Source of the DNA: Halieaceae bacterium
Lineage (GTDB): Bacteria > Pseudomonadota > Gammaproteobacteria > Pseudomonadales > Halieaceae
Length of the DNA: 64,000 bases
NCBI GenBank assembly: GCA_028280635.1
Contig: JANQLM010000121.1
Span: 1 to 64,000, forward strand
Direction: 5' to 3'
The notes beneath the pieces were generated by a model. The model was not told where the DNA came from. It saw nothing but the letters and a program-made list of their open reading frames with translations, and ran no database searches. Numbering within the stretch: the stretch's first letter is position 1; each line of letters starts with the position of its first letter. The translations under genes were made by a program, and so were the position numbers. Shown piece by piece: positions 1 to 64,000 of the stretch.

Positions 1-179
1 TTCATTGGTGAGCAGCAGGCTGACTCGGAGAGGAAACAGAAAAACACGCAAGAGTGATAAAGGCTGGTAAATCGTCTGTGCGAGCCGCCAACTAGCCGCC
101 GATATCGCCACAAGGCTGCGGCGCATAATTCACTGGCATTATGGGGTGAGAAGTTGTGACCGCTTCCTTACCTAGGTAA

Positions 180-854
180 TCAGTCAGTTATGAGCGGGCT
201 CGCAGCGGCCCAAATATCTTCGTAGTGCCTAAGCTTGATGGATACCACATCTGGAGCAAGAGGGGAGATATAGGTTGGCTTCGCTTTAGCTGCATCCTTC
301 AGTGACTGCCCCGATGTAAAACACGCTGAGTCATCTATGAATATGATGCGGTCGTGCGCACCGTTGCTTTTTCTTGCTTCCAACACTTCACCATACTGCT
401 CAACGTATAAATCTACGGCTGGAGCCAGCTCTCGCGACTGTCTATTGCCTACAAGCAAACGGATAAATACGCCGTCCCCACGAGAGTTGACGTAATGGTC
501 GAAAACCGAAGGATCAAGATAAGGATCGACGATGAAAATAGTACTTTCAGCCGATGCAACAGTCTTATTGAGTTGTACGAAGTATTCGTAAGGGGCGCCA
601 GCGCCGAAAACAACTTGGTCCTCGGCAGGCACAATCAATTCCATGGCAGAAATGGCTCTCAAAACTGCCCCAACGACGGAATCAACATTTTGTTTTCGAG
701 TAAATTTATTAGACATAAAGTTGGCAGCGGACTGAACTTGAACAGCCTCCAACCTGTCCCAGACTTTTACGAGAGCATGAGCCTTCGCTAGCCACTCCTG
801 GCATTCCCGTTGCTGGTTCTCATACTCCGAGAAGTCAGGCTGGCGTTCGATCAA
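180..854 (-). CDS. Phospholipase-D-like domain protein
   Basis: The 224-residue protein has a C-terminal half resembling a PLD/HKD-type domain: a hydrophobic strand ending in VDPYLDP (about residues 108-114) and later HDRIIFIDDSACFTSGQSL (about 167-185). The classical HxK is degraded to HDR, so catalytic activity is doubtful. The N-terminal 75 residues are helical and have no recognised domain. The called start is a TTG. The frame stays open upstream to about 910 without an ATG, so the N-terminus is uncertain or truncated. Base composition is AT-richer than most of the window, and the gene lies between the window edge and an integrase remnant beside tRNA-Arg, consistent with horizontally acquired cargo. 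PLD-like proteins of this sort occur in mobile and defence loci, but that role here is inference. Confidence 0.65.
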   Translation of the reverse strand: MIERQPDFSEYENQQRECQEWLAKAHALVKVWDRLEAVQVQSAANFMSNKFTRKQNVDSVVGAVLRAISAMELIVPAEDQVVFGAGAPYEYFVQLNKTVASAESTIFIVDPYLDPSVFDHYVNSRGDGVFIRLLVGNRQSRELAPAVDLYVEQYGEVLEARKSNGAHDRIIFIDDSACFTSGQSLKDAAKAKPTYISPLAPDVVSIKLRHYEDIWAAASPLITD

Positions 855-930
855 TGCACGCAGATGTGAAAGTAGTACTGCTGGCTCTAATGGAATTCTC
901 CAGTCATTTGCTCAGATTAATGCTGCCCGC

Positions 931-1032
931 TCATGTTATTCGTGCGCCAGACTTATGATCAGCAACAAGCCTTTCCATTGCCTCAGCTTGCACGTCTTCA
1001 TAGATATGCATGTAGATCATAGTCACCGTGCT
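931..1032 (-). pseudogene. C-terminal remnant of tyrosine recombinase (integrase)
   Basis: Read on the minus strand, a short open stretch encodes STVTMIYMHIYEDVQAEAM followed by ERLVADHKSGARIT and a stop. The TMIYMH core matches the pattern around the nucleophilic tyrosine at the end of phage-type integrases (SVTxTxIYxH). A stop codon lies just upstream (1033-1035) and no other integrase box is visible, so this is a remnant of about 33 codons. It is too short for the ORF track. It lies about 110 bp from tRNA-Arg(CCT), a usual integration target. The call rests on a short motif. Confidence 0.5.
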
Positions 1033-1141
1033 TTATAACTAATGCCAGACTTCTTAGTTGTAGTTGAAAACTAAAGGGCGTAGCCATGCGGGCACACGGA
1101 TGATGCTCGCGAAGATTTAGCTGATAACGAAACTTGTGGAT

Positions 1142-1218
1142 TGGTGCCCCCGGCAGGACTCAAACCTGCGACCCTCCGCTTAGGAGGCGGATGCTCTATT
1201 CAACTGAGCTACGGGGGC
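1142..1218 (-). tRNA. tRNA-Arg (anticodon CCT)
   Basis: The reverse complement folds as a full cloverleaf of 77 nt. The acceptor GCCCCCG pairs with CGGGGGC, the D arm is GCTC/GAGC, the anticodon stem is TCCGC/GCGGA around loop CTCCTAA, and the T arm is GCAGG/CCTGC with TTTGAGT loop. A genomically encoded CCA end follows the discriminator A. The anticodon CCT reads AGG arginine codons. It lies between an integrase remnant and the BNR gene, so its 3' side faces the AT-rich accessory DNA, as expected for an att site. Confidence 0.97.
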
Positions 1219-1270
1219 GTTGATGCGCGGGGAGTATAACAAGCGACCCGTGAACGAGACAGCTTGCAGC

Positions 1271-2500
1271 TTACTCCGCAGGTGGGCCCAGCCGCCAGAA
1301 TGAGAAACCCATGCGATCGGCGCGCGGGTCCTGCAGCGGGGTGACTACGGCGATATCTCCAGCGGCAAGTCTCGCTACCGCGGCATACTCGCCGGCCGTG
1401 TCGCGCTGCCATGTCCCTTCTGTTTCTGCCCAGGACTCAAAGGGCAGGGCGGCAGATAGCAGCACTCGAGGTTCTCCCGACTCCATGCGAATCTGCGCCA
1501 CGCGGACACTCATGCCATCGGCTGCGGAGAACCAGGTGGCTGCCAGTTCACCGCTGCCGGTGGCGACCAGGTAGGGGAAGAAAGCGATGTCGGATTCGGT
1601 GGCGACTTGCCAAGTTTTCCAGTTGGCGCCGCGGTCATCGGATTTCCCCAGGTGGATGCTGTTGCCTTCACTCCACAGGTAGTACAGAGCACCGCTTTGG
1701 TCCCAGGCGACTGGCTCCACCCAGCGCGGCAGGCCGCCAGTGCCAAAAGGCTGCCACTGTCGGTTGCCTGGGGGAGTGTGGTTACTCCATGTACTGCCGC
1801 CGTCGATGCTGACAGCGATAAACTCGGCCTCACCGTCGAAGCGATTGCCCGAGGCAAAGATCGGCGTCACTCGCACGGCCAGTTCACCTTTGGGTCCGAG
1901 TGCCATGTGGCTGGAGCCACCCGATGTGTACACCTGGGGCATGGTCTGCCAGCTTGCCCCGGAATCCTTGCTGAGCACGTGATGGACGCCCCGGTCATCG
2001 TTCCAGATTACATGGGCGGTGCCATCGGGTGCGACTTCCACCCAGGGCCGGTCAGCCAGTTCCCGGTCCGTTAGCAGCGTCCAGGTCCAGGTCTCGCCGT
2101 CGTTGCGACTGACGCCGATGGAGATATGGGTGCCCTTGCTGGTGCTGCGGTTGAATCCCATGGTGGCAAAGTAGATCGTGCCATCCGGCGCCAGCGCCAG
2201 GTCTACATCGGAGTTGCCGATGGCGCCATCGGCCGGTGAGCCGACATCGACTTGGGACCAGGTCTCGCCACGATCTCTGCTGCGCCACAGGCTGGGCGCC
2301 CGCGCCGGTTCGTGCGGGTAGCGCGGGAAGCCGGTCACCAGTAGATCCCCACTACCCAGTTCCAGCACCATGGGCTCGCGGTTCTGGAAATCCTCGAAGT
2401 GCACCACGCTTTCCAGCGCGAGAGCCTCGTCTTCAGCCGGAGCCGCTGTGGGGAGCATTACCACGATTAGAGCGAGCGCTATAGGCAGGACGGGCCGCAT
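1271..2500 (-). CDS. Secreted BNR/Asp-box (sialidase-like) beta-propeller protein
   Basis: The 409-residue protein begins with a Sec signal peptide (PVLPIALALIVVMLPTAAPAED) and then has repeated Asp-box motifs typical of sialidase/BNR propellers: SRDRGETWS, SRNDGETWTW, SKDSGASWQ, SIDGGSTWS and SDDRGANWK. This predicts a six-bladed propeller outside the cytoplasm. The sequence does not prove sialidase activity, because the arginine triad cannot be assigned by eye, so a binding or scaffold role is equally possible. It is the last gene of a minus-strand operon, 5 bp after the stop of the preceding MBL-fold gene, and so is probably co-expressed with the envelope proteins upstream. Confidence 0.8.
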   Translation of the reverse strand: MRPVLPIALALIVVMLPTAAPAEDEALALESVVHFEDFQNREPMVLELGSGDLLVTGFPRYPHEPARAPSLWRSRDRGETWSQVDVGSPADGAIGNSDVDLALAPDGTIYFATMGFNRSTSKGTHISIGVSRNDGETWTWTLLTDRELADRPWVEVAPDGTAHVIWNDDRGVHHVLSKDSGASWQTMPQVYTSGGSSHMALGPKGELAVRVTPIFASGNRFDGEAEFIAVSIDGGSTWSNHTPPGNRQWQPFGTGGLPRWVEPVAWDQSGALYYLWSEGNSIHLGKSDDRGANWKTWQVATESDIAFFPYLVATGSGELAATWFSAADGMSVRVAQIRMESGEPRVLLSAALPFESWAETEGTWQRDTAGEYAAVARLAAGDIAVVTPLQDPRADRMGFSFWRLGPPAE

Positions 2501-2505
2501 GCTCG

Positions 2506-3660
2506 TTATAACTCGGCGCTGTTGTTGCCGCCGGCTTTCAGGCAGGCTGCCATGTTCTCGTAAGACTGATTTTTCGGCATATCTTTATAATACGCATGTC
2601 CCTTCGGATAGCACTCGTCATTGCCCGACTTGCGTATCGTTTTGATTTGCAGCGGAGGATTTGACTGGTACTCACATTGTTTCCCGAACGTCAGCTTCTC
2701 GGTCCCATGGCTGATATCCAGACTGGTGCCAGCGAATGTGAACTTCAGGGGCTTATCACCCGTAGGTGGGCCGAGTGTGCACACGCCTCGGCCGGCGTAT
2801 CGTCTTTCAACCGTTCTGTCACCACCGTTTTTGCCGCTGGAGGGAAACACCGCGTAAGCCGGCTTGAGCATCGCGATCAGGGCGTCACTGCTGGCGACAT
2901 TTCTTCCGTAGCTCGGGGCAAGCATAACGCTGACGGTTTTATCCTCGTCTCTGGTGAAGTGAGCATCGAATGCTTCGATAAGTGCCTTTTCCTCCTGGAT
3001 CGCATGCAAATCTTCACTGTCCTGGTCGCGGCCAATCAAGTCAGGCGTCAATAGCGCGCGTTGTACCTTGCTTTCTCCGCTTGCGATCACCATGGCGGTG
3101 ATCTTCTGGCGAAAGCGGATGTCCTCGGTGTGAAACAGCCTGACCTGGTCGCGCCCGAACCGGTATGTCAGGCCTTGGGGTAGCTGCACCTCGCAGAGCT
3201 CAATATCGTGGATTTTGCCGCTGACGCCAAAATCGATAAAGGTGGTGTTGGATTCGCCGCCGCATGGGCGAACCACGCGATGGACCCTGTGGGTGTGTAA
3301 CAGGCGTGCGGACAGCCCTGCATGACCCTTGGAAGGAGTCGAGATAACGAGAAGGTCGATCTCGTCGCCGCGTAACTCATCCTTCATGCTCTTGAAAAGC
3401 TCGTTGTCATCGATACCGGTGTCGAAGATCATGGTTGACCCGTCTCCGAATCTCGTCAGGGTGGCAACACCGGCCCCGGCATCGAATACAAGCAGTTCTG
3501 TGTCTTTCATGCACTTGGATTGGCACTTCGACTCTACGTAGCACGCGTCTGGGCACTGAGGTGGAGTGGGTTTGGCTCCGGCATCGCCAGCCGATACGCC
3601 TGCGCTCAATGCGACCAGAATTGCTGTAACAGTGGCTATCTTGCTTGCGCGCTCAATCAT
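2506..3660 (-). CDS. Secreted metallo-beta-lactamase-fold protein with degenerate metal site
   Basis: The 384-residue protein has a signal peptide (cleavage near residue 24) and then a Cys-rich segment (C36, C40, C46, C50). Its core resembles ComEC/Rec2-type MBL domains: ELLVFDAGAGVATLTRF then DGSTMIFDTG (about 55-82). Where the metal-binding HxHxDH box should be, it reads ISTPSKGHAGL (about 106-116), keeping only the last histidine. It is therefore probably a non-catalytic periplasmic or secreted MBL homologue. A Cys/Tyr-rich C-terminus (DECYPKGHAYYKDMP) adds likely disulfides. It sits 17 bp after the M15 peptidase gene and 5 bp before the BNR gene in the same operon. The specific role is unknown. 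Confidence 0.65.
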   Translation of the reverse strand: MIERASKIATVTAILVALSAGVSAGDAGAKPTPPQCPDACYVESKCQSKCMKDTELLVFDAGAGVATLTRFGDGSTMIFDTGIDDNELFKSMKDELRGDEIDLLVISTPSKGHAGLSARLLHTHRVHRVVRPCGGESNTTFIDFGVSGKIHDIELCEVQLPQGLTYRFGRDQVRLFHTEDIRFRQKITAMVIASGESKVQRALLTPDLIGRDQDSEDLHAIQEEKALIEAFDAHFTRDEDKTVSVMLAPSYGRNVASSDALIAMLKPAYAVFPSSGKNGGDRTVERRYAGRGVCTLGPPTGDKPLKFTFAGTSLDISHGTEKLTFGKQCEYQSNPPLQIKTIRKSGNDECYPKGHAYYKDMPKNQSYENMAACLKAGGNNSAEL

Positions 3661-3677
3661 TTGGCTTACCCCCCTTT

Positions 3678-4364
3678 CTATGCCAGATCGCTCCAGATAC
3701 AGCGGAGCTTGCGCATGAACGCGTCTGGCTTTTCGCGATTAAGCCCATCATCAATGTGTACCGGGTCTGGTGCCGGTGTGAAATCGCCTCCCCAGCGATA
3801 GTTTTCTCTCACCGCTTCAAGAAACCCGCGCACTGGAGACGGCAGCGTGTCGAAGTCGGCCAGGCGATGGGAGTTGTACCAGGTGTCGGCGTGAATCAGG
3901 TTCATGTCGATGGCGTGACCGACGTGATGATTTGAAAACTTGCCCGGTGTAACGATGGCGTTCTCAACGCGTTCTCCCGGTCTTCGCAGCGAGCTGGTGA
4001 CGAAGATCTCCAGGTCGTGCTCCTCGGCCACGCTCCCCAACTCAACCAGGACCGACCGGAAGTCCTCATGAATTCGGATCGGCTTCTCAGAACGGTAGGC
4101 TGTTCCCGTGTAGGTCAGGATACCTGTTTTTGCATCCGCTTTCGGTTCATCCAACTGCGTGCTGCGGTGGTTGGCAGTAGGCTCAACATAGTCCGCGGAC
4201 ACAAAGCCGATGCGACCGTCAGCGTCCTGCACCCGCAGCCAGGTGTCCTCGCCCAGCACCGTGAGCTCGGTGCCGCTGGGTAACACCGCCAGGGTATCTC
4301 CGTCGTGCGGTGATTCGCGCAGGCGTAGGCCGCGTCTGGCGTTGGTACGTACCCTGTCAGGCAT
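3678..4364 (-). CDS. SH3b plus M15-family peptidoglycan peptidase
   Basis: The 228-residue protein starts with a bacterial SH3 domain (about residues 3-62: TNARRGLRLRESPHDGDTLAVLPSGTELTVLG, then GFVSADYVEP). An M15 peptidase domain follows (about 80-228). The zinc motif SxHxxGxAxD is present as SNHHVGHAID (144-153), and the second metal histidine is in DPVHID (about 200-205), so the active site looks intact. The family cleaves peptide stems of peptidoglycan (D-Ala-D-Ala or L-Ala-D-Glu). No signal peptide is visible, which resembles phage endolysins, so how it reaches the wall is unclear. It follows the membrane-protein gene by 38 bp and precedes the MBL-like gene by 17 bp. Confidence 0.8.
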   Translation of the reverse strand: MPDRVRTNARRGLRLRESPHDGDTLAVLPSGTELTVLGEDTWLRVQDADGRIGFVSADYVEPTANHRSTQLDEPKADAKTGILTYTGTAYRSEKPIRIHEDFRSVLVELGSVAEEHDLEIFVTSSLRRPGERVENAIVTPGKFSNHHVGHAIDMNLIHADTWYNSHRLADFDTLPSPVRGFLEAVRENYRWGGDFTPAPDPVHIDDGLNREKPDAFMRKLRCIWSDLA

Positions 4365-4402
4365 GTCCCGGAACCTCCAGCACTCTCCAGCAGATCATGA
4401 AA

Positions 4403-6094
4403 TCAACCCACCGGCTCTTCGTCGGGTGTAATCTTCAATAGCGAAACTGCCTCGTCCACGGGTGCCCGGAAGAAGCCATCCGGCCTTGTCACCGTCTCAC
4501 CGCCTTCGATGGCGACAGTGATGTCCTGTCTGCCAAGCGCAACCACTGCCGCTTTGCTGCCTGCGGGACTGCTACCAATCTCCTGGCTGAGCTCGACGGT
4601 GTCGCCGACCCGCACTAGCTTGCGCCCCAGCACCGCTGACGCTCTGCCCAGGCCGATCGCCTCCTGAACCCCTGTCTCGATTTTGTCCTGAAGATTGCTA
4701 AGCCTTGGCCCACGGGGGCCCTGACTGATCAGGTGATCCGTGAGATTTCTCGCCGCCATCAGGATTACCTCCGGCGTGAGGCCGGCCACGAAGGCGAGCA
4801 CGACGGCACTGGCAGTTTCCTCGGGCCGCGCGAAGGAATACGCCAGAATGGCGACGGGGACTGCGGTCAGCACCTGCAGCATCTGGAAGACAACAAGGTC
4901 GGGCAATTGTGACCACGGGATTGGGTCCCTCGGTTTCAGCCCGCCCAGCACATTGTCTTCGAATTCGTTTTTGTAGCTCTCATCGTTGCGGTACTGAAAC
5001 TCAGGTAGCTTCCTGTACATCGTGACCAACGCACCGAGTACCGCAAGCGCGATGAAAAATACTGGAACGGTCACCCCGCCAACAATGGGTGCCGCAGGCA
5101 CGATGTTCTCGTCAATCTGTTTCGCTGCTTTCGTACGGGTTTCGTTCACCTTGGCGCGCTGCAAGCTGTCTGCCGCCAGTGATAGCTCGCGCTGGGTGCG
5201 TTTTAACGCCTCTTCGGCCCGATGCAGTGCTTCTCTGGCACTGGCGATGTCTGCAAGGTCCCCCTGCCTGGAGCGGCCGGTACCTTGCCTGAGCTCTGCG
5301 ATGGTCAGTGCAGTTGACGCTTGCTCGAAAGCGTTCTCTTGCACAGATTCACGGTGTCGAAGCTCGTCAATCTGACTACGCAGGCGTGAAGCAGACCCCG
5401 GGCAGGCCGGGTCCAGGCTGTCCGGCCTGCAGAACCGCTTTTTCGTTTTGCGTTTTTCCGCATGGTGATCATGACAGGTGCCGTCGACATGGCAACTGAG
5501 CACCAGCCCGCCGATGTTGAGGACCCACTGTGGCGGGATATCACCACAGTATCTGGCACCTTCGGGCATGGCCGCCGCGGGCTCACGGTCACGCTCTTCC
5601 TCCCTAAACGAGCCTGGCCGTGCGAAGTCGCAGCCCGGGAGAACGCCGATCAGGTTGTGTTGATACTCTTGGCCTGACAGGACGACGGTAGGGCCTGCCC
5701 TGAAGTGTGGCCGATAGTCACCCACCATCGCGTAGACGGCAGCGACGGTGAGCAAGAGCGCATAGCCATAGCCCAGGCGTAGTACGGCCGCGCCGTCTGC
5801 GGGCGACTTAACCTCTCGCGTGACGAGGGTGATTGCGATGAGAAGCGGGATGCTCCACAAGAGCACCCAGTATGAATCACGCCACCACGAGAAGAGAATC
5901 AGCACGCTCGCGGCTGCAGCGAAGAACAGGTAGGTAGATGCGAACTTGTTCAGATGCTTCAGTGCACTGCACAGCGAGCATTGAAGCGTGTGCCGGATCG
6001 ACCGAAATGTAGCCTTGGATTGCGTCTTTTTCTGCCCGGCTCCATCAGCATCATCGGGGGTCTTGGCGTTGTTGCTGTCTGCGTCAGCGGCCAC
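4403..6094 (-). CDS. Multi-pass membrane protein with periplasmic coiled coil
   Basis: I do not recognise a family for this 563-residue protein. It has a polar N-terminus, three hydrophobic helices (about 54-125), and a soluble stretch of about 200 residues containing Cys/His clusters (for example SCHVDGTCHDHH) and a long coiled coil (about 235-325). A further helix (PIVGGVTVPVFFIALAVLGAL) and two more (about 400-450) follow. It ends in a beta-rich tail with KLVRVGDTVELSQEIGSSPAG. The layout suggests an inner-membrane protein with a central extracytoplasmic stalk. Its start is 2 bp from the stop of the upstream lipoprotein gene, so the two are translationally linked. A structural or bridging role in an envelope complex is inference. 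Confidence 0.7.
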   Translation of the reverse strand: MAADADSNNAKTPDDADGAGQKKTQSKATFRSIRHTLQCSLCSALKHLNKFASTYLFFAAAASVLILFSWWRDSYWVLLWSIPLLIAITLVTREVKSPADGAAVLRLGYGYALLLTVAAVYAMVGDYRPHFRAGPTVVLSGQEYQHNLIGVLPGCDFARPGSFREEERDREPAAAMPEGARYCGDIPPQWVLNIGGLVLSCHVDGTCHDHHAEKRKTKKRFCRPDSLDPACPGSASRLRSQIDELRHRESVQENAFEQASTALTIAELRQGTGRSRQGDLADIASAREALHRAEEALKRTQRELSLAADSLQRAKVNETRTKAAKQIDENIVPAAPIVGGVTVPVFFIALAVLGALVTMYRKLPEFQYRNDESYKNEFEDNVLGGLKPRDPIPWSQLPDLVVFQMLQVLTAVPVAILAYSFARPEETASAVVLAFVAGLTPEVILMAARNLTDHLISQGPRGPRLSNLQDKIETGVQEAIGLGRASAVLGRKLVRVGDTVELSQEIGSSPAGSKAAVVALGRQDITVAIEGGETVTRPDGFFRAPVDEAVSLLKITPDEEPVG

Positions 6095-6096
6095 AA

Positions 6097-7614
6097 CTAG
6101 TTCCCCTCTGGCTCGTCGAGCAAGGGACGGTGGCCGCGCAGCACCGCCTCGAACCGTCGCGCCTGCGAGGCCACCAGTTTCTTCAGCTTCTCCTCGTCAT
6201 CTTCATCTATTTCCGCGACCCGGGTCGAAAGCTCGCGGAGCGAACGCTGTAAGTTCAGCAGGGTGACCTTGCGCTGCTCATTGAAGGCGTCCACCTCGGC
6301 TCTGTCCGCAACAAAGCTCTCCGGGGTTGTTTCGACGGCGGTATTGCTCTGGCCGCCCTGGGAGGAGGCCAGCGCGCCAGTGGGTAGGCCGCCGGCGGCG
6401 CCGGCAATACTGATCGCGGCGTTGGCCAGCGACCGTGAAATCTCAAGTTGTCCCTGAATCAGGGCGGATGGGTTGTTGCGCGCACTGTGAACACGATAGT
6501 TCAAGGGATCGTCGCGCACGATGACGACGCCCGCGTCTCCCTCCGCATAGAAGTAAGTTTCGCTGCTTTCTTCGTTCCAGTGCAGTTCATTGTCCGGGTT
6601 GGTGACAACGCGCCAGATCGGGTCGCCAGGGTCCTGCAAGCGGTCGATCAGCTCAATGAAGCGGGAAGATCCCTGCACCAGGCTGGCGAGGGCGGTGCGT
6701 GATGTCGCGGATGAAGGAAGATCATTTCGCAGAGTCTCGAGCTCATTGGCGATCACCAGGCTCGAACCTGCCAGCGTAGACGGTGTATAGGGGGAGCGCG
6801 TTGCGTTGACAGGCACGGACCTGCCTGACTCCGAGAGCTGCGCCGAGAGTGAGACAATACTCTGGGCGATACTCTCTGCGAGATCTTGCAGTAGCTGTTG
6901 GCGGCCAGTGTTACCTGTTGCCCTCGATTCCAGGTAGGCCACATTCAGGTTGTACTCCAGTCCCGTCCAGTCAACGGAAAATGGTACGTCGGTGCTGCCA
7001 AGTGTCTGGAACGAACTGATGGCATCCACGGTTCTGTCCAGCGCCCGGGTCTCGGCATTGCGCAAGTTGTTCCTGATCCTGAGCTGGATACACTCGTCAC
7101 CACGGTCGGCGGAAGCGTTGCCGCTACCCAGGGCCAGCCGCCACCAGCTTTTTTGCTCCGGCTGGTTGCAGGCGTCGGGCCCCGTCAGATTCTGAATGAC
7201 GGCATACTCATCCTGGTACCTGCTGACATAGGCGCGCAGCGAACTAACAGCGCCGTTGACGATGTCGTCATACTGCGCCTGATTGGTGGCCAGCTGTTCA
7301 GTGTAGGCCGCCAGCCGGCGGTGCAATTTCTCCACCTGTCGATCATCACGCCCAACAATCCGCCAGGCGCCGCTATAGATATCGACGGCCTGAGTCGCCA
7401 GCCGGGTGCGGACGCCCTGATCGCGCTTTGCCTCAGCCTGAAGTGTCTGGAGATTTGCGATGAGCTGCTGGGCCTTGCGGGGTGTCATAGGAAGCTCAAC
7501 GCGGGGATCTTCGTCATAGATATCCACGGTGATCTGCAGCTGGGTGCTCGCACATCCGGTTAGCCACAGGCTGGCGATACATAACAGCGACGTCGCAATC
7601 CGCCGGCCCATCAT
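6097..7614 (-). CDS. Large lipoprotein, function unknown
   Basis: The 505-residue protein begins with a lipoprotein signal peptide and lipobox (SLWLTGC, Cys about residue 21). Residue +2 is Ala, so outer-membrane sorting is expected. The mature part is mostly helical with coiled-coil tendency (about 45-130 and the last 60 residues, rich in E/K/R). A beta-rich middle follows (around 330-370: VVTNPDNELHWNEESSETYFYAEGDAGVVIVRDDP). A Ser/Gly/Gln-rich linker precedes the terminal helices. No domain family is recognised. The start overlaps the stop of the upstream lipoprotein gene (7611-7614, ATGA), so it is the second gene of the operon. It may pair with the upstream lipoprotein as outer-membrane subunits. 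Confidence 0.7.
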   Translation of the reverse strand: MMGRRIATSLLCIASLWLTGCASTQLQITVDIYDEDPRVELPMTPRKAQQLIANLQTLQAEAKRDQGVRTRLATQAVDIYSGAWRIVGRDDRQVEKLHRRLAAYTEQLATNQAQYDDIVNGAVSSLRAYVSRYQDEYAVIQNLTGPDACNQPEQKSWWRLALGSGNASADRGDECIQLRIRNNLRNAETRALDRTVDAISSFQTLGSTDVPFSVDWTGLEYNLNVAYLESRATGNTGRQQLLQDLAESIAQSIVSLSAQLSESGRSVPVNATRSPYTPSTLAGSSLVIANELETLRNDLPSSATSRTALASLVQGSSRFIELIDRLQDPGDPIWRVVTNPDNELHWNEESSETYFYAEGDAGVVIVRDDPLNYRVHSARNNPSALIQGQLEISRSLANAAISIAGAAGGLPTGALASSQGGQSNTAVETTPESFVADRAEVDAFNEQRKVTLLNLQRSLRELSTRVAEIDEDDEEKLKKLVASQARRFEAVLRGHRPLLDEPEGN

Positions 7615-8393
7615 CGGGCACTCTCGACAAGAAACAACAGTGCCTCGATCTCGGTCAGCAGGTCAGACTTGTTCGCAAGCTCGCCGGCCTCCAGCGCGTG
7701 AAGCGCTTCATTGATCTGTGACACGATCAGCGTGTTGCTCTGCCTGTCCACTTCCATACCGGCTACAGCCTCGTCCTTGTCACTGATTCGCTGTTGGCGA
7801 ATCACGTCAGCAAGGCGGAGGACAGTTGCACTGGTTCTTTCGCTTTCCGAAAACGCCTTTATCTTGTCGATAACCTCATTCGGGTTGGACCCCAACACGA
7901 ACACCCGTTTTTGCCCCGCCCGTCTCAGCGCCAGGTTGCGGGAGGGATCGTACTCCACCTCGACGGCGCCTTCTGGCAGGGGTATGCCGTCCCCGGCCAT
8001 GGCGCGTACGCGCCGCTGGGCGTTCAGAAGAGCGAGAATCCGCTCTTCGGAGGTATCCGGGTTTTGCGCCGCATCCAGGTAGCTTTTGGTTGTTGCGATG
8101 ATGGCGTTATCAATATGACCCCGGATATCCTCTTCAGCCTTAATCGCCGCGCCCGCGTCTGCGCGATCCGTGGAGCCGTAGAGGCGATCAACCGTGTGGG
8201 CAGGAAACCAGCCTGAATCGTAGTTGGATATCCCGTAGTAGGTATCAGCCTCGACGGTAATTCGGTAGAAGTTGGTATTGTCGCCGCTCGGTACGGCCAG
8301 GTAGGACGTTTCGACAACGTTCATTGGGCCGCTGGAAGCACAGCCGGTTAGCAGGCAAACCAAGAGAACAAACAGTGCTCGCCATTGATGCAT
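7611..8393 (-). CDS. Lipoprotein, function unknown (first gene of envelope operon)
   Basis: The preferred start is the internal ATG at 8393 (MHQWRALFVLL), because it begins a clean lipoprotein signal (LLVCLLTGC, Cys at about residue 18); the ORF track start at 8435 adds 14 unlikely residues. The mature protein of about 240 residues has an N-terminal beta-rich part (YRITVEADTYYGISNYDSGWFP) and then long helices, with a short strand-like element (KRVFVLGSNPNEVIDKI). No family is recognised. It overlaps the next lipoprotein gene by 4 bp and opens the six-gene minus-strand operon, whose promoter should lie within 8394-8580. No strong Shine-Dalgarno is seen before either start. Confidence 0.7.
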   Translation of the reverse strand: MHQWRALFVLLVCLLTGCASSGPMNVVETSYLAVPSGDNTNFYRITVEADTYYGISNYDSGWFPAHTVDRLYGSTDRADAGAAIKAEEDIRGHIDNAIIATTKSYLDAAQNPDTSEERILALLNAQRRVRAMAGDGIPLPEGAVEVEYDPSRNLALRRAGQKRVFVLGSNPNEVIDKIKAFSESERTSATVLRLADVIRQQRISDKDEAVAGMEVDRQSNTLIVSQINEALHALEAGELANKSDLLTEIEALLFLVESAR

Positions 8394-8583
8394 GACTGAG
8401 CGTACTTGCTGCGAATCGATCCATGTACAGCGCACAGCTCCACCTCCATGTCGCGCCCTGTGCTGCCGCAGCCGTGTTAGATTCTATGCAAAAAAGCTGC
8501 GTTCAAAGGACAAGTGGGCCAGCTTTTTATAAAAGGCAATGTAACGCTGGCGTGGAGAAGTCTAGTAGAGACCGCGGGAAAAG

Positions 8584-8650
8584 CAAAAAAACCCTGGCTT
8601 TCCCCGACAGGTTTCTGCCGTTCGTCCCTGCTTGGCAGCGGGGAGCCAGG
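8584..8650 (-). terminator. Rho-independent terminator of pckA
   Basis: On the minus strand, 26 bp after the pckA stop, CCTGGCT..CCCCG (8593-8606, with a two-base bulge) pairs with CGGGG-AGCCAGG (8639-8650). The loop contains a smaller CTGCC/GGCAG stem. The structure is followed by seven T (A run 8585-8591 on the plus strand). This also separates pckA from the lipoprotein operon downstream. Confidence 0.8.
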
Positions 8651-8675
8651 CGGCTGTCCTATCGGTGAGGCATGA

Positions 8676-10283
8676 CTAGAGTTGGGGGCCGGATGCCACC
8701 AGGGCCGCGCCCCCGGCAATGTCCGTGTACTGGTCGAAGTTGGCGATAAAGCGCTCCGCCAGGTCGCGGGCTTTTTCCTCCCAGACCGCGGGGTCCTCGT
8801 AGGTATCGCGAGGGTCGAGGATGTCACCGTCTACGCCGGGCAGCGCGGTGGGTACTGTGAGGTTGAAGATGGGAAGCTGCGTGGTCGGGGCGTCCTCGAT
8901 GGAGCCATCGAGAATCACGTCGATAATACCCCGCGTATCCTTGATGGAGATGCGTTTGCCGCTGCCGTTCCAACCGGTGTTTACCAGGTAGGCTTCGGCA
9001 CCCACGGATTCCATCTTCGCCACCAGTTCCTCGGCGTACTTCACCGGGTGCAGAGTCAGGAAGGCCTTGCCGAAGCAGGCGGAGAAGGTGGGTACGGGTT
9101 CCGTGATACCGCGCTCGGTTCCCGCCAGCTTGGCGGTGAAACCTGACAGGAAGTGGTACTTGGTCTGGTGGTGGCTGAGCTTGGATACCGGCGGCAGCAC
9201 GCCGAAGGCGTCGGCAGTGAGGAAAATCACTTTCTTCGCATGACCACCCCGGGATACCGGTTTCACGATGTTGTCGATATGATGGATTGGGTAGGAGACG
9301 CGTCCGTTCTCGGTAATGGAGTGGTCGAAGTAATCGACCTTGCCCTGGTCATCTACGACCACGTTTTCCAACAGGGCATCACGCTTGATGGCACGGTAGA
9401 TGTCGGGCTCGCTTTCCGGGTCGAGATCTATAGTCTTGGCGTAGCAGCCACCCTCGAAGTTGAAGATGCCCTCATCGTCCCAGCCGTGTTCGTCGTCGCC
9501 GATCAGTCGACGTTTGGGGTCGGCCGAAAGCGTGGTCTTGCCTGTGCCCGACAGCCCGAAGAAGATCGCGACGTCATCGTCTTCGCCCATGTTGGCACTG
9601 CAGTGCATTGAGGGCATGTGGTCCAGCGGCAGGTAGTAATTCATCATGGCGAACATGCCTTTCTTCATCTCGCCGCCGTACCAGGTGCCGCCAATCACCT
9701 GCATCTTTTCGGTCATGTTGAAAACCGTGAACACCTCCGAATTCATGCCGTGCTCTTGCCATTCCGGGTTTGAGGTCTTGGAGCCGTTGAGCACCACGAA
9801 GTCCGGCTCACCGTAGCTCGCCAGTTCTTCGGCGGTGGGGCGGATAAACATATTGGTGACAAAGTGGGCCTGCCAGGCCACCTCAACGACAAAGCGTACC
9901 TTCATACGCACCTTGGGGTTGGCGCCGCAGAAGGTGTCGACAACGAACAGGCGCTTGTTCGACAGTTCGTTGGTCACCAGGGCCTTGAGCTTGTCCCAGA
10001 CTTCCGGCGTGATCGGCTTGTTGTCGTTGGGTGAGTTGGTCGAAGTCCACCACAGGTTTTCCTTGCTGACCTCGTCATGGACAATGAACTTGTCCTTGGG
10101 GGAGCGCCCGGTAAATATCCCGGTGCGCACCGCGACGGCGCCTGTATCGGTGACAACGCCTTTCTCATAGCCTTCAAGATCGTCCCGGGTTTCCTCTTCG
10201 AATAACTGTTCGTAGGAGGGGTTGTGAACGATTTCCTGAACACCAGTGATGCCATAGCGGGACAGATCGACCGTGGACGACAT
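8676..10283 (-). CDS. pckA: Phosphoenolpyruvate carboxykinase (ATP)
   Basis: The 535-residue cytosolic enzyme converts oxaloacetate plus ATP to phosphoenolpyruvate, the first step of gluconeogenesis. The ATP-type P-loop GLSGTGKT (about 243-250), the metal/nucleotide segment [13 protein letters not shown] and the early [10 protein letters not shown] substrate segment are all present, and length is normal. The start at 10283 ([11 protein letters not shown]) is chosen over the longer ORF because an AAGGAGA Shine-Dalgarno lies just before it. It is a single-gene unit: a non-coding stretch of about 340 bp upstream probably holds the promoter, and a strong intrinsic terminator follows the stop. Confidence 0.97.
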
Positions 10284-10625
10284 AAACCATCTCCTTGCGC
10301 CAACGCGCTGAGAATCAACAGAGTCTGAGTGTGGGTACAACAGGGTAGTCGCGGTCTATGACACAACAGCACGGGGTGTAGGACATTGGCCTGCATCAAG
10401 AGATGGCCGGTTTCCGGAAAAGACTATGAAGCCAGTCTTTATGACGCCGGGTGTCAGCCTTCGACCTGGCTGCCGCCCGGATGCTGCCAGGTGCCCTGTG
10501 AACCCTGGGTCCGGTAGCCCATCAGGTCGCGCCGCTGTTGCGGTCGGGCCACGAAGACGTCACCGTCGCTGGCGCCGGCAGCGAAACAGGCCAATGGCAG
10601 AGTGCCCCCCGCGGCACTTGCCGGT
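10284..10625. other. 342-bp gap between pckA and NTF2-like gene
   Basis: No confident gene is seen. The part next to pckA should carry its promoter. The part next to the NTF2-like stop is GC-rich and open on the minus strand in another frame, ending in a protein-like tail (RRDLMGYRTQGSQGTWQHPGG) before a stop near 10456. This could be a degraded C-terminus of an old gene, but nothing is recognised. Confidence 0.3.
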
Positions 10626-11042
10626 TCAGCCGGATTCCAGCATCGAGCGCCAGATCTGTATTTCCTTCGCCGCGAAACGCCACTCGCCATTGCGCTTTTC
10701 CAGCCGGTCCCGGTACAGGCCGCGCAGGCTGATGCGCCTGCCCTTATTACGGCTGTGGCCGTCGGCATCGTAGTAAGCCTCGGCGGTGGCGCAGTCGCCG
10801 CTGATTTCAATGCACGGTGTGTGCAACACGTGGCGCAGCCCCTCGACCGGGTCGCGCATTTTTCTAATCCAGGCGGCGAAGCCGTCCGTCACGGCCTCGA
10901 TGCCCTCGTTGCGATTGTCGCCAAACTTCACCACGGCGTCGTCCCAGAACAGGGCGGCCATTTCTTCCGCCGTGCCGCGGTCGGTGACGAAGCAGTACTT
11001 CGCCAGCAGGCTCTGAATCTGTTCCTGGTCGGTGGCACTCAC
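10626..11042 (-). CDS. SnoaL/NTF2-like family protein
   Basis: The 138-residue protein has the alpha+beta cone pattern of SnoaL_4/NTF2-like proteins: an N-terminal helix (DQEQIQSLLAKYCFVTDRGTAEEMAALFWDDAVV), then strands around HVLHTPCIEISGDCATAEAYYDADG and GLYRDRLEKRNGEWRFAAKEI. The family includes small dehydratases, isomerases and ring-hydroxylating oxygenase-like subunits, so substrate cannot be assigned. Its start is 8 bp after the stop of the SDR gene upstream on the same strand. The two are likely an operon in lipid, terpene or steroid-type catabolism, which is an inference from family habits only. Confidence 0.8.
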   Translation of the reverse strand: MSATDQEQIQSLLAKYCFVTDRGTAEEMAALFWDDAVVKFGDNRNEGIEAVTDGFAAWIRKMRDPVEGLRHVLHTPCIEISGDCATAEAYYDADGHSRNKGRRISLRGLYRDRLEKRNGEWRFAAKEIQIWRSMLESG

Positions 11043-11050
11043 GGTGGCGT

Positions 11051-11881
11051 TCAGTCTTGCGTCATGAAATCGTTGAAGGCGGCCTCAAAGTCCGGGTGCC
11101 AGCGCGACAGGGCGGGGCGGTTCTCGATCAGGTCGCCCATGGCCCATGCCATCCGCTTGTTGTCGGTCTCGCGGTCTACGTCGTTGTCGGGGCACAGTAC
11201 ATAGAAATCGCCGCGGTTGAGACTCTCCACCAGGAATTCGACCACCTGTTGCGGCGTCCAGGCGCCGGGAGGTTTTTCCGCCAGGAAGCTGCGAATCATG
11301 CCAGTGTAGGTAAAGCCCGGCACCAGTAGATGGGCGGTGACCCGGCAGCCCTTGGTATTGCGCAGCTGGTGGGCCAGGGCCTCAGTGACAGCTCTTACAC
11401 CCGCCTTGCTGACGTTGTAGGCGGGGTTGCCGGGCGGCGAGGTGATACCCTGCTTGGAGCCGGTGTTGATGATGGCGCCGGGAGTCCCCTGGTTGACCAT
11501 GGTGGGGGTGAAGGCATGCACGCCGTTGATCACGCCCCAAAGGTTGACGCCGAGCGTGGTTTGCCAGGCGTCATAGTGCTCCCAACAGCTATTGGGACGT
11601 CCGGTACCGGCATTGTTCATCAGCACATCGATGCGTCCATAGGCGTCCAGCACGTCATCGCGGATGGCTTCCAGATCGGCGAGCTGCGAGACGTCGGCGC
11701 GGATGGCCAGCACATCGCCCAGGGCGTCCTTCGCTTCGCTGAGCTTGGCCTTGTCGATGTCGGCGATACACACGCGCATGCCCAGCTTCAGGAAATGTTG
11801 GGCAGCGGCCAGTCCAATGCCGTCGGCGCCGCCGGTGATAACGGCCGTATTGCCCTCGGCCAGGGCGGGATGTGATGTCAT
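11051..11881 (-). CDS. Short-chain dehydrogenase/reductase (SDR)
   Basis: The 276-residue classical SDR has cofactor motif TGGADGIG (about 16-23), an acidic residue after the second strand (ADID) suggesting NAD(H) preference, NNAG (about 90), the catalytic Ser in GSKQG, and YNVSKAG carrying the Tyr/Lys pair. The C-terminal extension (RPALSRWHPDFEAAFNDF) is common in SDRs of marine gammaproteobacteria. The substrate is unknown. It is followed 8 bp later by the NTF2-like gene and preceded by the YHS lipoprotein gene about 58 bp away on the same strand. Confidence 0.88.
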   Translation of the reverse strand: MTSHPALAEGNTAVITGGADGIGLAAAQHFLKLGMRVCIADIDKAKLSEAKDALGDVLAIRADVSQLADLEAIRDDVLDAYGRIDVLMNNAGTGRPNSCWEHYDAWQTTLGVNLWGVINGVHAFTPTMVNQGTPGAIINTGSKQGITSPPGNPAYNVSKAGVRAVTEALAHQLRNTKGCRVTAHLLVPGFTYTGMIRSFLAEKPPGAWTPQQVVEFLVESLNRGDFYVLCPDNDVDRETDNKRMAWAMGDLIENRPALSRWHPDFEAAFNDFMTQD

Positions 11882-11939
11882 GGTGGTTCCTCCTGCTGGC
11901 TCAGCTTAGCAGAGAGCCGGGCCCTCCGAGGAGGGAGGG

Positions 11940-12446
11940 TTACTCGTGCCAGTAGACCGTGGCGTTGCCGTCCTCCAACTGCGAGTTCACGGTGGGCCAG
12001 TTCGACTCGGAGCGCTCCAGCAGGGCCGCGCGATTGGCGTTCCACTGGGCCGAGATGCTGGCATCCCAGTTCAGGTAGAGCCTGCCCTCATGAATGGTCC
12101 AGCCGTTGACCGGGTCGGTTTCCGCGGCGTAGCCCTCGGCCATGCCGTAGGCACACCAGCCACCGTAGGCGGGCAGGAAGCGCTGGGGATCCTGCAGGAA
12201 CAGATCGCGGTGTTCGGCGCTGGCAAACCACCAGGTGGCTTCGCCATGGCGGGTGCTGAATTCGGGTTTACCGGGTGTGGCCGCCGAGTCGGTAAAGTAG
12301 GCGACCGGGTCGTAGCCGCCGATGGCGATACCGCCGGGGTTGGTCAGCGTGGTGCCGGCCGCCCGTGTGTCATGGGTTTCCTGGGTACAGGCGGTGAGCA
12401 ATGCCGTCAGCATCAGCGGCATTGCGAGGATCTTCGATAGAGTCAC
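11940..12446 (-). CDS. YHS-domain lipoprotein
   Basis: The 168-residue protein has a lipoprotein signal ending in LLTAC (Cys about 20). Its YHS-like domain is seen as IGGYDPVAYFTDSAATPGKPEFSTRHGEATWWFASAEHRDLFLQDPQRFLPAYGGWCAYGMAEG. YHS domains are Cys/His-containing folds in metal transport and oxygenase proteins; here Cys and Tyr in YGGWCAYG are kept. It starts with GTG, supported by an AGGAG site just upstream. It lies 70 bp downstream of purE on the same strand and could be read through from it, but a functional link is not evident. The family name is firm and the role unknown. Confidence 0.85.
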   Translation of the reverse strand: MTLSKILAMPLMLTALLTACTQETHDTRAAGTTLTNPGGIAIGGYDPVAYFTDSAATPGKPEFSTRHGEATWWFASAEHRDLFLQDPQRFLPAYGGWCAYGMAEGYAAETDPVNGWTIHEGRLYLNWDASISAQWNANRAALLERSESNWPTVNSQLEDGNATVYWHE

Positions 12447-12516
12447 GTGGGCTCCTGCGGTGAGTCGAGGGGTGCAGCGAGCCTTGAGACAGCGTCAGGG
12501 GCAGGAAATTCCCCGC

Positions 12517-13014
12517 TCAGCCAATGCTGGTGGCGCGCAGGTTCTCCGATTTGGCCACGACCACCGCGTGCATGTCGCGCTTGTACTGGGCGATGCGCTC
12601 GCGGATGGCGTCGTCGCCGGTGCCGAGAATCTGCGCGGCGAGGATGGCGGCGTTGGTCGCATTGTCGATGGCCACCGTGGCCACCGGCACGCCGGCAGGC
12701 ATTTGAACAATCGAGTAAAGCGCGTCTTCGCCACGCATTTTGGTGGCACTCACAGGTACGCCGATGACCGGCAGCGGTGTCGAGGCGGCGATCATGCCGG
12801 GCAGGTGGGCGGCGCCGCCGGCGCCGGCAATAATCACTCGCAGGCCCCGTTCCTCCGCCTCGCGGGCGTAGGCCTCGGTGCGGTCGGGAGTGCGGTGGGC
12901 GCTGACGATGTCCAGTTCCCAGGGGATTTCCAGTTTATCCAGGGTGGTGGGGGCGGCGCTCATGACCGTCAGGTCCGAGTCGCTGCCCATGATCACGCCT
13001 ACCAGTGGCTTCAT
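12517..13014 (-). CDS. purE: 5-(carboxyamino)imidazole ribonucleotide mutase
   Basis: The 165-residue cytosolic enzyme of purine synthesis converts N5-CAIR to CAIR. Class I PurE hallmarks are visible: [11 protein letters not shown] near the N-terminus, SAHRTPDR, and [13 protein letters not shown] with VIGVPV. Length is normal. The ATG overlaps the purK stop by 4 bp (ATGA), so the genes are translationally coupled. Here purK comes first, which reverses the common purE-purK order. Confidence 0.97.
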
Positions 13015-14165
13015 GCCGCCTGTGTCTCCGAATCAGCCAGGTTTTCCAGGGCTTCCTGCGCCAGTCGGCTGGCTTCCTGTGGGTCGGCAGCCAACGCAGT
13101 GATATGCCCCATTTTTCTCCCCGGGCGCCCCGGGGCTTTGCCATACCAGTGTAGAGTAATGTTTTCTTCCTCGCCGGTCTGCGCCTCGGGCCTGGGAGGA
13201 CAGGCCTTGCGGAAGGCTTCCCGGTAGAGGATGTTGCTCATCGCCGCCGGCTGTGTGTCGCTCACGTCGCCCAGCGCCAGGCCGCATACGGCGCGCACGT
13301 GCTGCTCAAATTGGCTGACGGGCGAGGCCTCCATGGTCAGGTGGCCTGAGTTGTGCACGCGCGGGGAAATCTCATTGACCTGCAGCGCGCCCTCGTCATC
13401 GATAAACATCTCGATGGCAAACACGCCGACACCACCCAGCCTGTCGATAATGCGAATACCCAGCGCCACCGCCTCTTCAGCCAGGCTGGTGGGAATCGAG
13501 GCCGGGGTGTACACGGTGGTGACGGAATTGAGCTTGGGATCGAAATCCATGCCCAGTGCCGGCCAGGCCGCACTGTTGCCTTCCACGTCGCGGGCCAGCA
13601 GCACGGCGATCTCGCGGGTGCCCGCCAGGAAGGGCTCGATCAGCGAGGGTGTGTCCCACAATGCGCCGAGGTCATCGACAATCTGTACGCCGCGGCCGTC
13701 ATAGCCACCGCAGCGAGCCTTCTGCACCAGCGGAAGGCCGAATTCCCCGGCCAGCGCGTCGCGCTCTTCACTGGAGAGTTTCCCCTGCAGCAGCTTGAAC
13801 GGCAGGGTGGGAAACCTGCACTCGCTGAGCCAGGTTTTTTGCTGGCCCTTGTCCTTGAGCAGAAACAGGGTTTCTGCCTCCGGACGAATCTCTACCCGGC
13901 GACTGCAGGCCGCCTGGCGCAGCTGCATCAGCGCTTCATTGGGGATATCTTCCTTGTCGAAGGTCACCACGTCGCTGGCCTCGATGAAGCGCTCCAGCAC
14001 GTCGGCATCACCGGGTTCGCCGACGATTAGCTGTGTCGCGAAGCTGGCCGCGGGCGCGTCTGCTTCTTCGGTAAGTACACAGGTGTCGATTCCGAGTCGT
14101 GCGGCGGCCTGGGAGAGGTACATGCCCAGCTGCCCGCCGCCGACGATGCCGAGGCGCAGGTTCAT
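13011..14165 (-). CDS. purK: 5-(carboxyamino)imidazole ribonucleotide synthase
   Basis: The 384-residue ATP-grasp enzyme carboxylates AIR with ATP and bicarbonate to give N5-CAIR for PurE. The N-terminal Rossmann-like motif [12 protein letters not shown], the central ATP-grasp segment [16 protein letters not shown] and the metal-binding [28 protein letters not shown] are intact. Length is typical of the family. It is the first gene of a purK-purE operon and is divergent from a LysR gene, with a 200-bp intergenic region that must hold both promoters. Confidence 0.97.
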
Positions 14166-14365
14166 TGCAGGTTTCCTTTCGAGAGGCCGGAGTGTAGTGC
14201 TTGTGGAGAGGGACGTGAAGCCTTTGTCCCCGGAGTGCCGAGGCAGCGGGTCGTGTTCAAGGCGGTCACCACTGTTGACTAAAGCGGCAGTCTAAAGAAA
14301 TAGACACTTCGCACAATTCGAATATACTTTCCCAAACACTCGGCCAATACGAATTAAGGATATTC

Positions 14366-15301
14366 ATGGGCAAGTCAGAACCGGCCTCCCATCGCTTGCT
14401 GCGACACCTGAATTACAACCACCTGCTGTACTTCTGGACGGTGGCCCAGGAAGGCAGTGTCGCAGCGGCCGCGTCGGTGCTGAATCTCACGCCGCAGACC
14501 ATCAGCGGCCAGATCAAGCAGCTGGAGCGGGCCATCGACGCACGCCTGTTCGAGCGCTCCGGCCGCGGCCTGGTGCTGACCGAAGCCGGGCGCGCCGTCA
14601 TGCCCTATGCCGACGAGATATTTTCCCTGGGCACTGAACTGGCGCGCCGGGTGCAGGGTGACGACCGTGGCCTGCCGTCGACGCTGAATATCGGCGTGGT
14701 GAACTCGCTGCCCAAGCTGATTGCCTACCGCACGCTGGAGCCGGTGCTATTGGATGAGGAGGCGCCACGGCTGATGTGCTACGAAGGCGACCTCGACAAG
14801 CTGCTGGCGGACCTGTCCGTGCACCGCCTGGACATGGTGCTGTCGGATAGACCGATTCCCACCGGTCTCAATGTGCGGGCCTACAGTCACAAGCTCGGCG
14901 AAAGCGAGATTGCCCTGTTCGCCCTTGATGAACTGGCCCAGCGCTTCCGGGAAGGCTTCCCGGAGTCGATTCATGGCGCCAATATGCTGATGCCGGTCAG
15001 CAGCACGGCGATTCGGCGCGGCCTCGATGACTGGCTGGCCGACGCCGGCGTGGTGCCCAAGGTGGTGGCGGAGTTTGACGACAGCGCCCTGATGAAAGCC
15101 TTCGGTGAATCGGGCACGGCCATATTCCCGGCGCCGGTAGCGATTCAGGAAGAGGTGGCGCACATGTACGGCGCCACGCCGGTAGGGCGTGTCACCGGCC
15201 TGCGTGAAATGTTTTACCTGATCTCGCCGGAGCGCCGGCTCAGCCAGCCCTTTGCGCTGAAGATTACCGACGCCGCACGGGCACGGTTTTCGGTCGGCTA
15301 G
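14366..15301 (+). CDS. LysR-family regulator, NhaR-like
   Basis: The 311-residue LTTR starts RHLNYNHLLYFWTVAQEGSVAAAASVLNLTPQTISGQIKQLE, which closely resembles the helix-turn-helix of NhaR rather than generic LysR proteins. The rest is a LysR effector-binding domain. NhaR activates sodium/proton antiporter expression in enterobacteria, but no antiporter gene is in the window, so the target is unknown. An AAGGA site precedes the ATG. It is divergent from purK. A 79-residue hypothetical gene follows about 60 bp later. Confidence 0.85.
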   Translation: MGKSEPASHRLLRHLNYNHLLYFWTVAQEGSVAAAASVLNLTPQTISGQIKQLERAIDARLFERSGRGLVLTEAGRAVMPYADEIFSLGTELARRVQGDDRGLPSTLNIGVVNSLPKLIAYRTLEPVLLDEEAPRLMCYEGDLDKLLADLSVHRLDMVLSDRPIPTGLNVRAYSHKLGESEIALFALDELAQRFREGFPESIHGANMLMPVSSTAIRRGLDDWLADAGVVPKVVAEFDDSALMKAFGESGTAIFPAPVAIQEEVAHMYGATPVGRVTGLREMFYLISPERRLSQPFALKITDAARARFSVG

Positions 15302-15363
15302 GGTACATCCAGTTGGCGCCAGCGTCGTATCTATAGGCAAACACCGCGACGAAAGAGATCGAC

Positions 15364-15603
15364 ATGGCACATCGCCAACAAAAGCTGATCGACGAGTTGC
15401 TGGGTGAGCGCGAGGCCGAGGCAGACCATTCCCTGCAGAAGCAGGCGCTGGAGCGCGCCACCGGCAACAAGATACCCACCACGTTGACGCCCTGGGAGTG
15501 GCAGGAATACTACGCCGCCCACGGCGTCCCCGAGTCCCACAAGTCATCCCCCAAACCGGCGCCGGCCACGCCCTGGTGGCGCAGGCTGTTGCGTCTGGAC
15601 TAG
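15364..15603 (+). CDS. Small hypothetical protein
   Basis: The 79-residue protein has a charged N-terminal helix (RQQKLIDELLGEREAEADHSLQKQALERA), then PTTLTPWEWQEYYAAHGVPESHK, and a Pro/Ala linker ending in WWRRLLRLD, a possible amphipathic membrane-surface anchor. I do not recognise the family. Codon use looks like that of its neighbours and no overlapping gene explains the frame, so it is probably real. It sits between the NhaR-like regulator and a crotonase gene on the same strand. Confidence 0.6.
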   Translation: MAHRQQKLIDELLGEREAEADHSLQKQALERATGNKIPTTLTPWEWQEYYAAHGVPESHKSSPKPAPATPWWRRLLRLD

Positions 15604-15690
15604 TCGCCAACAGCGACTTGACGCGCGCGCTTCGACGGCATTCAATGCCGGCTGTCTTTGTATCTGCCCTGAATGAGAGTTCCCGCCGCT

Positions 15691-16497
15691 ATGACTATGG
15701 AAAACCGTATCGCCCTGGACATCGAAGACGGCATTGCCCACGCCCGCCTGATTCGCGCCGACAAGATGAACGCCCTGGACAGCCAGATGTTTGATGCTTT
15801 CGAGGAAGTGGGCAGGCAGATCAAGGCTGACCCGGGTGTGCGCGTGGTGGTGCTGAGTGCTGAGGGGAAAGCTTTTTGCGCCGGCCTGGATACCAGCAAT
15901 TTTATGGCGATGGCGGGCGGAGAGTCCGGCGGCGTGGTCCACGAACCACTGGAAATGCGCACTCACGGTATCGCCAATCGTCCCCAGCACGCGGCCTGGG
16001 TATGGCGCGACCTGCCGGTGCCGGTGATTGCCGCGGTACACGGCGTGGCCTTTGGTGGCGGCCTGCAGGTAGCGCTGGGCGCTGACCTGCGCTACGCCGC
16101 GCCGGGCACACGCTTCTCGGTGATGGAAATCAAGTGGGGCCTGGTACCGGATATGTCCGGCATGCCGCTGCTGCGTGAACTGGTGCGCGGTGACCAGTTG
16201 CGGGAACTGGTGTACACCGGCCGTATTTTCGAGGCGGATGAAGCCCAGTCTCTGGGTATCGTCACCCGCGTGAGCGACGACCCGCTGGCCCTGGCCATGG
16301 AGACCGCTAGCGATATCGCCGGGCGCAATCCGGATGCAATCCGCGCCGACAAGCGGCTGCTGAACAGCCTGTGCGACAGTAGCACGGAAGAGCTGCTGGT
16401 GGCGGAGTCCCGCGAGCAGGACGGTGTGATAGGCAAGCCCAACCAGGTCGAGGCAGTGATGTCGGAGTTCGAAAAACGGCCGGCAAAATACGCCTGA
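15691..16497 (+). CDS. Crotonase/enoyl-CoA hydratase family protein
   Basis: The protein is about 268 residues. The start at 15691 (MTMENRIALD) is preferred to the ORF start six codons earlier because the family begins here and a GAGAG element lies upstream. Crotonase features include the oxyanion-hole segments EGKAFCAGLD and VHGVAFGGGLQVALGADLRYA, followed by EIKWGLVPDMSG. The family hydrates or isomerises acyl-CoA esters, and the exact substrate cannot be read. The Asp in PDMSG occupies a position often used catalytically in the delta3,delta2- or dienoyl-CoA isomerase group, so isomerase is possible. A GST gene follows 16 bp later and may be co-transcribed. Confidence 0.88.
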   Translation: MTMENRIALDIEDGIAHARLIRADKMNALDSQMFDAFEEVGRQIKADPGVRVVVLSAEGKAFCAGLDTSNFMAMAGGESGGVVHEPLEMRTHGIANRPQHAAWVWRDLPVPVIAAVHGVAFGGGLQVALGADLRYAAPGTRFSVMEIKWGLVPDMSGMPLLRELVRGDQLRELVYTGRIFEADEAQSLGIVTRVSDDPLALAMETASDIAGRNPDAIRADKRLLNSLCDSSTEELLVAESREQDGVIGKPNQVEAVMSEFEKRPAKYA

Positions 16498-16513
16498 GCC
16501 AGCGGCCCGCCTG

Positions 16514-17425
16514 ATGCTGTTGCACCACTACCCGATGTCGCCGTACTCGGAAAAGATACGGCTGATGTTCGGCTACACCGGCACCGCCTGGCAGGGCGTC
16601 ATTTCCCCGGAAATGCCGCCGCGCCCGAATCTCGACCCGGTGCTGGCCGGGTATCGGCGCATCCCGGTGGCGCAGGACGGCGCCGACTTCTTTTGTGACT
16701 CGCGGCTGATCAGCGCGGAACTGGCGGAGCGCAGCGGTCAGCTCGCCCTGGACCCGGGCAACTGTGACGAGTCCGCCCTGGGCCTGCAGGACGGGCTTGA
16801 AAAGGAAGTGTTCTGGGCCTGCGTCACCTCGATTCCCGGCAGCCAGATAATCAAGCAACTGGTGCGCAATATCTCCATCGTTGGTGCCTACCGTTTCATC
16901 AAGGATCGGGCAGGTGTGGCGCGCAAGGCAACCGTCAAACCCATGGCGCCGAAAGAAGCCAGGCTGATCTTCCGGCGCCACCTGGAAGGTCTCGAACGTT
17001 ACCTGTCAGCCGGCGATGATTTTCTCGGTGGCGGGTCGCCCAACTATCTCGACTTCGCCGCCTACCACACCCTGTGGTTCCAGACCGTGGTGGGTGAGCG
17101 CCCACAGCCCGAGGGTGTGCCCGCCGTCCTCGCCTGGTATGCCCGCATGGGGGAGATCGGCCATGGTGAACATACGGAAATCTCCGGCCAGCAGGCCTTG
17201 GCCTTGCTTGATGCCAGTGAGCCGCGACCGGTGCCCGCCGGGCGAACTGCCCATGGACGGGTGGGCGAGCCGGTGTCCATCGGTCCCAATGATTACGCCC
17301 TGGAAGCGACTGAAGGGATTCTTGTGGGCGCCGATGCCGGGCGTTGGACCATCGCTCGCGATACCGAGCGCGGCCGCGTGCACGTGCATTTTCCCGTTGA
17401 GGGCTTTGAGCTTCAGTTCGCCTGA
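16514..17425 (+). CDS. Glutathione S-transferase family protein
   Basis: The 303-residue protein has an N-terminal thioredoxin-like GST domain (LLHHYPMSPYSEKIRLMFGYTG, with YRRIPVAQDGADFFCDSRLISAELAE as the glutathione-binding cis-Pro/Asp-Ser part) and a C-terminal helical domain with YLDFAAYHTLWF. A C-terminal extension of about 70 residues (from HGRVGEPVSIGPNDY) resembles the extra domain of marine gammaproteobacterial GSTs. The acceptor substrate is unknown. It converges on the DUF924-like gene with only 5 bp between stops. Confidence 0.85.
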   Translation: MLLHHYPMSPYSEKIRLMFGYTGTAWQGVISPEMPPRPNLDPVLAGYRRIPVAQDGADFFCDSRLISAELAERSGQLALDPGNCDESALGLQDGLEKEVFWACVTSIPGSQIIKQLVRNISIVGAYRFIKDRAGVARKATVKPMAPKEARLIFRRHLEGLERYLSAGDDFLGGGSPNYLDFAAYHTLWFQTVVGERPQPEGVPAVLAWYARMGEIGHGEHTEISGQQALALLDASEPRPVPAGRTAHGRVGEPVSIGPNDYALEATEGILVGADAGRWTIARDTERGRVHVHFPVEGFELQFA

Positions 17426-17430
17426 AGATC

Positions 17431-17850
17431 TTAGCGGTATCGCTGCCCTGTGGTGGTAAGAAAGTAGGCCTCCGCCGGCGTGCTGCCGCGGCCCAGGCTG
17501 CGGTTTCTGGCGGGGAAGCGCCGGTACTGGCGAATCACCTCATGACGTTCCTGCAGATGCCGGGTGAGTTCGCTGTCTTCCAGTGAAAACGACAGACCCA
17601 CGGCCAGCTCCTGGTCGGTGAGCTGTTCCGATTGCGAGAGGCAGACGATGATGGAGGCCTGCTGAGGGGCAGGCCTTGCGGCAAAGCCGGTGTCACTTGC
17701 CCAGGCCCGAGCCTGGGCCGTGGCGCGTTCTACCGACTCCCAGGCCTGATCACCGGGAGCACACTGCCAGTGGCGGAAGCGTTCGGCCCAGTCCTTGCCC
17801 GCCCCGGCCAGTTGCTGACACCAGAATTCCAGCAGTGATTCTGTGCTCAT
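17431..17850 (-). CDS. Shortened DUF924-like protein
   Basis: The 139-residue protein ends with RHEVIRQYRRFPARNRSLGRGSTPAEAYFL, which matches the highly conserved C-terminus of DUF924 proteins (RFPHRNxxLGRxSTPEE). The N-terminal LLEFWCQQLAGAGKDWAERFRHW recalls the family start. DUF924 members are usually about 180-200 residues and include an LDQFPRNxFR segment, which is missing here, so the middle appears condensed or lost. The gene starts inside the stop of the TetR gene (ATGA overlap), so it is co-expressed with the regulator of the atu cluster. Function unknown. Confidence 0.65.
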   Translation of the reverse strand: MSTESLLEFWCQQLAGAGKDWAERFRHWQCAPGDQAWESVERATAQARAWASDTGFAARPAPQQASIIVCLSQSEQLTDQELAVGLSFSLEDSELTRHLQERHEVIRQYRRFPARNRSLGRGSTPAEAYFLTTTGQRYR

Positions 17851-18560
17851 GCCTTGCCCGCCTGTTTCTCAAGCTGGCGGGCCGCGGCTTCCACCCGCTC
17901 GCAGGCCTGCTCCAGGCGGTCGGGCAGGGCGGGAGAGGGCGCCTGCATGCTCTGCCACAGCGGTTCCACCACCGAGCTGACACGCTCACTCATCTGGTCG
18001 AAAGCGTTGTGCAGGAACAGGGTGCGGCTCAGGTATTCCAGTCCGCCAAAGAACAAGTCGCGCAGGGCGGAGAGGTTCAGGTCATCGCGTACCTCCCCCC
18101 GCTGTTGGGCTTCCTGCACTGCCGTGTCGAACACCCAGGCATAGCTCAGGTTGAGCTTGTGCAGCACCGAGCCGCGAATCCGCGTGTAGCCGCCCAGGTC
18201 CACGTTCATGTAAGCCTGGATCATGCGCATGAACAGGGCGTTGTCACGGGACATGACCTGGATATGGTTTTCGGCCAGTAGCTGCAGGCGGGCACGCGAA
18301 TCCAGCTCTTCCCGCAGGATGGCAGAGGCATTGTCGCGCAATTCTTCGTAGATGCGTTCCAGGATGGCACGCATTAACTCGTTCTTGGAGCTGAAATAGT
18401 TGAACAGGGTGCCCTCGGAGATGCCGGCGTCGGCGGCAATCTTGCGGGTGGTCACGCTGTGGAAACCCTGCTCGCCAAACAGGTGGGTAGCGGCCTGGAG
18501 AATATCCGCCTCGCGCTGGGCGCTGCGGGAGAGTGGGCGCTGTGCCGCGGCTTCAGTCAT
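17847..18560 (-). CDS. atuR: TetR-family regulator, AtuR-like
   Basis: The 237-residue regulator has an N-terminal TetR helix-turn-helix (READILQAATHLFGEQGFHSVTTRKIAADAGISEGTLFNYFSSKNEL) and a helical ligand domain. It is transcribed divergently from atuA. In Pseudomonas, AtuR is a TetR repressor of the atu genes that binds inverted repeats in the atuR-atuA intergenic region. The same arrangement here, with repeats at 18619-18656, supports the name, which rests on context rather than on sequence identity. A shortened DUF924 gene overlaps its stop and is probably in the same transcript. Confidence 0.75.
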   Translation of the reverse strand: MTEAAAQRPLSRSAQREADILQAATHLFGEQGFHSVTTRKIAADAGISEGTLFNYFSSKNELMRAILERIYEELRDNASAILREELDSRARLQLLAENHIQVMSRDNALFMRMIQAYMNVDLGGYTRIRGSVLHKLNLSYAWVFDTAVQEAQQRGEVRDDLNLSALRDLFFGGLEYLSRTLFLHNAFDQMSERVSSVVEPLWQSMQAPSPALPDRLEQACERVEAAARQLEKQAGKA

Positions 18561-18618
18561 GGTCTTGTCCCAGGGCGCGGGCTCATACCGGGGGTGAGTC
18601 GCACCGCTTTCAGGAAAG

Positions 18619-18656
18619 TTGAGTACTGCTCAATCCTATACTAGTATTGCTCAGTC
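18619..18656. promoter_or_regulatory. AtuR-like operator: paired repeat sites before atuA
   Basis: TTGAGTACTGCTCAA (18619-18633) is an inverted repeat with 5-bp arms. Its right part, AGTACTGCTCAATC, recurs as AGTATTGCTCAGTC exactly 21 bp downstream (18643-18656), which is two helical turns. The pair lies between the divergent TetR and atuA genes and ends about 20 bp before the atuA GTG. It is the natural binding site for the regulator. Confidence 0.6.
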
Positions 18657-18675
18657 ACGCAAACAGGAGGTTACC

Positions 18676-20472
18676 GTGAGCGCAGACAAGATTCGTATCG
18701 GCGGCGCATCGGGCTTCTGGGGCGACGCCCCGTCGGCCACCCAGCAGCTTATTTCGATGTCGCGGCTGGACTACCTGGTGTACGACTACCTGGCCGAGAT
18801 CACCATGTCGATCATGGCGCGCGCCCGCGCGGCTGACGATACCAAGGGCTACGCCACGGATTTTGCCAACGCCGCCATGGCGCCCAATCTGGAGACCATT
18901 GCCGAGAAGGGCGTAAAGGTCATCTCCAACGCCGGCGGCGTGAATCCGGAGGCCTGCGCGGAGGCGCTGCGTTTTATCATCTCTGGCCAGGGTCTGGACC
19001 TGAAAGTGGCGGTGGTCAGCGGTGACGATTTGCGGGGGTCGGCAGCCGACTTTGCCGAGGCCACCGAGATGTTCACCGGCGAACCCTTCCCCGACCCGGA
19101 AACGATAGCCAGCATCAACGCCTACCTGGGTGCATTTCCGATTGCCCGTGCCCTGGAACTGGGGGCCGATATCGTCATTACCGGGCGCTGCGTGGACAGC
19201 GCCGTCACCCTGGGAGCCTGCATTCACGCCTTTGGCTGGTCGCGCAATGATTTCGACAAGCTGGCCCAGGGCAGCCTTGCCGGGCACATCCTGGAATGCG
19301 GCACCCAGGCCACCGGCGGCAATTTCACCGACTGGGAGAGTGTGGCCCAGGATCTGCAACAGGCCGGCTACCCCATCGCCGAGGTAGAGGCCAGCGGCAC
19401 CTTTACGGTCACCAAGCCGGCGGGCACAGGCGGTCTGGTGTCGGTGGGCACGGTAGCCGAGCAGATGCTCTACGAGATTGGCGACCCCCAGGCCTACGCC
19501 CTGCCCGATGTGATCTGCGACTTTTCCGAAGTCACCATTGAGCAGAGTGGTGAGAACCGGGTACGGGTGGCAGGTGCTCGCGGCCGCGGTGCACCCGCCA
19601 GTTACAAGGTGAGTGCCACCTGGGCCGACGGCTACCGGGCCGGCCACGTGTGGACCATGTATGGCCGCGATGCCGAGACCAAGTCAGAACACTTTGCCCG
19701 CTCGGTGTTCCAGCGCGCCGGCGCGGCCCTGCATGCGGCCGGCCTGCCGCCGTTCACGGAAACCAGTGTGGAGGTGATCGGCGCCGAAACCCACTTTGGT
19801 GCGGCCCGACAGGCGCGAGGTGTGCGTGAGGTTGACGTAAAGATCGCCGTCAAGCACCCCAGTGCCGCGGGTATCGGCATTTTCCTCAAGGAGATGACCG
19901 GCATGGCGCTGACCGCGCCGCCTGGCTTGACCGGCTTTGCCGGTGCCCGTGCCAAGCCTTCGCCGGTGGTGCGGCTGTTCTCCATGCTGGTGCCGAAAAG
20001 CGAGCTGTCGATTACCGTGGAAGTCGACGGGCATCGTGAGGTCTGCGACGAAGAGTACGGCGGTGATATCGGGGTACCGGAGCCACACCCGATACCCCGC
20101 ACCGAGGATGGCCCCCAGGTCAACGTATCCCTGGAGGCGCTGGCTTTTGGCCGCAGTGGCGACAAGGGCAACTTTGCCAACATCGGCATTATCTCGCGCC
20201 GCCCGGAATTCGTACCTTATATCGCCGCCTCGCTCACGGAAGACCGGGTGGCCGGGTATTTCGCCCACTTCCTGGCCTCGCCGGAAGGCAGCGTGAAACG
20301 CTTCTACCTGCCCGGCAGCCACGCTTTCAACTTCCTGCTCAAGGATGTACTGGGCGGTGGTGGGGTGGCCAGTTTGCGAGTGGACCCCCAGGGCAAGGGC
20401 TACGCCCAGCTATTGCTGGCGGAGCAGGTGCCTATTCCCCACAGCCTCGCCCAGAAGTTTCTCCTGATCTGA
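18676..20472 (+). CDS. atuA: Acyclic terpene utilization protein AtuA (DUF1446)
   Basis: The 598-residue protein carries the DUF1446/AtuA signature (IRIGGASGFWGDAP near the N-terminus, AMAPNLETIAEKGVKVISNAGGVNP, ITGRCVDSAVTLGACIHAFGW). It also carries the C-terminal AtuA-like region (VSLEALAFGRSGDKGNFANIGIISR). AtuA is needed for growth on citronellol/geraniol but its reaction is not firmly established. The start is the GTG at 18676, because AGGAGG lies 5 bp before it; the ORF track begins 19 codons upstream at a TTG inside the operator. It is the first gene of the atu operon, divergent from the TetR gene. Confidence 0.92.
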   Translation: MSADKIRIGGASGFWGDAPSATQQLISMSRLDYLVYDYLAEITMSIMARARAADDTKGYATDFANAAMAPNLETIAEKGVKVISNAGGVNPEACAEALRFIISGQGLDLKVAVVSGDDLRGSAADFAEATEMFTGEPFPDPETIASINAYLGAFPIARALELGADIVITGRCVDSAVTLGACIHAFGWSRNDFDKLAQGSLAGHILECGTQATGGNFTDWESVAQDLQQAGYPIAEVEASGTFTVTKPAGTGGLVSVGTVAEQMLYEIGDPQAYALPDVICDFSEVTIEQSGENRVRVAGARGRGAPASYKVSATWADGYRAGHVWTMYGRDAETKSEHFARSVFQRAGAALHAAGLPPFTETSVEVIGAETHFGAARQARGVREVDVKIAVKHPSAAGIGIFLKEMTGMALTAPPGLTGFAGARAKPSPVVRLFSMLVPKSELSITVEVDGHREVCDEEYGGDIGVPEPHPIPRTEDGPQVNVSLEALAFGRSGDKGNFANIGIISRRPEFVPYIAASLTEDRVAGYFAHFLASPEGSVKRFYLPGSHAFNFLLKDVLGGGGVASLRVDPQGKGYAQLLLAEQVPIPHSLAQKFLLI

Positions 20473-20497
20473 ACCGCGTTCCATCGAGAGGATTGCC

Positions 20498-22132
<1,635 letters not shown>

Positions 22133-22153
22133 GCCGGAAACAGCGAGGACAGC

Positions 22154-22969
22154 ATGTTACCTGACGTAGAGTTTCTCGATCTCGAGCAGGCCGGCGATAC
22201 CCTGACCATCTGGTTCAACCGGCCCGAAGTGAAAAACGCCCTGTCTGATGAAATGGCGGGGGAGCTGGCGGCGGTGCTGGAGGCCCTGCCCCGGGAGCAC
22301 GATATTCGTTTCGTCATCCTGCGTGGCCGCGGCGGCGCCTTTTGCTCCGGCGGCGACCTGAAGATGTTCAAGACGGTTTTCCAGGACGGCGCCAGCCGTG
22401 AAGACATCGTCGGCTTCAACGCCGGCTTTGGCCGCATGTGCCATGCCATCAATGAGCTACCCCAGTTGTTCATCGTGTTGATTGAGGGTTATGCCATGGC
22501 GGGGGGACTGGGTGTTTCCTGCCTGGCGGACGTCGTAGTCACCACCGCCGATGCAAAGTACGCCCTCACTGAGGTCACGTTGGGGATTCCGCCGGCACAG
22601 ATCACCCCGGTGGTGATCAAGCGCATCGGTGCCTCGGAAGCCCGACGCCTGCTGCTGACGGCCCAGCGCTTTGATGGCGTTGAGGCTCATCGTCTGGGTT
22701 TTGCTCACTTCCTGGTCGACGATGCCATGGGCCTGGATGCCCAGGCCGCGGAATTGATTGCCGCGGCGCGGCGCGGGGCACCGGGCGCCATCGCGTTGAC
22801 CAAGCAGATCATCGGTGCCGCCGAGACCCTGCACGGCGATGACATCGTGCAGTTTGCCGCCGAGCGTTTCGCCGACGCCATGCTGGGCAACGAGGGCCGC
22901 GAGGGGATGGCGGCCTTTTCCGAGAAACGCCTGCCCAGTTGGGCGGCCAGCGGGGAGGAATCCGCATGA
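22154..22969 (+). CDS. atuE: Isohexenylglutaconyl-CoA hydratase
   Basis: The 271-residue crotonase-family protein has RGRGGAFCSGGDLKMF and EGYAMAGGLGVSCLADVVVTTADAKYALTEVTLGIPPAQITPVVIKRIG, the two oxyanion/CoA segments. The hydratase adds water to isohexenylglutaconyl-CoA to make the HMG-like intermediate cleaved later by an HMG-CoA-lyase-type enzyme, which is not in this window. The assignment rests mainly on position between atuC and atuF, as in Pseudomonas atu clusters. Its stop overlaps the atuF start (ATGA), indicating coupled translation. Confidence 0.85.
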   Translation: MLPDVEFLDLEQAGDTLTIWFNRPEVKNALSDEMAGELAAVLEALPREHDIRFVILRGRGGAFCSGGDLKMFKTVFQDGASREDIVGFNAGFGRMCHAINELPQLFIVLIEGYAMAGGLGVSCLADVVVTTADAKYALTEVTLGIPPAQITPVVIKRIGASEARRLLLTAQRFDGVEAHRLGFAHFLVDDAMGLDAQAAELIAAARRGAPGAIALTKQIIGAAETLHGDDIVQFAAERFADAMLGNEGREGMAAFSEKRLPSWAASGEESA

Positions 22970-24957
22970 GTGCTTTCGACAGCGTGCTGGTAGCGAACCG
23001 CGGTGAGATTGCCTGCCGGGTCATTCGCACCGCCCGTGCACAGGGCTACCGCACTATCGCGGTGTACTCCGAGGCAGACGCCGGCGCACCCCATGTGCAG
23101 ATGGCCGACCAGGCAGTACTGATCGGCCCGGCCCCGGTGAAGGAGAGTTACCTGGATCCCCAGCGCATACTCGAAGCGGCGGCGCGCACCGGCGCGCAGG
23201 CCATCCACCCTGGCTACGGGTTCCTCTCAGAGAACGCCGATTTCTCCCGGGCCTGCAGCGAAGCGGGGCTGGTATTTATCGGCCCTTCTCCAGAGGCCAT
23301 CGACGCCATGGGCAACAAGGCGGAATCCAAGCGCCGCATGTTGGATGCGGATGTGCCCTGTATTCCGGGCTATCAGGATGCCGACCAGTCCGATGCAACC
23401 TTGATTGGCGCGGCGGCGGATATTGGCTTCCCGATCATGGTGAAGGCCGCCGCCGGCGGTGGCGGCCGTGGCATGCGCCTGGTACACAGCGACAGCGAGT
23501 TGCCGGACGCCCTGGCCTCGGCCCGTTCCGAAGCGGAAAGCGCTTTCGGCTCGGGCGAACTGATCCTGGAAAAAGCGGTGCTGCAACCGCGCCACGTGGA
23601 AGTGCAGGTGTTCGGCGACCAGCAGGGCAATGTCATCCATCTCGGGGAGCGTGACTGTTCGGTACAGCGTCGCCACCAGAAAGTGGTAGAGGAGTCCCCC
23701 TGTCCGGTGATGACAGAGGAGCTGCGCGCCGCCATGGGTGAAGCCGCGGTCAATGCCGCCAGGAGCATCGACTATGTCGGTGCGGGTACGGTGGAATTCC
23801 TGCTTGATGCCGACGGCAACTTCTACTTCCTGGAAATGAATACCCGCCTGCAGGTGGAGCACCCGGTGACCGAAATGGTGACCGATCTGGACCTGGTGGC
23901 ACTGCAGCTCGATGTCGCCCAGGGTCTGCCCCTGCCGCTCACACAGGGCGATGTGGCACTGACCGGCCATTCCATCGAGGTGCGCCTGTACGCTGAGGAT
24001 TCCCAGAACGACTTCCTGCCGGCCTCCGGTCCGGCGCTGCTGTGGCGGGCGCCGGTCGGGGAGGGTGTGCGGGTTGATCACGGCCTGTTGCAGGGCCAGG
24101 AGGTGTCGCCGTTCTACGACCCCATGGTGGCCAAGATAATCACCTGGGGCCCGGATCGTGAGGTGGCGCGCCGGCGGCTGCAGCGGGCCCTGGAGAACAC
24201 TGCGTTGTTTGGTTTTGAAACCAACCGCGCATTCCTGATGGATGTGCTGGCCAATGACTGTTTCGCCGAGGGCGGCGCTACCACGGCGTTTATCGCCGAG
24301 CAGTTTCCCGAGGGTTACGGCAACCCGGCGCCGGATGAATCCCTGCTACTGGTGGCGGCCTGCCTGCACTACCTGGAAGGGCTGGAAGGCTCAGAGCAGG
24401 GCATGGTGGCGCCCTCACTGCCCCTCAGCGGCTGGAGCGGTGCGCGCGGACTGGCCAGCCATGTTCGTTATGAGGTGGATGAACACGTTGTGGATATCCA
24501 CGTCGGCCAGCTTGGCACCGATCGCTACCGGGTGGAACTGGGCGGCGCGGAACACGAAGTCGCCTGGCTCGATGAGTTCGGCACCGGCGCCGCACGCATT
24601 GCCGTGAATGGGGTGCAGCACAACCTGGCGTTCTGCTTCCCGGCGCGCGGCGAGGTGGCCCTGCAACTTGGCGGGCATGCCGCCCAGTTCACCAATCAAC
24701 TGGCCTTCACCGCGGCCGACAGGGCGGCTGCCGGCAGCGGCACGGTGACGGCGCCCATGCACGGCAACCTGCTGGATGTGATGGTCAAGGTGGGCGACAG
24801 CGTCAGTGAAGGCGACGGCCTACTGGTGATGGAAGCCATGAAGATGGAGCACCGGCTGGTGGCGGAAGTGGCCGGCGAAGTGGTGGCTATCCACGCCAGC
24901 ACCGGCGAGCAGGTCGCCGCCGGAGCGGTACTGTTGGAGATAGCGGAGGCCTCATGA
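22966..24957 (+). CDS. atuF: Geranyl-CoA carboxylase alpha (biotin carboxylase/BCCP) subunit
   Basis: The 663-residue biotin enzyme subunit has a biotin carboxylase domain (VLVANRGEIACRVIRTA; ATP-grasp VKAAAGGGGRGMRLV; EMNTRLQVEHPVTEMV), a linker/BT region, and a C-terminal BCCP domain with the biotinylation motif EAMKM (Lys at about 626). It loads CO2 for AtuC. The start at 22966 overlaps the atuE stop (ATGA); the ORF track start at 22939 adds nine residues inside atuE. All catalytic segments look intact. Confidence 0.9.
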   Translation: MSAFDSVLVANRGEIACRVIRTARAQGYRTIAVYSEADAGAPHVQMADQAVLIGPAPVKESYLDPQRILEAAARTGAQAIHPGYGFLSENADFSRACSEAGLVFIGPSPEAIDAMGNKAESKRRMLDADVPCIPGYQDADQSDATLIGAAADIGFPIMVKAAAGGGGRGMRLVHSDSELPDALASARSEAESAFGSGELILEKAVLQPRHVEVQVFGDQQGNVIHLGERDCSVQRRHQKVVEESPCPVMTEELRAAMGEAAVNAARSIDYVGAGTVEFLLDADGNFYFLEMNTRLQVEHPVTEMVTDLDLVALQLDVAQGLPLPLTQGDVALTGHSIEVRLYAEDSQNDFLPASGPALLWRAPVGEGVRVDHGLLQGQEVSPFYDPMVAKIITWGPDREVARRRLQRALENTALFGFETNRAFLMDVLANDCFAEGGATTAFIAEQFPEGYGNPAPDESLLLVAACLHYLEGLEGSEQGMVAPSLPLSGWSGARGLASHVRYEVDEHVVDIHVGQLGTDRYRVELGGAEHEVAWLDEFGTGAARIAVNGVQHNLAFCFPARGEVALQLGGHAAQFTNQLAFTAADRAAAGSGTVTAPMHGNLLDVMVKVGDSVSEGDGLLVMEAMKMEHRLVAEVAGEVVAIHASTGEQVAAGAVLLEIAEAS

Positions 24958-25829
24958 GCTATCGCTCTATCTTCGCGCCGGGCCTGTTCGCTGATCAGAC
25001 CATCCTGGTAACTGGTGGTGGCAGCGGTATTGGCCGCTGCATCGCCCACGAACTGGCATCGCTGGGTGCCCACGTGGTGATTACCGGGCGCACCCCGGAA
25101 AAACTCCATCGCGTGGTGGCCGAGATTGCCGAGGACGGTGGCAGCGCTGAAGGCCATAGCTGCGATAGCCGCGATGAAGAGGCTGTCGCCGCGTTGATTC
25201 AAGAGCTGGTGACCACGCGCGGCCGTATTCATGGCCTGGTAAACAACGCCGGTGGGCAGTTCCCCTCCCCCCTGGAAGCCATCAACAAGAAGGGTTTCGA
25301 AGCGGTGGTGCGCAACAACCTGGTGGGCTCTTTCCTGATGGCCCGCGAGGTGTTCAATCACAGCATGAAAAAGCACGGCGGGGCGATCGTGAACGTCACG
25401 GCCGATTGCGTGAACGGCTTCCCCGGCATGGGCCACACCGGTGCCGCCCGCGCCGGCACAGAGAATCTCTGCAAGACCGCGGCCTGGGAGTGGGGCCCCT
25501 ACGGGGTGCGCATGAATGCCGTTGCACCCGGCTGGATCGAATCCGCTGGACTCGATACCTACGACGACTCCATGACCGAGATGTTTCGCGGTGCCGCCGG
25601 CAAGGTACCGCTGAAGCGCATGGCTAGCGAGGCAGAGCTGTCTGCCGCGGTGTGCTTTCTGCTGAGCCCCGCCGCGGGCTATATCAACGGTGACACTATC
25701 CGCGTAGACGGCGGTGGCCAGTTTGGCTCCTCCCCCACGTACTGGCCCCTACCCGATGCCGCCATCAATGCCACGGAAGCCTACGACGGCTTCCACCGCG
25801 CCAGCCGCCCGAAAGTGCTGGAAGACTGA
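24954..25829 (+). CDS. atuG: SDR family protein AtuG
   Basis: The 291-residue SDR has the TGGGSGIGR cofactor motif, NNAGGQFPSP and IVNVTADCVNGFPGMGHTGAARAGTENLCKTAAWEWGPYGVRMNAVAPGWI. The normal YxxxK is replaced by the HTGAARAG pattern seen in 2,4-dienoyl-CoA-reductase-like SDRs, which use a different catalytic arrangement. A CoA-ester dienoyl/enoyl reductase role is therefore plausible, as suggested for AtuG. It overlaps atuF by 4 bp (ATGA) and precedes atuD by 16 bp. Confidence 0.8.
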   Translation: MSYRSIFAPGLFADQTILVTGGGSGIGRCIAHELASLGAHVVITGRTPEKLHRVVAEIAEDGGSAEGHSCDSRDEEAVAALIQELVTTRGRIHGLVNNAGGQFPSPLEAINKKGFEAVVRNNLVGSFLMAREVFNHSMKKHGGAIVNVTADCVNGFPGMGHTGAARAGTENLCKTAAWEWGPYGVRMNAVAPGWIESAGLDTYDDSMTEMFRGAAGKVPLKRMASEAELSAAVCFLLSPAAGYINGDTIRVDGGGQFGSSPTYWPLPDAAINATEAYDGFHRASRPKVLED

Positions 25830-25845
25830 TTACGAGGACGATCCC

Positions 25846-26991
25846 ATGCAGTTCACTGAACAACACAACGCCCTGCGCCGCACGGTTTCCCGCTTTGTGG
25901 AAGAGGAGCTGAACCCCCATGTCGAAGACTGGGAGGCAGCGGGCCAGCTGCCGAGCCACGCCATCGTGAAAAAGGCGGGCGACCTCGGCCTGCTGGGCAT
26001 CGACAAGCCGGAGGCCTACGGCGGCCTGGGCCTGGACTTTTCCTACCAGGCGGTGTTCTCGGAAGAGCTGGGTGGTGCGGACCACGGCAGCTCTCCGTTG
26101 CTGCTCGGCGTGCACACCATGATGTCGACTCCGGCACTGGCCCGCTATGGCAGTGACGAGTTGCGCGAGGAGTTCCTGGTGCCCGCCATTGCCGGCGACA
26201 CGGTCTCCAGTATTGCCGTGAGCGAGCCCCATGCCGGCTCCGATGTCTCTGCGATCAAGACCACGGCGAAGCAGGACGGTGACGACTACGTGATCAACGG
26301 CACCAAGATGTGGATTACCAATTCCACCCAGGCGGATTTCTTCTGCCTGCTGGCCAATACCAGTGACGACACTGTGCACAGGAACAAGTCACTGATTATC
26401 GTACCCAGTGATACTCCGGGAGTGACCGTGGCGCCGAAGCTCGACAAATTGGGCCTCCGAGCTTCCGATACCGCGCAGGTGTTTTTCGAGGATGTACGCG
26501 TGCCCCAGCGCCACCGCATCGGTGAGGAAGGCATGGGTTTCATCTACCAGATGAAACAGTTCCAGGAGGAGCGTATGTACTGCGCACTGGTGCTGCTCAA
26601 GAACATGGACAACTGTATCCAGAAGACCATCGAGTATACCCGTGAGCGCGATGCCTTCGGCAGGGCGCTGCTGGACAATCAGGTCATCCAGTTCCGTCTG
26701 GCAGAGCTGCAGACTGAGGTGGAAGCGGTCCGCGCACTTTGTTACGCCGCAGTTGAGCAGCATGTGGCCGGAGAAGACATGACCATGAAGGCCTCCATGG
26801 TAAAGCTCAAGGCCGGCCGCCTGGGGGTGGAAGTGGCCAACAGCTGCCTGCAGTACTGGGGCGGCATGGGCTTTATGTGGGATAACTATTGTGCCCGGGC
26901 CTTGCGCGACAACCGGGTGAGCGGCATCGGCGGCGGTTCGGATGAAACCATGCTCAGCATCATCGCCAAGCATATGGGGACGCTCCACTAG
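25846..26991 (+). CDS. atuD: Citronellyl-CoA dehydrogenase (acyl-CoA dehydrogenase family)
   Basis: The protein is 381 residues from the ATG at 25846 (MQFTEQHNALRRTVSRFVEEELNPHVEDWE), preceded by a GAGGA element; the ORF track start at 25714 runs through atuG. It has the full FAD acyl-CoA dehydrogenase fold: AVSEPHAGSDVSAIKT, MWITNS, the C-terminal YTRERDAFGRALLDNQ, and CLQYWGGMGFMWDNYCARALRDNRVSGIGGGSDETML. It should oxidise citronellyl-CoA to geranyl-CoA. AtuD is last here, whereas in Pseudomonas it lies between atuC and atuE. Confidence 0.87.
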   Translation: MQFTEQHNALRRTVSRFVEEELNPHVEDWEAAGQLPSHAIVKKAGDLGLLGIDKPEAYGGLGLDFSYQAVFSEELGGADHGSSPLLLGVHTMMSTPALARYGSDELREEFLVPAIAGDTVSSIAVSEPHAGSDVSAIKTTAKQDGDDYVINGTKMWITNSTQADFFCLLANTSDDTVHRNKSLIIVPSDTPGVTVAPKLDKLGLRASDTAQVFFEDVRVPQRHRIGEEGMGFIYQMKQFQEERMYCALVLLKNMDNCIQKTIEYTRERDAFGRALLDNQVIQFRLAELQTEVEAVRALCYAAVEQHVAGEDMTMKASMVKLKAGRLGVEVANSCLQYWGGMGFMWDNYCARALRDNRVSGIGGGSDETMLSIIAKHMGTLH

Positions 26992-27292
26992 GGGAGGCTT
27001 GCCTTGGCTTCAGGGATCGTGATCCCATCCGGCAAGCTGCGGTCAGGGAAGTGATTGAGCACGCCATCGCTTTTTCAAAGTGAGGCTGGCGGGAACCTGC
27101 AGCCAGAGCGATTGATCACGGGCCGTCGGCTTGACCGTGGGCGCTTTGGTGTGGCCTGTGGACACCTGGTGGACAGCCGCCGGCGGCTCCGATGTCAGTC
27201 GCCGCATTGTGCTGTCGGCCTACCGCGTTCACCTATGCCGCTCTGGTCGGCTGCCGTAGTATCTGCCCGGGCAGCCCGGTAGTGAACAACCG
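26992..27292. other. 301-bp gap after atuD with hairpin
   Basis: No gene is seen. Shortly after the atuD stop, GCTTGCC (26997-27003) and GGCAAGC (27031-27037) enclose a second perfect stem GGGATC-GT-GATCCC (27013-27026). There is no T tract, so this may be a Rho-dependent end or a protein site. The remainder is unremarkable. Confidence 0.4.
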
Positions 27293-27781
27293 ATGATTTT
27301 TCATTTCATACTTGCCGCCACCATCATTTGCATTCTGGCAACCCTGATTGCAACCCGTGCGCAGGGCTTTGCTCCCCCGCGGGTGGTTGCCGTGTGCCTC
27401 CTGTGCCTGCTGACTATCCAGTGGGGCCTGGGCGGTATCCTGGTTGCGCTGCCGCATATTCTGATGCCAGACAGGATCGCGGACTTCATCGGCTGGGCTG
27501 CCGGCAGTCCATTCCAGGTAGAACTGGGGTTTGCCTCACTGGGCATCTCGTTGCTTGGCGTTTTGTGTTTCTGGCTGCGCGGTACTTTCTGGATAGCCCC
27601 GGTGGTCGCCCAATCCACCTTTCTCCTCGGAGCCGCCTTCGTTCATATCCAGGACGCCCTGCTGCACGACAACTTCAGCCCGGGAAATGCGGGTGCTGTA
27701 CTGTTTTACGATATTTCCCTCCCTCTCATTGCCTGCATGCTATTGATTGCTCACCGACGCCTGGAGGGTGATGAGACGTAA
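27293..27781 (+). CDS. Small integral membrane protein (DUF6790-like)
   Basis: The 162-residue protein has four to five hydrophobic helices (FHFILAATIICILATLIA; VVAVCLLCLLTIQWGLGGILVAL; FASLGISLLGVLCFWL; FWIAPVVAQSTFLLGAAFVH; ISLPLIACMLLIA). The arrangement ADFIGWAAGSPFQVELGFASLGI between helices resembles DUF6790 family membrane proteins, whose function is unknown. No strong ribosome site is visible. It is separated from the atu operon and from the VOC gene downstream and is probably transcribed alone. Confidence 0.7.
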   Translation: MIFHFILAATIICILATLIATRAQGFAPPRVVAVCLLCLLTIQWGLGGILVALPHILMPDRIADFIGWAAGSPFQVELGFASLGISLLGVLCFWLRGTFWIAPVVAQSTFLLGAAFVHIQDALLHDNFSPGNAGAVLFYDISLPLIACMLLIAHRRLEGDET

Positions 27782-27905
27782 GCCAGCGCGTTGCCCGAGG
27801 CCTCGATCAATTGTTTGCCAGAACGGCCTGATCCTATAGAGTGGTCGCCGTGCGGCAGTTTGATGCCGGATGTTTCTTGTTTCAGGCCGGGAGGTCGATG
27901 AATCC

Positions 27906-28316
27906 ATGATTACCGGATTGGACCACGCCGCCGTGCCCATCGAAGCCGTCGATGAGATGCTGGCGTTCTATCAGGGTCTTGGTTGTACGATTAAAGAAGA
28001 GTACTTGGGGCTGCTTTATTCAGTGTATTTCGGCGACAACAAACTGAATTTCCACGTGCCGCAGCTCTGGCAGGACGAAAACATGGCCCTGCGTGGGCGG
28101 AAGGCTCTACCCGGCTCGGGCGACTTCTGCTTCGTTTGGGATGGGTCGGAGAGAGACCTCAATCAACTTCTCGCTGGCCTTGGCGCCGAGATTGAAGAAG
28201 GTCCGGTGGAAAGAACCGGCGGGCGCCAGCAGGGGGCTCTGGGCATGAGCGTGTACACTCGCGACCCCGACCAGAACCTCCTCGAGTTCATTGTTTACCG
28301 GGCGCTCGAAGCCTGA
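27906..28316 (+). CDS. VOC-family (glyoxalase-like) protein
   Basis: The protein is about 136 residues from MITGLDHAAVPIEAVDEMLAFYQGLGC. The ORF track start at 27870 is less likely because the family begins at this ITGLDH strand and GGAGG lies about 10 bp before it. Vicinal-oxygen-chelate features are the N-terminal HAAVPI metal strand and the C-terminal YTRDPDQNLLEFIVY metal Glu. Members include glyoxalases, extradiol dioxygenases and fosfomycin-resistance proteins, so the reaction is undetermined. It is followed by a GFA gene 14 bp later, likely in the same transcript. Confidence 0.8.
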   Translation: MITGLDHAAVPIEAVDEMLAFYQGLGCTIKEEYLGLLYSVYFGDNKLNFHVPQLWQDENMALRGRKALPGSGDFCFVWDGSERDLNQLLAGLGAEIEEGPVERTGGRQQGALGMSVYTRDPDQNLLEFIVYRALEA

Positions 28317-28330
28317 AACAGGAGGAAAAG

Positions 28331-28750
28331 ATGACTGGAACATGCGCATGTGGCTCGGTCAGTGTGGAAGTCAAGAGAGCCCCGGACTTTATCAACGACT
28401 GCAACTGCAACTTGTGTCGCAAGCTGGGCGCTGCCTGGGGCTATTTCTCTGGCGCTGAGGTTTCCAGCCAGGGAGCGACCTCCAGCTTTGTTCGCTGCGA
28501 CAAGAACACCCCGGCAGCCGAAATCCATCGCTGCGTTAACTGCGGCTCGGTGGTTTGTTTCACTGTTACAGAGTCGTATCAGCGCGAGCACGGTGCTATC
28601 GACCAGGTAGGCGTCAATATGAGGCTGTTTGATCCGGGTGACCTCGCAGGCCTTGAAGTTCGCTTCCCCGATGGTCTCGGATGGGCAGGTGAGGGTGCGT
28701 ATGAGTTTCGCCGGATGGCGTTAACGATCAGTGAGCAGACACCCTGGTGA
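28331..28750 (+). CDS. GFA/CENP-V family zinc protein
   Basis: The 139-residue protein has the GFA (glutathione-dependent formaldehyde-activating enzyme/CENP-V) cysteine pattern: GTCACGSVSVEV, DCNCNLCRK and RCVNCGSVVCF, which bind two zinc ions. A strong GGAGGAAAAG site precedes the ATG. The family binds small thiols or adducts, but most members have no proven reaction. It lies downstream of the VOC gene. Two small glutathione-linked families in one unit suggests detoxification, as inference. Confidence 0.85.
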   Translation: MTGTCACGSVSVEVKRAPDFINDCNCNLCRKLGAAWGYFSGAEVSSQGATSSFVRCDKNTPAAEIHRCVNCGSVVCFTVTESYQREHGAIDQVGVNMRLFDPGDLAGLEVRFPDGLGWAGEGAYEFRRMALTISEQTPW

Positions 28751-28824
28751 GTCATGCCGTTGTAGGACCGATGACCAGCTACCCGGGTGGGCCGGCGGCG
28801 CCATAGCGCGCCATATCTGCAGAT

Positions 28825-29595
28825 TTATGGGGCTGCGTGTATGGCTTTCCACAGTAAGCCCGGGAACCAGCGCCGCCAGCGCGTGAGAAACGCCGCCTGG
28901 CCGGGTCGCACCACCCACTGACCTTTCTCGATCGCGGTTTCCACGGCATTGATAATGAACTCGGGGGTGGCCATTTTGCCGGCGTCCCGTTGCTGCAACA
29001 GGCTGGCCGGCCCGTGTTCCGCGGCCTGGTCGATCAGGGGCGTATTGACCATGGGCGGACACACCAGCAGGAAGCGCAGCGGGCCCTCGCGGTTTTCGTG
29101 GTACAGGATTTCCGCGAAGCTGTTGGTGGCGGCCTTGGTGGCGCAGTAGGCACCCAGGGTAAGGGCGGGAATATCCCCGGCCATGGAGCCAAACATGATG
29201 ATGTCGCCGCGGCCACGCTGTGTCATGCCCGGCATCACGCTCTGCACCATGTTCACGGTGCCGCCATAGTTGATGGCCATCATCTTGTTGATGTCGCCAG
29301 CGTCGGATTCGGCCAGGCGCCGCGCCGGCATAATGGCGGCGCAGTGGGTCAGGCGGTCAATGGGCCCCAGTGCCGTCTCTATCTCGGCCACCAGTGCCCG
29401 CACGGCGTGGAGGTCGCTAACATCGCAGCGGTAGGCTGTGATGTTGGCGTGCTGGGCACAGGTCTCTTCCATGCCCTGCTCATCCATATCGACAACTGCC
29501 ACCGTCGCACCCGCGCGCGCCAGTTGCAGAGCCGCCTCGCGGCCCATTCCGCTGCCGCCTCCAGTGACGACAGCTACTTTCCCATGAAACGCCAT
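28825..29595 (-). CDS. Short-chain dehydrogenase/reductase
   Basis: The 256-residue SDR starts at 29595 (MAFHGKVAVVTGGGSGMG), which has AAGGAA upstream; the ORF track extends 72 residues too far. The cofactor motif TGGGSGMG, an Asp after strand two (VVDMDE, NAD-type), and catalytic Ser (FGSMAG) with YCATK are intact. The usual NNAG is replaced by THCAAI, unusual but tolerated. The C-terminal RPGQAAFLTRWRRWFPGLLWKAI is amphipathic and may attach to membrane. Substrate unknown. No operon partners are apparent. Confidence 0.87.
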   Translation of the reverse strand: MAFHGKVAVVTGGGSGMGREAALQLARAGATVAVVDMDEQGMEETCAQHANITAYRCDVSDLHAVRALVAEIETALGPIDRLTHCAAIMPARRLAESDAGDINKMMAINYGGTVNMVQSVMPGMTQRGRGDIIMFGSMAGDIPALTLGAYCATKAATNSFAEILYHENREGPLRFLLVCPPMVNTPLIDQAAEHGPASLLQQRDAGKMATPEFIINAVETAIEKGQWVVRPGQAAFLTRWRRWFPGLLWKAIHAAP

Positions 29596-29899
29596 GGCTT
29601 GTTCCTTGCGTTGTACTCGAAATCCCACTGTGACGAGCGGGTCTATACAGCAGGTTAGCGCCGGCATCTGCGGAGGGACAATGTAGACCTGGTGCTTTCG
29701 GTGGCAGGACGGGCGAATAAAACCGCATCGCCTAACAAAGCATACCTGCCCGTTGCGCGAGGCAATCATTGAAAGACTGCAACCGGCAAGAATCTCGCCA
29801 TCCCGTGACACGCTGCTTTCAGAGTGTTGAGGTCTGACCCGGACGCGCCGCTACTTGAGTAAAATGTCACCGGATATCAGGCAGTACGGAGAACGAAGC

Positions 29900-30481
29900 A
29901 TGTCTAGGTACGAAACCAGGCCTCTTGATGTGGATACCTGGCCGGACTTTGCTCGCCTTGTTGATGCGAACAACGGCGTGTGGGGCGGTTGCTGGTGCAT
30001 GTGGTATCACGGCAAGCAGGAAGGTGCTGATGACTCTCCGGCTGCCAAGCGCAAGGCCAAGGAATGCCTGGTTCGGGAAGGTCAGGCCCATGCATCTCTT
30101 GTGTTCGAGGGTGCGGAATGTGTCGGCTGGTGTCAGTTCGGGTCGCCGGAAGAGCTTCCACGTATCCACAACCAGCGGGCCTATCTTGCCAGTGATCCTG
30201 AGCTGCCAGACTGGCGCATCACCTGTTTCTTTTCCGGCAAGGGGCATCGCGGCAACGGTGTGGCGTCTGCCGCCCTGCAAGGCGCGATAGAGCAGATTAG
30301 GACACTGGGCGGAGGACGCATTGAGGGCTATCCGGAAGACATCGAAGGTCGAAAAGCTTCGCCGGCATTCCTTTTTAACGGAGCGCTTTCCACTTTCGAA
30401 CGCCTTGGCTTCAAGCGCTCGCGCAAGATTGGCAAACACAAGTGGGTGGTAACCCGAACTGTTCGAAGATCTGCGCGCTGA
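29900..30481 (+). CDS. GNAT-family N-acetyltransferase
   Basis: The protein is 193 residues from the ATG at 29900, which follows a GGAGA element; the ORF track start adds 15 residues. The GNAT acetyl-CoA site is seen as ITCFFSGKGHRGNGVASAALQGAIEQIRTLGGGRIEGYP, with the GHRGNGVA pyrophosphate loop. The N-terminal ANNGVWGGCWCMWYHG is Trp/Cys-rich and typical of a GNAT subgroup common in soil and marine bacteria. Acceptor substrate unknown. It converges with the ogt-like gene. Confidence 0.85.
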   Translation: MSRYETRPLDVDTWPDFARLVDANNGVWGGCWCMWYHGKQEGADDSPAAKRKAKECLVREGQAHASLVFEGAECVGWCQFGSPEELPRIHNQRAYLASDPELPDWRITCFFSGKGHRGNGVASAALQGAIEQIRTLGGGRIEGYPEDIEGRKASPAFLFNGALSTFERLGFKRSRKIGKHKWVVTRTVRRSAR

Positions 30482-30567
30482 TTTTTAGGCCTGACCTGCC
30501 CCGGCGTGTGTTCGCCCCGCTTGGAGCCTTCGCGGCAAGCGGCGGAGATGGCGGCGTCGGGTAGGTC

Positions 30568-31131
30568 TTACTCAGTCGGTTTTATTACATGCGGGATGTC
30601 GTCGAACAGTCCCGGCGCATCACCTATGCGCGCACCTTCAATCTCCAGCATCCTTAGCTTGGTCTCAATCCCGCCATAGGCCGAAAACCCCGTGAGTTTG
30701 CCGTTCGCGCCAATAACGCGATGACAGGGGACGATGATCGGCAAGGGATTGCTTCCCATAGCTCTGCCCACGTTCTGGGCAAGGCGTTTGTTGCTAAGTT
30801 GCATAGCGATGGCGCCATAGGTTTGTGTTTCACCGGGCGGGATCAGGCGTGCGAGGGTGTAGACCCTGACGGCAAATGGATCGGCGTCGAGGTAGTCGCA
30901 ATCAATGCAACTTAAATCTGTCCTCGCTCCTTCCAGCAGTGTGGTGATCGACGCTATGGCGCGCCGGATTTCAGCGGGCGGCATTGCCTGCGATGCGCCG
31001 GCTCGCGCCGCCAGGCGTGCTGCGGTGGTGGCCGGGTTAAGCTCTGGTAGCTGAGTCGCAACAACGGTGCTACCCCGCCAGGCTATCCCACAGTCGCCCA
31101 GCGAAGTTGGGAAGAGCGAAAAGTGCGCCAT
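30568..31131 (-). CDS. ogt: Methylated-DNA-protein-cysteine methyltransferase
   Basis: The 187-residue protein repairs O6-alkylguanine by transferring the alkyl group to its own cysteine. The active-site block IIVPCHRVIGANGKLTGFSAYGG (Cys about 136) and upstream RAMGSNPLP (arginine finger/helix-turn-helix) are intact, and PPGETQTYGAIA is the family wing. It is the third gene of a minus-strand unit (ester-cyclase-like, DUF3237, ogt) with short spacings, so it may be induced with those genes through the MarR operator at 32184-32206 rather than by an Ada-type switch. Confidence 0.93.
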   Translation of the reverse strand: MAHFSLFPTSLGDCGIAWRGSTVVATQLPELNPATTAARLAARAGASQAMPPAEIRRAIASITTLLEGARTDLSCIDCDYLDADPFAVRVYTLARLIPPGETQTYGAIAMQLSNKRLAQNVGRAMGSNPLPIIVPCHRVIGANGKLTGFSAYGGIETKLRMLEIEGARIGDAPGLFDDIPHVIKPTE

Positions 31132-31152
31132 GTTTTGTACATTCCCCTGGCA

Positions 31153-31671
31153 TTACCTGACGGCAAAAACGCGATGTATGGGGCCGCCGTCACCCGTCCG
31201 GGTTGTGGAAACCGCGATAATCTTATTGAGCCAGGAATAGCGGAAATCCCCCGTTTCAAACTGAGGTGCCGCTCGAAAGTAGTAGCGCCAGGCCCCGGCG
31301 GGGTCGTCCGGCTTTTCAAGATCGAGCGCGTATTCGGCATGTTCCGGTTCTGACCAGAAGCGACCTTGCCAGTGTAAATAGAGTAGAGCGTTGTCGTGCG
31401 TTTCCAGGCAGAACCGAACGTCGAGAAGCGCGGTGCCATCTGGGCGAATGCGTATCCAGTCCGCGCCCGCATCGGGCACCACGCGCCCGCGCAGGTGGGG
31501 ACCTTCAAAGTTGCCGCCTTTGACAAGAAAAATCGCGCGCTGCCCATCGGACAGGGCGCCTACGTCCATGGCGGGAAGGTGAAGCTTCACGCGCGCTTCG
31601 AACAGAAATTCCAGGTCGGGCGGCGTATTCGCATCCCAGTCCGTCGCATTGCTTCTCAGTGTCTCTAACAT
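31153..31671 (-). CDS. DUF3237 family protein
   Basis: The 172-residue protein fits the DUF3237 pattern: PDLEFLFEARVKL near the start, GGNFEGPHLRGRVVPDAGADWIRIRPDGTALLDVRFCLETHD in the middle, and FETGDFRYSWLNKIIAVSTT near the end. This is a small beta-barrel-like domain often fused or adjacent to redox and lipid enzymes, with no established reaction. A GGAGG site lies about 8 bp upstream of its ATG. It starts 15 bp after the ester-cyclase-like gene and is followed 21 bp later by ogt. Confidence 0.85.
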   Translation of the reverse strand: MLETLRSNATDWDANTPPDLEFLFEARVKLHLPAMDVGALSDGQRAIFLVKGGNFEGPHLRGRVVPDAGADWIRIRPDGTALLDVRFCLETHDNALLYLHWQGRFWSEPEHAEYALDLEKPDDPAGAWRYYFRAAPQFETGDFRYSWLNKIIAVSTTRTGDGGPIHRVFAVR

Positions 31672-31686
31672 ACTGAAGTGCCTCCT

Positions 31687-32157
31687 TTATACCGTTGCTG
31701 CCGGAGAGCTTCCGAACACGTTGCGCCACATGCCATCGATAGAAATACCTGACTGGGCGGCAATCTGGGCCAGATCACAGCTGAAATGCTCTGTTGCGAT
31801 CAGTCCGTCCTTGAAAGTCATGCGGATGGTGACGGGTAACGTCATGCGTCGTCCGTTTGGGGTCATGCCACTCGCATCGCTGGCATGCGGCGCCATCGTC
31901 ATGCGAACAACACCCCAGCCAAACAGGGTCTTCGCATCTGCGACATATCCATCGAAGGACACGCTGTAGTCCGGGTAGGAGTCGAAGAAGTGCGCCAGCA
32001 TCTGCCGGTTTTCTTCAAGACCGCGAGCCACCGCGCCCCAGGCGGGTGAGTGGAGCACGATGTCCGGATGCAGGTATTTGAGCGCCTCTTCTACGTTCTG
32101 TCGGCTCTTTGCTTCCCCGAGTCCGGCAGCGAGGGCGTACATTTCTCCCGGTGTCAT
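31687..32157 (-). CDS. SnoaL-like / ester-cyclase family protein
   Basis: The protein is 156 residues from the ATG at 32157 (MTPGEMYALAAGLGEAKSRQNVEEALKYLHPDIVLHSP), preceded by GGAGA. The long upstream extension in the ORF track crosses the operator and is rejected. The pattern (ALKYLHPDIVLHSPAWG, ENRQMLAHFFDSYPDYSVSFDGYV, TIRMTFKDGLIATEHFSCDLAQIAAQ) is a SnoaL-like polyketide-cyclase/NTF2 fold. Substrate unknown. It is first in a three-gene unit and is divergent from a MarR gene across a near-perfect palindrome, so MarR control is likely. Confidence 0.8.
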   Translation of the reverse strand: MTPGEMYALAAGLGEAKSRQNVEEALKYLHPDIVLHSPAWGAVARGLEENRQMLAHFFDSYPDYSVSFDGYVADAKTLFGWGVVRMTMAPHASDASGMTPNGRRMTLPVTIRMTFKDGLIATEHFSCDLAQIAAQSGISIDGMWRNVFGSSPAATV

Positions 32158-32183
32158 GAGCGTCTCCAGTGGCGTGGGGGCAT

Positions 32184-32206
32184 AATATGTGTGCTGCGCA
32201 CATATT
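32184..32206. promoter_or_regulatory. Palindromic MarR-type operator
   Basis: AATATGTG (32184-32191) and CACATATT (32199-32206) form a perfect 8-bp inverted repeat around TGCTGCG. The site lies 26 bp before the ester-cyclase-like start and 42 bp before the marR start, so one dimer could repress both divergent promoters. Confidence 0.7.
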
Positions 32207-32248
32207 GTCAAGTTGAAATGTACCCGCGGCGCCATTACCGTGCGATGC

Positions 32249-32743
32249 ATGATTAACCACACTGCCAATCTGCTGGGGGTTGTAGGGCTAGCCGTTGCCG
32301 ACCGCATAAAGGAGAGCGCACGCGACATACTAAGCCATGTTGGCGAGACACCTGCCGCGCTGGTCGTGATCGGATATGACCTGGGCCCGTCAAACGATCA
32401 ACTGCGTCGCATTCTTGGCTTGTCCCACTCGGGAACCGTGCGCCTGATTGACCGGCTGGTGGCAGACGGGCTGGTTGAGCGTCGCGAGGGCAGCGACAAG
32501 CGCGCGGTTGCGCTTTACGTCAGTAAACGAGGCAGAGCTGTTCGCGAGGAAATCCTCAAAGGGCGGCTCGATGCCATTCGTCCGCTCCTGGAGAACTTAA
32601 GCGGTGCTGAACAGGAAACGTTCACTGCACTACTGCACAAGATGCTGTCGTCCATGGACACAACTGACATGGAACGTCGCACGCTCTGCCGGCTCTGTGA
32701 TGACCGTGTTTGCGTGGACTGCCCGATTCCCGCCGACAAATAG
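32249..32743 (+). CDS. MarR-family regulator with C-terminal cysteine cluster
   Basis: The protein is 164 residues from MINHTANLLGVVGLAVADRIKESARD; the ORF track start lies inside the operator. The winged helix is seen as NDQLRRILGLSHSGTVRLIDRLVADGLVERREGSDKRAVALYVSKRG. It ends with CRLCDDRVCVDCP, a CxxC/CxxC cluster that could bind metal or sense oxidants/electrophiles. It is divergent from the ester-cyclase/DUF3237/ogt unit and probably represses it through the 32184-32206 palindrome. An alkylation or oxidative signal would fit ogt, but this is inference. Confidence 0.85.
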   Translation: MINHTANLLGVVGLAVADRIKESARDILSHVGETPAALVVIGYDLGPSNDQLRRILGLSHSGTVRLIDRLVADGLVERREGSDKRAVALYVSKRGRAVREEILKGRLDAIRPLLENLSGAEQETFTALLHKMLSSMDTTDMERRTLCRLCDDRVCVDCPIPADK

Positions 32744-32838
32744 ATCGCGCACATCGACGCACCATGCTGATTGGGCCTGTGGCAAAGTCGGTCGCTACCA
32801 GCTCTGGCTAGCCCCGATTCAGGCCACGGCTGATTGAA

Positions 32839-33642
32839 CTAGTCTTTTGAATCTGACTGCAGCGCCGCCAGCACCTGCGCCCAGATGTCGGGGTTGAAGC
32901 CCATGCCCAGGTGGGCCGCATCGACTTCGACGTGGTTAACGTTGGGACTGTAGCGGTCGATCGCCGCGTTCCAGTCGACGATGGCGTCGGTCTTGCTGAC
33001 GATGGCGGTAATCGGCTGCGAGATGGATCGCGACTCGCGGCCGGCGATCTCCGCCTCGATCCAGTCTAAGTCCATACCGCTCCTGTTGAAGAAGGCAGCC
33101 GCGGCGGTGTACTTCGGGCCGCCCACGGTGGGAGAGCCCATGGTCACTACGCGTTCAACCACGTCTGGCAGATCTCTGGCTACTTCGCGAGCCATGTAGC
33201 CTCCGAGGCTCCAGCCGATCAGGGAGATCTTCAGGCCGGTTTCGGCATGGCGCTGCAGCACGCGATCATAAAAGCGGTCTATCTGGAACGGCACGCCGGC
33301 CTCGCCGCGGTAGTCTTCCCGGCGTGAGAATTCCCAGCGCTCTGACAGGTCATCCTGGGTATGTTCCAGATTGGTGCCGGCGAGATTGGTGCCAAGCCCC
33401 CAGCCTTCGGTGCGAAAGCCCTGGCGCTTCAGGAAGCGGCGCAGCGGCAGGGTGTAACGGTCACCGGAACCGAAGCCGGGCGCGACGATAACCAGAGTGT
33501 CGGCGGGCTCCGGGGCGCTGCGGATGCTGGACGTCAGCAGCGGGGCGAGCATACGCGCCGCATCCAGGGCGGCGCGGGTTTCGAGAAGCAGCAGGCTGCG
33601 CTTCGGCGGTGCGGGTGTTCCGGTGGCAGGTGTCATGGTCAT
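32839..33642 (-). CDS. Alpha/beta hydrolase
   Basis: The 267-residue hydrolase has the nucleophile elbow GWSLGG, a following MGSPTVGG, a late Asp (SKTDAIVDW) and a His (DAAHLGM) that complete a Ser-Asp-His triad. Its VIVAPGFGSGDRYTLPLRRFLKRQGF segment resembles lipase/PGAP1-like esterases. It lies 8 bp after the stop of a MarR gene on the same strand, so regulator and hydrolase form one autoregulated unit. Substrate unknown; a hydrophobic or ester signal sensed by the MarR is a reasonable guess. Confidence 0.83.
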   Translation of the reverse strand: MTMTPATGTPAPPKRSLLLLETRAALDAARMLAPLLTSSIRSAPEPADTLVIVAPGFGSGDRYTLPLRRFLKRQGFRTEGWGLGTNLAGTNLEHTQDDLSERWEFSRREDYRGEAGVPFQIDRFYDRVLQRHAETGLKISLIGWSLGGYMAREVARDLPDVVERVVTMGSPTVGGPKYTAAAAFFNRSGMDLDWIEAEIAGRESRSISQPITAIVSKTDAIVDWNAAIDRYSPNVNHVEVDAAHLGMGFNPDIWAQVLAALQSDSKD

Positions 33643-33650
33643 TCCTCTGT

Positions 33651-34163
33651 TTAGTGCTTTGCGCAGGCGTCGCCAGGGCAGGCCAGGGCCTTGGGGTCGA
33701 GCGACTGCAGGTGTGCGTGCATTTCACGCATCGACCTTTCCATGTCTTGCAGGGTGGCGCTGCTGAACGGTTTCAGTTGAGCGTGCACAAAGCGGTCCGC
33801 TGCCTCATGGGCCTGGTCATGCAGCTTCCGGCCGCGCGTTGTGAGGGAGCAGACCACGGAGCGGCCGTCTTCCCGGTGGGCGCTTAGCTGCAGCAGGCCG
33901 CGTTGCTCCAGGCGCTGAATCAGGCCTGTGATATTGGCCCGGGTCACTATTAGCCGGTGGGCGATAGCCTTGGGAACGGCATCGTCGCCGAGACTCACGA
34001 TCGCACGCAGCACGTCGTACTGGGCAACAGTCAGGTCGAAATGCTGGAGCATCTGTGTGTAGCGCTTACTGCACTCCAGATAGGCGCGCACCACGGAAAA
34101 CCAGGCGGCCGTTTCCAGTTGCCTGCGAGGGTTTCTATGAGGGGGTATCGGTAGCTCTTTCAC
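33651..34163 (-). CDS. MarR-family regulator
   Basis: The 170-residue protein has a clear winged helix: QYDVLRAIVSLGDDAVPKAIAHRLIVTRANITGLIQRLEQRGLLQLSAHREDGRSVVCSLTTRGRKL. It begins the minus-strand unit that continues into an alpha/beta hydrolase gene, and a perfect 24-bp palindrome lies 20 bp upstream of its start. This is the classic layout of an autorepressing MarR. The ligand is unknown. Confidence 0.88.
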   Translation of the reverse strand: MKELPIPPHRNPRRQLETAAWFSVVRAYLECSKRYTQMLQHFDLTVAQYDVLRAIVSLGDDAVPKAIAHRLIVTRANITGLIQRLEQRGLLQLSAHREDGRSVVCSLTTRGRKLHDQAHEAADRFVHAQLKPFSSATLQDMERSMREMHAHLQSLDPKALACPGDACAKH

Positions 34164-34182
34164 ATTCCGGCAGCCTTTTCAT

Positions 34183-34206
34183 AAGTAGTTAATGCATTAA
34201 CTACTT
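34183..34206. promoter_or_regulatory. Perfect 24-bp palindromic MarR operator
   Basis: AAGTAGTTAATGCATTAACTACTT is fully self-complementary over 24 bp. It sits directly upstream of the marR-hydrolase unit and in the gap to the GDSL gene. The AT-rich sequence in GC-rich surroundings and the symmetry point to a dimeric winged-helix binding site overlapping the promoter. Confidence 0.75.
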
Positions 34207-34321
34207 TGGCTTGTTACGGCGAGGTTCGGCAAGTGGATGAGTGGAGAAGCCGACCGGGACTGCGCCGGTGACCGAGCAGGGCGGTCGAACCGCGACGGGC
34301 CGGGACTCTGTGAAGACTCGA

Positions 34322-34972
34322 CTAGGGGTTTAACACGCCGGCGGCTTGCAGCCGTTCGGCGATGCCGCTGGCCAACACCTGGTAACCGGCGCCATTGGGG
34401 TGAATTTCGTCCGCCTTCAGTGTGTCGTCTGAAAGAATGGCAGAGAAGACATCTGGAATCAGGATGGCGCCAGTTTCTTCGGCCAGCGCGGCGTAAATGG
34501 CGGAATCTTTCAGCGTGCCCGTGGTGGCCCGCAGCAGCGACAGGCGGGGGACAGCCACCAACGCCGTGATCGCGCCGCTGTCCTGGCTCGCGCGAATCAT
34601 CACTTCGAGGTCGTCCTTCACCTGTAGCTCGGGGCGCTTGCGCAGGAAATCGTTGCCACCCAGCTCGATAATCACCAGCTTCGGCTGGTGCAGTTCCAGC
34701 AGGGCGGGAAGCCGCTGGCGCGCCGTACTGGCGCGGTCCCCGGGTATGCCGGCATTGACCACGCCCCAGTCTGTCAGCTTCCACAGATGGGTGGGATAGT
34801 CCTCACCCTGCACCGCGCCGGTTCCATAGGTCACGCTGTCGCCAAATGCCAGCACCAGGCTGCCGGGCGGCAGGGGTTCGTAGCGCGGGGAATCGCCGCA
34901 GCCTCCCAGCCCAAGGACCGACAGAAGGGTGAGTAGGGCGAGTCGGCGGAGATGAAGGGTTATGTGTTTCAC
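34322..34972 (-). CDS. GDSL (SGNH) esterase lipoprotein, TesA-like
   Basis: The protein is 216 residues from a GTG at 34972, which overlaps the stop of the XRE-cupin gene (GTGA) and starts a proper lipoprotein signal (LALLTLLSVLGLGGC). The ORF track extends 19 residues too far. SGNH blocks are intact: block I FGDSVTYG, Gly in the AGIPGDRAS segment, Asn in ELGGNDFL, and the catalytic Asp/His in DEIHPNGAGY. This resembles TesA/lysophospholipase-type arylesterases. It is probably translated together with the regulator upstream. Confidence 0.87.
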   Translation of the reverse strand: MKHITLHLRRLALLTLLSVLGLGGCGDSPRYEPLPPGSLVLAFGDSVTYGTGAVQGEDYPTHLWKLTDWGVVNAGIPGDRASTARQRLPALLELHQPKLVIIELGGNDFLRKRPELQVKDDLEVMIRASQDSGAITALVAVPRLSLLRATTGTLKDSAIYAALAEETGAILIPDVFSAILSDDTLKADEIHPNGAGYQVLASGIAERLQAAGVLNP

Positions 34973-35559
34973 TGGCTGCTGACGACCAGGTAGGCCTGGA
35001 GTTCTCCTTCGCCGGTATTGGCGATGCAATGGGGCAGGTCAGCCCGGTAGTGGGCGGAATCCCCGGCGGCCACTTCACGGCTGCTGTCGCCGGCGTCTAC
35101 CCTGGCGCGGCCCCGGCTCACGGTGAGCAATTCCCGCGTACCCTCGTAGTGGGCGGCGCTGAGCAATTCGGCACCGGGCGCCAGCCGAATTTCATAGAAC
35201 TCGATGTTGCGCTCCATGTGCAAGGGCGAGAGCGTGCGGATGTGACACTCGTCGTCGTTGCGAAACAGCATATTCGGGTCATCGCCGTGCACCACTTCAA
35301 TGGTGGGAGCCGCCCAGGGCTGATCCACCAGTTCGCCGATGGTAATGCCGAAGGCCTGGGCTATCCTGAACGTAACCGCGAGGGTGGGATTGGCCTTGCC
35401 GCGCTCGATCTGGCTGAGCATGGAGCGGCTTACCCCCGAAGTCGCCGCCAGCTGCTCCAGCGTCAGCTTGTGCTTCCTGCGCAATTCCGTCACGCGCAGG
35501 CACAGGGCCTGGCTGGCGGCGTCTTCATCGGCCCGGGTAGTGGGCGCTTCCCTGGTCAT
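34969..35559 (-). CDS. XRE-family regulator with C-terminal cupin domain
   Basis: The protein is 196 residues from the ATG at 35559, preceded by GGAGAG; ten upstream residues in the ORF track are rejected. The N-terminal helix-turn-helix is LRVTELRRKHKLTLEQLAATSGVSRSMLSQIERGKANPTLAVTFRIAQAFGI. The C-terminal cupin (about 105-195) has FYEIRLAPGAELLSAAHYEGTRELLTVSRG and AAGDSAHYRADLPHCIANTG. Such regulators sense small metabolites or amino acids. It is divergent from tdh-kbl across two ATAGTG boxes, so it probably controls threonine catabolism, which is inferred from position. Confidence 0.88.
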   Translation of the reverse strand: MTREAPTTRADEDAASQALCLRVTELRRKHKLTLEQLAATSGVSRSMLSQIERGKANPTLAVTFRIAQAFGITIGELVDQPWAAPTIEVVHGDDPNMLFRNDDECHIRTLSPLHMERNIEFYEIRLAPGAELLSAAHYEGTRELLTVSRGRARVDAGDSSREVAAGDSAHYRADLPHCIANTGEGELQAYLVVSSQ

Positions 35560-35584
35560 GGTCTCTCCTGGCAGACAATAAAAA

Positions 35585-35598
35585 TCCACTATAGTGGA
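35585..35598. promoter_or_regulatory. Palindrome between XRE-cupin and tdh
   Basis: TCCACTATAGTGGA is a perfect 14-bp palindrome 26 bp upstream of the regulator start. A related half site (TTTCTACCATAGTGAA, ATAGTG at 35654-35659) lies 63 bp further, closer to tdh. The two are plausible operator copies for the divergent XRE-cupin regulator. Confidence 0.6.
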
Positions 35599-35704
35599 AA
35601 AGATTCTTGCATTCGGAATGACGTGATTCTAGTATGCCGGACTAGTTTCTACCATAGTGAATTTCACGGCAGTGAGCTGCTGTCGAGAAAGCAAAGGTAA
35701 GTCC

Positions 35705-36739
35705 ATGAAAGCATTGGTAAAAAGACATGCGGAGCCCGGCATCTGGATGGAAGATGTGGCTGAACCCGTGCTGGGCATTAACGACGTGCTGGTCAAGGTA
35801 AAGCGCACGGCGATCTGCGGCACCGACATGCACATCTATAACTGGGACGCCTGGGCCCAGAAGACCATCCCGGTGCCGATGGTGGTAGGGCATGAGTTCG
35901 TGGGCGAGATTGTCGACGTCGGCTCCAACGTCAATGACTGGCACTCCGGGCAAATCGTCTCCGGGGAAGGCCACCTGGTCTGCGGCCGCTGCCGCAACTG
36001 CATGGCCGGCCGCCGCCACCTGTGCAATGACACCAGCGGCATCGGGGTCGACAGCCCCGGCGCCTTTGCCGAATACATCGCCCTGCCCATGTCCAATGTC
36101 TGGGAGCATCGTCCCGGTATCGACCTGGACGTCGCCAGCCTGTTCGATCCCCTGGGCAATGCGGTGCACACGGCGTTGCAGTGGGACCTGTTGGGGGAAG
36201 ATGTACTGATCACCGGCGCTGGCCCCATCGGAGCCATGGCTGCCGCGGTCTGCCGCCATGCCGGTGCGCGCCACGTGGTGATCACCGACGTCAACCCCGA
36301 GCGATTGGAGCTGGCGCGGACCCTGGGTGCTACCCATACGGTGGACGTCAGCAAGGAGAAGATTGAAGACGCCAAGACGGCGCTGGGCATGGCCGAGGGC
36401 TTTGACGTGGGTCTGGAAATGTCCGGTAACCCGCAGGCCCTGCGCGATCTGCTGGCCAACATGTGTCACGGCGGCAAGGTCAGCATGCTGGGTATTCCCG
36501 AGGGGGATGTGGGCATCGACTGGAACGTGGTGATTTTCAATATGCTGACTATCAAGGGTATTTACGGCCGGGAAATGTACGAGACCTGGTACAAAATGTC
36601 GGTGATGATCGAGAACGGCCTCGATATAGAGCCGGTGATCACCCATCGGCTGCCCTTCTCGGACTTTCAGCAGGGCTTCGATGCCATGAAGTCCGGCACC
36701 GCCAGCAAGGTGGTGCTGAACTGGGAAGATGCTGCCTGA
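35705..36739 (+). CDS. tdh: L-threonine 3-dehydrogenase
   Basis: The protein is 344 residues from [48 protein letters not shown]. This zinc MDR oxidises threonine to 2-amino-3-ketobutyrate with NAD+. Catalytic Zn ligand CGTDMH, the GHEFVGEI segment, the structural-zinc cysteines ([15 protein letters not shown]) and Rossmann [10 protein letters not shown] are all seen. Length matches E. coli Tdh (341). The ORF track start 16 codons earlier is rejected. It is followed by kbl 43 bp downstream, giving the two-step conversion to glycine and acetyl-CoA. Confidence 0.96.
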
Positions 36740-36782
36740 CCCGGAGCTTTCGACAGCAGGGCCAAATACGACAGGAGCCAAC

Positions 36783-37982
36783 GTGTACGGACAACTGAAG
36801 GACCACCTGGGCGCAGAACTGGCGGCCATAGAAGAAGCAGGGCTATACAAACGCGAGCGCCTGATTACCACGCCGCAGGACGCCCATGTAGGTGTGCAGA
36901 GCGAGGATAACGGGCTGGAGCTGCTGAACCTGTGCGCCAATAATTATCTGGGTCTGGCCCAGCATCCCGAGGTGAACGCCGCCGCGGCGACGGGCCTGGC
37001 GGAGTGGGGCTACGGCATGGCCTCGGTGCGTTTTATCTGCGGCACCCAGACACTGCACAAACGACTCGAACACACCCTCAGTGGCTTTCTCGGTGCCGAG
37101 GACACCATCCTCTACCCATCCTGCTTTGATGCCAATGGCGGCCTGTTCGAGACCCTACTGGGTCCGGAAGATGCGGTGATCTCTGACGAGTTGAACCACG
37201 CCAGCATCATCGACGGTGTGCGCCTGTGCAAGGCCCAGCGCTACCGCTACAAAAACAACGACATGGACGACCTGGAAACCCAGCTCAAGGCGGCTGATGC
37301 CGCCGGTGCGCGTTTCAAGCTGATTACCACCGATGGCGTGTTTTCCATGGACGGTTATATCGCCCAGCTTGACAAGATCTGTGACCTGGCAGACCAGTAC
37401 CACGCTCTGGTGCACTTCGATGACTGCCATGCCACCGGCTTTGTCGGCGCCGGCGGCAAGGGCACCCACGAGCTACGCGGCTGCATCGACCGTGTGGACA
37501 TCATCACCGGCACTCTGGGCAAGGCCCTGGGCGGCGCCAGCGGCGGCTACACCAGTGCCCGTAAGGAAATCGTCGAGCTGCTGCGCCAGCGCTCGCGGCC
37601 CTATCTGTTCTCCAATACCGTGGCGCCGCCGGTGGTGGCGGGGGCCATCAAGGCCATTGAGCTGGTGACCTCCTCCAGCGCCCTGCGCGACCAGCTCGCC
37701 GAAAACACCGCCTATTTCCGGGAGGGTCTCGAGCGCCTGGGCTTCGAGCTGCTGCCTGGCGAGCACCCGATCGTGCCAGTCATGCTGCACGATGCGGCGC
37801 TGGCGGCCCAGTTCGCCGATGCCATGCTCAAGCACGGCGTGTACGTGGTAGCCTTCTCCTACCCGGTGGTGCCGAAGGGCAAGGCCCGCATTCGCACCCA
37901 GATGAGTGCGGCGCTGAGCCGGGATGACCTCGACAAGGCGATCGCCGCCTTCGGGGCGGTCAAGGCGGAGCTGGGCATCTAG
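36783..37982 (+). CDS. kbl: Glycine C-acetyltransferase (2-amino-3-ketobutyrate CoA ligase)
   Basis: This 399-residue PLP enzyme splits 2-amino-3-ketobutyrate with CoA to glycine and acetyl-CoA. The start is the GTG at 36783, with AGGAG five bases before it; the ORF track extends into the tdh 3' end. Features of the alpha-oxoamine synthase family are [30 protein letters not shown] and the PLP lysine in [15 protein letters not shown]. Length matches E. coli Kbl. It pairs with tdh and precedes a FrnE-like gene by 43 bp. Confidence 0.96.
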
Positions 37983-38025
37983 CCCCAGCCAAGTCGCAAC
38001 CAGAGCACACAGTGAGGAACTGGCC

Positions 38026-38685
38026 ATGAGCAAACCCATGCACCTGCGTATCGACCTGGTCTCAGACGTGGTGTGCCCCTGGTGCATCATTGGCTATCGC
38101 CAGTTCCAGAAGGCACTGGAAAGCCGGGCGGCGGATATCGACCTGGAACTGCACTGGCACGCCTTTGAACTGAACCCGCAGATGCCCGCCGAGGGCCAAA
38201 ACCTGCGCGAGCACCTGGCTGAGAAATACGGCACCACCGCAGAGCAGAGCCAGAAGGCGCGCCAGCGGCTGACGGCGATCGGTGAAGAACTGGGCTTCGC
38301 CTTCAATTACACGGACAGCATGAAGATGGTGAACACCTTCAAGGCACATCAGCTGCTGCACTGGGCGGAAGAGCAGGGCTGCCAGACGGCGCTGAAGGAG
38401 GCCCTGTTCAAGGCGTTCTTCACTGACGGCCTGGATGTGGGTGATGTCGAGACCCTGGCGGACGTCTGCGCCGGGGTGGGCCTGGACCGGGATCAGGCCC
38501 TGGCGGTGCTGGCGGACGCCCGCTACGGGCAGGCGGTGCGCGAGGACCAGCGGCAGTGGGTCGAGCAGGGTATCCAGGCGGTGCCCACTTTTGTGATCAA
38601 CGAGCAGTACATGGTGCAGGGCGCCCAGGACGCTGAGGCCTTCGGGCGGATGCTGGACCGTCTGCTGGAGCGCCACGCCGCCTGA
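38026..38685 (+). CDS. DsbA-family oxidoreductase, FrnE-like
   Basis: The protein is 219 residues from the ATG at 38026 (MSKPMHLRIDLVSDVVCPWCIIGYRQFQKAL), preceded by GAGGA; the ORF track start lies within kbl. The thioredoxin-fold active site is CPWC. FrnE features follow: WHAFELNPQMPAEGQNL, the helical insertion, and cis-Pro loop GIQAVPTFVINEQYMVQGAQ. No signal peptide, so it is cytosolic. FrnE-like proteins act in disulfide chemistry or antibiotic/polyketide tailoring; a role in oxidative stress is possible. It may be read through from tdh-kbl. Confidence 0.88.
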   Translation: MSKPMHLRIDLVSDVVCPWCIIGYRQFQKALESRAADIDLELHWHAFELNPQMPAEGQNLREHLAEKYGTTAEQSQKARQRLTAIGEELGFAFNYTDSMKMVNTFKAHQLLHWAEEQGCQTALKEALFKAFFTDGLDVGDVETLADVCAGVGLDRDQALAVLADARYGQAVREDQRQWVEQGIQAVPTFVINEQYMVQGAQDAEAFGRMLDRLLERHAA

Positions 38686-38767
38686 CACGCTTGAGCGCCT
38701 GCCCGGCAGACAGTACTCTCTGGGCTACACTAGAAGAAAAAGCGATCCACAGCAGCCAGCGCCCGAC

Positions 38768-40669
38768 ATGCCGAGACACCAGGAATTACTCGCGGAGGTG
38801 GAAGCCTCACCCGAGGGCCCCCAGGTAGGGGCCTTTTTCGACTTTGATGGCACCGTAATCTACGGTTACTCCGCCATCGCCTTCATTCGCGAGCAGGTAA
38901 GACAGGGGCAACTCAAGCCCCGTGAGTTCATGGAACTGGCCGGTGCCATGACCAGCTTTGGCCTCGGCAATATGGGCTTCTCCGCCATGATGGTGGTGAC
39001 TTCACAGTTCATGCGCGGCGCCACCGAGCAGAGCTACATGGAGTTTGGTGAGGCCCTGTACCGTAAGCACATTGCCCGTCTCGTCTATCCCGAATCACGG
39101 GCGTTGATTGACGCCCACCTGGCCAAGGGCCATACCGTGGCCATCATCAGTTCCGCCACCCCGTACCAGGTGGAGCCCGCTGCCAGAGACCTGGGTGTCG
39201 AGCATGTGATGACCACCCAACTTGAGGTGGAGGACGGCGAGTTCACCGGCGCAGTGATTCGGCCGACCTGCTTTGGCCTCGGCAAGGTGCGAGCCGCCGA
39301 GACCCTCGCGGCTGAGCACGGGGTGGACCTGGCACAGACGTATTTTTACTCCGATAGCGACGACGACATCGAGCTGCTGGAGGCGGTCGGCAATCCCCGA
39401 CCGCTCAACCCCAACAAGAAGCTTACGGAGATCGCCGAGCGCGAGGGCTGGCCGGTGCAGCGCTTCAAGAGCCGCGGTCGCCCGGGGCTCACGGACTGGG
39501 CCCGCTCGCTGGCAGCCACCGGCAGCCTGATCACCTCGTTTGCCGCGGGACTGCCCATCTGGGCCATCACCGGCTCGCGGCGCGATGCCCAGAATTTCTC
39601 TTTCTCCCTGTTCGCCGATACCGCCAGTGCGCTGATCGGGCTGGATATGGACCTGCGCGGCGAGGAGAACCTCTGGAAGCAGCGCCCGGCAGTGTTCATC
39701 TTCAATCACCAGAGCAAGGCTGATGTGGTGATTGCCGCCAGCCTGGTGCGCAAGGACATCGCCGGTGTCGGCAAGAAAGAAATCAAGAAGATGCCGGTCA
39801 TAGGCCAGGTGATGGAGTTGGGCGGCACCGTGCTGATTGACCGCGACAACGCCACCAGTGCCATTGAGGCGATGCAGCCGCTGGTGGATGTGATGCGTGA
39901 GGAAGGCAAGTCAGTGGTAATGGCCCCGGAGGGCACCCGCACGGTATCGCCCAGGCTCGCGCCATTCAAAAAAGGCGCCTTTCACCTGGCCATGCAGGCC
40001 GGGGTGCCTATTGTGCCTATCGTCATTCACAACGCCCTCGACGTGGCCCCCAAGGGTGACTTCATCTTCCGACCCGCCACTGTCGAGGTCGAGGTGCTGC
40101 CGCCGGTGGATACCAGCAACTGGTCCCCCGAGACCGTCAGCGAGCACGTGGCTGAGGTACGCGCCATGTTCCTGGCGGCGCTGGGTCAGAGCGATGACAG
40201 CAAGCCGGTGGCCAGGAAGAAAGCCAAGACAAAAGCCAGGGCCAAATCGAAAACCCAGGCAAAAGCAAAGACGAAGACGAAAGCCGAGTCCAGGGCGAAA
40301 GCTAAAGCTCCGGCAAATGCCAAAGCTCCTGCGAAGAAAAAGCCTCCGGCCAGGAAGCCGGCCGGCGCTGTGGCGAAGACGAAGGCCGCAGCGAAAACGA
40401 GGGCCGCAGTGAAAACGAAGGCTCCGGCCAAGGCCAAATCCGCGGCCAAAGCAAAAACAGCGAGCAAGTCCAAGGCCAAGGCGAGGACTGCAGCGAAGAA
40501 GACAACCCCCGCCAAGGCGGCTCCCAAGGCAAAGGCCGCCAAAAAGCCCGCCGGCACGAAGAAGGCCGCCAGCAAGCGTCCCGCAAAGGCCGGGGCTGGT
40601 AAGGCGCCACGCCTCAAGGCCAAGCCCAAGGGCAGCGTAAAGCCTAAAGCCACCGGTAAGACCTCATGA
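38768..40669 (+). CDS. Bifunctional HAD-IB hydrolase / PlsC acyltransferase with Lys-Ala tail
   Basis: The 633-residue protein has three parts. Residues about 20-240 are a HAD-IB phosphatase (FFDFDGTV; IISSAT; YFYSDSDDDIELL). Residues about 290-450 are a PlsC-type acyltransferase (FIFNHQSKADV as the NHx4D box; VVMAPEGTRTVS). Residues 476-633 are a low-complexity Lys/Ala/Pro tail like histone H1. HAD-PlsC fusions occur in actinobacterial and marine gammaproteobacterial lipid clusters and are thought to make phosphatidic acid from lyso-PA, possibly with dephosphorylation to diacylglycerol. It overlaps the PlsB-like gene by 4 bp (ATGA) and opens a storage-lipid operon. The tail is the unusual part. 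Confidence 0.88.
   Translation: MPRHQELLAEVEASPEGPQVGAFFDFDGTVIYGYSAIAFIREQVRQGQLKPREFMELAGAMTSFGLGNMGFSAMMVVTSQFMRGATEQSYMEFGEALYRKHIARLVYPESRALIDAHLAKGHTVAIISSATPYQVEPAARDLGVEHVMTTQLEVEDGEFTGAVIRPTCFGLGKVRAAETLAAEHGVDLAQTYFYSDSDDDIELLEAVGNPRPLNPNKKLTEIAEREGWPVQRFKSRGRPGLTDWARSLAATGSLITSFAAGLPIWAITGSRRDAQNFSFSLFADTASALIGLDMDLRGEENLWKQRPAVFIFNHQSKADVVIAASLVRKDIAGVGKKEIKKMPVIGQVMELGGTVLIDRDNATSAIEAMQPLVDVMREEGKSVVMAPEGTRTVSPRLAPFKKGAFHLAMQAGVPIVPIVIHNALDVAPKGDFIFRPATVEVEVLPPVDTSNWSPETVSEHVAEVRAMFLAALGQSDDSKPVARKKAKTKARAKSKTQAKAKTKTKAESRAKAKAPANAKAPAKKKPPARKPAGAVAKTKAAAKTRAAVKTKAPAKAKSAAKAKTASKSKAKARTAAKKTTPAKAAPKAKAAKKPAGTKKAASKRPAKAGAGKAPRLKAKPKGSVKPKATGKTS
40193..40666 (+). repeat. Low-complexity region coding the Lys/Ala tail
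   Basis: About 470 bp of degenerate GCC/AAG/AAA/GCG-rich sequence encode a tail of about 158 residues with frequent KAK, AKA and KTK units. The DNA is not an exact tandem repeat. It differs from neighbours by purine richness on the plus strand and lies wholly inside the HAD-PlsC gene. Confidence 0.75.
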
Positions 40670-42966
40670 CACCGATGCCCTGGCAGGCGGCCGGACAGCA
40701 GGATGTGCTCTACATCCTCGATGCCGCCCACCGGGTGGAGGAAGACCTGCTGCGCACCTGGATCGAGGAGCAGCAACAGGCAGTGAGTTTTGCCGGCGAG
40801 GCCCGTTTCGTCGTGGTGCCGATCGCCCGCAGTCCTGAGAACATTCCTACCCGGGCACTGAGCGGCGCGCTGGATGTGCCTGCGAATACCTTGATTGTGC
40901 CGGTGCGCGTGGGCTGGATGAACTCGGTGGACCAGAAGTCGGTCACCCCGCGCCTGCGCGACCTGCTGTGGGGCAACCCGCGTAAACCTGGCCAGGCCAG
41001 GGCGCGGCGTATTCTGCGTCGCCAACCGGAGCGAGCCCAGTGCGTGGCAGCCGACGGTGCCACCCTGGATGAACTGCGCCAGCGTTATGCCCGCAGTCGT
41101 GGTGAAACCGCCAATTCCAGCCAGCTGGCCGATTTCGTCGCCGGCCAGGCGGGCCTGGCCCTGGACATCGCGGTGCGCAGGTTGCGCGGTGGTCGCTACA
41201 AGGTGCCGCGGCAGGTCGCCAAGAACCTGCAGGCGACACCGGCCTTCCGTGTCGGTCTGCAGCAGCTCAGTGCGGAAGAGGGCCGTCCGATGGCCGACAT
41301 CCAGCGCGAAACAGCGGAGATCATGAAGGAGCTGATTTCCATCCCGCGCACCTTCTGGCTGGATGTGATGGGCATGCTCAACCGCAAGATCATCTCTCTG
41401 GGCTATGAGACCGATATCGTGGTGGACCAGGCGGGCCTGGAGCGCATTCGCCAGGCCACGCGGCAGCATCCCACGGCGCTGTTGTGGACCCACAAGACCC
41501 ATGTGGATGGCTTTGCCATGCACTGGACCTTCTTCAAGAACGATTTTCCCGCGCCCCATATTCTCGGCGGTGTGAACATGGCTTTCGGCGGCCTGGGTTT
41601 TCTGGCGCGCCGGGCGGGTGCGATATTCATCCGTCGCAGTTTCCAGGACAACCAGCTCTATAAGTACATTTTGCGGGGCTACATCGGCTACCTGCTGGAG
41701 AAACGCTTCCCGCTGACCTGGGCATTCGAAGGTACCCGCTCCCGGGTCGGCAAGCTGATGCCACCACGCTACGGCCTGCTGAAATATGTTATCGAAGCCG
41801 CCCATGCGAGTGACGCCGACAACCTGCACATCGTCCCCATTGCCATCAACTACGACCTGATCGGCGACGTCAAGGATTATGCCACCGAGCAGGCCGGCGC
41901 CACCAAGCAGCCCGAGAGCCTGCGCTGGTTCATCGGCTACCTGCGCGGCCTGCGCCAGCCCATGGGGCGGATTTACATGGACTTCGGTGCGCCGGTGGTG
42001 CTGGAGAAAGCACCGGACCCCAGCGACACCCTGGCGCTGCAGAAAGTCGCCTTCCAGGTGGGCGTTGAGGTCAACCGTGTGACACCCATCACCCTGCCAT
42101 CACTGGCGACCATGATTCTGCTGGGGGCCGCGCCACGGGCCCTGACCGCGGCGGAACTCACCCGAGAGATGGAAGCACTGGTTGACTGGGCGCGACAGCG
42201 CGGCATCCGCATGACCAGCGATTTCGAGCCTGAAAACCGCGAAGCGCTCAATTCCCTGGCGGACACCCTGGTCGCCAACGGCCTGATTACCCGCTACGAC
42301 GGCGGGCCGGAAAGGGTGTACGCCATCACCCCGGAGCAGGACGGCGTCGCCAGCTACTATCGCAATACCACTATCCACCACTTTGTGAACAAGGCCATCA
42401 TCGAGCTGTCGATGATGAAGCTGGCCCAGTTCAACGCCTCCAGCCTGGAGGGCTTCTGGGAGGAGGCCGAGCGCCTGCGTGACCTGTTCAAGTTTGAGTT
42501 TTTCTACGCGCCGACCGCGGAGTTCCGTGACGACCTGCGCGCCGATTTGGCCCGCTATGACACCGACTGGGAGCAGCGCCTCGACAACGAAGCCGGCTTT
42601 GCCCAGCGGGTGATGGCGGAGTACTACCCCATGGTCTCCCATTCCACCCTGCTGCACTTTGTGGACGGCTACCGGGTGGTGGCCGATGTGCTGGCCCTGC
42701 AAGCCGATGATGCCGGCCTGGATGAAAAGGAGTGCGTGAGCCAGGCGCTGGCCTACGGCCGCCAGGCCTATTTGCAACGGCGCATCAGTTCCCAGGCCTC
42801 CATCGGCAAGCTGCTATTCCAGAATGCCTGGAAGCTGATGGACAACCGGGGCCTGGCCCGGGGAGGCGGCGCCGCTGTTGGCGAGAAGCGCCGCGAAGTG
42901 TCCCAGGACTTGAGGGAACTGTCCCACCGCATCGATATTGTTCGCACACTGGCCCTGCCGAGGTAA
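40666..42966 (+). CDS. Glycerol-3-phosphate 1-O-acyltransferase, PlsB-like
   Basis: The 766-residue protein matches the PlsB-like GPAT family in its central block: LLWTHKTHVDGFAMHWTF (HX4D catalytic box), GAIFIRRSFQDNQLYKYILR, LTWAFEGTRSRVGKLMPPRYGLL (EGTRSR) and IVPIAINYDLIGD. An N-terminal part of about 220 residues and a helical C-terminus resemble actinobacterial-type PlsB. It should acylate glycerol-3-phosphate, the product of the GpsA enzyme encoded two genes downstream. It is coupled to the HAD-PlsC gene by a 4-bp overlap and to the WS/DGAT gene by 3 bp. Confidence 0.9.
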   Translation: MTPMPWQAAGQQDVLYILDAAHRVEEDLLRTWIEEQQQAVSFAGEARFVVVPIARSPENIPTRALSGALDVPANTLIVPVRVGWMNSVDQKSVTPRLRDLLWGNPRKPGQARARRILRRQPERAQCVAADGATLDELRQRYARSRGETANSSQLADFVAGQAGLALDIAVRRLRGGRYKVPRQVAKNLQATPAFRVGLQQLSAEEGRPMADIQRETAEIMKELISIPRTFWLDVMGMLNRKIISLGYETDIVVDQAGLERIRQATRQHPTALLWTHKTHVDGFAMHWTFFKNDFPAPHILGGVNMAFGGLGFLARRAGAIFIRRSFQDNQLYKYILRGYIGYLLEKRFPLTWAFEGTRSRVGKLMPPRYGLLKYVIEAAHASDADNLHIVPIAINYDLIGDVKDYATEQAGATKQPESLRWFIGYLRGLRQPMGRIYMDFGAPVVLEKAPDPSDTLALQKVAFQVGVEVNRVTPITLPSLATMILLGAAPRALTAAELTREMEALVDWARQRGIRMTSDFEPENREALNSLADTLVANGLITRYDGGPERVYAITPEQDGVASYYRNTTIHHFVNKAIIELSMMKLAQFNASSLEGFWEEAERLRDLFKFEFFYAPTAEFRDDLRADLARYDTDWEQRLDNEAGFAQRVMAEYYPMVSHSTLLHFVDGYRVVADVLALQADDAGLDEKECVSQALAYGRQAYLQRRISSQASIGKLLFQNAWKLMDNRGLARGGGAAVGEKRREVSQDLRELSHRIDIVRTLALPR

Positions 42967-42969
42967 GCC

Positions 42970-44571
42970 ATGCAGCAGCTCAGTCCGCAGGATGCCCAGT
43001 TCCTGTACATGGAATCCGAGGACAACCTCACCCATGTCACCAGCATAAATATCTTCGATCCCTCCACCGTGCCCGGCGGCAAGGTGGTGCGCTTCAAGGA
43101 GATCATCGCCCACGTCGAACAGCGGCTGGCGGCCAACCCGATGTTGCGCCGCAAACTGGTGAGAGTGCCCCTGGAACTGGATTACCCCTACTGGGCGGAC
43201 GACGAGTTTTTCGACCTGGAATACCACATTCGCCACGGCCGCCTGCCGCGGCCCGGTGACTGGCGCCAGTTCTGTATCCACATGGCCCGCTACCATTCGC
43301 GGCCACTGGATATGAACAAGCCCCTGTGGGAGCTTTACGTATCGGAGGGCCTGGACGATATCGAGGGCCTGCCGCCGGGCTGTTATGCGGTGGCCATCAA
43401 GGTGCACCACGCGGCGGTGGACGGCGCTTCACTGATCCGCTTCCTGATGTCGCTGGTGGATATCGACAACCAGGGCACTCCGGTGGCCCCGTTGGAGCTG
43501 GCCGACGCGGAAGACAGCCCCCGGCCAAGCCTGCGGGACATGGCCCGGCGGGCGGCGGCCAACAACCTGCGTTCGCCGGTGCGGATAGCCGATGCGATCC
43601 TGCGCAACTCCCCGCTGCTGGTGGAGACCGCGCGTGACAGCCTGACGCGCCGCAAGGGTGACAAGCAGACGGTGCCCTGGACGCGTTTCAATACCCGGGT
43701 GTCGCCGCACAAGATGTTCGATGCCTGTGACGTCGCCCTGGCGGACCTGAAGCGCATTCGCCAGTTGGCGCCGGGATCGACAATTAACGATGTGGTGCTG
43801 GCAATCTGCGCGGGGGGCCTGCGTGAGTACCTGAGCCACCACAATGAGTTGCCTGATGACCCTCTGGTAGCCTGGGTGCCCATCAACGCCCGACCCGGCG
43901 GCGCCAGCGACCAGAGCGAGCCCGGCAACAATATTGCCGCCATGACCACCTCCCTGCACACCGACCAGGCGGACCCGGTAAAGCGGCTCCAGGCTGTACA
44001 CGCCTCTACCCAACGCAGCAAGGAAGCCAAGTCGGGGGTCTCGGCGCGGCTGCTGACCGATATTACCCAGCATGTGCCGGCGGCAACCCAGGTGCTGGCC
44101 AGCCGGCTGATCCTGCAGCTCAGCCAGTCGGTGCGGGTCTGCAACCTGTTTATCTCCAATGTACCGGGACCGCAGTTCCCGGTATACATGAATGGCGCCC
44201 AGCAAGTGGGCAGCTACGGTCTGGCGCCACTGGCCAATGGCATGGGCCTGTTTATCGGTACACCCAGCTACAACGGGCGCATGAGCTTCAACGTTATTTC
44301 CAGCCGCGAACTGTTACCGGATATTCGCTACTTCACCGAGTGCCTGGTGCGCTCCTTTGAGGCGCTGCTGGCAGCCGCAGCCGGGCTTGAAAAGACTGCG
44401 GCGAAACCGGCGTCCAGGGCCAGGAAGAAATCAAAGGTCAAGTCCAAGACCGGAGCGAAACCCGGCGCGAGTGCAAAAACCGCCAGGAAGGCCAAGGCGG
44501 GGCCGAAAGCGAAAGCCAAGGCTCGCCCGCGGCGCAAGGTCAAGCCGAAGAGCGCGTCGAACACCGAATAA
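42970..44571 (+). CDS. Wax ester synthase / diacylglycerol acyltransferase (WS/DGAT)
   Basis: The 533-residue protein has the WS/DGAT catalytic motif KVHHAAVDGASL (HHxxxDG at about 146-152), the PLWELYV segment, and the C-terminal family block NLFISNVPGPQFPVYMNGAQ. It should condense acyl-CoA with diacylglycerol or a fatty alcohol, making triacylglycerol or wax ester. Residues about 475-533 form a Lys/Arg/Ala-rich tail (KTARKAKAGPKAKAKARPRRKVKPK) like that of the HAD-PlsC two genes upstream, which ordinary WS/DGATs lack. It lies between the GPAT and gpsA genes in one operon. Confidence 0.92.
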   Translation: MQQLSPQDAQFLYMESEDNLTHVTSINIFDPSTVPGGKVVRFKEIIAHVEQRLAANPMLRRKLVRVPLELDYPYWADDEFFDLEYHIRHGRLPRPGDWRQFCIHMARYHSRPLDMNKPLWELYVSEGLDDIEGLPPGCYAVAIKVHHAAVDGASLIRFLMSLVDIDNQGTPVAPLELADAEDSPRPSLRDMARRAAANNLRSPVRIADAILRNSPLLVETARDSLTRRKGDKQTVPWTRFNTRVSPHKMFDACDVALADLKRIRQLAPGSTINDVVLAICAGGLREYLSHHNELPDDPLVAWVPINARPGGASDQSEPGNNIAAMTTSLHTDQADPVKRLQAVHASTQRSKEAKSGVSARLLTDITQHVPAATQVLASRLILQLSQSVRVCNLFISNVPGPQFPVYMNGAQQVGSYGLAPLANGMGLFIGTPSYNGRMSFNVISSRELLPDIRYFTECLVRSFEALLAAAAGLEKTAAKPASRARKKSKVKSKTGAKPGASAKTARKAKAGPKAKAKARPRRKVKPKSASNTE

Positions 44572-44592
44572 CAACACATAGGGAGAACTGAC

Positions 44593-45594
44593 ATGCAGCT
44601 GAGCGTGGGCCTACTCGGGGGCGGCTCCTGGGGTACAACCGTGGCGTCGCTGGTGGCGCGCAATACGCGAGTAACGCTGTGGGCGCGGGATGCGGACACC
44701 GTCGCGCAAATCAACAGCGAGCACCGCAATGAAAAATACCTGCCGGGAGCAACCCTGCCGGAGAACCTCACTGCCACTACCGATCTCGCCGAAGCGGTAG
44801 CCGGTGTGGATGTGCTGATCATGGGTATCCCATCCCAGGGGTTTCGCTCGGTGCTGGAACTGGTCAAGCCACATCTTCGGGCCTGGGTGCCTGTGATCAG
44901 CCTGACCAAGGGTCTGGAACTCGACACTCGCAAGCGCATGACGGAAATCATTCAGGAAGTGCTGCCGGGCCACCCGGTCGGCGTGCTCACCGGCCCCAAC
45001 CTCGCCCGCGAAATTATGTCCGGGCAGGCGGCGGCCAGCGTGATTGCCATGGATGACGAAATCATCGTACAGGAGCTGCAGAACCTGTTTCGGTCGGGCC
45101 TGTTTCGGGTCTACACCAACGACGACGTCATCGGCTGCGAACTGGGCGGCGTGCTCAAGAACATTATTGCCATTGCCGTGGGGATGGGCGATGGCCAGGG
45201 CGCGGGCGACAACACCCGTTCGGCTTTGATTACCCGTGGGCTCGCCGAAGTGACCCGTCTGGGTGTGGCCATGGGCGGGCGCGCCGAGACCTTCGCGGGC
45301 CTGGCGGGGATGGGCGATATGATTGCCACCTGCACCAGTCCCCAGAGCCGCAACCGCCATGTGGGAGTGGAACTGGGCAAGGGGCGACATATTGAGGAGA
45401 TTATCGAGGAGATGGTGATGGTGGCTGAGGGTGTGAAAAGCGCACCGGCGGTGATGGCCCTGGCAGAGTCCCACGAGATCGATATGCCGATTGCCAGCGA
45501 CGTGTTCCGGGTCGTCACCGGTGAATCCAATGCACGCCAGGCCTTCCGTGGTCTGTTACGGGTCACGCCCGGCGCCGAGTCGGAGCCAGGCTGA
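44593..45594 (+). CDS. gpsA: Glycerol-3-phosphate dehydrogenase [NAD(P)+]
   Basis: This 333-residue cytosolic enzyme reduces dihydroxyacetone phosphate to sn-glycerol-3-phosphate. The Rossmann start VGLLGGGSWGTTVASLVARN and the catalytic region LTGPNLAREI with CELGGVLKNIIAIAVGMGDG are intact, and length is normal. A GGGAGA site precedes the ATG. Here it supplies backbone to the acyltransferases upstream, an unusual but logical location. Its TGA overlaps the ATG of the lipase-GST gene by one base. Whether another gpsA copy exists elsewhere cannot be seen. Confidence 0.95.
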   Translation: MQLSVGLLGGGSWGTTVASLVARNTRVTLWARDADTVAQINSEHRNEKYLPGATLPENLTATTDLAEAVAGVDVLIMGIPSQGFRSVLELVKPHLRAWVPVISLTKGLELDTRKRMTEIIQEVLPGHPVGVLTGPNLAREIMSGQAAASVIAMDDEIIVQELQNLFRSGLFRVYTNDDVIGCELGGVLKNIIAIAVGMGDGQGAGDNTRSALITRGLAEVTRLGVAMGGRAETFAGLAGMGDMIATCTSPQSRNRHVGVELGKGRHIEEIIEEMVMVAEGVKSAPAVMALAESHEIDMPIASDVFRVVTGESNARQAFRGLLRVTPGAESEPG

Positions 45595-47573
45595 TGCAGC
45601 ACCGGGAAGCAAGCTTCAAGGGCGCCGGCGAGGCAGAGATTCATTACCAGCAGTGGTCACCGGAGCACAAGCCGCGGGCCCTGATCGTGCTGGTGCACGG
45701 GGCGGCGGAGCACAGTGGCCGCTATCGCCGCTTCGCCGAACACTTCGTACATTCGGGCTATGCCACGGCGGCGCTGGACCATATTGGCCATGGCCGCTCC
45801 GAGGGCCAGCGCGGCTACGTGGGCAACTTTGGTGGGTACGTCGAGACCCTGGATCGTTTCCTGCGGCTGCTGAAGCAGGAATTCCCGGACATTCCGCGGG
45901 TGCTGCTGGGCCATAGCATGGGTGGCCTGATCGCCAGTTGCTACCTGCTGCAAAACCAGGATGACTTTGTCGGCTGCGTGCTGTCGGGGCCGGCCATCAA
46001 GACCGATCTGGAACCACCCCTCTGGCAGCGGCTGTTGATCCAGTTTTTCGCCGCGGTGGCGCCGCGCCTGGGGGTGCTGCAACTGGATGCCAGCGGCGTA
46101 AGCCGTGACCCACTGGAAGTGCGGCAGTACCTCGACGACCCGCTGGTCTACGGTGGCAAACTGACTGCTCGCAAGGTGGCACAACTGTTTGCCGCCATGC
46201 AATGGATACAGGAACAGGCGGCGGATATTCACCTGCCCATGCTGTTGATGCACGGCGAAGCCGACAGCCTGACGTCGCCCGCAGGTTCCCGATACCTGTA
46301 CGAGCGCATCAGCTCCGAAGACAAGACGCTCAAGCTGTATCCCGGCCTCTACCACGAGATTTTCAACGAGCCCGAGCGAGCCCAGGTGTTTGCCGACCTG
46401 CAGGACTGGCTGGACCAGCGCCTGGAGCGGCGCCAGGCGGACGCGGCCGCCGATGCCGCGCCGGGTGTTCCGGAACCCTACATTCTCTATGGCGGCGAGC
46501 TGTCCTATTACACGGGCAAGGCCCGCGCCTACCTGCGTTTCAAGGGGGTGCCTTTTGAGGAGCGTACGGCGACCCGTGAGGTCTACAAGACCATCATTGT
46601 GCCCGCCGCCGGCGCGCCGATTATCCCAGTGCTGGCGGCTCCCGGTGGCGAACTGGTGCAGGACACCACCGAGATCATCGACTTCCTGGAAGCACGGCAT
46701 CCCGAACCCTCGGTCTATCCCGGCGGCGCCCGCCAGAAGCTGGTGGCGCTGATGCTGGAGCACTACGGCGATGAATGGCTGGTCATACCGGCCATGCACT
46801 ACCGCTGGTCCTACCTTGAACAACAGCATGACTTCATCATGGGCGAGTTCGGCGCCCTCAGTGCGCCGGAAGCCAGCCGCGAGGAGCAGATCGCCATTGG
46901 CAAAAAAACCTCGGCACCTTTCCGGGGCAGTATCCCCATGCTGGGTGTCAACGAAGTCACCATTCCCGCTATCGAGAGCGAGTGGCATCGGCTGATGGCG
47001 CAGCTCGACGCGCATTTTTCCCAGCACCCCTTCCTGCTGGGTACGCGCCCCAGTATCGGCGACTTCGGTTTAATGGGGCCGCTGTATGCACACCTCGGTC
47101 GCGACCCGGTACCCCGTGCGCTGATGGAAGAAAAGGCGCCGCGCCTGTACGACTGGGTATGCCGCATGAACGCTCCAGATGATGCCCCGGGAGAATTCCT
47201 GGCGGACGATGAGATCCCCGACACGCTGTTGCCGGTGCTGGAAACGCTGAGCCGTGATTTCCTGCCGGATGTACGCGGCGTGATCGAAAAAAATGCCGGT
47301 TTCATGGAGGCCAGGCCCGGCGAGGATATCCCGCGCTATCTCGGCATGCAGCCGTTTCGCACCGGCAGCGCAGAGAGCGAGCGGATAGTGCATAGTTACT
47401 CCCAGTGGCTGTTCCAGCGTGCCTTTGATCACTACCAGGCGCTCGACGGCGATGCCCGCGCGGCCGCCGCCGCCCTGCTTGATCGCATCGGTGCCCTGGA
47501 GACTTTCCAGGCACCGCTGCTCCACCGCGTCAAACGCAAGCCCGGCCAATTGGAGCTGGTGACAGCCGCGTAA
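45594..47573 (+). CDS. Monoacylglycerol lipase / glutathione S-transferase fusion
   Basis: The 659-residue protein is one open frame with two domains. Residues 1-285 are a monoacylglycerol-lipase-type alpha/beta hydrolase: HGAAEHSGRY, DHIGHGRSEG, nucleophile GHSMGG (Ser about 108), Asp in GEADSL (about 224) and His in LYHEIF (about 254). After a short Ala/Asp-rich linker, residues about 295-630 are a GST-like domain: LYGGELSYYTGKARAYLRFKGVPFEE, VLAAPGGELVQDTTEIIDFLEARHPEPSVYP, and a helical part with GTRPSIGDFGLMGPLYAHL. It lies at the end of the storage-lipid operon and could release glycerol or handle electrophilic lipid products. This fusion is not a common architecture that I know. Confidence 0.88.
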   Translation: MQHREASFKGAGEAEIHYQQWSPEHKPRALIVLVHGAAEHSGRYRRFAEHFVHSGYATAALDHIGHGRSEGQRGYVGNFGGYVETLDRFLRLLKQEFPDIPRVLLGHSMGGLIASCYLLQNQDDFVGCVLSGPAIKTDLEPPLWQRLLIQFFAAVAPRLGVLQLDASGVSRDPLEVRQYLDDPLVYGGKLTARKVAQLFAAMQWIQEQAADIHLPMLLMHGEADSLTSPAGSRYLYERISSEDKTLKLYPGLYHEIFNEPERAQVFADLQDWLDQRLERRQADAAADAAPGVPEPYILYGGELSYYTGKARAYLRFKGVPFEERTATREVYKTIIVPAAGAPIIPVLAAPGGELVQDTTEIIDFLEARHPEPSVYPGGARQKLVALMLEHYGDEWLVIPAMHYRWSYLEQQHDFIMGEFGALSAPEASREEQIAIGKKTSAPFRGSIPMLGVNEVTIPAIESEWHRLMAQLDAHFSQHPFLLGTRPSIGDFGLMGPLYAHLGRDPVPRALMEEKAPRLYDWVCRMNAPDDAPGEFLADDEIPDTLLPVLETLSRDFLPDVRGVIEKNAGFMEARPGEDIPRYLGMQPFRTGSAESERIVHSYSQWLFQRAFDHYQALDGDARAAAAALLDRIGALETFQAPLLHRVKRKPGQLELVTAA

Positions 47574-47609
47574 AATGCTAACTGCATAGATTTATTGAGG
47601 ACCCATGGC

Positions 47610-48695
47610 ATGACTAACTACCGTGAAATCCAGGTGAAGCGCGAGAACATTCTCGACACCCGGGAACTGGAGCTGCCGCGGGCGGCGCTGGTGGAGGGGC
47701 AGGTACGCCTGGCCATCGACAAGTTCGCGCTGACCGCCAACAACGTCACCTATGCCGTGGCCGGCGACATGATCGGCTACTGGAACTTCTACCCCCGTGA
47801 GGACGGCTGGGGTGTTGTGCCTGTATGGGGAATCGGTGAAGTGGTGGAAAGCGCTCATCCCGGTATTGCGGTTGGCGAGCGGCTGTATGGCTTCTACCCG
47901 ATGGCCAGTGAGGTGGTGCTCAGCTTCGATGGCGCGGGCTCCGATACGCTGATGGAGAGCACGCCCCATCGGCAGGCACTGCCGGGCACCTACAACGCCT
48001 ATCGCCGCACGGCCGCCGACCCCGAGTTCCTGCAGCAGATGGAAGCGCAGCGCTGCATCTTCTTCCCGCTGTTTGCCACCTCCTACCTGTTGTACGACTT
48101 TCTGCTGGACAATGAGCTGTTCGGCGCCAGCCAGGTGTTGGTAGGTAGTGCCTCTTCCAAGACGGCCTATGGTATGGCCAAGCTGCTGCACGGCGACTCA
48201 TCGCTAAATGCGCGTCTGGTGGGTTTGACCTCCGCCGGCAACGTCGAGTTCGTGCAGTCCCTGGGCTGTTATGACAGCGTGGTGTGTTACGGCAACGAAG
48301 ACCAGCTCGATGCCTCCGTGCCGGCGGCCTACGTAGATATGTCCGGCAATGCCTCGCTCACGGCGGCGGTACATAATGTCTTCGGTGACCAGTTGAAGGT
48401 CAGCACCGCCGTCGGTGCCACCCATTGGCAGTCCTTTGGCGGTGACGTCTCGGCACTGCCAGGACCCAAGCCGGAAATGTTCTTTGCACCCTCCCAGATC
48501 GAGAAGCGTGACGCGGAGTGGGGCAGGGGCGAGGTGCTGCGTCGCGCCGGAGAGGCCACCGCAGAACTGGTGAAGGCTGTCAGCACCACGGTGGTTATCG
48601 AAAAGATTGACGAGGTGGCGGCAGCGGCGTCTGCCTGGCGCGACCTGGTCGAGAACCGGGTGGCCCCCACCCGCGGGTTGATGGTTTCGCTTTAG
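47610..48695 (+). CDS. DUF2855 family protein
   Basis: The protein is 361 residues from the ATG at 47610, with GAGG upstream. The fold follows DUF2855: LAIDKFALTANNVTYAVAGDMIGYWNFYP, GWGVVPVWGIGEVVES, GERLYGFYPMASEVVL and a Rossmann-like ASQVLVGSASSKTAYGMAKLL, so it looks like a quinone-oxidoreductase (MDR) relative lacking clear zinc ligands. Reaction unknown. It is 36 bp behind the lipase-GST gene and may be read through from the lipid operon, which would fit a redox step on a lipid-derived enone, as inference. Confidence 0.85.
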   Translation: MTNYREIQVKRENILDTRELELPRAALVEGQVRLAIDKFALTANNVTYAVAGDMIGYWNFYPREDGWGVVPVWGIGEVVESAHPGIAVGERLYGFYPMASEVVLSFDGAGSDTLMESTPHRQALPGTYNAYRRTAADPEFLQQMEAQRCIFFPLFATSYLLYDFLLDNELFGASQVLVGSASSKTAYGMAKLLHGDSSLNARLVGLTSAGNVEFVQSLGCYDSVVCYGNEDQLDASVPAAYVDMSGNASLTAAVHNVFGDQLKVSTAVGATHWQSFGGDVSALPGPKPEMFFAPSQIEKRDAEWGRGEVLRRAGEATAELVKAVSTTVVIEKIDEVAAAASAWRDLVENRVAPTRGLMVSL

Positions 48696-48704
48696 CGCAC
48701 AGCC

Positions 48705-49796
48705 CTAGAACGGCAGCCTGGCCAGCCCTTTGCTGACCAGAATGACTTCCCCGCTGTTTGCGGGCAGTGAAATGATGGTGCCGTCCTGCCCCAGTGTGTA
48801 GCTTGGGAAGATCACCTCCACCCCGTCCAGCCAGGCCGCGTCCAGCCCCGGTAGGGGTAGGGCCGGTACGATGTGGTAGAACAGCAGGTGCTTGACGCCG
48901 GCATCCCTGGCGGTTTCCGCGGCCTCCAGCGGGCTGGTGTGGTAGTCGAGAATATCGGCGGTGATTTTGGCGACGCTCTGGTTATTGGTGATGGTCGCCG
49001 CGCGATTGACGACGCCTACCAGCTCCGGCGACAGCGCTTCATGCACCAGCAGGTCGGCGCGGGCCGCCATCTGCTCCAGGTTGTAGGACTTGGCAGTATC
49101 GCCAGAGATCACGACCTTGCGGCCCGCATAGCTGACGCGGTAGCCCACCGCCGGTGATACGGGGGTGTGATCGACGCGGAACGCTTCCACGCTGACACCG
49201 TCCTTGGCATAGACCTTTGCCGCATCGCCATCGGGGGGCGCAGGGAAGGCCTGTGGCACCATGCCGGCGCCGGACAGCGGTGCGACCTCGTCACCGTGGT
49301 GGGTGTTGCGATAGACCGCATCCCGCTCGTAGGCCTTGTTGAAGCCGCCGATGATGTCACTGACGCCTGGCGGCCCGTAGACTGGCAGCGGGAAGCTGTG
49401 AGTGCCCTGTACCCAGCGCAGGGTCGCGATCTCCCCCAGGCCGTCAATGTGGTCAGAGTGGAAGTGGGTCAGGAAGACCGCCTCGATGTTGCCCAGCGGG
49501 TAGCGCAGCAGGCCCAGGTTGCGAGCGCCGTTGGTGCCGGCGTCGAAAATGAACATGCGCTCGCCGGCAATCACGGCGACACAGGGGCCCGAGCGCAGGC
49601 GATCGGGCATCGGGCCGCCGGCACCACACAACACGACATGCAATCCCGGCCCGAGGTCCTGCAGGGGTGTGGCCAGCATGGCACTGAGGGCGCCTCGCTC
49701 CATTACGCTGCGAGAGATGTCCGCACGTTTGAAGTAGGCGGGCACCGCGGCGATGGCCAGCAACAGGAACAGCAGTATCAGCAGTCGTCTCATCAA
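48705..49796 (-). CDS. Exported MBL-fold hydrolase (RNase Z/arylsulfatase-like)
   Basis: The 363-residue protein has an N-terminal membrane anchor or signal (RLLILLFLLLAIAAVPAYF). The MBL metal site is intact: VFLTHFHSDHIDGLGE, later VDHTPVSPAVGYRVSYAGRKVVISGDTAKS (Asp ligand) and a terminal His in LLFYHIVP. This subgroup resembles RNase-Z-like arylsulfatase/phosphodiesterase enzymes located outside the cytoplasm. Substrate unknown. It converges with the DUF2855 gene with a 9-bp gap and follows the iron alcohol dehydrogenase gene by about 30 bp on the same strand. Confidence 0.87.
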   Translation of the reverse strand: MMRRLLILLFLLLAIAAVPAYFKRADISRSVMERGALSAMLATPLQDLGPGLHVVLCGAGGPMPDRLRSGPCVAVIAGERMFIFDAGTNGARNLGLLRYPLGNIEAVFLTHFHSDHIDGLGEIATLRWVQGTHSFPLPVYGPPGVSDIIGGFNKAYERDAVYRNTHHGDEVAPLSGAGMVPQAFPAPPDGDAAKVYAKDGVSVEAFRVDHTPVSPAVGYRVSYAGRKVVISGDTAKSYNLEQMAARADLLVHEALSPELVGVVNRAATITNNQSVAKITADILDYHTSPLEAAETARDAGVKHLLFYHIVPALPLPGLDAAWLDGVEVIFPSYTLGQDGTIISLPANSGEVILVSKGLARLPF

Positions 49797-49825
49797 ATGT
49801 CCTGGTCAGGTGATGATGGTTCTAG

Positions 49826-50998
49826 TCATGTGAAGTGGAGCTCACCGTGCACCGCGTCACGAAACAAGGCGTCTAATTCTACTGCAGTTATGGGGCCGGC
49901 GTTGCTGGGGGTCGAAGGATCCGCAAAAGCGGCGGCGCCGATTTCGGCCGCCTCACTGGTGTCCAGTTCCAGGGCCGACAGGGCGTGGGGAATCTCCAGG
50001 GCGGATCGCAGGGCCAGCAATTCCTCGACCAGGTCGGCGGTGGTTGATCCGGCGATACCCAGTGCTTGGCAGAGCGCTGGCATGCGGGGTTCCAGGTAGC
50101 GCGCGTTGCGCGCCACGCCAAAGGGCAGGATCACTGCATTGGCCAGGCCGTGGTGCACGTTGTGGCGAGCGCCGATAACGTGGGACACCGAGTGGATCGA
50201 GCCCAGGCCCTTCTGGAACGCGGTGGCGCCCATGGAGGCTGCGACCAGCATATGGCCGCGAGCCTCCAGGTCATTGCCGTCGGTCACCGCACGCGGCAGC
50301 CACTGCCGCACCATGCGCATGGCTTCGATGGCAATACCCTCCGCCATCGGGTGATAGCCCGGCGCGCACCATGCCTCCAGGGCGTGCACAAAGGCATCCA
50401 CCCCGGTCCAGGCGGTGATACTGGGCGGCAGCCCCACGGTGAGGGTGGGGTCCGAAATCACCAGCGCCGGCATCATGGCCGGGTGAAAGATAATCTTTTT
50501 GGTGCGTGCTTCCTCGTCCAGGATCACCGCGGCGCGACCCACTTCCGAGCCCGTGCCGGCCGTGGTGGGTATCGCGATGACCGGCGCAATTGCGTCGGAG
50601 TCGGCGCGCGTCCAGTTGTCACCGATGTCTTCGAACACCCAGAGTGAATGGGATTGTCGCGCCACCAGTGCGATGGACTTGGCCGCGTCCAGGGCTGAGC
50701 CGCCACCCAGCCCGACCACACCGTCGCAGTCGCCGTCCAGAAAGGCTTTCACGCCGCTCTCCACGTGCCGTCCGGCAGGGTTGCCGTCGACATCGCTGTG
50801 AAACGCGGCCGTGAGACCGGCATCCTCGAGCAACTCCCGGGCGCGGGCGACAAAACCCAGATTCGCCAGCCCGCGGTCGGTCACCAGCAGCGGGCGCGAC
50901 AAACCCAGGGAACGGCAGGCCTTCGGCAGGTCCTCCAGTCGACCGTTTCCAAACCACATACGTGTGGGGTAGTGCCAGTTGGCGCTGGGCAGGCTCAT
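49826..50998 (-). CDS. Iron-containing alcohol dehydrogenase
   Basis: The 390-residue group III ADH has the nucleotide loop VGLGGGSALDAAKSIAL, the ITTAGTGSEV-type segment (IPTTAGTGSEVGRAAV), and metal-binding histidines in TGVDAFVHALEAW, GSIHSVSHVIGARHNVHHGLANAVILP. The predicted reaction is alcohol or semialdehyde interconversion with NAD(P). Its ATG abuts the stop of the glutamine-synthetase-like gene with no gap. The pair could therefore act on an amine or amino-alcohol: glutamylation followed by oxidation is a known logic in amine catabolism, and here it is inference. Confidence 0.92.
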   Translation of the reverse strand: MSLPSANWHYPTRMWFGNGRLEDLPKACRSLGLSRPLLVTDRGLANLGFVARARELLEDAGLTAAFHSDVDGNPAGRHVESGVKAFLDGDCDGVVGLGGGSALDAAKSIALVARQSHSLWVFEDIGDNWTRADSDAIAPVIAIPTTAGTGSEVGRAAVILDEEARTKKIIFHPAMMPALVISDPTLTVGLPPSITAWTGVDAFVHALEAWCAPGYHPMAEGIAIEAMRMVRQWLPRAVTDGNDLEARGHMLVAASMGATAFQKGLGSIHSVSHVIGARHNVHHGLANAVILPFGVARNARYLEPRMPALCQALGIAGSTTADLVEELLALRSALEIPHALSALELDTSEAAEIGAAAFADPSTPSNAGPITAVELDALFRDAVHGELHFT

Positions 50999-52372
50999 TT
51001 AAATGATTTCGAAGTAGCGCTTGAGCTGCCAGTCGGTGACCGCCTTGCGCTGTTCGGTGTCCTCCCACTCCCGGGTATAGGCGTAGTGGTCTACAAAGGC
51101 TTCACCGAACAGCTCCCGCGCGGCGCTGGATTTGCGCAGTCGGGCGGCGGCTTCACTCAAGGTGGTGGGCAGTTGCAGCGCCCGCGGGAAGCGGCCGCTG
51201 TAGGCATCGCCCGCGAAGGGCTCGCCCGGTTCCACCCGATGTTCGATGCCCCAGAAGCCGGAGCCAAAGGCGGCAGCCAGTGCCAGGTAGGGGTTGATGT
51301 CTGCCGCGGCGATCCGGTACTCAACCCGCTGCGCCGGTGGCGTACCCGGGATCGCCCGCAGCGCGCAGGTGCGGTTGTCGATGCCCCAGGTCGCCGCCGT
51401 GGGCGCCCAGAAACCCGGTACCAGGCGGGTGTAGCTATTGCAGGTGCCCGCCACCAGGCACAGCAGTTCCGGCAGCAGCTTCTGCTGGCCGCCGATAAAC
51501 CAGCGCATGGTGTCGGAGATGTTGTTGGGTTTGCTCTCGTCGTGGAACACAGGCTGGTCGTCACCATCCTGCAGGGACAGGTGCAGGTGGCCTGACTGGC
51601 CGGGGTAGTCACCGGACCAGCGTGCCATGAAAGTGGCCATCAGGCCCTGCTGTTGGGCCAGCACCTTGGTGAAGGTCTTGAACAGGGTGGCGTTGTCGGC
51701 GGCGCGCAGGGCAGGGGTGTGTTCCAGGGCCGCCTCCAGCACCCCGGGCCCGGTTTCGGTGTGCAGTCCTTCCAGGGTCATCCCCATGCCTGCGGTCATG
51801 GCCAGCAACTGGTGGTAGAAGTCCGCGTGGGTCGAGTTGCGCAGCACCGAGTAACCGAAGTTCCCCGGCGTCATCGGTTGCGGATTGCGATAGCCCTTGT
51901 CCTGCAGGCTGTCCGGCGTTTCGTCGAACAGGAAAAACTCGAATTCCGCGGCCGCCGTAGCGCTGAAACCCAGGGATTCACCGCGGGCCAGGACTCGCTT
52001 GAGCAGGGCGCGGGGACAGACGGCGGCCGCCTCATGCCCATCGAAGTCGGCGAGAAACAGGGTGCTCTGGTGGTCTTCCAGGGGCAGGGGGCGACAACTC
52101 GACGGATCGATATGTGCCCAGGCATCGGGGAAGGCGCGCGCCCAGCCGGTATAGGAATCCTCGGCGTAAAGCTCGTCGGCGGAATCCCAGCCGAAGATGA
52201 CGTCACAGAAGCCAAAGCCTTTTTCCAGTGCGGAGAGAAACTTCTTGCGGCTGACGTATTTACCGCGCATTACGCCGTCGAGATCCGTCACAGCGAGCTT
52301 GATGTTCTCGATGCCGGCCTCGCGAACGAACGAAGCGGCACTTTCGCTGTCAATTACATTCCTTGCATCCAC
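50999..52372 (-). CDS. Glutamine-synthetase family enzyme, PuuA/GlnA3-like
   Basis: The 457-residue protein has the GS N-terminal beta-grasp (VTDLDGVMRGKYVSRKKFLSALEKGFGFCDVIFGWD) and catalytic part with AAAEFEFFLF (metal Glu), ETGPGVLEAALEH, GQSGHLHLSL (HxHxS) and TRLVPGFWAPTAATWGIDNRTCALR. It is shorter and more diverged than housekeeping GlnA and looks like a gamma-glutamylpolyamine or gamma-glutamylamide synthetase. The adenylylation Tyr loop is not evident. It is co-transcribed with the Fe-ADH and divergent from arsS with a gap of about 55 bp. Confidence 0.88.
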   Translation of the reverse strand: MDARNVIDSESAASFVREAGIENIKLAVTDLDGVMRGKYVSRKKFLSALEKGFGFCDVIFGWDSADELYAEDSYTGWARAFPDAWAHIDPSSCRPLPLEDHQSTLFLADFDGHEAAAVCPRALLKRVLARGESLGFSATAAAEFEFFLFDETPDSLQDKGYRNPQPMTPGNFGYSVLRNSTHADFYHQLLAMTAGMGMTLEGLHTETGPGVLEAALEHTPALRAADNATLFKTFTKVLAQQQGLMATFMARWSGDYPGQSGHLHLSLQDGDDQPVFHDESKPNNISDTMRWFIGGQQKLLPELLCLVAGTCNSYTRLVPGFWAPTAATWGIDNRTCALRAIPGTPPAQRVEYRIAAADINPYLALAAAFGSGFWGIEHRVEPGEPFAGDAYSGRFPRALQLPTTLSEAAARLRKSSAARELFGEAFVDHYAYTREWEDTEQRKAVTDWQLKRYFEII

Positions 52373-52427
52373 AGGCGGCCCTTTGTTTTGTGTCGTCGTT
52401 CAACGGAAGCCTCGCTATCATAGACGT

Positions 52428-53384
52428 ATGCTTGATACACGACCACTGCTCCTCGAATCGGACTTCCCGGTAATCCATCGGCAGCAGATCAGTACCCTGC
52501 AGGTGAACCTGGGCTACCGCTGTAACCTCAGCTGCGTGCACTGCCACGTCAATGCCGGGCCCACCCGCACCGAGGAAATGGACGCCGAGACCGTCGACCA
52601 GCTGATCATGCTGTTGGACCGGTTGGTGCCGGCCACCCTGGACCTCACCGGCGGTGCCCCGGAGCTCAACCCCCATTTCCGCCGGTTGGTGCGTGCGGCC
52701 CGCGAGCGCGGCATCGAGGTGATCGACCGCTGCAACCTGACCATCCTGTTCGAGCCGGGCCAGGAAGACCTGGGTCAGTTCCTGGCCGGCGAGGGTGTAG
52801 TGATCACGGCCTCCCTGCCCTGCTACCTGGAGGAAAACGTCGAACAGCAGCGCGGCAAGGGTGTGTACGATGAGAGCATTCGCGCCATCCGTTATCTCAA
52901 TGAGCTGGGCTATGGCGACGCGCTGGAGTTGAACCTGGTGTACAACCCGGTGGGACCGGTGCTGCCGCCACCCCAGGAGGGTCTGCAGGCTGATTACAAG
53001 CGCGAGCTGGCGAATCGCTATGGCATTGTGTTTAACCAGCTGTTCACGATCACCAATATGCCTATCAGTCGCTTCGGCGCGGTACTGCTGTCCCAGGACC
53101 AGTACTACGACTATATGCACCTGCTGCGCGACAGTTTCAGCGCCGCCAATCTCGATACGGTCATGTGCCGCAGCCTGGTGAGCGTGGACTGGCAGGGTAA
53201 CCTTTACGACTGCGACTTCAACCAGATGCTGGAGATTCCGCTGGTGGCCAGCGACCGGCGCCGCCATATACGTGACCTGCTGGCCGACCCGACGCTGGCG
53301 AATACGCGCATTACCACGGGCGAACACTGCTATGGCTGCACCGCCGGCCAAGGCAGTAGCTGTGGCGGCGCCCTGGAGAGTTGA
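52428..53384 (+). CDS. arsS: Radical SAM protein ArsS (arsenosugar biosynthesis type)
   Basis: The protein is 318 residues from the ATG at 52428; the ORF track start inside the GS gene is rejected. The radical SAM cluster motif is CNLSCVHC and the SAM-binding GGE-like motif is LTGGAPEL. The C-terminal DUF3641-type region has Cys-rich ends (MCRSLVSVDWQGNLYDCDFNQML; EHCYGCTAGQGSSCGG). ArsS transfers 5'-deoxyadenosyl to dimethylarsenite in arsenosugar synthesis; the same family is also called selenodomain-associated. It is followed by two partner transferases but no arsM methyltransferase is in the window, so the true substrate may differ. Confidence 0.88.
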   Translation: MLDTRPLLLESDFPVIHRQQISTLQVNLGYRCNLSCVHCHVNAGPTRTEEMDAETVDQLIMLLDRLVPATLDLTGGAPELNPHFRRLVRAARERGIEVIDRCNLTILFEPGQEDLGQFLAGEGVVITASLPCYLEENVEQQRGKGVYDESIRAIRYLNELGYGDALELNLVYNPVGPVLPPPQEGLQADYKRELANRYGIVFNQLFTITNMPISRFGAVLLSQDQYYDYMHLLRDSFSAANLDTVMCRSLVSVDWQGNLYDCDFNQMLEIPLVASDRRRHIRDLLADPTLANTRITTGEHCYGCTAGQGSSCGGALES

Positions 53385-54058
53385 ACAAACCCACGCTCAG
53401 CCTGGTGATGCCCGTCTTGAACGAAGCGCCGGAGCTGGCGCTCCGCCTCGACGCCCTTCAGCCATGGCGCGCCAGCGCCGAGCTGATCCTGGTGGATGGT
53501 GGCAGCGAGGACGCTAGCCTGGGCATTGCCGCTTCCCGGGTTGACCGGGTGCTGGAATCTCCCCCCGGTAGAGCTCGCCAGCAGAACACCGGTGCCGGCG
53601 CGGCCGCTGGCGACTATCTTTTGTTCCTCCACAGTGATACCCGACTGACCATAGAGCCCACTGCGCTCCTCGAAGCGCTGGGGAAAGCGCCGGCCTGGGG
53701 CTTTTTTTCGGTGCGGCTGGCGGGCCGCGACTGGCGCTTCCGTATCATTGAACGCTTCATGTGCTGGCGCTCACGGCTGACCCGGGTGGCGACCGGTGAC
53801 CAGGCCCTGTTTGTCAGGCGCGAGCTGTTTGAACAACTCGGCGGCTTTGCCGACCTGCCGCTGATGGAAGACGTGGAGCTCAGCAAGCGCCTGCGGCGGG
53901 TCGCCAACCCCGTCATCATGGCGCCGCCGGCTGTCACCTCAAGCCGGCGTTGGGAACGGCGCGGTGTAGTGCGCACGGTATTGCTGATGTGGGAACTGCG
54001 GCTGCGGTACTGGCTGGGCGCCGCTCCCGCTGACCTGGCGCGGCGCTACCGTGCCTGA
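53381..54058 (+). CDS. TIGR04283-type arsenosugar/selenodomain glycosyltransferase
   Basis: The 225-residue GT2-fold protein begins SLVMPVLNEAPELALRLDALQPW and has LILVDGGSEDAS (nucleotide-sugar Asp), GRARQQNTGAGAAAGDYLLFLHSDTRL (HSDT metal motif) and GDQALFVRRELFEQLGGFADLPLMEDVELSKRLR. This matches the rSAM/selenodomain-associated transferase 2 family. It starts with TTG overlapping the arsS stop, so it is translationally coupled. It probably adds or handles the sugar part of the arsenosugar or a related metabolite. Confidence 0.87.
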   Translation: MNKPTLSLVMPVLNEAPELALRLDALQPWRASAELILVDGGSEDASLGIAASRVDRVLESPPGRARQQNTGAGAAAGDYLLFLHSDTRLTIEPTALLEALGKAPAWGFFSVRLAGRDWRFRIIERFMCWRSRLTRVATGDQALFVRRELFEQLGGFADLPLMEDVELSKRLRRVANPVIMAPPAVTSSRRWERRGVVRTVLLMWELRLRYWLGAAPADLARRYRA

Positions 54059-54656
54059 GCTGCTGATTGCGCAACTGGCGCGGGCGCCGGACGCTGGCAA
54101 GGTGAAGACACGCCTGTTTGCCGCCCTGGAGCCTGCCCGGGCCGCTGAGCTGCATGCGGCGATGGTGTTGTATATCTGTCGGCAACTGTCCCCCGCGGGG
54201 CATCTGCAGGTATGGGTACAGGGTGATATGTCGGACCCGTTGTTTGCCGACTGCCTTACCCAGGGTGCCCGCAGCCTGCATCCCCAGCACGGTGACGATC
54301 TGGGCGCACGTATGTCCCACATCGTCAAAACCGGGCTTGAGACCGCAGGCCGGGTGTTGCTGGTGGGCAGTGATGCCCCGGGACTGAAAGCCAGCCACGT
54401 TGCCGCGGTGGCGGCGGCGCTGGAGTCGGCCGATGCCGCGTTTGTGCCGGCGCTGGATGGCGGCTATGTGATGCTGGGACTGGCGGGGCACTGTCCCGAG
54501 CTATTCACTGGCATACCCTGGGGCACTGACAGAGTGCTGGCCTTGAGCCTGGAGGCCCTGGCGGGGGCCGGCCGTCGCGCGGTAGTGCTGGACCCCGTGC
54601 CGGACATCGATCGACCCGAGGACCTCCGGTACCTGCCGGAAGACCTGGTCTGGTGA
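54051..54656 (+). CDS. TIGR04282-type arsenosugar/selenodomain transferase
   Basis: The 201-residue protein has a GTG start inside the preceding gene's end. Its segments LLIAQLARAPDAGKVKTRLFAAL, DDLGARMSHIVKTGLETAGRVLLVGSDAPGL and FVPALDGGYVMLGL fit rSAM/selenodomain-associated transferase 1, a nucleotidyl/glycosyltransferase-like fold. Together with ArsS and the TIGR04283 protein it makes the three-gene signature of this pathway. The overlap of 8 bp supports one transcript. The gene's exact step is not established. Confidence 0.87.
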   Translation: MPELLIAQLARAPDAGKVKTRLFAALEPARAAELHAAMVLYICRQLSPAGHLQVWVQGDMSDPLFADCLTQGARSLHPQHGDDLGARMSHIVKTGLETAGRVLLVGSDAPGLKASHVAAVAAALESADAAFVPALDGGYVMLGLAGHCPELFTGIPWGTDRVLALSLEALAGAGRRAVVLDPVPDIDRPEDLRYLPEDLVW

Positions 54657-54669
54657 AGCCCACTCGCGC

Positions 54670-55059
54670 TCAGGCGCTGGCCGAGGCCTCCTCCGGTACC
54701 GGCGTCGTCACCGGGCTCGACCGCTCGTAGAGCAAAAACGCAATCGCCGTGCAGTAACTCAGGTTGGTCTGCAGTTCCTTGTCCGGATCGCTGAGAAAAG
54801 CGCGCTGGCTGGCCAGTCCGCGAACCCTGGAAGCCAGGTCCGGATTGAACGCCAGGTGCTTGTCCCAGATATCACGGTGCTGCATCGGCGTGATGTGGAA
54901 AATGCCGAGGCCGTCATTACGAGCTGAGAATAACCCGAGATCGGGTGCGTTGGTTGCGGCAGAGAGCAGGAAAGCTTCGGTGTCGGGATTCCACACCCCC
55001 AAGTATTGCAGGGTGGGCTGGATTACCTGGTCCTTCAGGTGTTCCACCGTTACGTACAT
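54670..55059 (-). CDS. Phage-lysozyme-like protein, solitary and probably inactive
   Basis: The protein is 129 residues from MYVTVEHLKDQVIQPTLQYLGVWNPDTEAFLLSAATNAPDLGLF. This resembles a small tailed-phage transglycosylase/endolysin-like family in which the same region reads LLLGTAAQES...GPALGxFQMEPATHDDIW. Here the block is GLGIFHITPMQHRDIWDKHL, and the AAxES glutamate is replaced (AATNAPD), so the predicted muramidase Glu is lost. No phage genes are around it. It is either a domesticated protein or a prophage remnant. The Pro/Ala tail is ordinary. The relationship is remembered from motif pattern, not searched. Confidence 0.55.
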   Translation of the reverse strand: MYVTVEHLKDQVIQPTLQYLGVWNPDTEAFLLSAATNAPDLGLFSARNDGLGIFHITPMQHRDIWDKHLAFNPDLASRVRGLASQRAFLSDPDKELQTNLSYCTAIAFLLYERSSPVTTPVPEEASASA

Positions 55060-55363
55060 ACAAGCACCATGTAGCCACCTCACAGCGTGCACCGCGACCG
55101 CCGAGTAAAGGGGATACTGGCAATGCAGGCACGGATCCAGTCAGGGTGGATTAGGGTTGCCCCGCGTCCACAGTCCGTCATGTTTCGTTCGCACCGCACG
55201 TTTCGCAGGCATTTCACTGCTCCCGCTACTCGTACGTGGCAATGGTCAGGCAGGGTGTTCAGGCCTGCCGGCACGGCTGTTAGCCGATTGTTTTTATTGT
55301 GGTTTTTATTTAAACACAGCTTCCCGGGCGTGGCTATACAAAGATAGGCGGCAAGCGGCTGCC

Positions 55364-55729
55364 CTAGCCACCCGCCAGTTTCACTCGATAGCCGCGTTTT
55401 TCGAGTTCCTGTTTCAGGGTGTCGCGGGCATCGCCCTGGATTTCTATGCTGCCCTCGCGGGTGCTGCCACCCACGCCGCAGCGCTTTTTCAGTTCCTTGG
55501 CCAGCACTTTCAGTTGATCGGGAGGCAAGGGCAGGCCGTCGATAACTGTCACGGCCTTGCCACCGCGGCCCTTGGTCTCCCGGCGGATGCGCACCACGCC
55601 GTCCCCGGTGCTGGCGGGCCGTGCCTTGCCGCAAACGCACTGGGCTACCGCCCGCTGACACTGGGGACAAAGGCGACCGAGCTCCGTCGAGTACACGGGG
55701 CGACTGTCACGGCCTTTCGACCTGCCCAT
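55364..55729 (-). CDS. yciH: SUI1/YciH family translation initiation factor-like protein
   Basis: The protein is 121 residues from the ATG at 55729 (MGRSKGRDSRPVYSTELGRLCPQC), with AGGAAA upstream; the ORF track start is 29 residues too long. It has a short Cys-rich N-terminus (CPQCQRAVAQCVCG) and the SUI1 domain: VVRIRRETKGRGGKAVTVIDGLPL, LAKELKKRCGVGGSTREGSIEIQGD and KQELEKRGYRVKLAGG. It is an eIF1-like RNA-binding protein that influences initiation fidelity in bacteria under stress. It is divergent from slyX. Confidence 0.93.
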   Translation of the reverse strand: MGRSKGRDSRPVYSTELGRLCPQCQRAVAQCVCGKARPASTGDGVVRIRRETKGRGGKAVTVIDGLPLPPDQLKVLAKELKKRCGVGGSTREGSIEIQGDARDTLKQELEKRGYRVKLAGG

Positions 55730-55835
55730 GGCGGTTTTCCTGTGGTAGTGGCAGCGTCGGTATAATAGCGCCGCCGCGCTGCTGCAAACCAGAGCAGCCG
55801 GCGTCGACATTGGCATTCAGCAGGAGATCCGGGCG

Positions 55836-56066
55836 ATGGGCCAGGAAGACCAGTTGCAGCGGTTGCGGCAGCAGGTAGTGGAGCTACAAACGCAGGTGGC
55901 TTTCCAGGAGCAGGCGATGACTGACCTCAGCGAGGCCCTGGCCAGCCAGCAGCGCGACCTGGCGGCTATCCAGCGAGAGTGGGCTGCCGTGAAACAGCAG
56001 TATGCGAGCCTGCGTGAGCAACTGCCGGCAACGACACCGGCGGATGAAAAACCGCCTCATTACTGA
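55836..56066 (+). CDS. slyX: SlyX-like protein
   Basis: The 76-residue protein is an uninterrupted coiled coil (QLQRLRQQVVELQTQVAFQEQAMTDLSEALASQQRDLAAIQREWAAVKQQY) ending in PADEKPPHY, the typical SlyX C-terminus. Function is not firmly known. GGAGA precedes the ATG. It is divergent from the YciH gene and convergent with the membrane cold-shock-domain gene. Confidence 0.92.
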   Translation: MGQEDQLQRLRQQVVELQTQVAFQEQAMTDLSEALASQQRDLAAIQREWAAVKQQYASLREQLPATTPADEKPPHY

Positions 56067-56091
56067 CGCCCGGCAAGTAGGTCATGGCGTG

Positions 56092-56493
56092 TCAGCCCAG
56101 GGCTTCCACGTCCTCTGCCTGGGGGCCCTTGTCACTGTCGACCACCACAAAGGAGACGCGCTGCCCGTCGCGTAGCTGACGCCGATCGCGGTTCGGCCCG
56201 CGGATAGAGCGGAAGTGTACGAAGATCTCCTCACCATTCTGGCGGCGGATAAAGCCAAAGCCCTTGCTGACATTGAACCATTTTATCTCGCCTTCCTCGC
56301 GTCCATCGGTGGCGTTTTCGTCGCCCCGGTGGGGGCCTGAAGGCCCGACCGCCAGCAGCGATGCCGCGCAACAGGCGGCGACCAGGACCAGTGCCAGCAA
56401 CACAGGGTGTTGCGCCAGCTTGAAATAGGTCACCAGCGCGGTCGCGACCAGCGCGGCGGTGATGGCAAGCAGCAGTTGGTACGGTAGTCTCAT
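56092..56493 (-). CDS. Membrane-anchored cold-shock-domain protein
   Basis: The 133-residue protein begins with two membrane helices (LLLAITAALVATALVTYF; LLALVLVAACCAASLLAV), a short charged linker and a complete cold-shock domain: GEIKWFNVSKGFGFIRRQNGEEIFVHFRSIRG with RNP1 (KGFGFI) and RNP2 (IFVHF). It ends RVSFVVVDSDKGPQAEDVEALG. The topology should leave the nucleic-acid-binding part in the cytoplasm. It could hold RNA near the inner membrane. It lies downstream of the free Csp gene on the same strand and is separated from it by a gap of about 260 bp containing a hairpin. Confidence 0.87.
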   Translation of the reverse strand: MRLPYQLLLAITAALVATALVTYFKLAQHPVLLALVLVAACCAASLLAVGPSGPHRGDENATDGREEGEIKWFNVSKGFGFIRRQNGEEIFVHFRSIRGPNRDRRQLRDGQRVSFVVVDSDKGPQAEDVEALG

Positions 56494-56713
56494 GAGGGCT
56501 GTTCGCTTGGCGTGTGCGCGCCACTATACCGAATTCGTGAACACGCTGCGCATCCCGGGGCGCCAGGGCGGCGAGGGGGCTAAGCGGGTAATGCCAGGCC
56601 GAAACAACTATGCCCCAAGGGAAAGTTTTGGGGGAAAGGGGGGCCGTACTGCAGTGAACACAGCAGCGGTAAACATCGGCCAGGCGCCAACTGAGCCCGG
56701 CTGCGAAAGGAGG

Positions 56714-56747
56714 GCGGGGCGCCTGCTGCGAGCAGCCTGTGCCCCGC
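56714..56747 (-). terminator. Hairpin terminator candidate after csp
   Basis: GCGGGGC (56714-56720) and GCCCCGC (56741-56747) enclose an inner stem CTGCT-GCG-AGCAG (56723-56735). It lies 8 bp beyond the csp stop on the minus strand. Only a weak pyrimidine run follows, so termination may be partial, possibly allowing read-through to the membrane CSD gene. Confidence 0.45.
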
Positions 56748-56754
56748 GCGGCGG

Positions 56755-56979
56755 TCAGACTTTTGCTACGTCTTCCGCCTGCAGCCCCTTGGGGCCCTCA
56801 ACAATCGTAAATTCGACTTCCTGTCCTTCATTCAGGGTGCGGTAGCCATCGCCCTGGATGGAACGGAAGTGTACAAAGACATCTTCATTGCTGTTCTCAT
56901 CCCGGGTGATGAACCCGAACCCCTTGGCATTGTTAAACCACTTTACGGTGCCAGTTACCCGCTCACTCATACCACTCAT
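56755..56979 (-). CDS. Cold-shock protein (CspA family)
   Basis: This 74-residue single-domain Csp has [48 protein letters not shown], with RNP1 KGFGFI and RNP2 VFVHF intact. It binds single-stranded RNA/DNA as a chaperone. Two ATG codons at the start (MSGMSER) are both possible. The stretch of about 150 bp up to the valS stop holds two GC-rich stems (57083-57115). Whether it is cold-induced cannot be told from sequence. Confidence 0.95.
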
Positions 56980-57082
56980 CCTCGACTTGTAGCCCTTTCT
57001 TCGTTGTTATATCCAGCCGCGGTACTGCTAGTTTTTTAGTCGTTATCCGCGCCTGGAACTTGTATTCCTTGCATCGAGGGTA

Positions 57083-57115
57083 TGGCCCGAAGGCCACCGG
57101 CGCTTTCTTTGCGCC
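57083..57115 (-). other. Tandem hairpins between valS and csp
   Basis: TGGCC-CGAA-GGCCA (57083-57096) and GGCGC-TTTCTTT-GCGCC (57099-57115) lie side by side just downstream of the valS stop. Neither is followed by a T tract on the minus strand, so they may be a Rho-assisted end, a processing site, or part of the csp leader. Confidence 0.35.
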
Positions 57116-57127
57116 TTGTCTTTAGCG

Positions 57128-59893
57128 CTACATGCGCTGTATTTGTTCTACCTGTACCTGCAGCTTCTCCAGTGCCTGCTGCTGGCTGTCCAGTTTCTGC
57201 CGCTCCTTCGCAACAACTTCGGCCGGAGCCTTGTCGACAAATGCGGCATTGGAAAGCTTCTGCCTGACCCTCTGCGCATCCTTGTCCAGCTTGTCGATTT
57301 CTTTGGCCAGCCGCGCGAGTTCAGCTTCGCGATCAATCAGGCCTGCCATGGGGACGAGGATCTCGAGGTCGTCTACCAGTGCCGCGGATGCCGCCGGTGC
57401 CTCTTCCCCGTCCTGCAGGAAGCGGATGTCGGACAGCTTTGCGAGCTTGGTTAAGTACTGAGCGTTGTCTTCCAGCCTGGTTTTATCTTTATTGTTACCG
57501 TTGCGCAGCAGTACGGAGATTTCCTTACCTGGCGGGATAGCCATTTCCCCGCGAATATTCCGTATGCCGACAATCGCAGCTTTAAGCCATTCTATATCCG
57601 CGGTCGCGGAAGTGTCTATTTTTTTGTCTTCCGCCAGCGGGTACGGCTGCAGCATGATGGTAGGGCCTTCGCGGCCCGCCAGCGGCGCTACCCGTTGCCA
57701 GATTTCCTCGGTGATAAACGGCATCAGCGGGTGCGCCAACCGCAGCGCAGCTTCCAGCACGCGTATCAGCGTGCGACGAGTGCCGGTCTTCAGCGCTTCG
57801 CTGGCGTTGTCATCCCACAGGGTTGGTTTCGAGAGTTCCAGGTACCAGTCACAGTACTCGTTCCAGATGAATTCATAGATCGCCTGGGACGCGAGGTCAA
57901 AGCGGTAGTTGCCGATGGCGCGTTCCACCTCGGCCTCGGTTTCCTGCAGGCGCGAGATGATCCAGCGGTCCGCCAGGCCCAGCTCGAAGGCCTCGTCCCT
58001 GGCGCCGCAGGCGGCGTCCTCGCAGTTCATCAATACATAGCGGGCGGCGTTCCAGATCTTGTTGCAGAAGTTGCGGAAACCTTCGATGCGGCCCACGTCG
58101 AACTTGATGTCGCGCCCGGTGGAAGCCAGCGAGTAGTAGGTAAAGCGCAGGGCGTCGGTGCCGTAGGCGGCGATGCCTTCCGGAAACTCCTTGCGGGTCA
58201 TTTTCTCGATTTTGGCGGCCAGCTTTGGCTGCATCATGCCGGAGGTGCGCTTCTCGATCAGCGGCTCCAGCTCAATGCCGTCGATCAGGTCGATGGGGTC
58301 CAGCACGTTGCCCTTGGATTTCGACATTTTCTGGCCGTGGCTGTCGCGCACCAGCCCGTGCACATACACCTTGTGGAACGGCACCTCCTCGCGGAAGTGC
58401 AGCGTCATCATGATCATCCGGGCCACCCAGAAGAAGATGATGTCGAAGCCGGTCACCAGCACACTGCTGGGGTGGAAAGTGGCGAGGTCCTCGGTCTCTT
58501 CGGGCCAACCGAGGGTAGAAAAGGTCCACAGGGCGGAGGAGAACCAGGTGTCCAGCACATCCTCGTCCTGGCGCAGGCCCACCTCCGCTGCGATGCCGTT
58601 GGCCTCGCGCACAGCCTGCTCGCTCTCGCCCACGTAGACGTTGCCGGCCTCGTCGTACCAGGCGGGGATGCGGTGGCCCCACCAGAGCTGGCGCGAGACG
58701 CACCAGTCCTGGATGTCGCGCATCCAGGCGAAGTAAGTGTTTTCCCACTGCTTGGGTACAAACTCGATGTCGCCGTTTTCCACCGCGGCAATCGCTGGTT
58801 TGGCGAGCGTCCTGGCGTCCACGTACCACTGCCAGGTCAGGTAGGGCTCGATAACCACGCCGGAGCGGTCGCCACGCGGCACCTTGAGCGTGTGGTCCTC
58901 GGTTTTCTCCAGCAGGCCCTGGGCCTGCAGGTTCTCGATGATGCGTGCGCGGGCCTCAAAGCGGTCCAGGCCGCGGTAGGCCTCGGGCGCCTCGTCATTG
59001 ATGGCAGCGTCGACGGTGAGGATATTGATAACGTCGAGTTGGTGGCGCTGGCCCATGTCCCAGTCATTGAAGTCGTGGGCGGGGGTGATCTTTACGCAGC
59101 CGGTGCCGAACTCGCGGTCCACGTAGTCATCGGCAATGACCGGGATCTGACGCCCGGTCAGCGGCAGGTCGATGGTGCTGCCCACCAGGTGGCTGTAGCG
59201 CTCATCCTCCGGATGCACTGCTACCGCGCTGTCGCCGAGCATGGTCTCCGGGCGGGTGGTGGCAACCACCAGGTGCCCGGAGCCGTCGCTCAGGGGATAG
59301 CGCAGGTGCCACAGGGAGCCCTGTTCTTCCTCGGATATAACCTCCAGGTCGGAGATCGCCGTGTGCAGCGCCGGGTCCCAGTTGACCAGGCGCTGGCCGC
59401 GGTAGATCAGGCCTTCCCGATGCAGGCGAATAAAGACTTCCTGTACTGCGGAGGACAGACCCGGGTCCATCGTGAAGCGTTCCCGGGACCAGTCCATGGA
59501 ACTGCCGAGGCGGCGGAGCTGGCGGGTAATGGTGCCGCCGGAGTGTTCTTTCCAGTCCCAGACCTTTTCCACGAACTTGTCGCGGCCCAACTCGTGGCGG
59601 TCGGTGCCTGCCGCCTCCAATTGGCGCTCCACCACCATCTGGGTGGCGATGCCCGCGTGGTCGGTACCCACCTGCCACAGGGTGTTGCAGCCGCGCATCC
59701 GGTGATAGCGGATCAGCGCGTCCATGATGGCTTCCTGGAAACCGTGGCCCATGTGCAGGCTGCCGGTCACATTGGGCGGCGGAATCATGATGGAGTAGGG
59801 AGCTCCCTCGCCGCTGGGGGCGAAATAGCCGGAGTTCTCCCAGTGTTCGTACCAGCGGGATTCGATGTTCGCGGGCTGGAAAGTCTTGTCCAT
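57128..59893 (-). CDS. valS: Valine-tRNA ligase
   Basis: The protein is 921 residues from [24 protein letters not shown]; the ORF track adds 36 residues overlapping the holC end. It is a class Ia synthetase with HIGH-like [13 protein letters not shown] and [12 protein letters not shown], a large CP1 editing domain ([19 protein letters not shown]), and a C-terminal coiled-coil arm ([19 protein letters not shown]...) typical of ValRS. It attaches valine to tRNA-Val. It lies downstream of pepA and holC on the minus strand, the conserved gammaproteobacterial order. Confidence 0.98.
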
Positions 59894-59930
59894 GAAGGTT
59901 TGCGGCTGCTCTAAAAAGCGCGCGATTATA

Positions 59931-60350
59931 TCAGAGATCGCGCTTCTCGATGGGGTAGCCAAAGTGTTTGTAACGCTTCCAGGAATCGCGCAGGGGCTCA
60001 CGGATTGCCGGGTCCTGCACTACGATTTCCAGCACCCGTTCAAAGCGGCCGACAAAGTCCGGCACCGCCAGGTCGAGGTTGATCATGACATCGTGGTGTT
60101 CGCCGGGGTCAGCCCCCCAGCCGATGGCAAGGTGCTCGGCGTCCTCACTGCCCAGTAGGCCGTGGGGCAGGAAGCTCTGGCGCCGGAAGCCCCACAGCAG
60201 TTCGTCCATGGCACGTGCCGCGCTCTCGTCGCTGGTGTGCAGGTAAATCCGATGACCTTCGCGAAACGCCTTCTCTGCCAGCCGGCAGGCAAAGCGCTGG
60301 CGCTCCCCCGGGTCTTCCTGGGGGAGCACGTAGAAGTCGACGCGGGTCAT
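59931..60350 (-). CDS. holC: DNA polymerase III subunit chi
   Basis: This 139-residue protein matches HolC: TRVDFYVL start, [42 protein letters not shown], and [21 protein letters not shown], ending [14 protein letters not shown]. Chi links the clamp loader (through psi) to SSB in the replisome. It sits between pepA (25 bp upstream) and valS (37 bp downstream) on the same strand. Confidence 0.95.
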
Positions 60351-60374
60351 TGAAGTGCCTGCTGCCGGGTGGTG

Positions 60375-61874
60375 CTAACCGAGCTTCACGCCGGCACGGT
60401 CGAGCAGGTAGTGACTCAGCATGCCCACGGGGCGGCCGGTGGCGCCCTTGGGCGCGCTGTCCCAGGCGGTGCCGGCGATATCCAGGTGGGCCCACTTGTA
60501 CTTCTTGGTGAAGCGTGCCAGGAAACAGGCAGCGGTAATACTGCCGCCCCCGGGGCCGCCGATATTCTGTATATCGGCGAAAGGGGAGTCGATCTGCTTC
60601 TGGTAGTCGTCCCACAGGGGCATGCGCCAGGGGCGATCGTGGCTGCTGTCTCCGGCCGCGGTGAGCTGTTCCGCGAGCTTGTCGTCGTTGGCATACATGC
60701 CGTGGGCGTGGGAACCCAGTGCCACCACGCAGGCACCGGTCAGGGTGGCGATATCGATCACTGCCTGTGGCTTGAAGCGTTCCGCGTAGGTGAGGGTGTC
60801 GCACAGCACCAGGCGGCCCTCAGCGTCGGTATTGAGAATCTCAATGGTCTGGCCAGACATGCTGGTGACCACGTCGCCGGGCTTGGTGGCCTTGCCGCTG
60901 GGCAGGTTTTCGGAAGCGGCGACCAGGGCGACCACATTGATAGGCAGGTTCATGGCGAGGACGGCGTTCATGGTGCCGAACACGCTGGCGGCGCCGCACA
61001 TGTCGAACTTCATTTCGTCCATCTTGGCGCCGGGCTTGAGGCTGATGCCGCCGCTGTCGAAGGTAATACCTTTGCCGACCAGTACGTAAGGCTTCTTGGA
61101 GGCTGCGGCCCCCTTGTACTGCATGACGATAAGTTTGGCGGGCTGCTCACTGCCGGCGCTTACTGACAGGAAAGAGCCCATACCCAGTTCGCGCATCTGC
61201 TTCTCTTCCAGGATGCGGGTGGTCAGCTTGCTGTTGGCTTTGGCCAGTTTCCTGGCCTCGTTGGCAAGGTAGCTGGGTGTACAGATGTTGCCCGGCAGAT
61301 TGCCCAGTTCCCGGGCCACGTTGATGCCTTCGCCTATCTGCTTGCCGAGCTTCAGGGCCCGATTGGCGGCGGCGGTTTTAGTGGCCTCGCCGCAGTTCAC
61401 CAGCAGGCGGGCAGTTGCCAGCCCGGGACGCGGCTTGCTGAGAGTTTCCGTGTATTGATAGCTGGCAGCCTCCGCTGTACGAGCCAGTTGCTCCAGCAGT
61501 GCCCCCATGGGAACTGCGTCGCAGGCCAGTTCCTCGGCATGGAGGATGGCGTCTTTGGCCTTGCAGGACCTGAGTCCCTTCACTACTGCGGCGATCACCT
61601 TGCGAATCGCCGCTGTATCCAGTTTGCTGCGTGTGCCCGCACCGACCAGCAGGATGCGCTGCACACCTTTACTGTCCCCAGTGTGCAGCAACAGGGTGTC
61701 GCCGGCATTGCCGCCGATATCGCCAGCGGCGATGGCGGCGCTGACAATACCCCTGTAACGCTTGTCGAGTTGTTTTGCCGCGCCGCTGAGCTGCTTGCGC
61801 GGATAAACGGGTGCGATGGCACAGGCGGTCCTGGCGGCGCCTGCGTCCTTGAGAGTTCTGGCGGAAATATCCAT
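60375..61874 (-). CDS. pepA: Leucyl/cytosol aminopeptidase
   Basis: The protein is 499 residues from MDISARTLKDAGAARTACAIAPVYP; AGGAA precedes this ATG and five ORF-track residues are dropped. This M17 peptidase has a variable N domain and a catalytic domain with YVLVGKGITFDSGGISLKPG, KPGDVVTSMSGQTIEILNTDAEGRLVLCDTL (NTDAEGRL signature) and di-zinc ligands. It removes N-terminal residues from peptides and in some bacteria also binds DNA. First gene of the pepA-holC-valS group, divergent from a lipoprotein metalloprotease gene. Confidence 0.97.
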   Translation of the reverse strand: MDISARTLKDAGAARTACAIAPVYPRKQLSGAAKQLDKRYRGIVSAAIAAGDIGGNAGDTLLLHTGDSKGVQRILLVGAGTRSKLDTAAIRKVIAAVVKGLRSCKAKDAILHAEELACDAVPMGALLEQLARTAEAASYQYTETLSKPRPGLATARLLVNCGEATKTAAANRALKLGKQIGEGINVARELGNLPGNICTPSYLANEARKLAKANSKLTTRILEEKQMRELGMGSFLSVSAGSEQPAKLIVMQYKGAAASKKPYVLVGKGITFDSGGISLKPGAKMDEMKFDMCGAASVFGTMNAVLAMNLPINVVALVAASENLPSGKATKPGDVVTSMSGQTIEILNTDAEGRLVLCDTLTYAERFKPQAVIDIATLTGACVVALGSHAHGMYANDDKLAEQLTAAGDSSHDRPWRMPLWDDYQKQIDSPFADIQNIGGPGGGSITAACFLARFTKKYKWAHLDIAGTAWDSAPKGATGRPVGMLSHYLLDRAGVKLG

Positions 61875-62016
61875 GGCGAATTCCTGCAACGTGTTCCAAA
61901 CTGATGAAGCTCGGGATTCTATGACGAAACGCCAATGCGCTGCGAGCGCTGGCGACCCCGGCGAGCCTTCGCGTCAACACTGTGTTCGGCATTTCGGTCG
62001 AGGTGTGGGAGGAAGC

Positions 62017-63885
62017 ATGCGAATCATGGGAAACAGGGATGCTCCCGCCGGCCATCTGCAGCCGCTGCTGCTGGGGCTAAGCCTTGCTTTTCTATTGTCG
62101 TCCTGTCGCCTGTTGTTCGTGGTGCAGGGAGACGGCTTCGTGGTTTCTGCATCCAGCCAGGCGATCTACCGGCACGACGCCGTCATCGAGGTTGCCGGCG
62201 CCTTCAGCGACAGCTTCCGGCCGGTACCCCACCCCGGCCACAGCTTCGCCGGTTGGGGTGCACTGTGCCGCAACCAGCCCGTGGCGTGTCCTGTAGAGAT
62301 ACCGGAATCACTGGTCAGCTTTGATGTGGACGGCGCGCTGGAGCCGCGGTTCCTGCCAGGCTATGACGGCCCGCTGCGCCATACCGGGGGCCTCTTCTAC
62401 GACGCTGATGGCCCTGACAACGGGCGGCTGACGATTCCACTGGGTGAGCTGGATATCGAAGGGGTGGGTGACGGTGATGCCTCGTTGCAGCTCTATCTTG
62501 CCACCCGGGAACTGGACTTCCTGCTGGCAGGTGAGCGAATTGGCGACGGTTTCGAGTTTAATCTGGCGGAACCCGGCCTCAGCTATAACGATCTCTGGCT
62601 GATGGTATCCGCGGTAGACAGTGAGGGCACGTTGGCTACCGTGGGCCTGGAAACCGAGACACCGCTGACTGCCGATGCGGCGTCGCTGAAAGCCTTCCGG
62701 CCCAACTCGCCCTACGCCGATGTATTGGCTGACTGCGCAAAGGTCATCACGCCGTTCTCCGCCTGTGAATTCAGTGAGCTGCCACTGCTGGGTATGGAAA
62801 ACAGCAATCCTGACCTCGAAGACGTCATGGCGCGCCTGGTGGTGTCCCACGACTGGATGGGTGTGCGTTTCCAGCAGTTCCTGCAGCGCATGCCTGACGA
62901 CATGCTGCAGATGTTCCGCGGTGTCACCGCCGTGGTTATCTCCGCAAACGTTCGGCCATCGTTCTACTACCCGCTCACCGGAGCGATTCATATAGATCCT
63001 GCGCTGGTCTGGCTGTTAAACGAGGAGAAAGCAACGGTGTCAAAGGCCCCGGATTTCCGAGCGAACTTTGGGGATGAGCTGGACTTTCGCTATTTCGCCG
63101 AATACCTGGAGGGGGCTTTTGCCGCCTTCGAGTTTTTCTCCCTGGATGGCGACCGGGAGCGCACGGTAGGTGAGGCAGAGCGGCTGTTCGGCATTGTGAT
63201 GTATCACGAGTTGGCACACGCCAATGACTTTGCACCCCCATCGCGCATGGGCACGCTGTCGCCTTCTCACAGCATGATCGAAGCTTATACCGCTAACGAA
63301 GCATTCTCCGCCACGGCGGTCCTGGAAGCGGTCAGCCCGCTGCGTGCAGAACTGGTCCGGGAAATGGCAGCCATCAGTTTTGGCGGCGTTGAGCCCACCG
63401 CAAACCAGAAGCGGATAACCGCATACGAGGTGGGAACCGCCTTTGCGGGCGATTCCGCGGTGGACTTTTACGGTCACTATACCGGGTTTGAGGATACGGC
63501 GACCCTGGTGGACCAGCTTATGTCCCGTCATCACTTTGGCATAGATTACCTGGCCGCGTTCGTGACACGCCCGGCCTTTGAGAGCTTCGCCAGTTGTGAC
63601 GACTACCGGGTTGGCTGGGGTCAGTTGGGGCGCATCGGCGACCCGGCAGTGTCTGCCAGGGCGGAGCTTGTTCTGCAGGTGATTCTCGGCAGGTCCGATG
63701 TGTCTTCATACTTTGCTGGCCTGCCGAGCCCCAGGACCCTCCCGGTGGCAGAGGGTTACTGTACTGCCGCCGGCAGAGTGCTTGCAGGCGCCAGTGCTCC
63801 CCAGGGTCTGCGCCAGCCTTACATGGGCAGGCCGCCAGAGCGCCCTGTTAAGCGTGTGCCGAGGGTGCTGCGTCTTTACCTGTAG
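62017..63885 (+). CDS. Large lipoprotein with HExxH metalloprotease motif
   Basis: The protein is 622 residues from the ATG at 62017, which has GGAGG just upstream; the ORF track start at 61816 runs through the pepA promoter. The signal PLLLGLSLAFLLSSC gives a lipobox (Cys about 30). The middle part is beta-rich without recognised domain. The C-terminal half has VMYHELAHANDF (HExxH at about 397-401) followed by HSMIEAYTANEAF about 20 residues later, a gluzincin-like arrangement, so a surface or periplasmic zinc peptidase is plausible. It is divergent from pepA, a slot often occupied by lptF-lptG in gammaproteobacteria. Function unknown. Confidence 0.75.
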   Translation: MRIMGNRDAPAGHLQPLLLGLSLAFLLSSCRLLFVVQGDGFVVSASSQAIYRHDAVIEVAGAFSDSFRPVPHPGHSFAGWGALCRNQPVACPVEIPESLVSFDVDGALEPRFLPGYDGPLRHTGGLFYDADGPDNGRLTIPLGELDIEGVGDGDASLQLYLATRELDFLLAGERIGDGFEFNLAEPGLSYNDLWLMVSAVDSEGTLATVGLETETPLTADAASLKAFRPNSPYADVLADCAKVITPFSACEFSELPLLGMENSNPDLEDVMARLVVSHDWMGVRFQQFLQRMPDDMLQMFRGVTAVVISANVRPSFYYPLTGAIHIDPALVWLLNEEKATVSKAPDFRANFGDELDFRYFAEYLEGAFAAFEFFSLDGDRERTVGEAERLFGIVMYHELAHANDFAPPSRMGTLSPSHSMIEAYTANEAFSATAVLEAVSPLRAELVREMAAISFGGVEPTANQKRITAYEVGTAFAGDSAVDFYGHYTGFEDTATLVDQLMSRHHFGIDYLAAFVTRPAFESFASCDDYRVGWGQLGRIGDPAVSARAELVLQVILGRSDVSSYFAGLPSPRTLPVAEGYCTAAGRVLAGASAPQGLRQPYMGRPPERPVKRVPRVLRLYL

Positions 63886-64000
63886 CTGCCTTGTCAGGCT
63901 TGGGCAACAGTTCTAGCTCCGTCCGCGACACATAGTCGTGCCAGCAGCGCTTGTTGCGATCTACCAGGCTCCACAGGTAGCCGGCACCCGCGGGTAATAG
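63848..64000 (-). CDS. RDD-family membrane protein, C-terminal part (cut by window end)
   Basis: Fifty codons read in from the window edge encode LLPAGAGYLWSLVDRNKRCWHDYVSRTELELLPKPDKAATGKDAAP and end in TAA at 63848. The LVDRNKRCWHDYVSRTELEL segment is the typical end of RDD domain proteins (a last membrane helix followed by a cytosolic D-K-RxWHDxxSxT motif). The gene is too short to be in the ORF track. Its 3' end overlaps the end of the convergent lipoprotein gene by 38 bp. Confidence 0.75.
   Translation of the reverse strand, partial: LLPAGAGYLWSLVDRNKRCWHDYVSRTELELLPKPDKAATGKDAAPSAHA

Follow-up and report, generated by a model that had tools for sequence, protein, structure and literature searches.

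Four adjacent genes in a member of the Halieaceae, here called A, B, C and D, form a recurring unit, which sequence comparison marks as a rare, sporadically inherited bacterial cassette encoding a co-inherited set of envelope proteins. The unit was found in the window, the whole 64,000-nucleotide stretch of DNA that was analysed, where it lies beside two further genes, E and F, with which it does not make up one system. E is a local add-on and F is an unrelated resident gene. The most likely reading of the A-D cassette is a device for wall opening or self-lysis.

The locus and its recurrence

A sequence-only reading of the window had proposed a six-gene envelope operon. ORF calls bear out the six minus-strand ORFs at 1271-8393 as real and tightly packed (Table 1). 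A and B overlap by 4 bp, and the spacers that follow, from B to F, measure 2, 38, 17 and 5 bp. No promoters or terminators above chance were found at the locus.

Table 1. Features of the locus, in window positions, and the other loci that carry the cassette
Feature	Position	Strand	Basis
A: lipoprotein, 260 aa	7611..8393	-	ORF and lipobox
B: lipoprotein, 505 aa, mostly helical	6097..7614	-	ORF, lipobox, orthologues
C: inner-membrane protein, 563 aa	4403..6094	-	hydropathy, full-length orthologues
D: SH3_3 and LAS/M15 metallopeptidase, 228 aa	3678..4364	-	Pfam
E: exported ComEC-type MBL-like protein, degenerate metal site	2506..3660	-	weak TIGR00361 match, motif reading
F: exported BNR propeller, resident genus gene	1271..2500	-	Pfam BNR_2, sister copies
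tRNA-Arg (CCT)	1142..1218	-	ARAGORN
6.25-kb block with A-E	2426..8675		blastn colinearity with sister genome G325
Other cassette copies: L059-L063, L087, L088			

The idea of a six-gene operon was dropped on comparison with sister genomes, where F occurs without A-E. Four members of the genus have been sequenced, and in each of them F adjoins the same tRNA-Arg. Three sister genomes with no A-E at this position have a copy of F next to the tRNA-Arg, at 70-79% identity; therefore, F lies outside the unit. One sister species has the arrangement PEPCK–F–tRNA-Arg, with 139 bp in place of the 6.25 kb of the window. In sister genome G325, these 139 bp (L053 1285-1423) replace the whole block, and blastn aligns the sequence on either side of it, window 1142-2425 with L053 1-1284 (81%) and window 8676-10459 with L053 1424-3207 (88%). 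The absence of the block from the sister site, together with the presence of copies elsewhere at differing sites, fits horizontal movement; A-B-C-D was gained in this lineage. Mobility had also been suggested from an integrase-marked tRNA, and that route did not hold up: the tRNA-Arg is present (1218-1142), but no integrase was found beside it in window bases 1-1141, and the cassette is on the 5' side of the tRNA with the resident F between them. There are no mobility genes within the 6.25-kb block, and neither target-site duplications nor terminal repeats were found at it. Elsewhere in the window, the PLD protein encoded at 180-854 is a defence candidate (PDC-S05, 8.6e-18).

Seven further copies of the cassette, with the same gene order and unrelated flanks, were found in Alteromonadaceae and Pseudoteredinibacter. 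Single-protein pattern scans with C were empty for both genome and viral collections, whereas an alignment-based scan was successful. All seven genomes keep the order A-B-C, in proteins 21-44% identical to those of the window, and the A/B overlap is exactly 4 bp at each of the eight loci, so the arrangement is beyond chance. D is present in six of the seven other copies, one of which, from Alteromonas KUL49, is frameshifted; it is missing from the Pseudoteredinibacter copy (L060), which keeps A-B-C. The divergence of the four proteins runs parallel (r 0.80-0.93). Two of the copies outside the window came from 249 genomes in the family of Bowmanella, and the cassette is otherwise absent among 369 genomes of the class, where A is found in one genome, that of the window. 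Housekeeping genes, not defence islands, surround most copies, and the cassette brings no regulator or cargo gene with it. Weak matches in relatives (L007 and L009-L012, E 1e-2 to 7e-5) proved to be coiled-coil matches and were dropped.

E is absent beside the other copies (L059-L063, L087, L088) and has no full-length relative among the 369 class genomes. Given that it is found at no other copy, E is not counted in the mechanism below. The sequence-only reading had named independent scattering of homologues of the six genes in other genomes as evidence against it, and such scattering is the case for E and F but not for A-D. Its remark that no named system has this set agrees with searches of Pfam, NCBIfam, PHROGs and PADLOC with A-D, and no description of the gene set was found in the literature.

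The encoded proteins

D combines an SH3_3 domain (Pfam 8.7e-9) with Peptidase_M15_4 (4.5e-8, over the Pfam cut-off). Its predicted zinc ligands are H146, D153 and H203, and its predicted catalytic residue is D200; all four are invariant in six intact D sequences. D thus has both the H-x6-D...H ligands and the catalytic D-x2-H of LAS/M15 enzymes, and the spacing H-x6-D...D-x2-H is present in all intact copies. In the window and in every orthologue, the protein lacks a signal peptide and starts directly with the SH3 domain. The catalytic domain resembles signal-less viral endolysins of about 145 aa (hhalign 4.9e-30, 37-39% identity) that two viral contigs (L098/L099) encode next to tail genes and a gene for a small membrane protein. 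D also matches PHROG endolysin families 6523, 1768 and 465 and, in the PDB, the phage endolysins LysB4 (0.01) and Ply500 (0.04). These alignments point to endolysin ancestry for the catalytic domain. Plasmid matches to D were to the SH3 domain only and were set aside. The sequence-only reading had the parts span both membranes and the wall; A-D are envelope proteins, but D carries no export signal, which leaves its route to the wall to be explained.

Hydropathy gives C about six TM segments, with a Cys-containing extracytoplasmic domain that includes a coiled coil between TM3 and TM4, and a small C-terminal beta domain that is predicted to be cytoplasmic. Its length varies from 536 to 629 aa across copies, and it matches no holin family. 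A wider family shares residues 336-460, in proteins that are found singly. In L068, a subtilase adjoins a C-type protein.

The lipoboxes of A and B read LLTGC-A and LTGC-A, and A has no Asp at +2, which predicts sorting to the outer membrane. A has seven orthologues at 36-44% identity, and B has a conserved C-terminal domain with the pattern W...G-D-x-x-V-x-V-R-D. A distant relative of A adjoins a relative of B in L089 (hhalign 1e-8), and a distant relative of B, B'', is found in L106 (hhalign 1.4e-8); such distant A-B pairs occur without C and D. In a single case, L106, the A/B relatives adjoin a signal-less alpha/beta-hydrolase. Near the distant pair in L089 lies the gene for a SIR2-nSTAND protein that has a ThsA-like match. 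The AlphaFold models of A and B (pLDDT 51 and 55) are too weak to infer a fold, that of B being confident only locally, in a long helical hairpin at residues 45-142, and the Foldseek result for A was discarded as noise. For A, B and C, the family, defence, phage and plasmid libraries searched returned no match, PDB profile searches gave nothing credible, and no relatives appeared in viral scans or in plasmid and phage searches. Against spanins, A has only a lipobox-level PHROG Rz-like match (E=0.026) and B has none.

E weakly resembles the ComEC-type MBL fold (TIGR00361 E=0.011) and is 29% identical to a Listeria MBL protein over 83 aa. It does not have the HxHxDH metal motif of an active metallo-beta-lactamase fold, with three of four motif residues lacking (STPSKGH versus THPHADH).

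Possible functions of the cassette

The reading that is favoured, though tentatively and at rather less than an even chance, is that A-D are a horizontally acquired envelope module in which D, a domesticated endolysin, is released for wall opening or controlled lysis. The outer-membrane lipoproteins A and B and the inner-membrane protein C would interact to form an envelope platform. D, as a domesticated phage-type endolysin and putative LAS endopeptidase of the L-Ala-D-Glu type, would be made in the cytoplasm and, given that it has no signal peptide, held away from its peptidoglycan substrate. On a trigger, either C or a loss of inner-membrane integrity would admit D to the peptidoglycan; passage into the periplasm may be via C as membrane partner. 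D would then cut cross-links, with A and B assisting at the outer-membrane side, and the outcome would be local wall opening, controlled lysis or release. In this, the module would resemble holin–endolysin–spanin cassettes or the type 10 secretion system (T10SS). This reading is backed by the unit and its order, its gain in the lineage, the intact predicted active site, the lack of a signal and the endolysin ancestry of D. Against it stand the failure of C to match a holin and of A and B to match a spanin beyond the lipobox level, the distant A-B pairs without C and D, and the lack of a regulator or cargo gene in the cassette. D is missing or frameshifted in two copies, so A-B-C may work without it.

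Less probably, A-D would be one version of an undescribed modular class. In this class, the conserved pair of A/B outer-membrane lipoproteins, often with a C-type protein, would be a common platform by which exchangeable hydrolases without a signal are licensed or delivered: the LAS endopeptidase in the window, the alpha/beta-hydrolase in L106 and possibly the subtilase in L068. If so, this would be a non-holin route by which cytoplasmic hydrolases act on the envelope.

Interbacterial toxicity is an unlikely alternative, in which D is a signal-less effector that a T6SS or similar system delivers into rivals, A, B and perhaps C are immunity proteins of the periplasm or membrane, and the D-less copies are orphan immunity genes. 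M15 'phage endolysin' domains are polymorphic T6SS toxins in Neisseria (PMC10210955), and peptidoglycan effectors adjoin genes for exported immunity proteins (PMC12135965). Loss or breakage of D while A-C persist, and A-B pairs that occur alone, would suit this scheme. However, D has no delivery domain, three large proteins are rare for immunity, and vgrG, hcp, PAAR and adaptor genes were unseen within 4-10 kb of the copies in ORF lists read by eye. The single neighbourhood in which A/B relatives lie beside an unrelated alpha/beta-hydrolase favours a common platform over enzyme-specific inhibitors. It is similarly unlikely that A/B and C, the latter with its coiled coil across the periplasm, build a lasting trans-envelope complex that serves to transport, to attach or to exclude phages, with D opening the wall locally for its assembly. 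The layout of the parts, the extracytoplasmic coiled coil of C, the translational coupling of A and B, and the retention of A-B-C without D in L060 would be expected of such a complex. Against it stand the low-confidence models of A and B, with no fold match, and the missing signal of D, whereas known machines have, as far as is known, exported proteins as their dedicated wall-openers.

Abortive infection, in which A-C would sense that a phage is entering or that the envelope is damaged and D would lyse the infected cell, is more doubtful still. The sporadic, horizontally acquired block, the PDC-S05 PLD protein in the window and the SIR2-nSTAND protein near the L089 pair speak for it, but A-F have only sub-threshold PADLOC matches and the flanks of most copies are housekeeping genes. 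Very improbable is an ordinary six-gene chromosomal operon for cell-wall upkeep: the tight spacing and a block free of mobility genes agree with one, but A-E are absent from the sister site, the rarity of A in the class and the lack of an export signal on D do not fit, and for A-D the proposal is contradicted.

If the favoured reading of a released endolysin is right, a phage endolysin has been put to new use in bacteria, together with membrane partners that are related to neither holins nor spanins. The question would then be whether a polytopic protein such as C can carry a folded enzyme without a signal to the wall or let it through. The superfamilies of A and B, missing from the family libraries searched, offer a handle on broader envelope conflict or release systems.

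Comparison with known systems

Zorya and other membrane-based defence systems are likewise sporadic, multi-gene envelope sets, but the cassette has no MotB-type or nuclease partner, and PADLOC 2.0.0 defence system models gave no significant match to A-F. T6SS effector-immunity pairs, such as the M15-type of Neisseria and the WHIX effectors, also place a signal-less peptidoglycan enzyme beside exported proteins. In the cassette, however, D comes last behind three large envelope genes in the fixed order A-B-C-D, and a delivery module is unseen in the ORF lists around the copies. Phage M15 endolysins are signal-less and homologous to the catalytic domain of D, which differs in its SH3_3 domain and in its place in a chromosomal cassette with A-C and without phage genes around.

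The T10SS (ChiWXYZ in Serratia marcescens) and the lysis cassette of Yersinia entomophaga differ in that a holin is small, with one to three TM segments, whereas C is large and polytopic with a coiled-coil domain, and no small membrane ORF accompanies the cassette in the loci read. Neither of the two large lipoproteins, A and B, is related to i- or o-spanins, an optional component that the cassette lacks; D has an N-terminal SH3_3 domain; and no cargo or regulator is linked. The likenesses lie in a signal-less LAS endopeptidase, a peptidoglycan hydrolase that D supplies here, encoded outside a prophage alongside a protein of the inner membrane and a lipoprotein component. ChiX is an L-Ala-D-Glu endopeptidase without a signal and needs its inner-membrane partner ChiW to gain access to the periplasm, and its catalytic spacing, His68-x6-Asp75 and Asp120-x2-His123 (PMC5778951), is the H-x6-D...D-x2-H that it shares with D.

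Gene packing and the tRNA-Arg site

The ORF coordinates of A to F bear out the close packing of six minus-strand genes from which the sequence-only reading had proposed an envelope operon. The lipoboxes of A and B have no Asp at +2, and under the Lol rules such a lipobox leads to outer-membrane sorting; both are therefore predicted to be outer-membrane lipoproteins. Structure models of A and B were of poor quality. In C, residues ~126-330, including the coiled coil, lie between TM3 and TM4. E (window 2506-3660) ends in a C-terminal tail, NDECYPKGHAYYKDMPKNQSYENMAACLKAGG, which may resemble a small Cys-containing tail of the kind found on secreted nucleases.

Genes A to F and the adjacent tRNA in the window
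Feature	Coordinates	Strand	Description
A	8393-7611	minus	lipoprotein, lipobox LLTGC-A
B	7614-6097	minus	lipoprotein, lipobox LTGC-A
C	6094-4403	minus	~six hydrophobic segments
D	4364-3678	minus	SH3_3 + Peptidase_M15_4
E	3660-2506	minus	weak, degenerate ComEC-type MBL
F	2500-1271	minus	BNR propeller
tRNA-Arg	1218-1142		after F

Colinearity with the sister genome G325 (locus L053) pairs window 1142-2425 with L053 1-1284 (81%) and window 8676-10459 with L053 1424-3207 (88%), and G325 has 139 bp in place of the 6.25 kb that holds A to E. Since F adjoins the same tRNA-Arg in all four genus members (70-79% identity) and A to E lie beside it in none of the other three, F is a resident gene and A to E are a block gained in the window's lineage; several losses of A to E would be a less simple alternative. 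The genes of the block have a G+C content of 55-61%, versus 62% for the window. The block has no recombinase and no terminal repeats, and the integrase that had been proposed at the tRNA was not found in bases 1-1141, where a PLD-like gene lies instead.

The PLD-like protein (window 180-854, 224 aa) matches the PADLOC candidate PDC-S05 (8.6e-18), and its gene lies at the contig end, on the 3' side of tRNA-Arg. Because the sister-genome loci L096 and L097 carry different genes there, this side may be the real variable site. In L097 (7440-9522; sister genome G324), F adjoins the SDR gene of window 11051-11881 with PEPCK missing between them, which makes the F/PEPCK junction a variable site in the genus.

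Copies and relatives of A-B-C-D

Full-length relatives of C were located by an alignment-based scan in Bowmanella denitrificans (L059), Pseudoteredinibacter isoporae (L060) and Alteromonas species (L061-L064), and screening 249 Bowmanella-family genomes with a profile gave two further copies of the unit (L087 and L088); L064, nearly identical to L061, was not counted separately. The order A-B-C-D is found at each of L059-L064 except L060, where D is absent from the locus and from the rest of the genome; in L063, D is frameshifted. The end of A runs exactly 4 bp into the start of B in all eight loci, over which spacing ranges from -44 to +2 for B-C and from +2 to +38 for C-D. Pairwise identities of the four proteins covary (r 0.80-0.93), for part of which shared descent alone accounts. 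Neighbouring genes vary by locus and are for the most part housekeeping genes, and E and F lie beside no other copy of A-B-C-D. Among 369 genomes drawn from the class, A was found only in the window's own. Just upstream of A in L061, on the same strand, is a gene for a 356-aa coiled-coil membrane protein (5764-6834) that weakly resembles the ZorA coiled coil (9.9e-5).

A marginal match to A identified a divergent lipoprotein pair, A'-B', at L089 without C or D, with close copies at L104 and L105; a more distant pair with an 8-bp overlap, A''-B'', is found at L106 (8036-13455). Profile comparisons (A-A' 1e-8; B-B'' 1.4e-8; B'-B'' 2.9e-10) support a link of both pairs to A-B; B-B' alone is weak (5e-4), and A-A'' gave no direct link (A'-A'' 2e-4). 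Immediately upstream of A''-B'' is a signal-less alpha/beta-hydrolase that has TM segments and an HGIGEQ motif; the pair and the hydrolase are together possibly a second member of the cassette's class. The A'-B' pair of L089 (3-11864) adjoins genes for a SIR2-nSTAND protein with a ThsA-like N-terminus, a Kelch protein and a jacalin/PI-PLC-X protein.

Shorter proteins, found singly in Gamma- and Alphaproteobacteria and one Desulfobacterota genome, share the membrane domain of C (residues 336-460). In the last (L068:3053-7568), the C-type membrane protein precedes an S8 subtilase that lacks a signal peptide, then a lipoprotein and a small helical protein, a layout that parallels C-D of the cassette. 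These single cases hint at a platform with exchangeable hydrolases but fall short of proof. At L073, a gene that looks by eye like a DUF2235 phospholipase (5863-7107) and the gene for a C-type membrane protein stand 2 kb apart on opposite strands.

Active site and ancestry of D

H146-x6-D153 and D200-x2-H203 are invariant among the six intact orthologues of D aligned, and this spacing is identical to that of the Zn ligands (His68, Asp75 and His123) and catalytic Asp120 of Serratia ChiX, an L-Ala-D-Glu endopeptidase without a signal peptide that reaches the periplasm in dependence on its membrane partner ChiW (PMC5778951). Every copy of D starts directly at the SH3 domain. The catalytic half resembles signal-less proteins of ~145 aa on two viral contigs (39% by tblastn; 4.9e-30 by hhalign), each adjoining a small membrane protein and tail genes. 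Given that these relatives match PHROG endolysin families, and that LysB4 (0.01) and Ply500 (0.04), both phage endolysins, are among the PDB profile matches of D, D is, as judged from homology, of phage-endolysin type. It would be cytoplasmic in the organism unless something lets it out.

Possible modes of action

The most likely reading, held tentatively, is that A-B-C-D is a wall-opening or lysis module, in which D would be kept in the cytoplasm and get to the wall via C or following a membrane event, while the A/B pair would work at the outer membrane. That D is lost in two of eight copies argues against a system that exists for D alone, and it suits three rivals about as well as this reading: D as a toxin with protective lipoproteins, which is unlikely; a trans-envelope structure that carries its own wall-opener, to which we give the same low probability; and an abortive anti-phage module, which is less probable still. 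The cassette has neither a holin nor a spanin match, and neither cargo nor regulator is linked to it, so it is not classed as a T10SS; as a wall-opening or lysis module, it would act in a way comparable to holin-endolysin-spanin cassettes and the T10SS (PMC10847048; PMC13284979).
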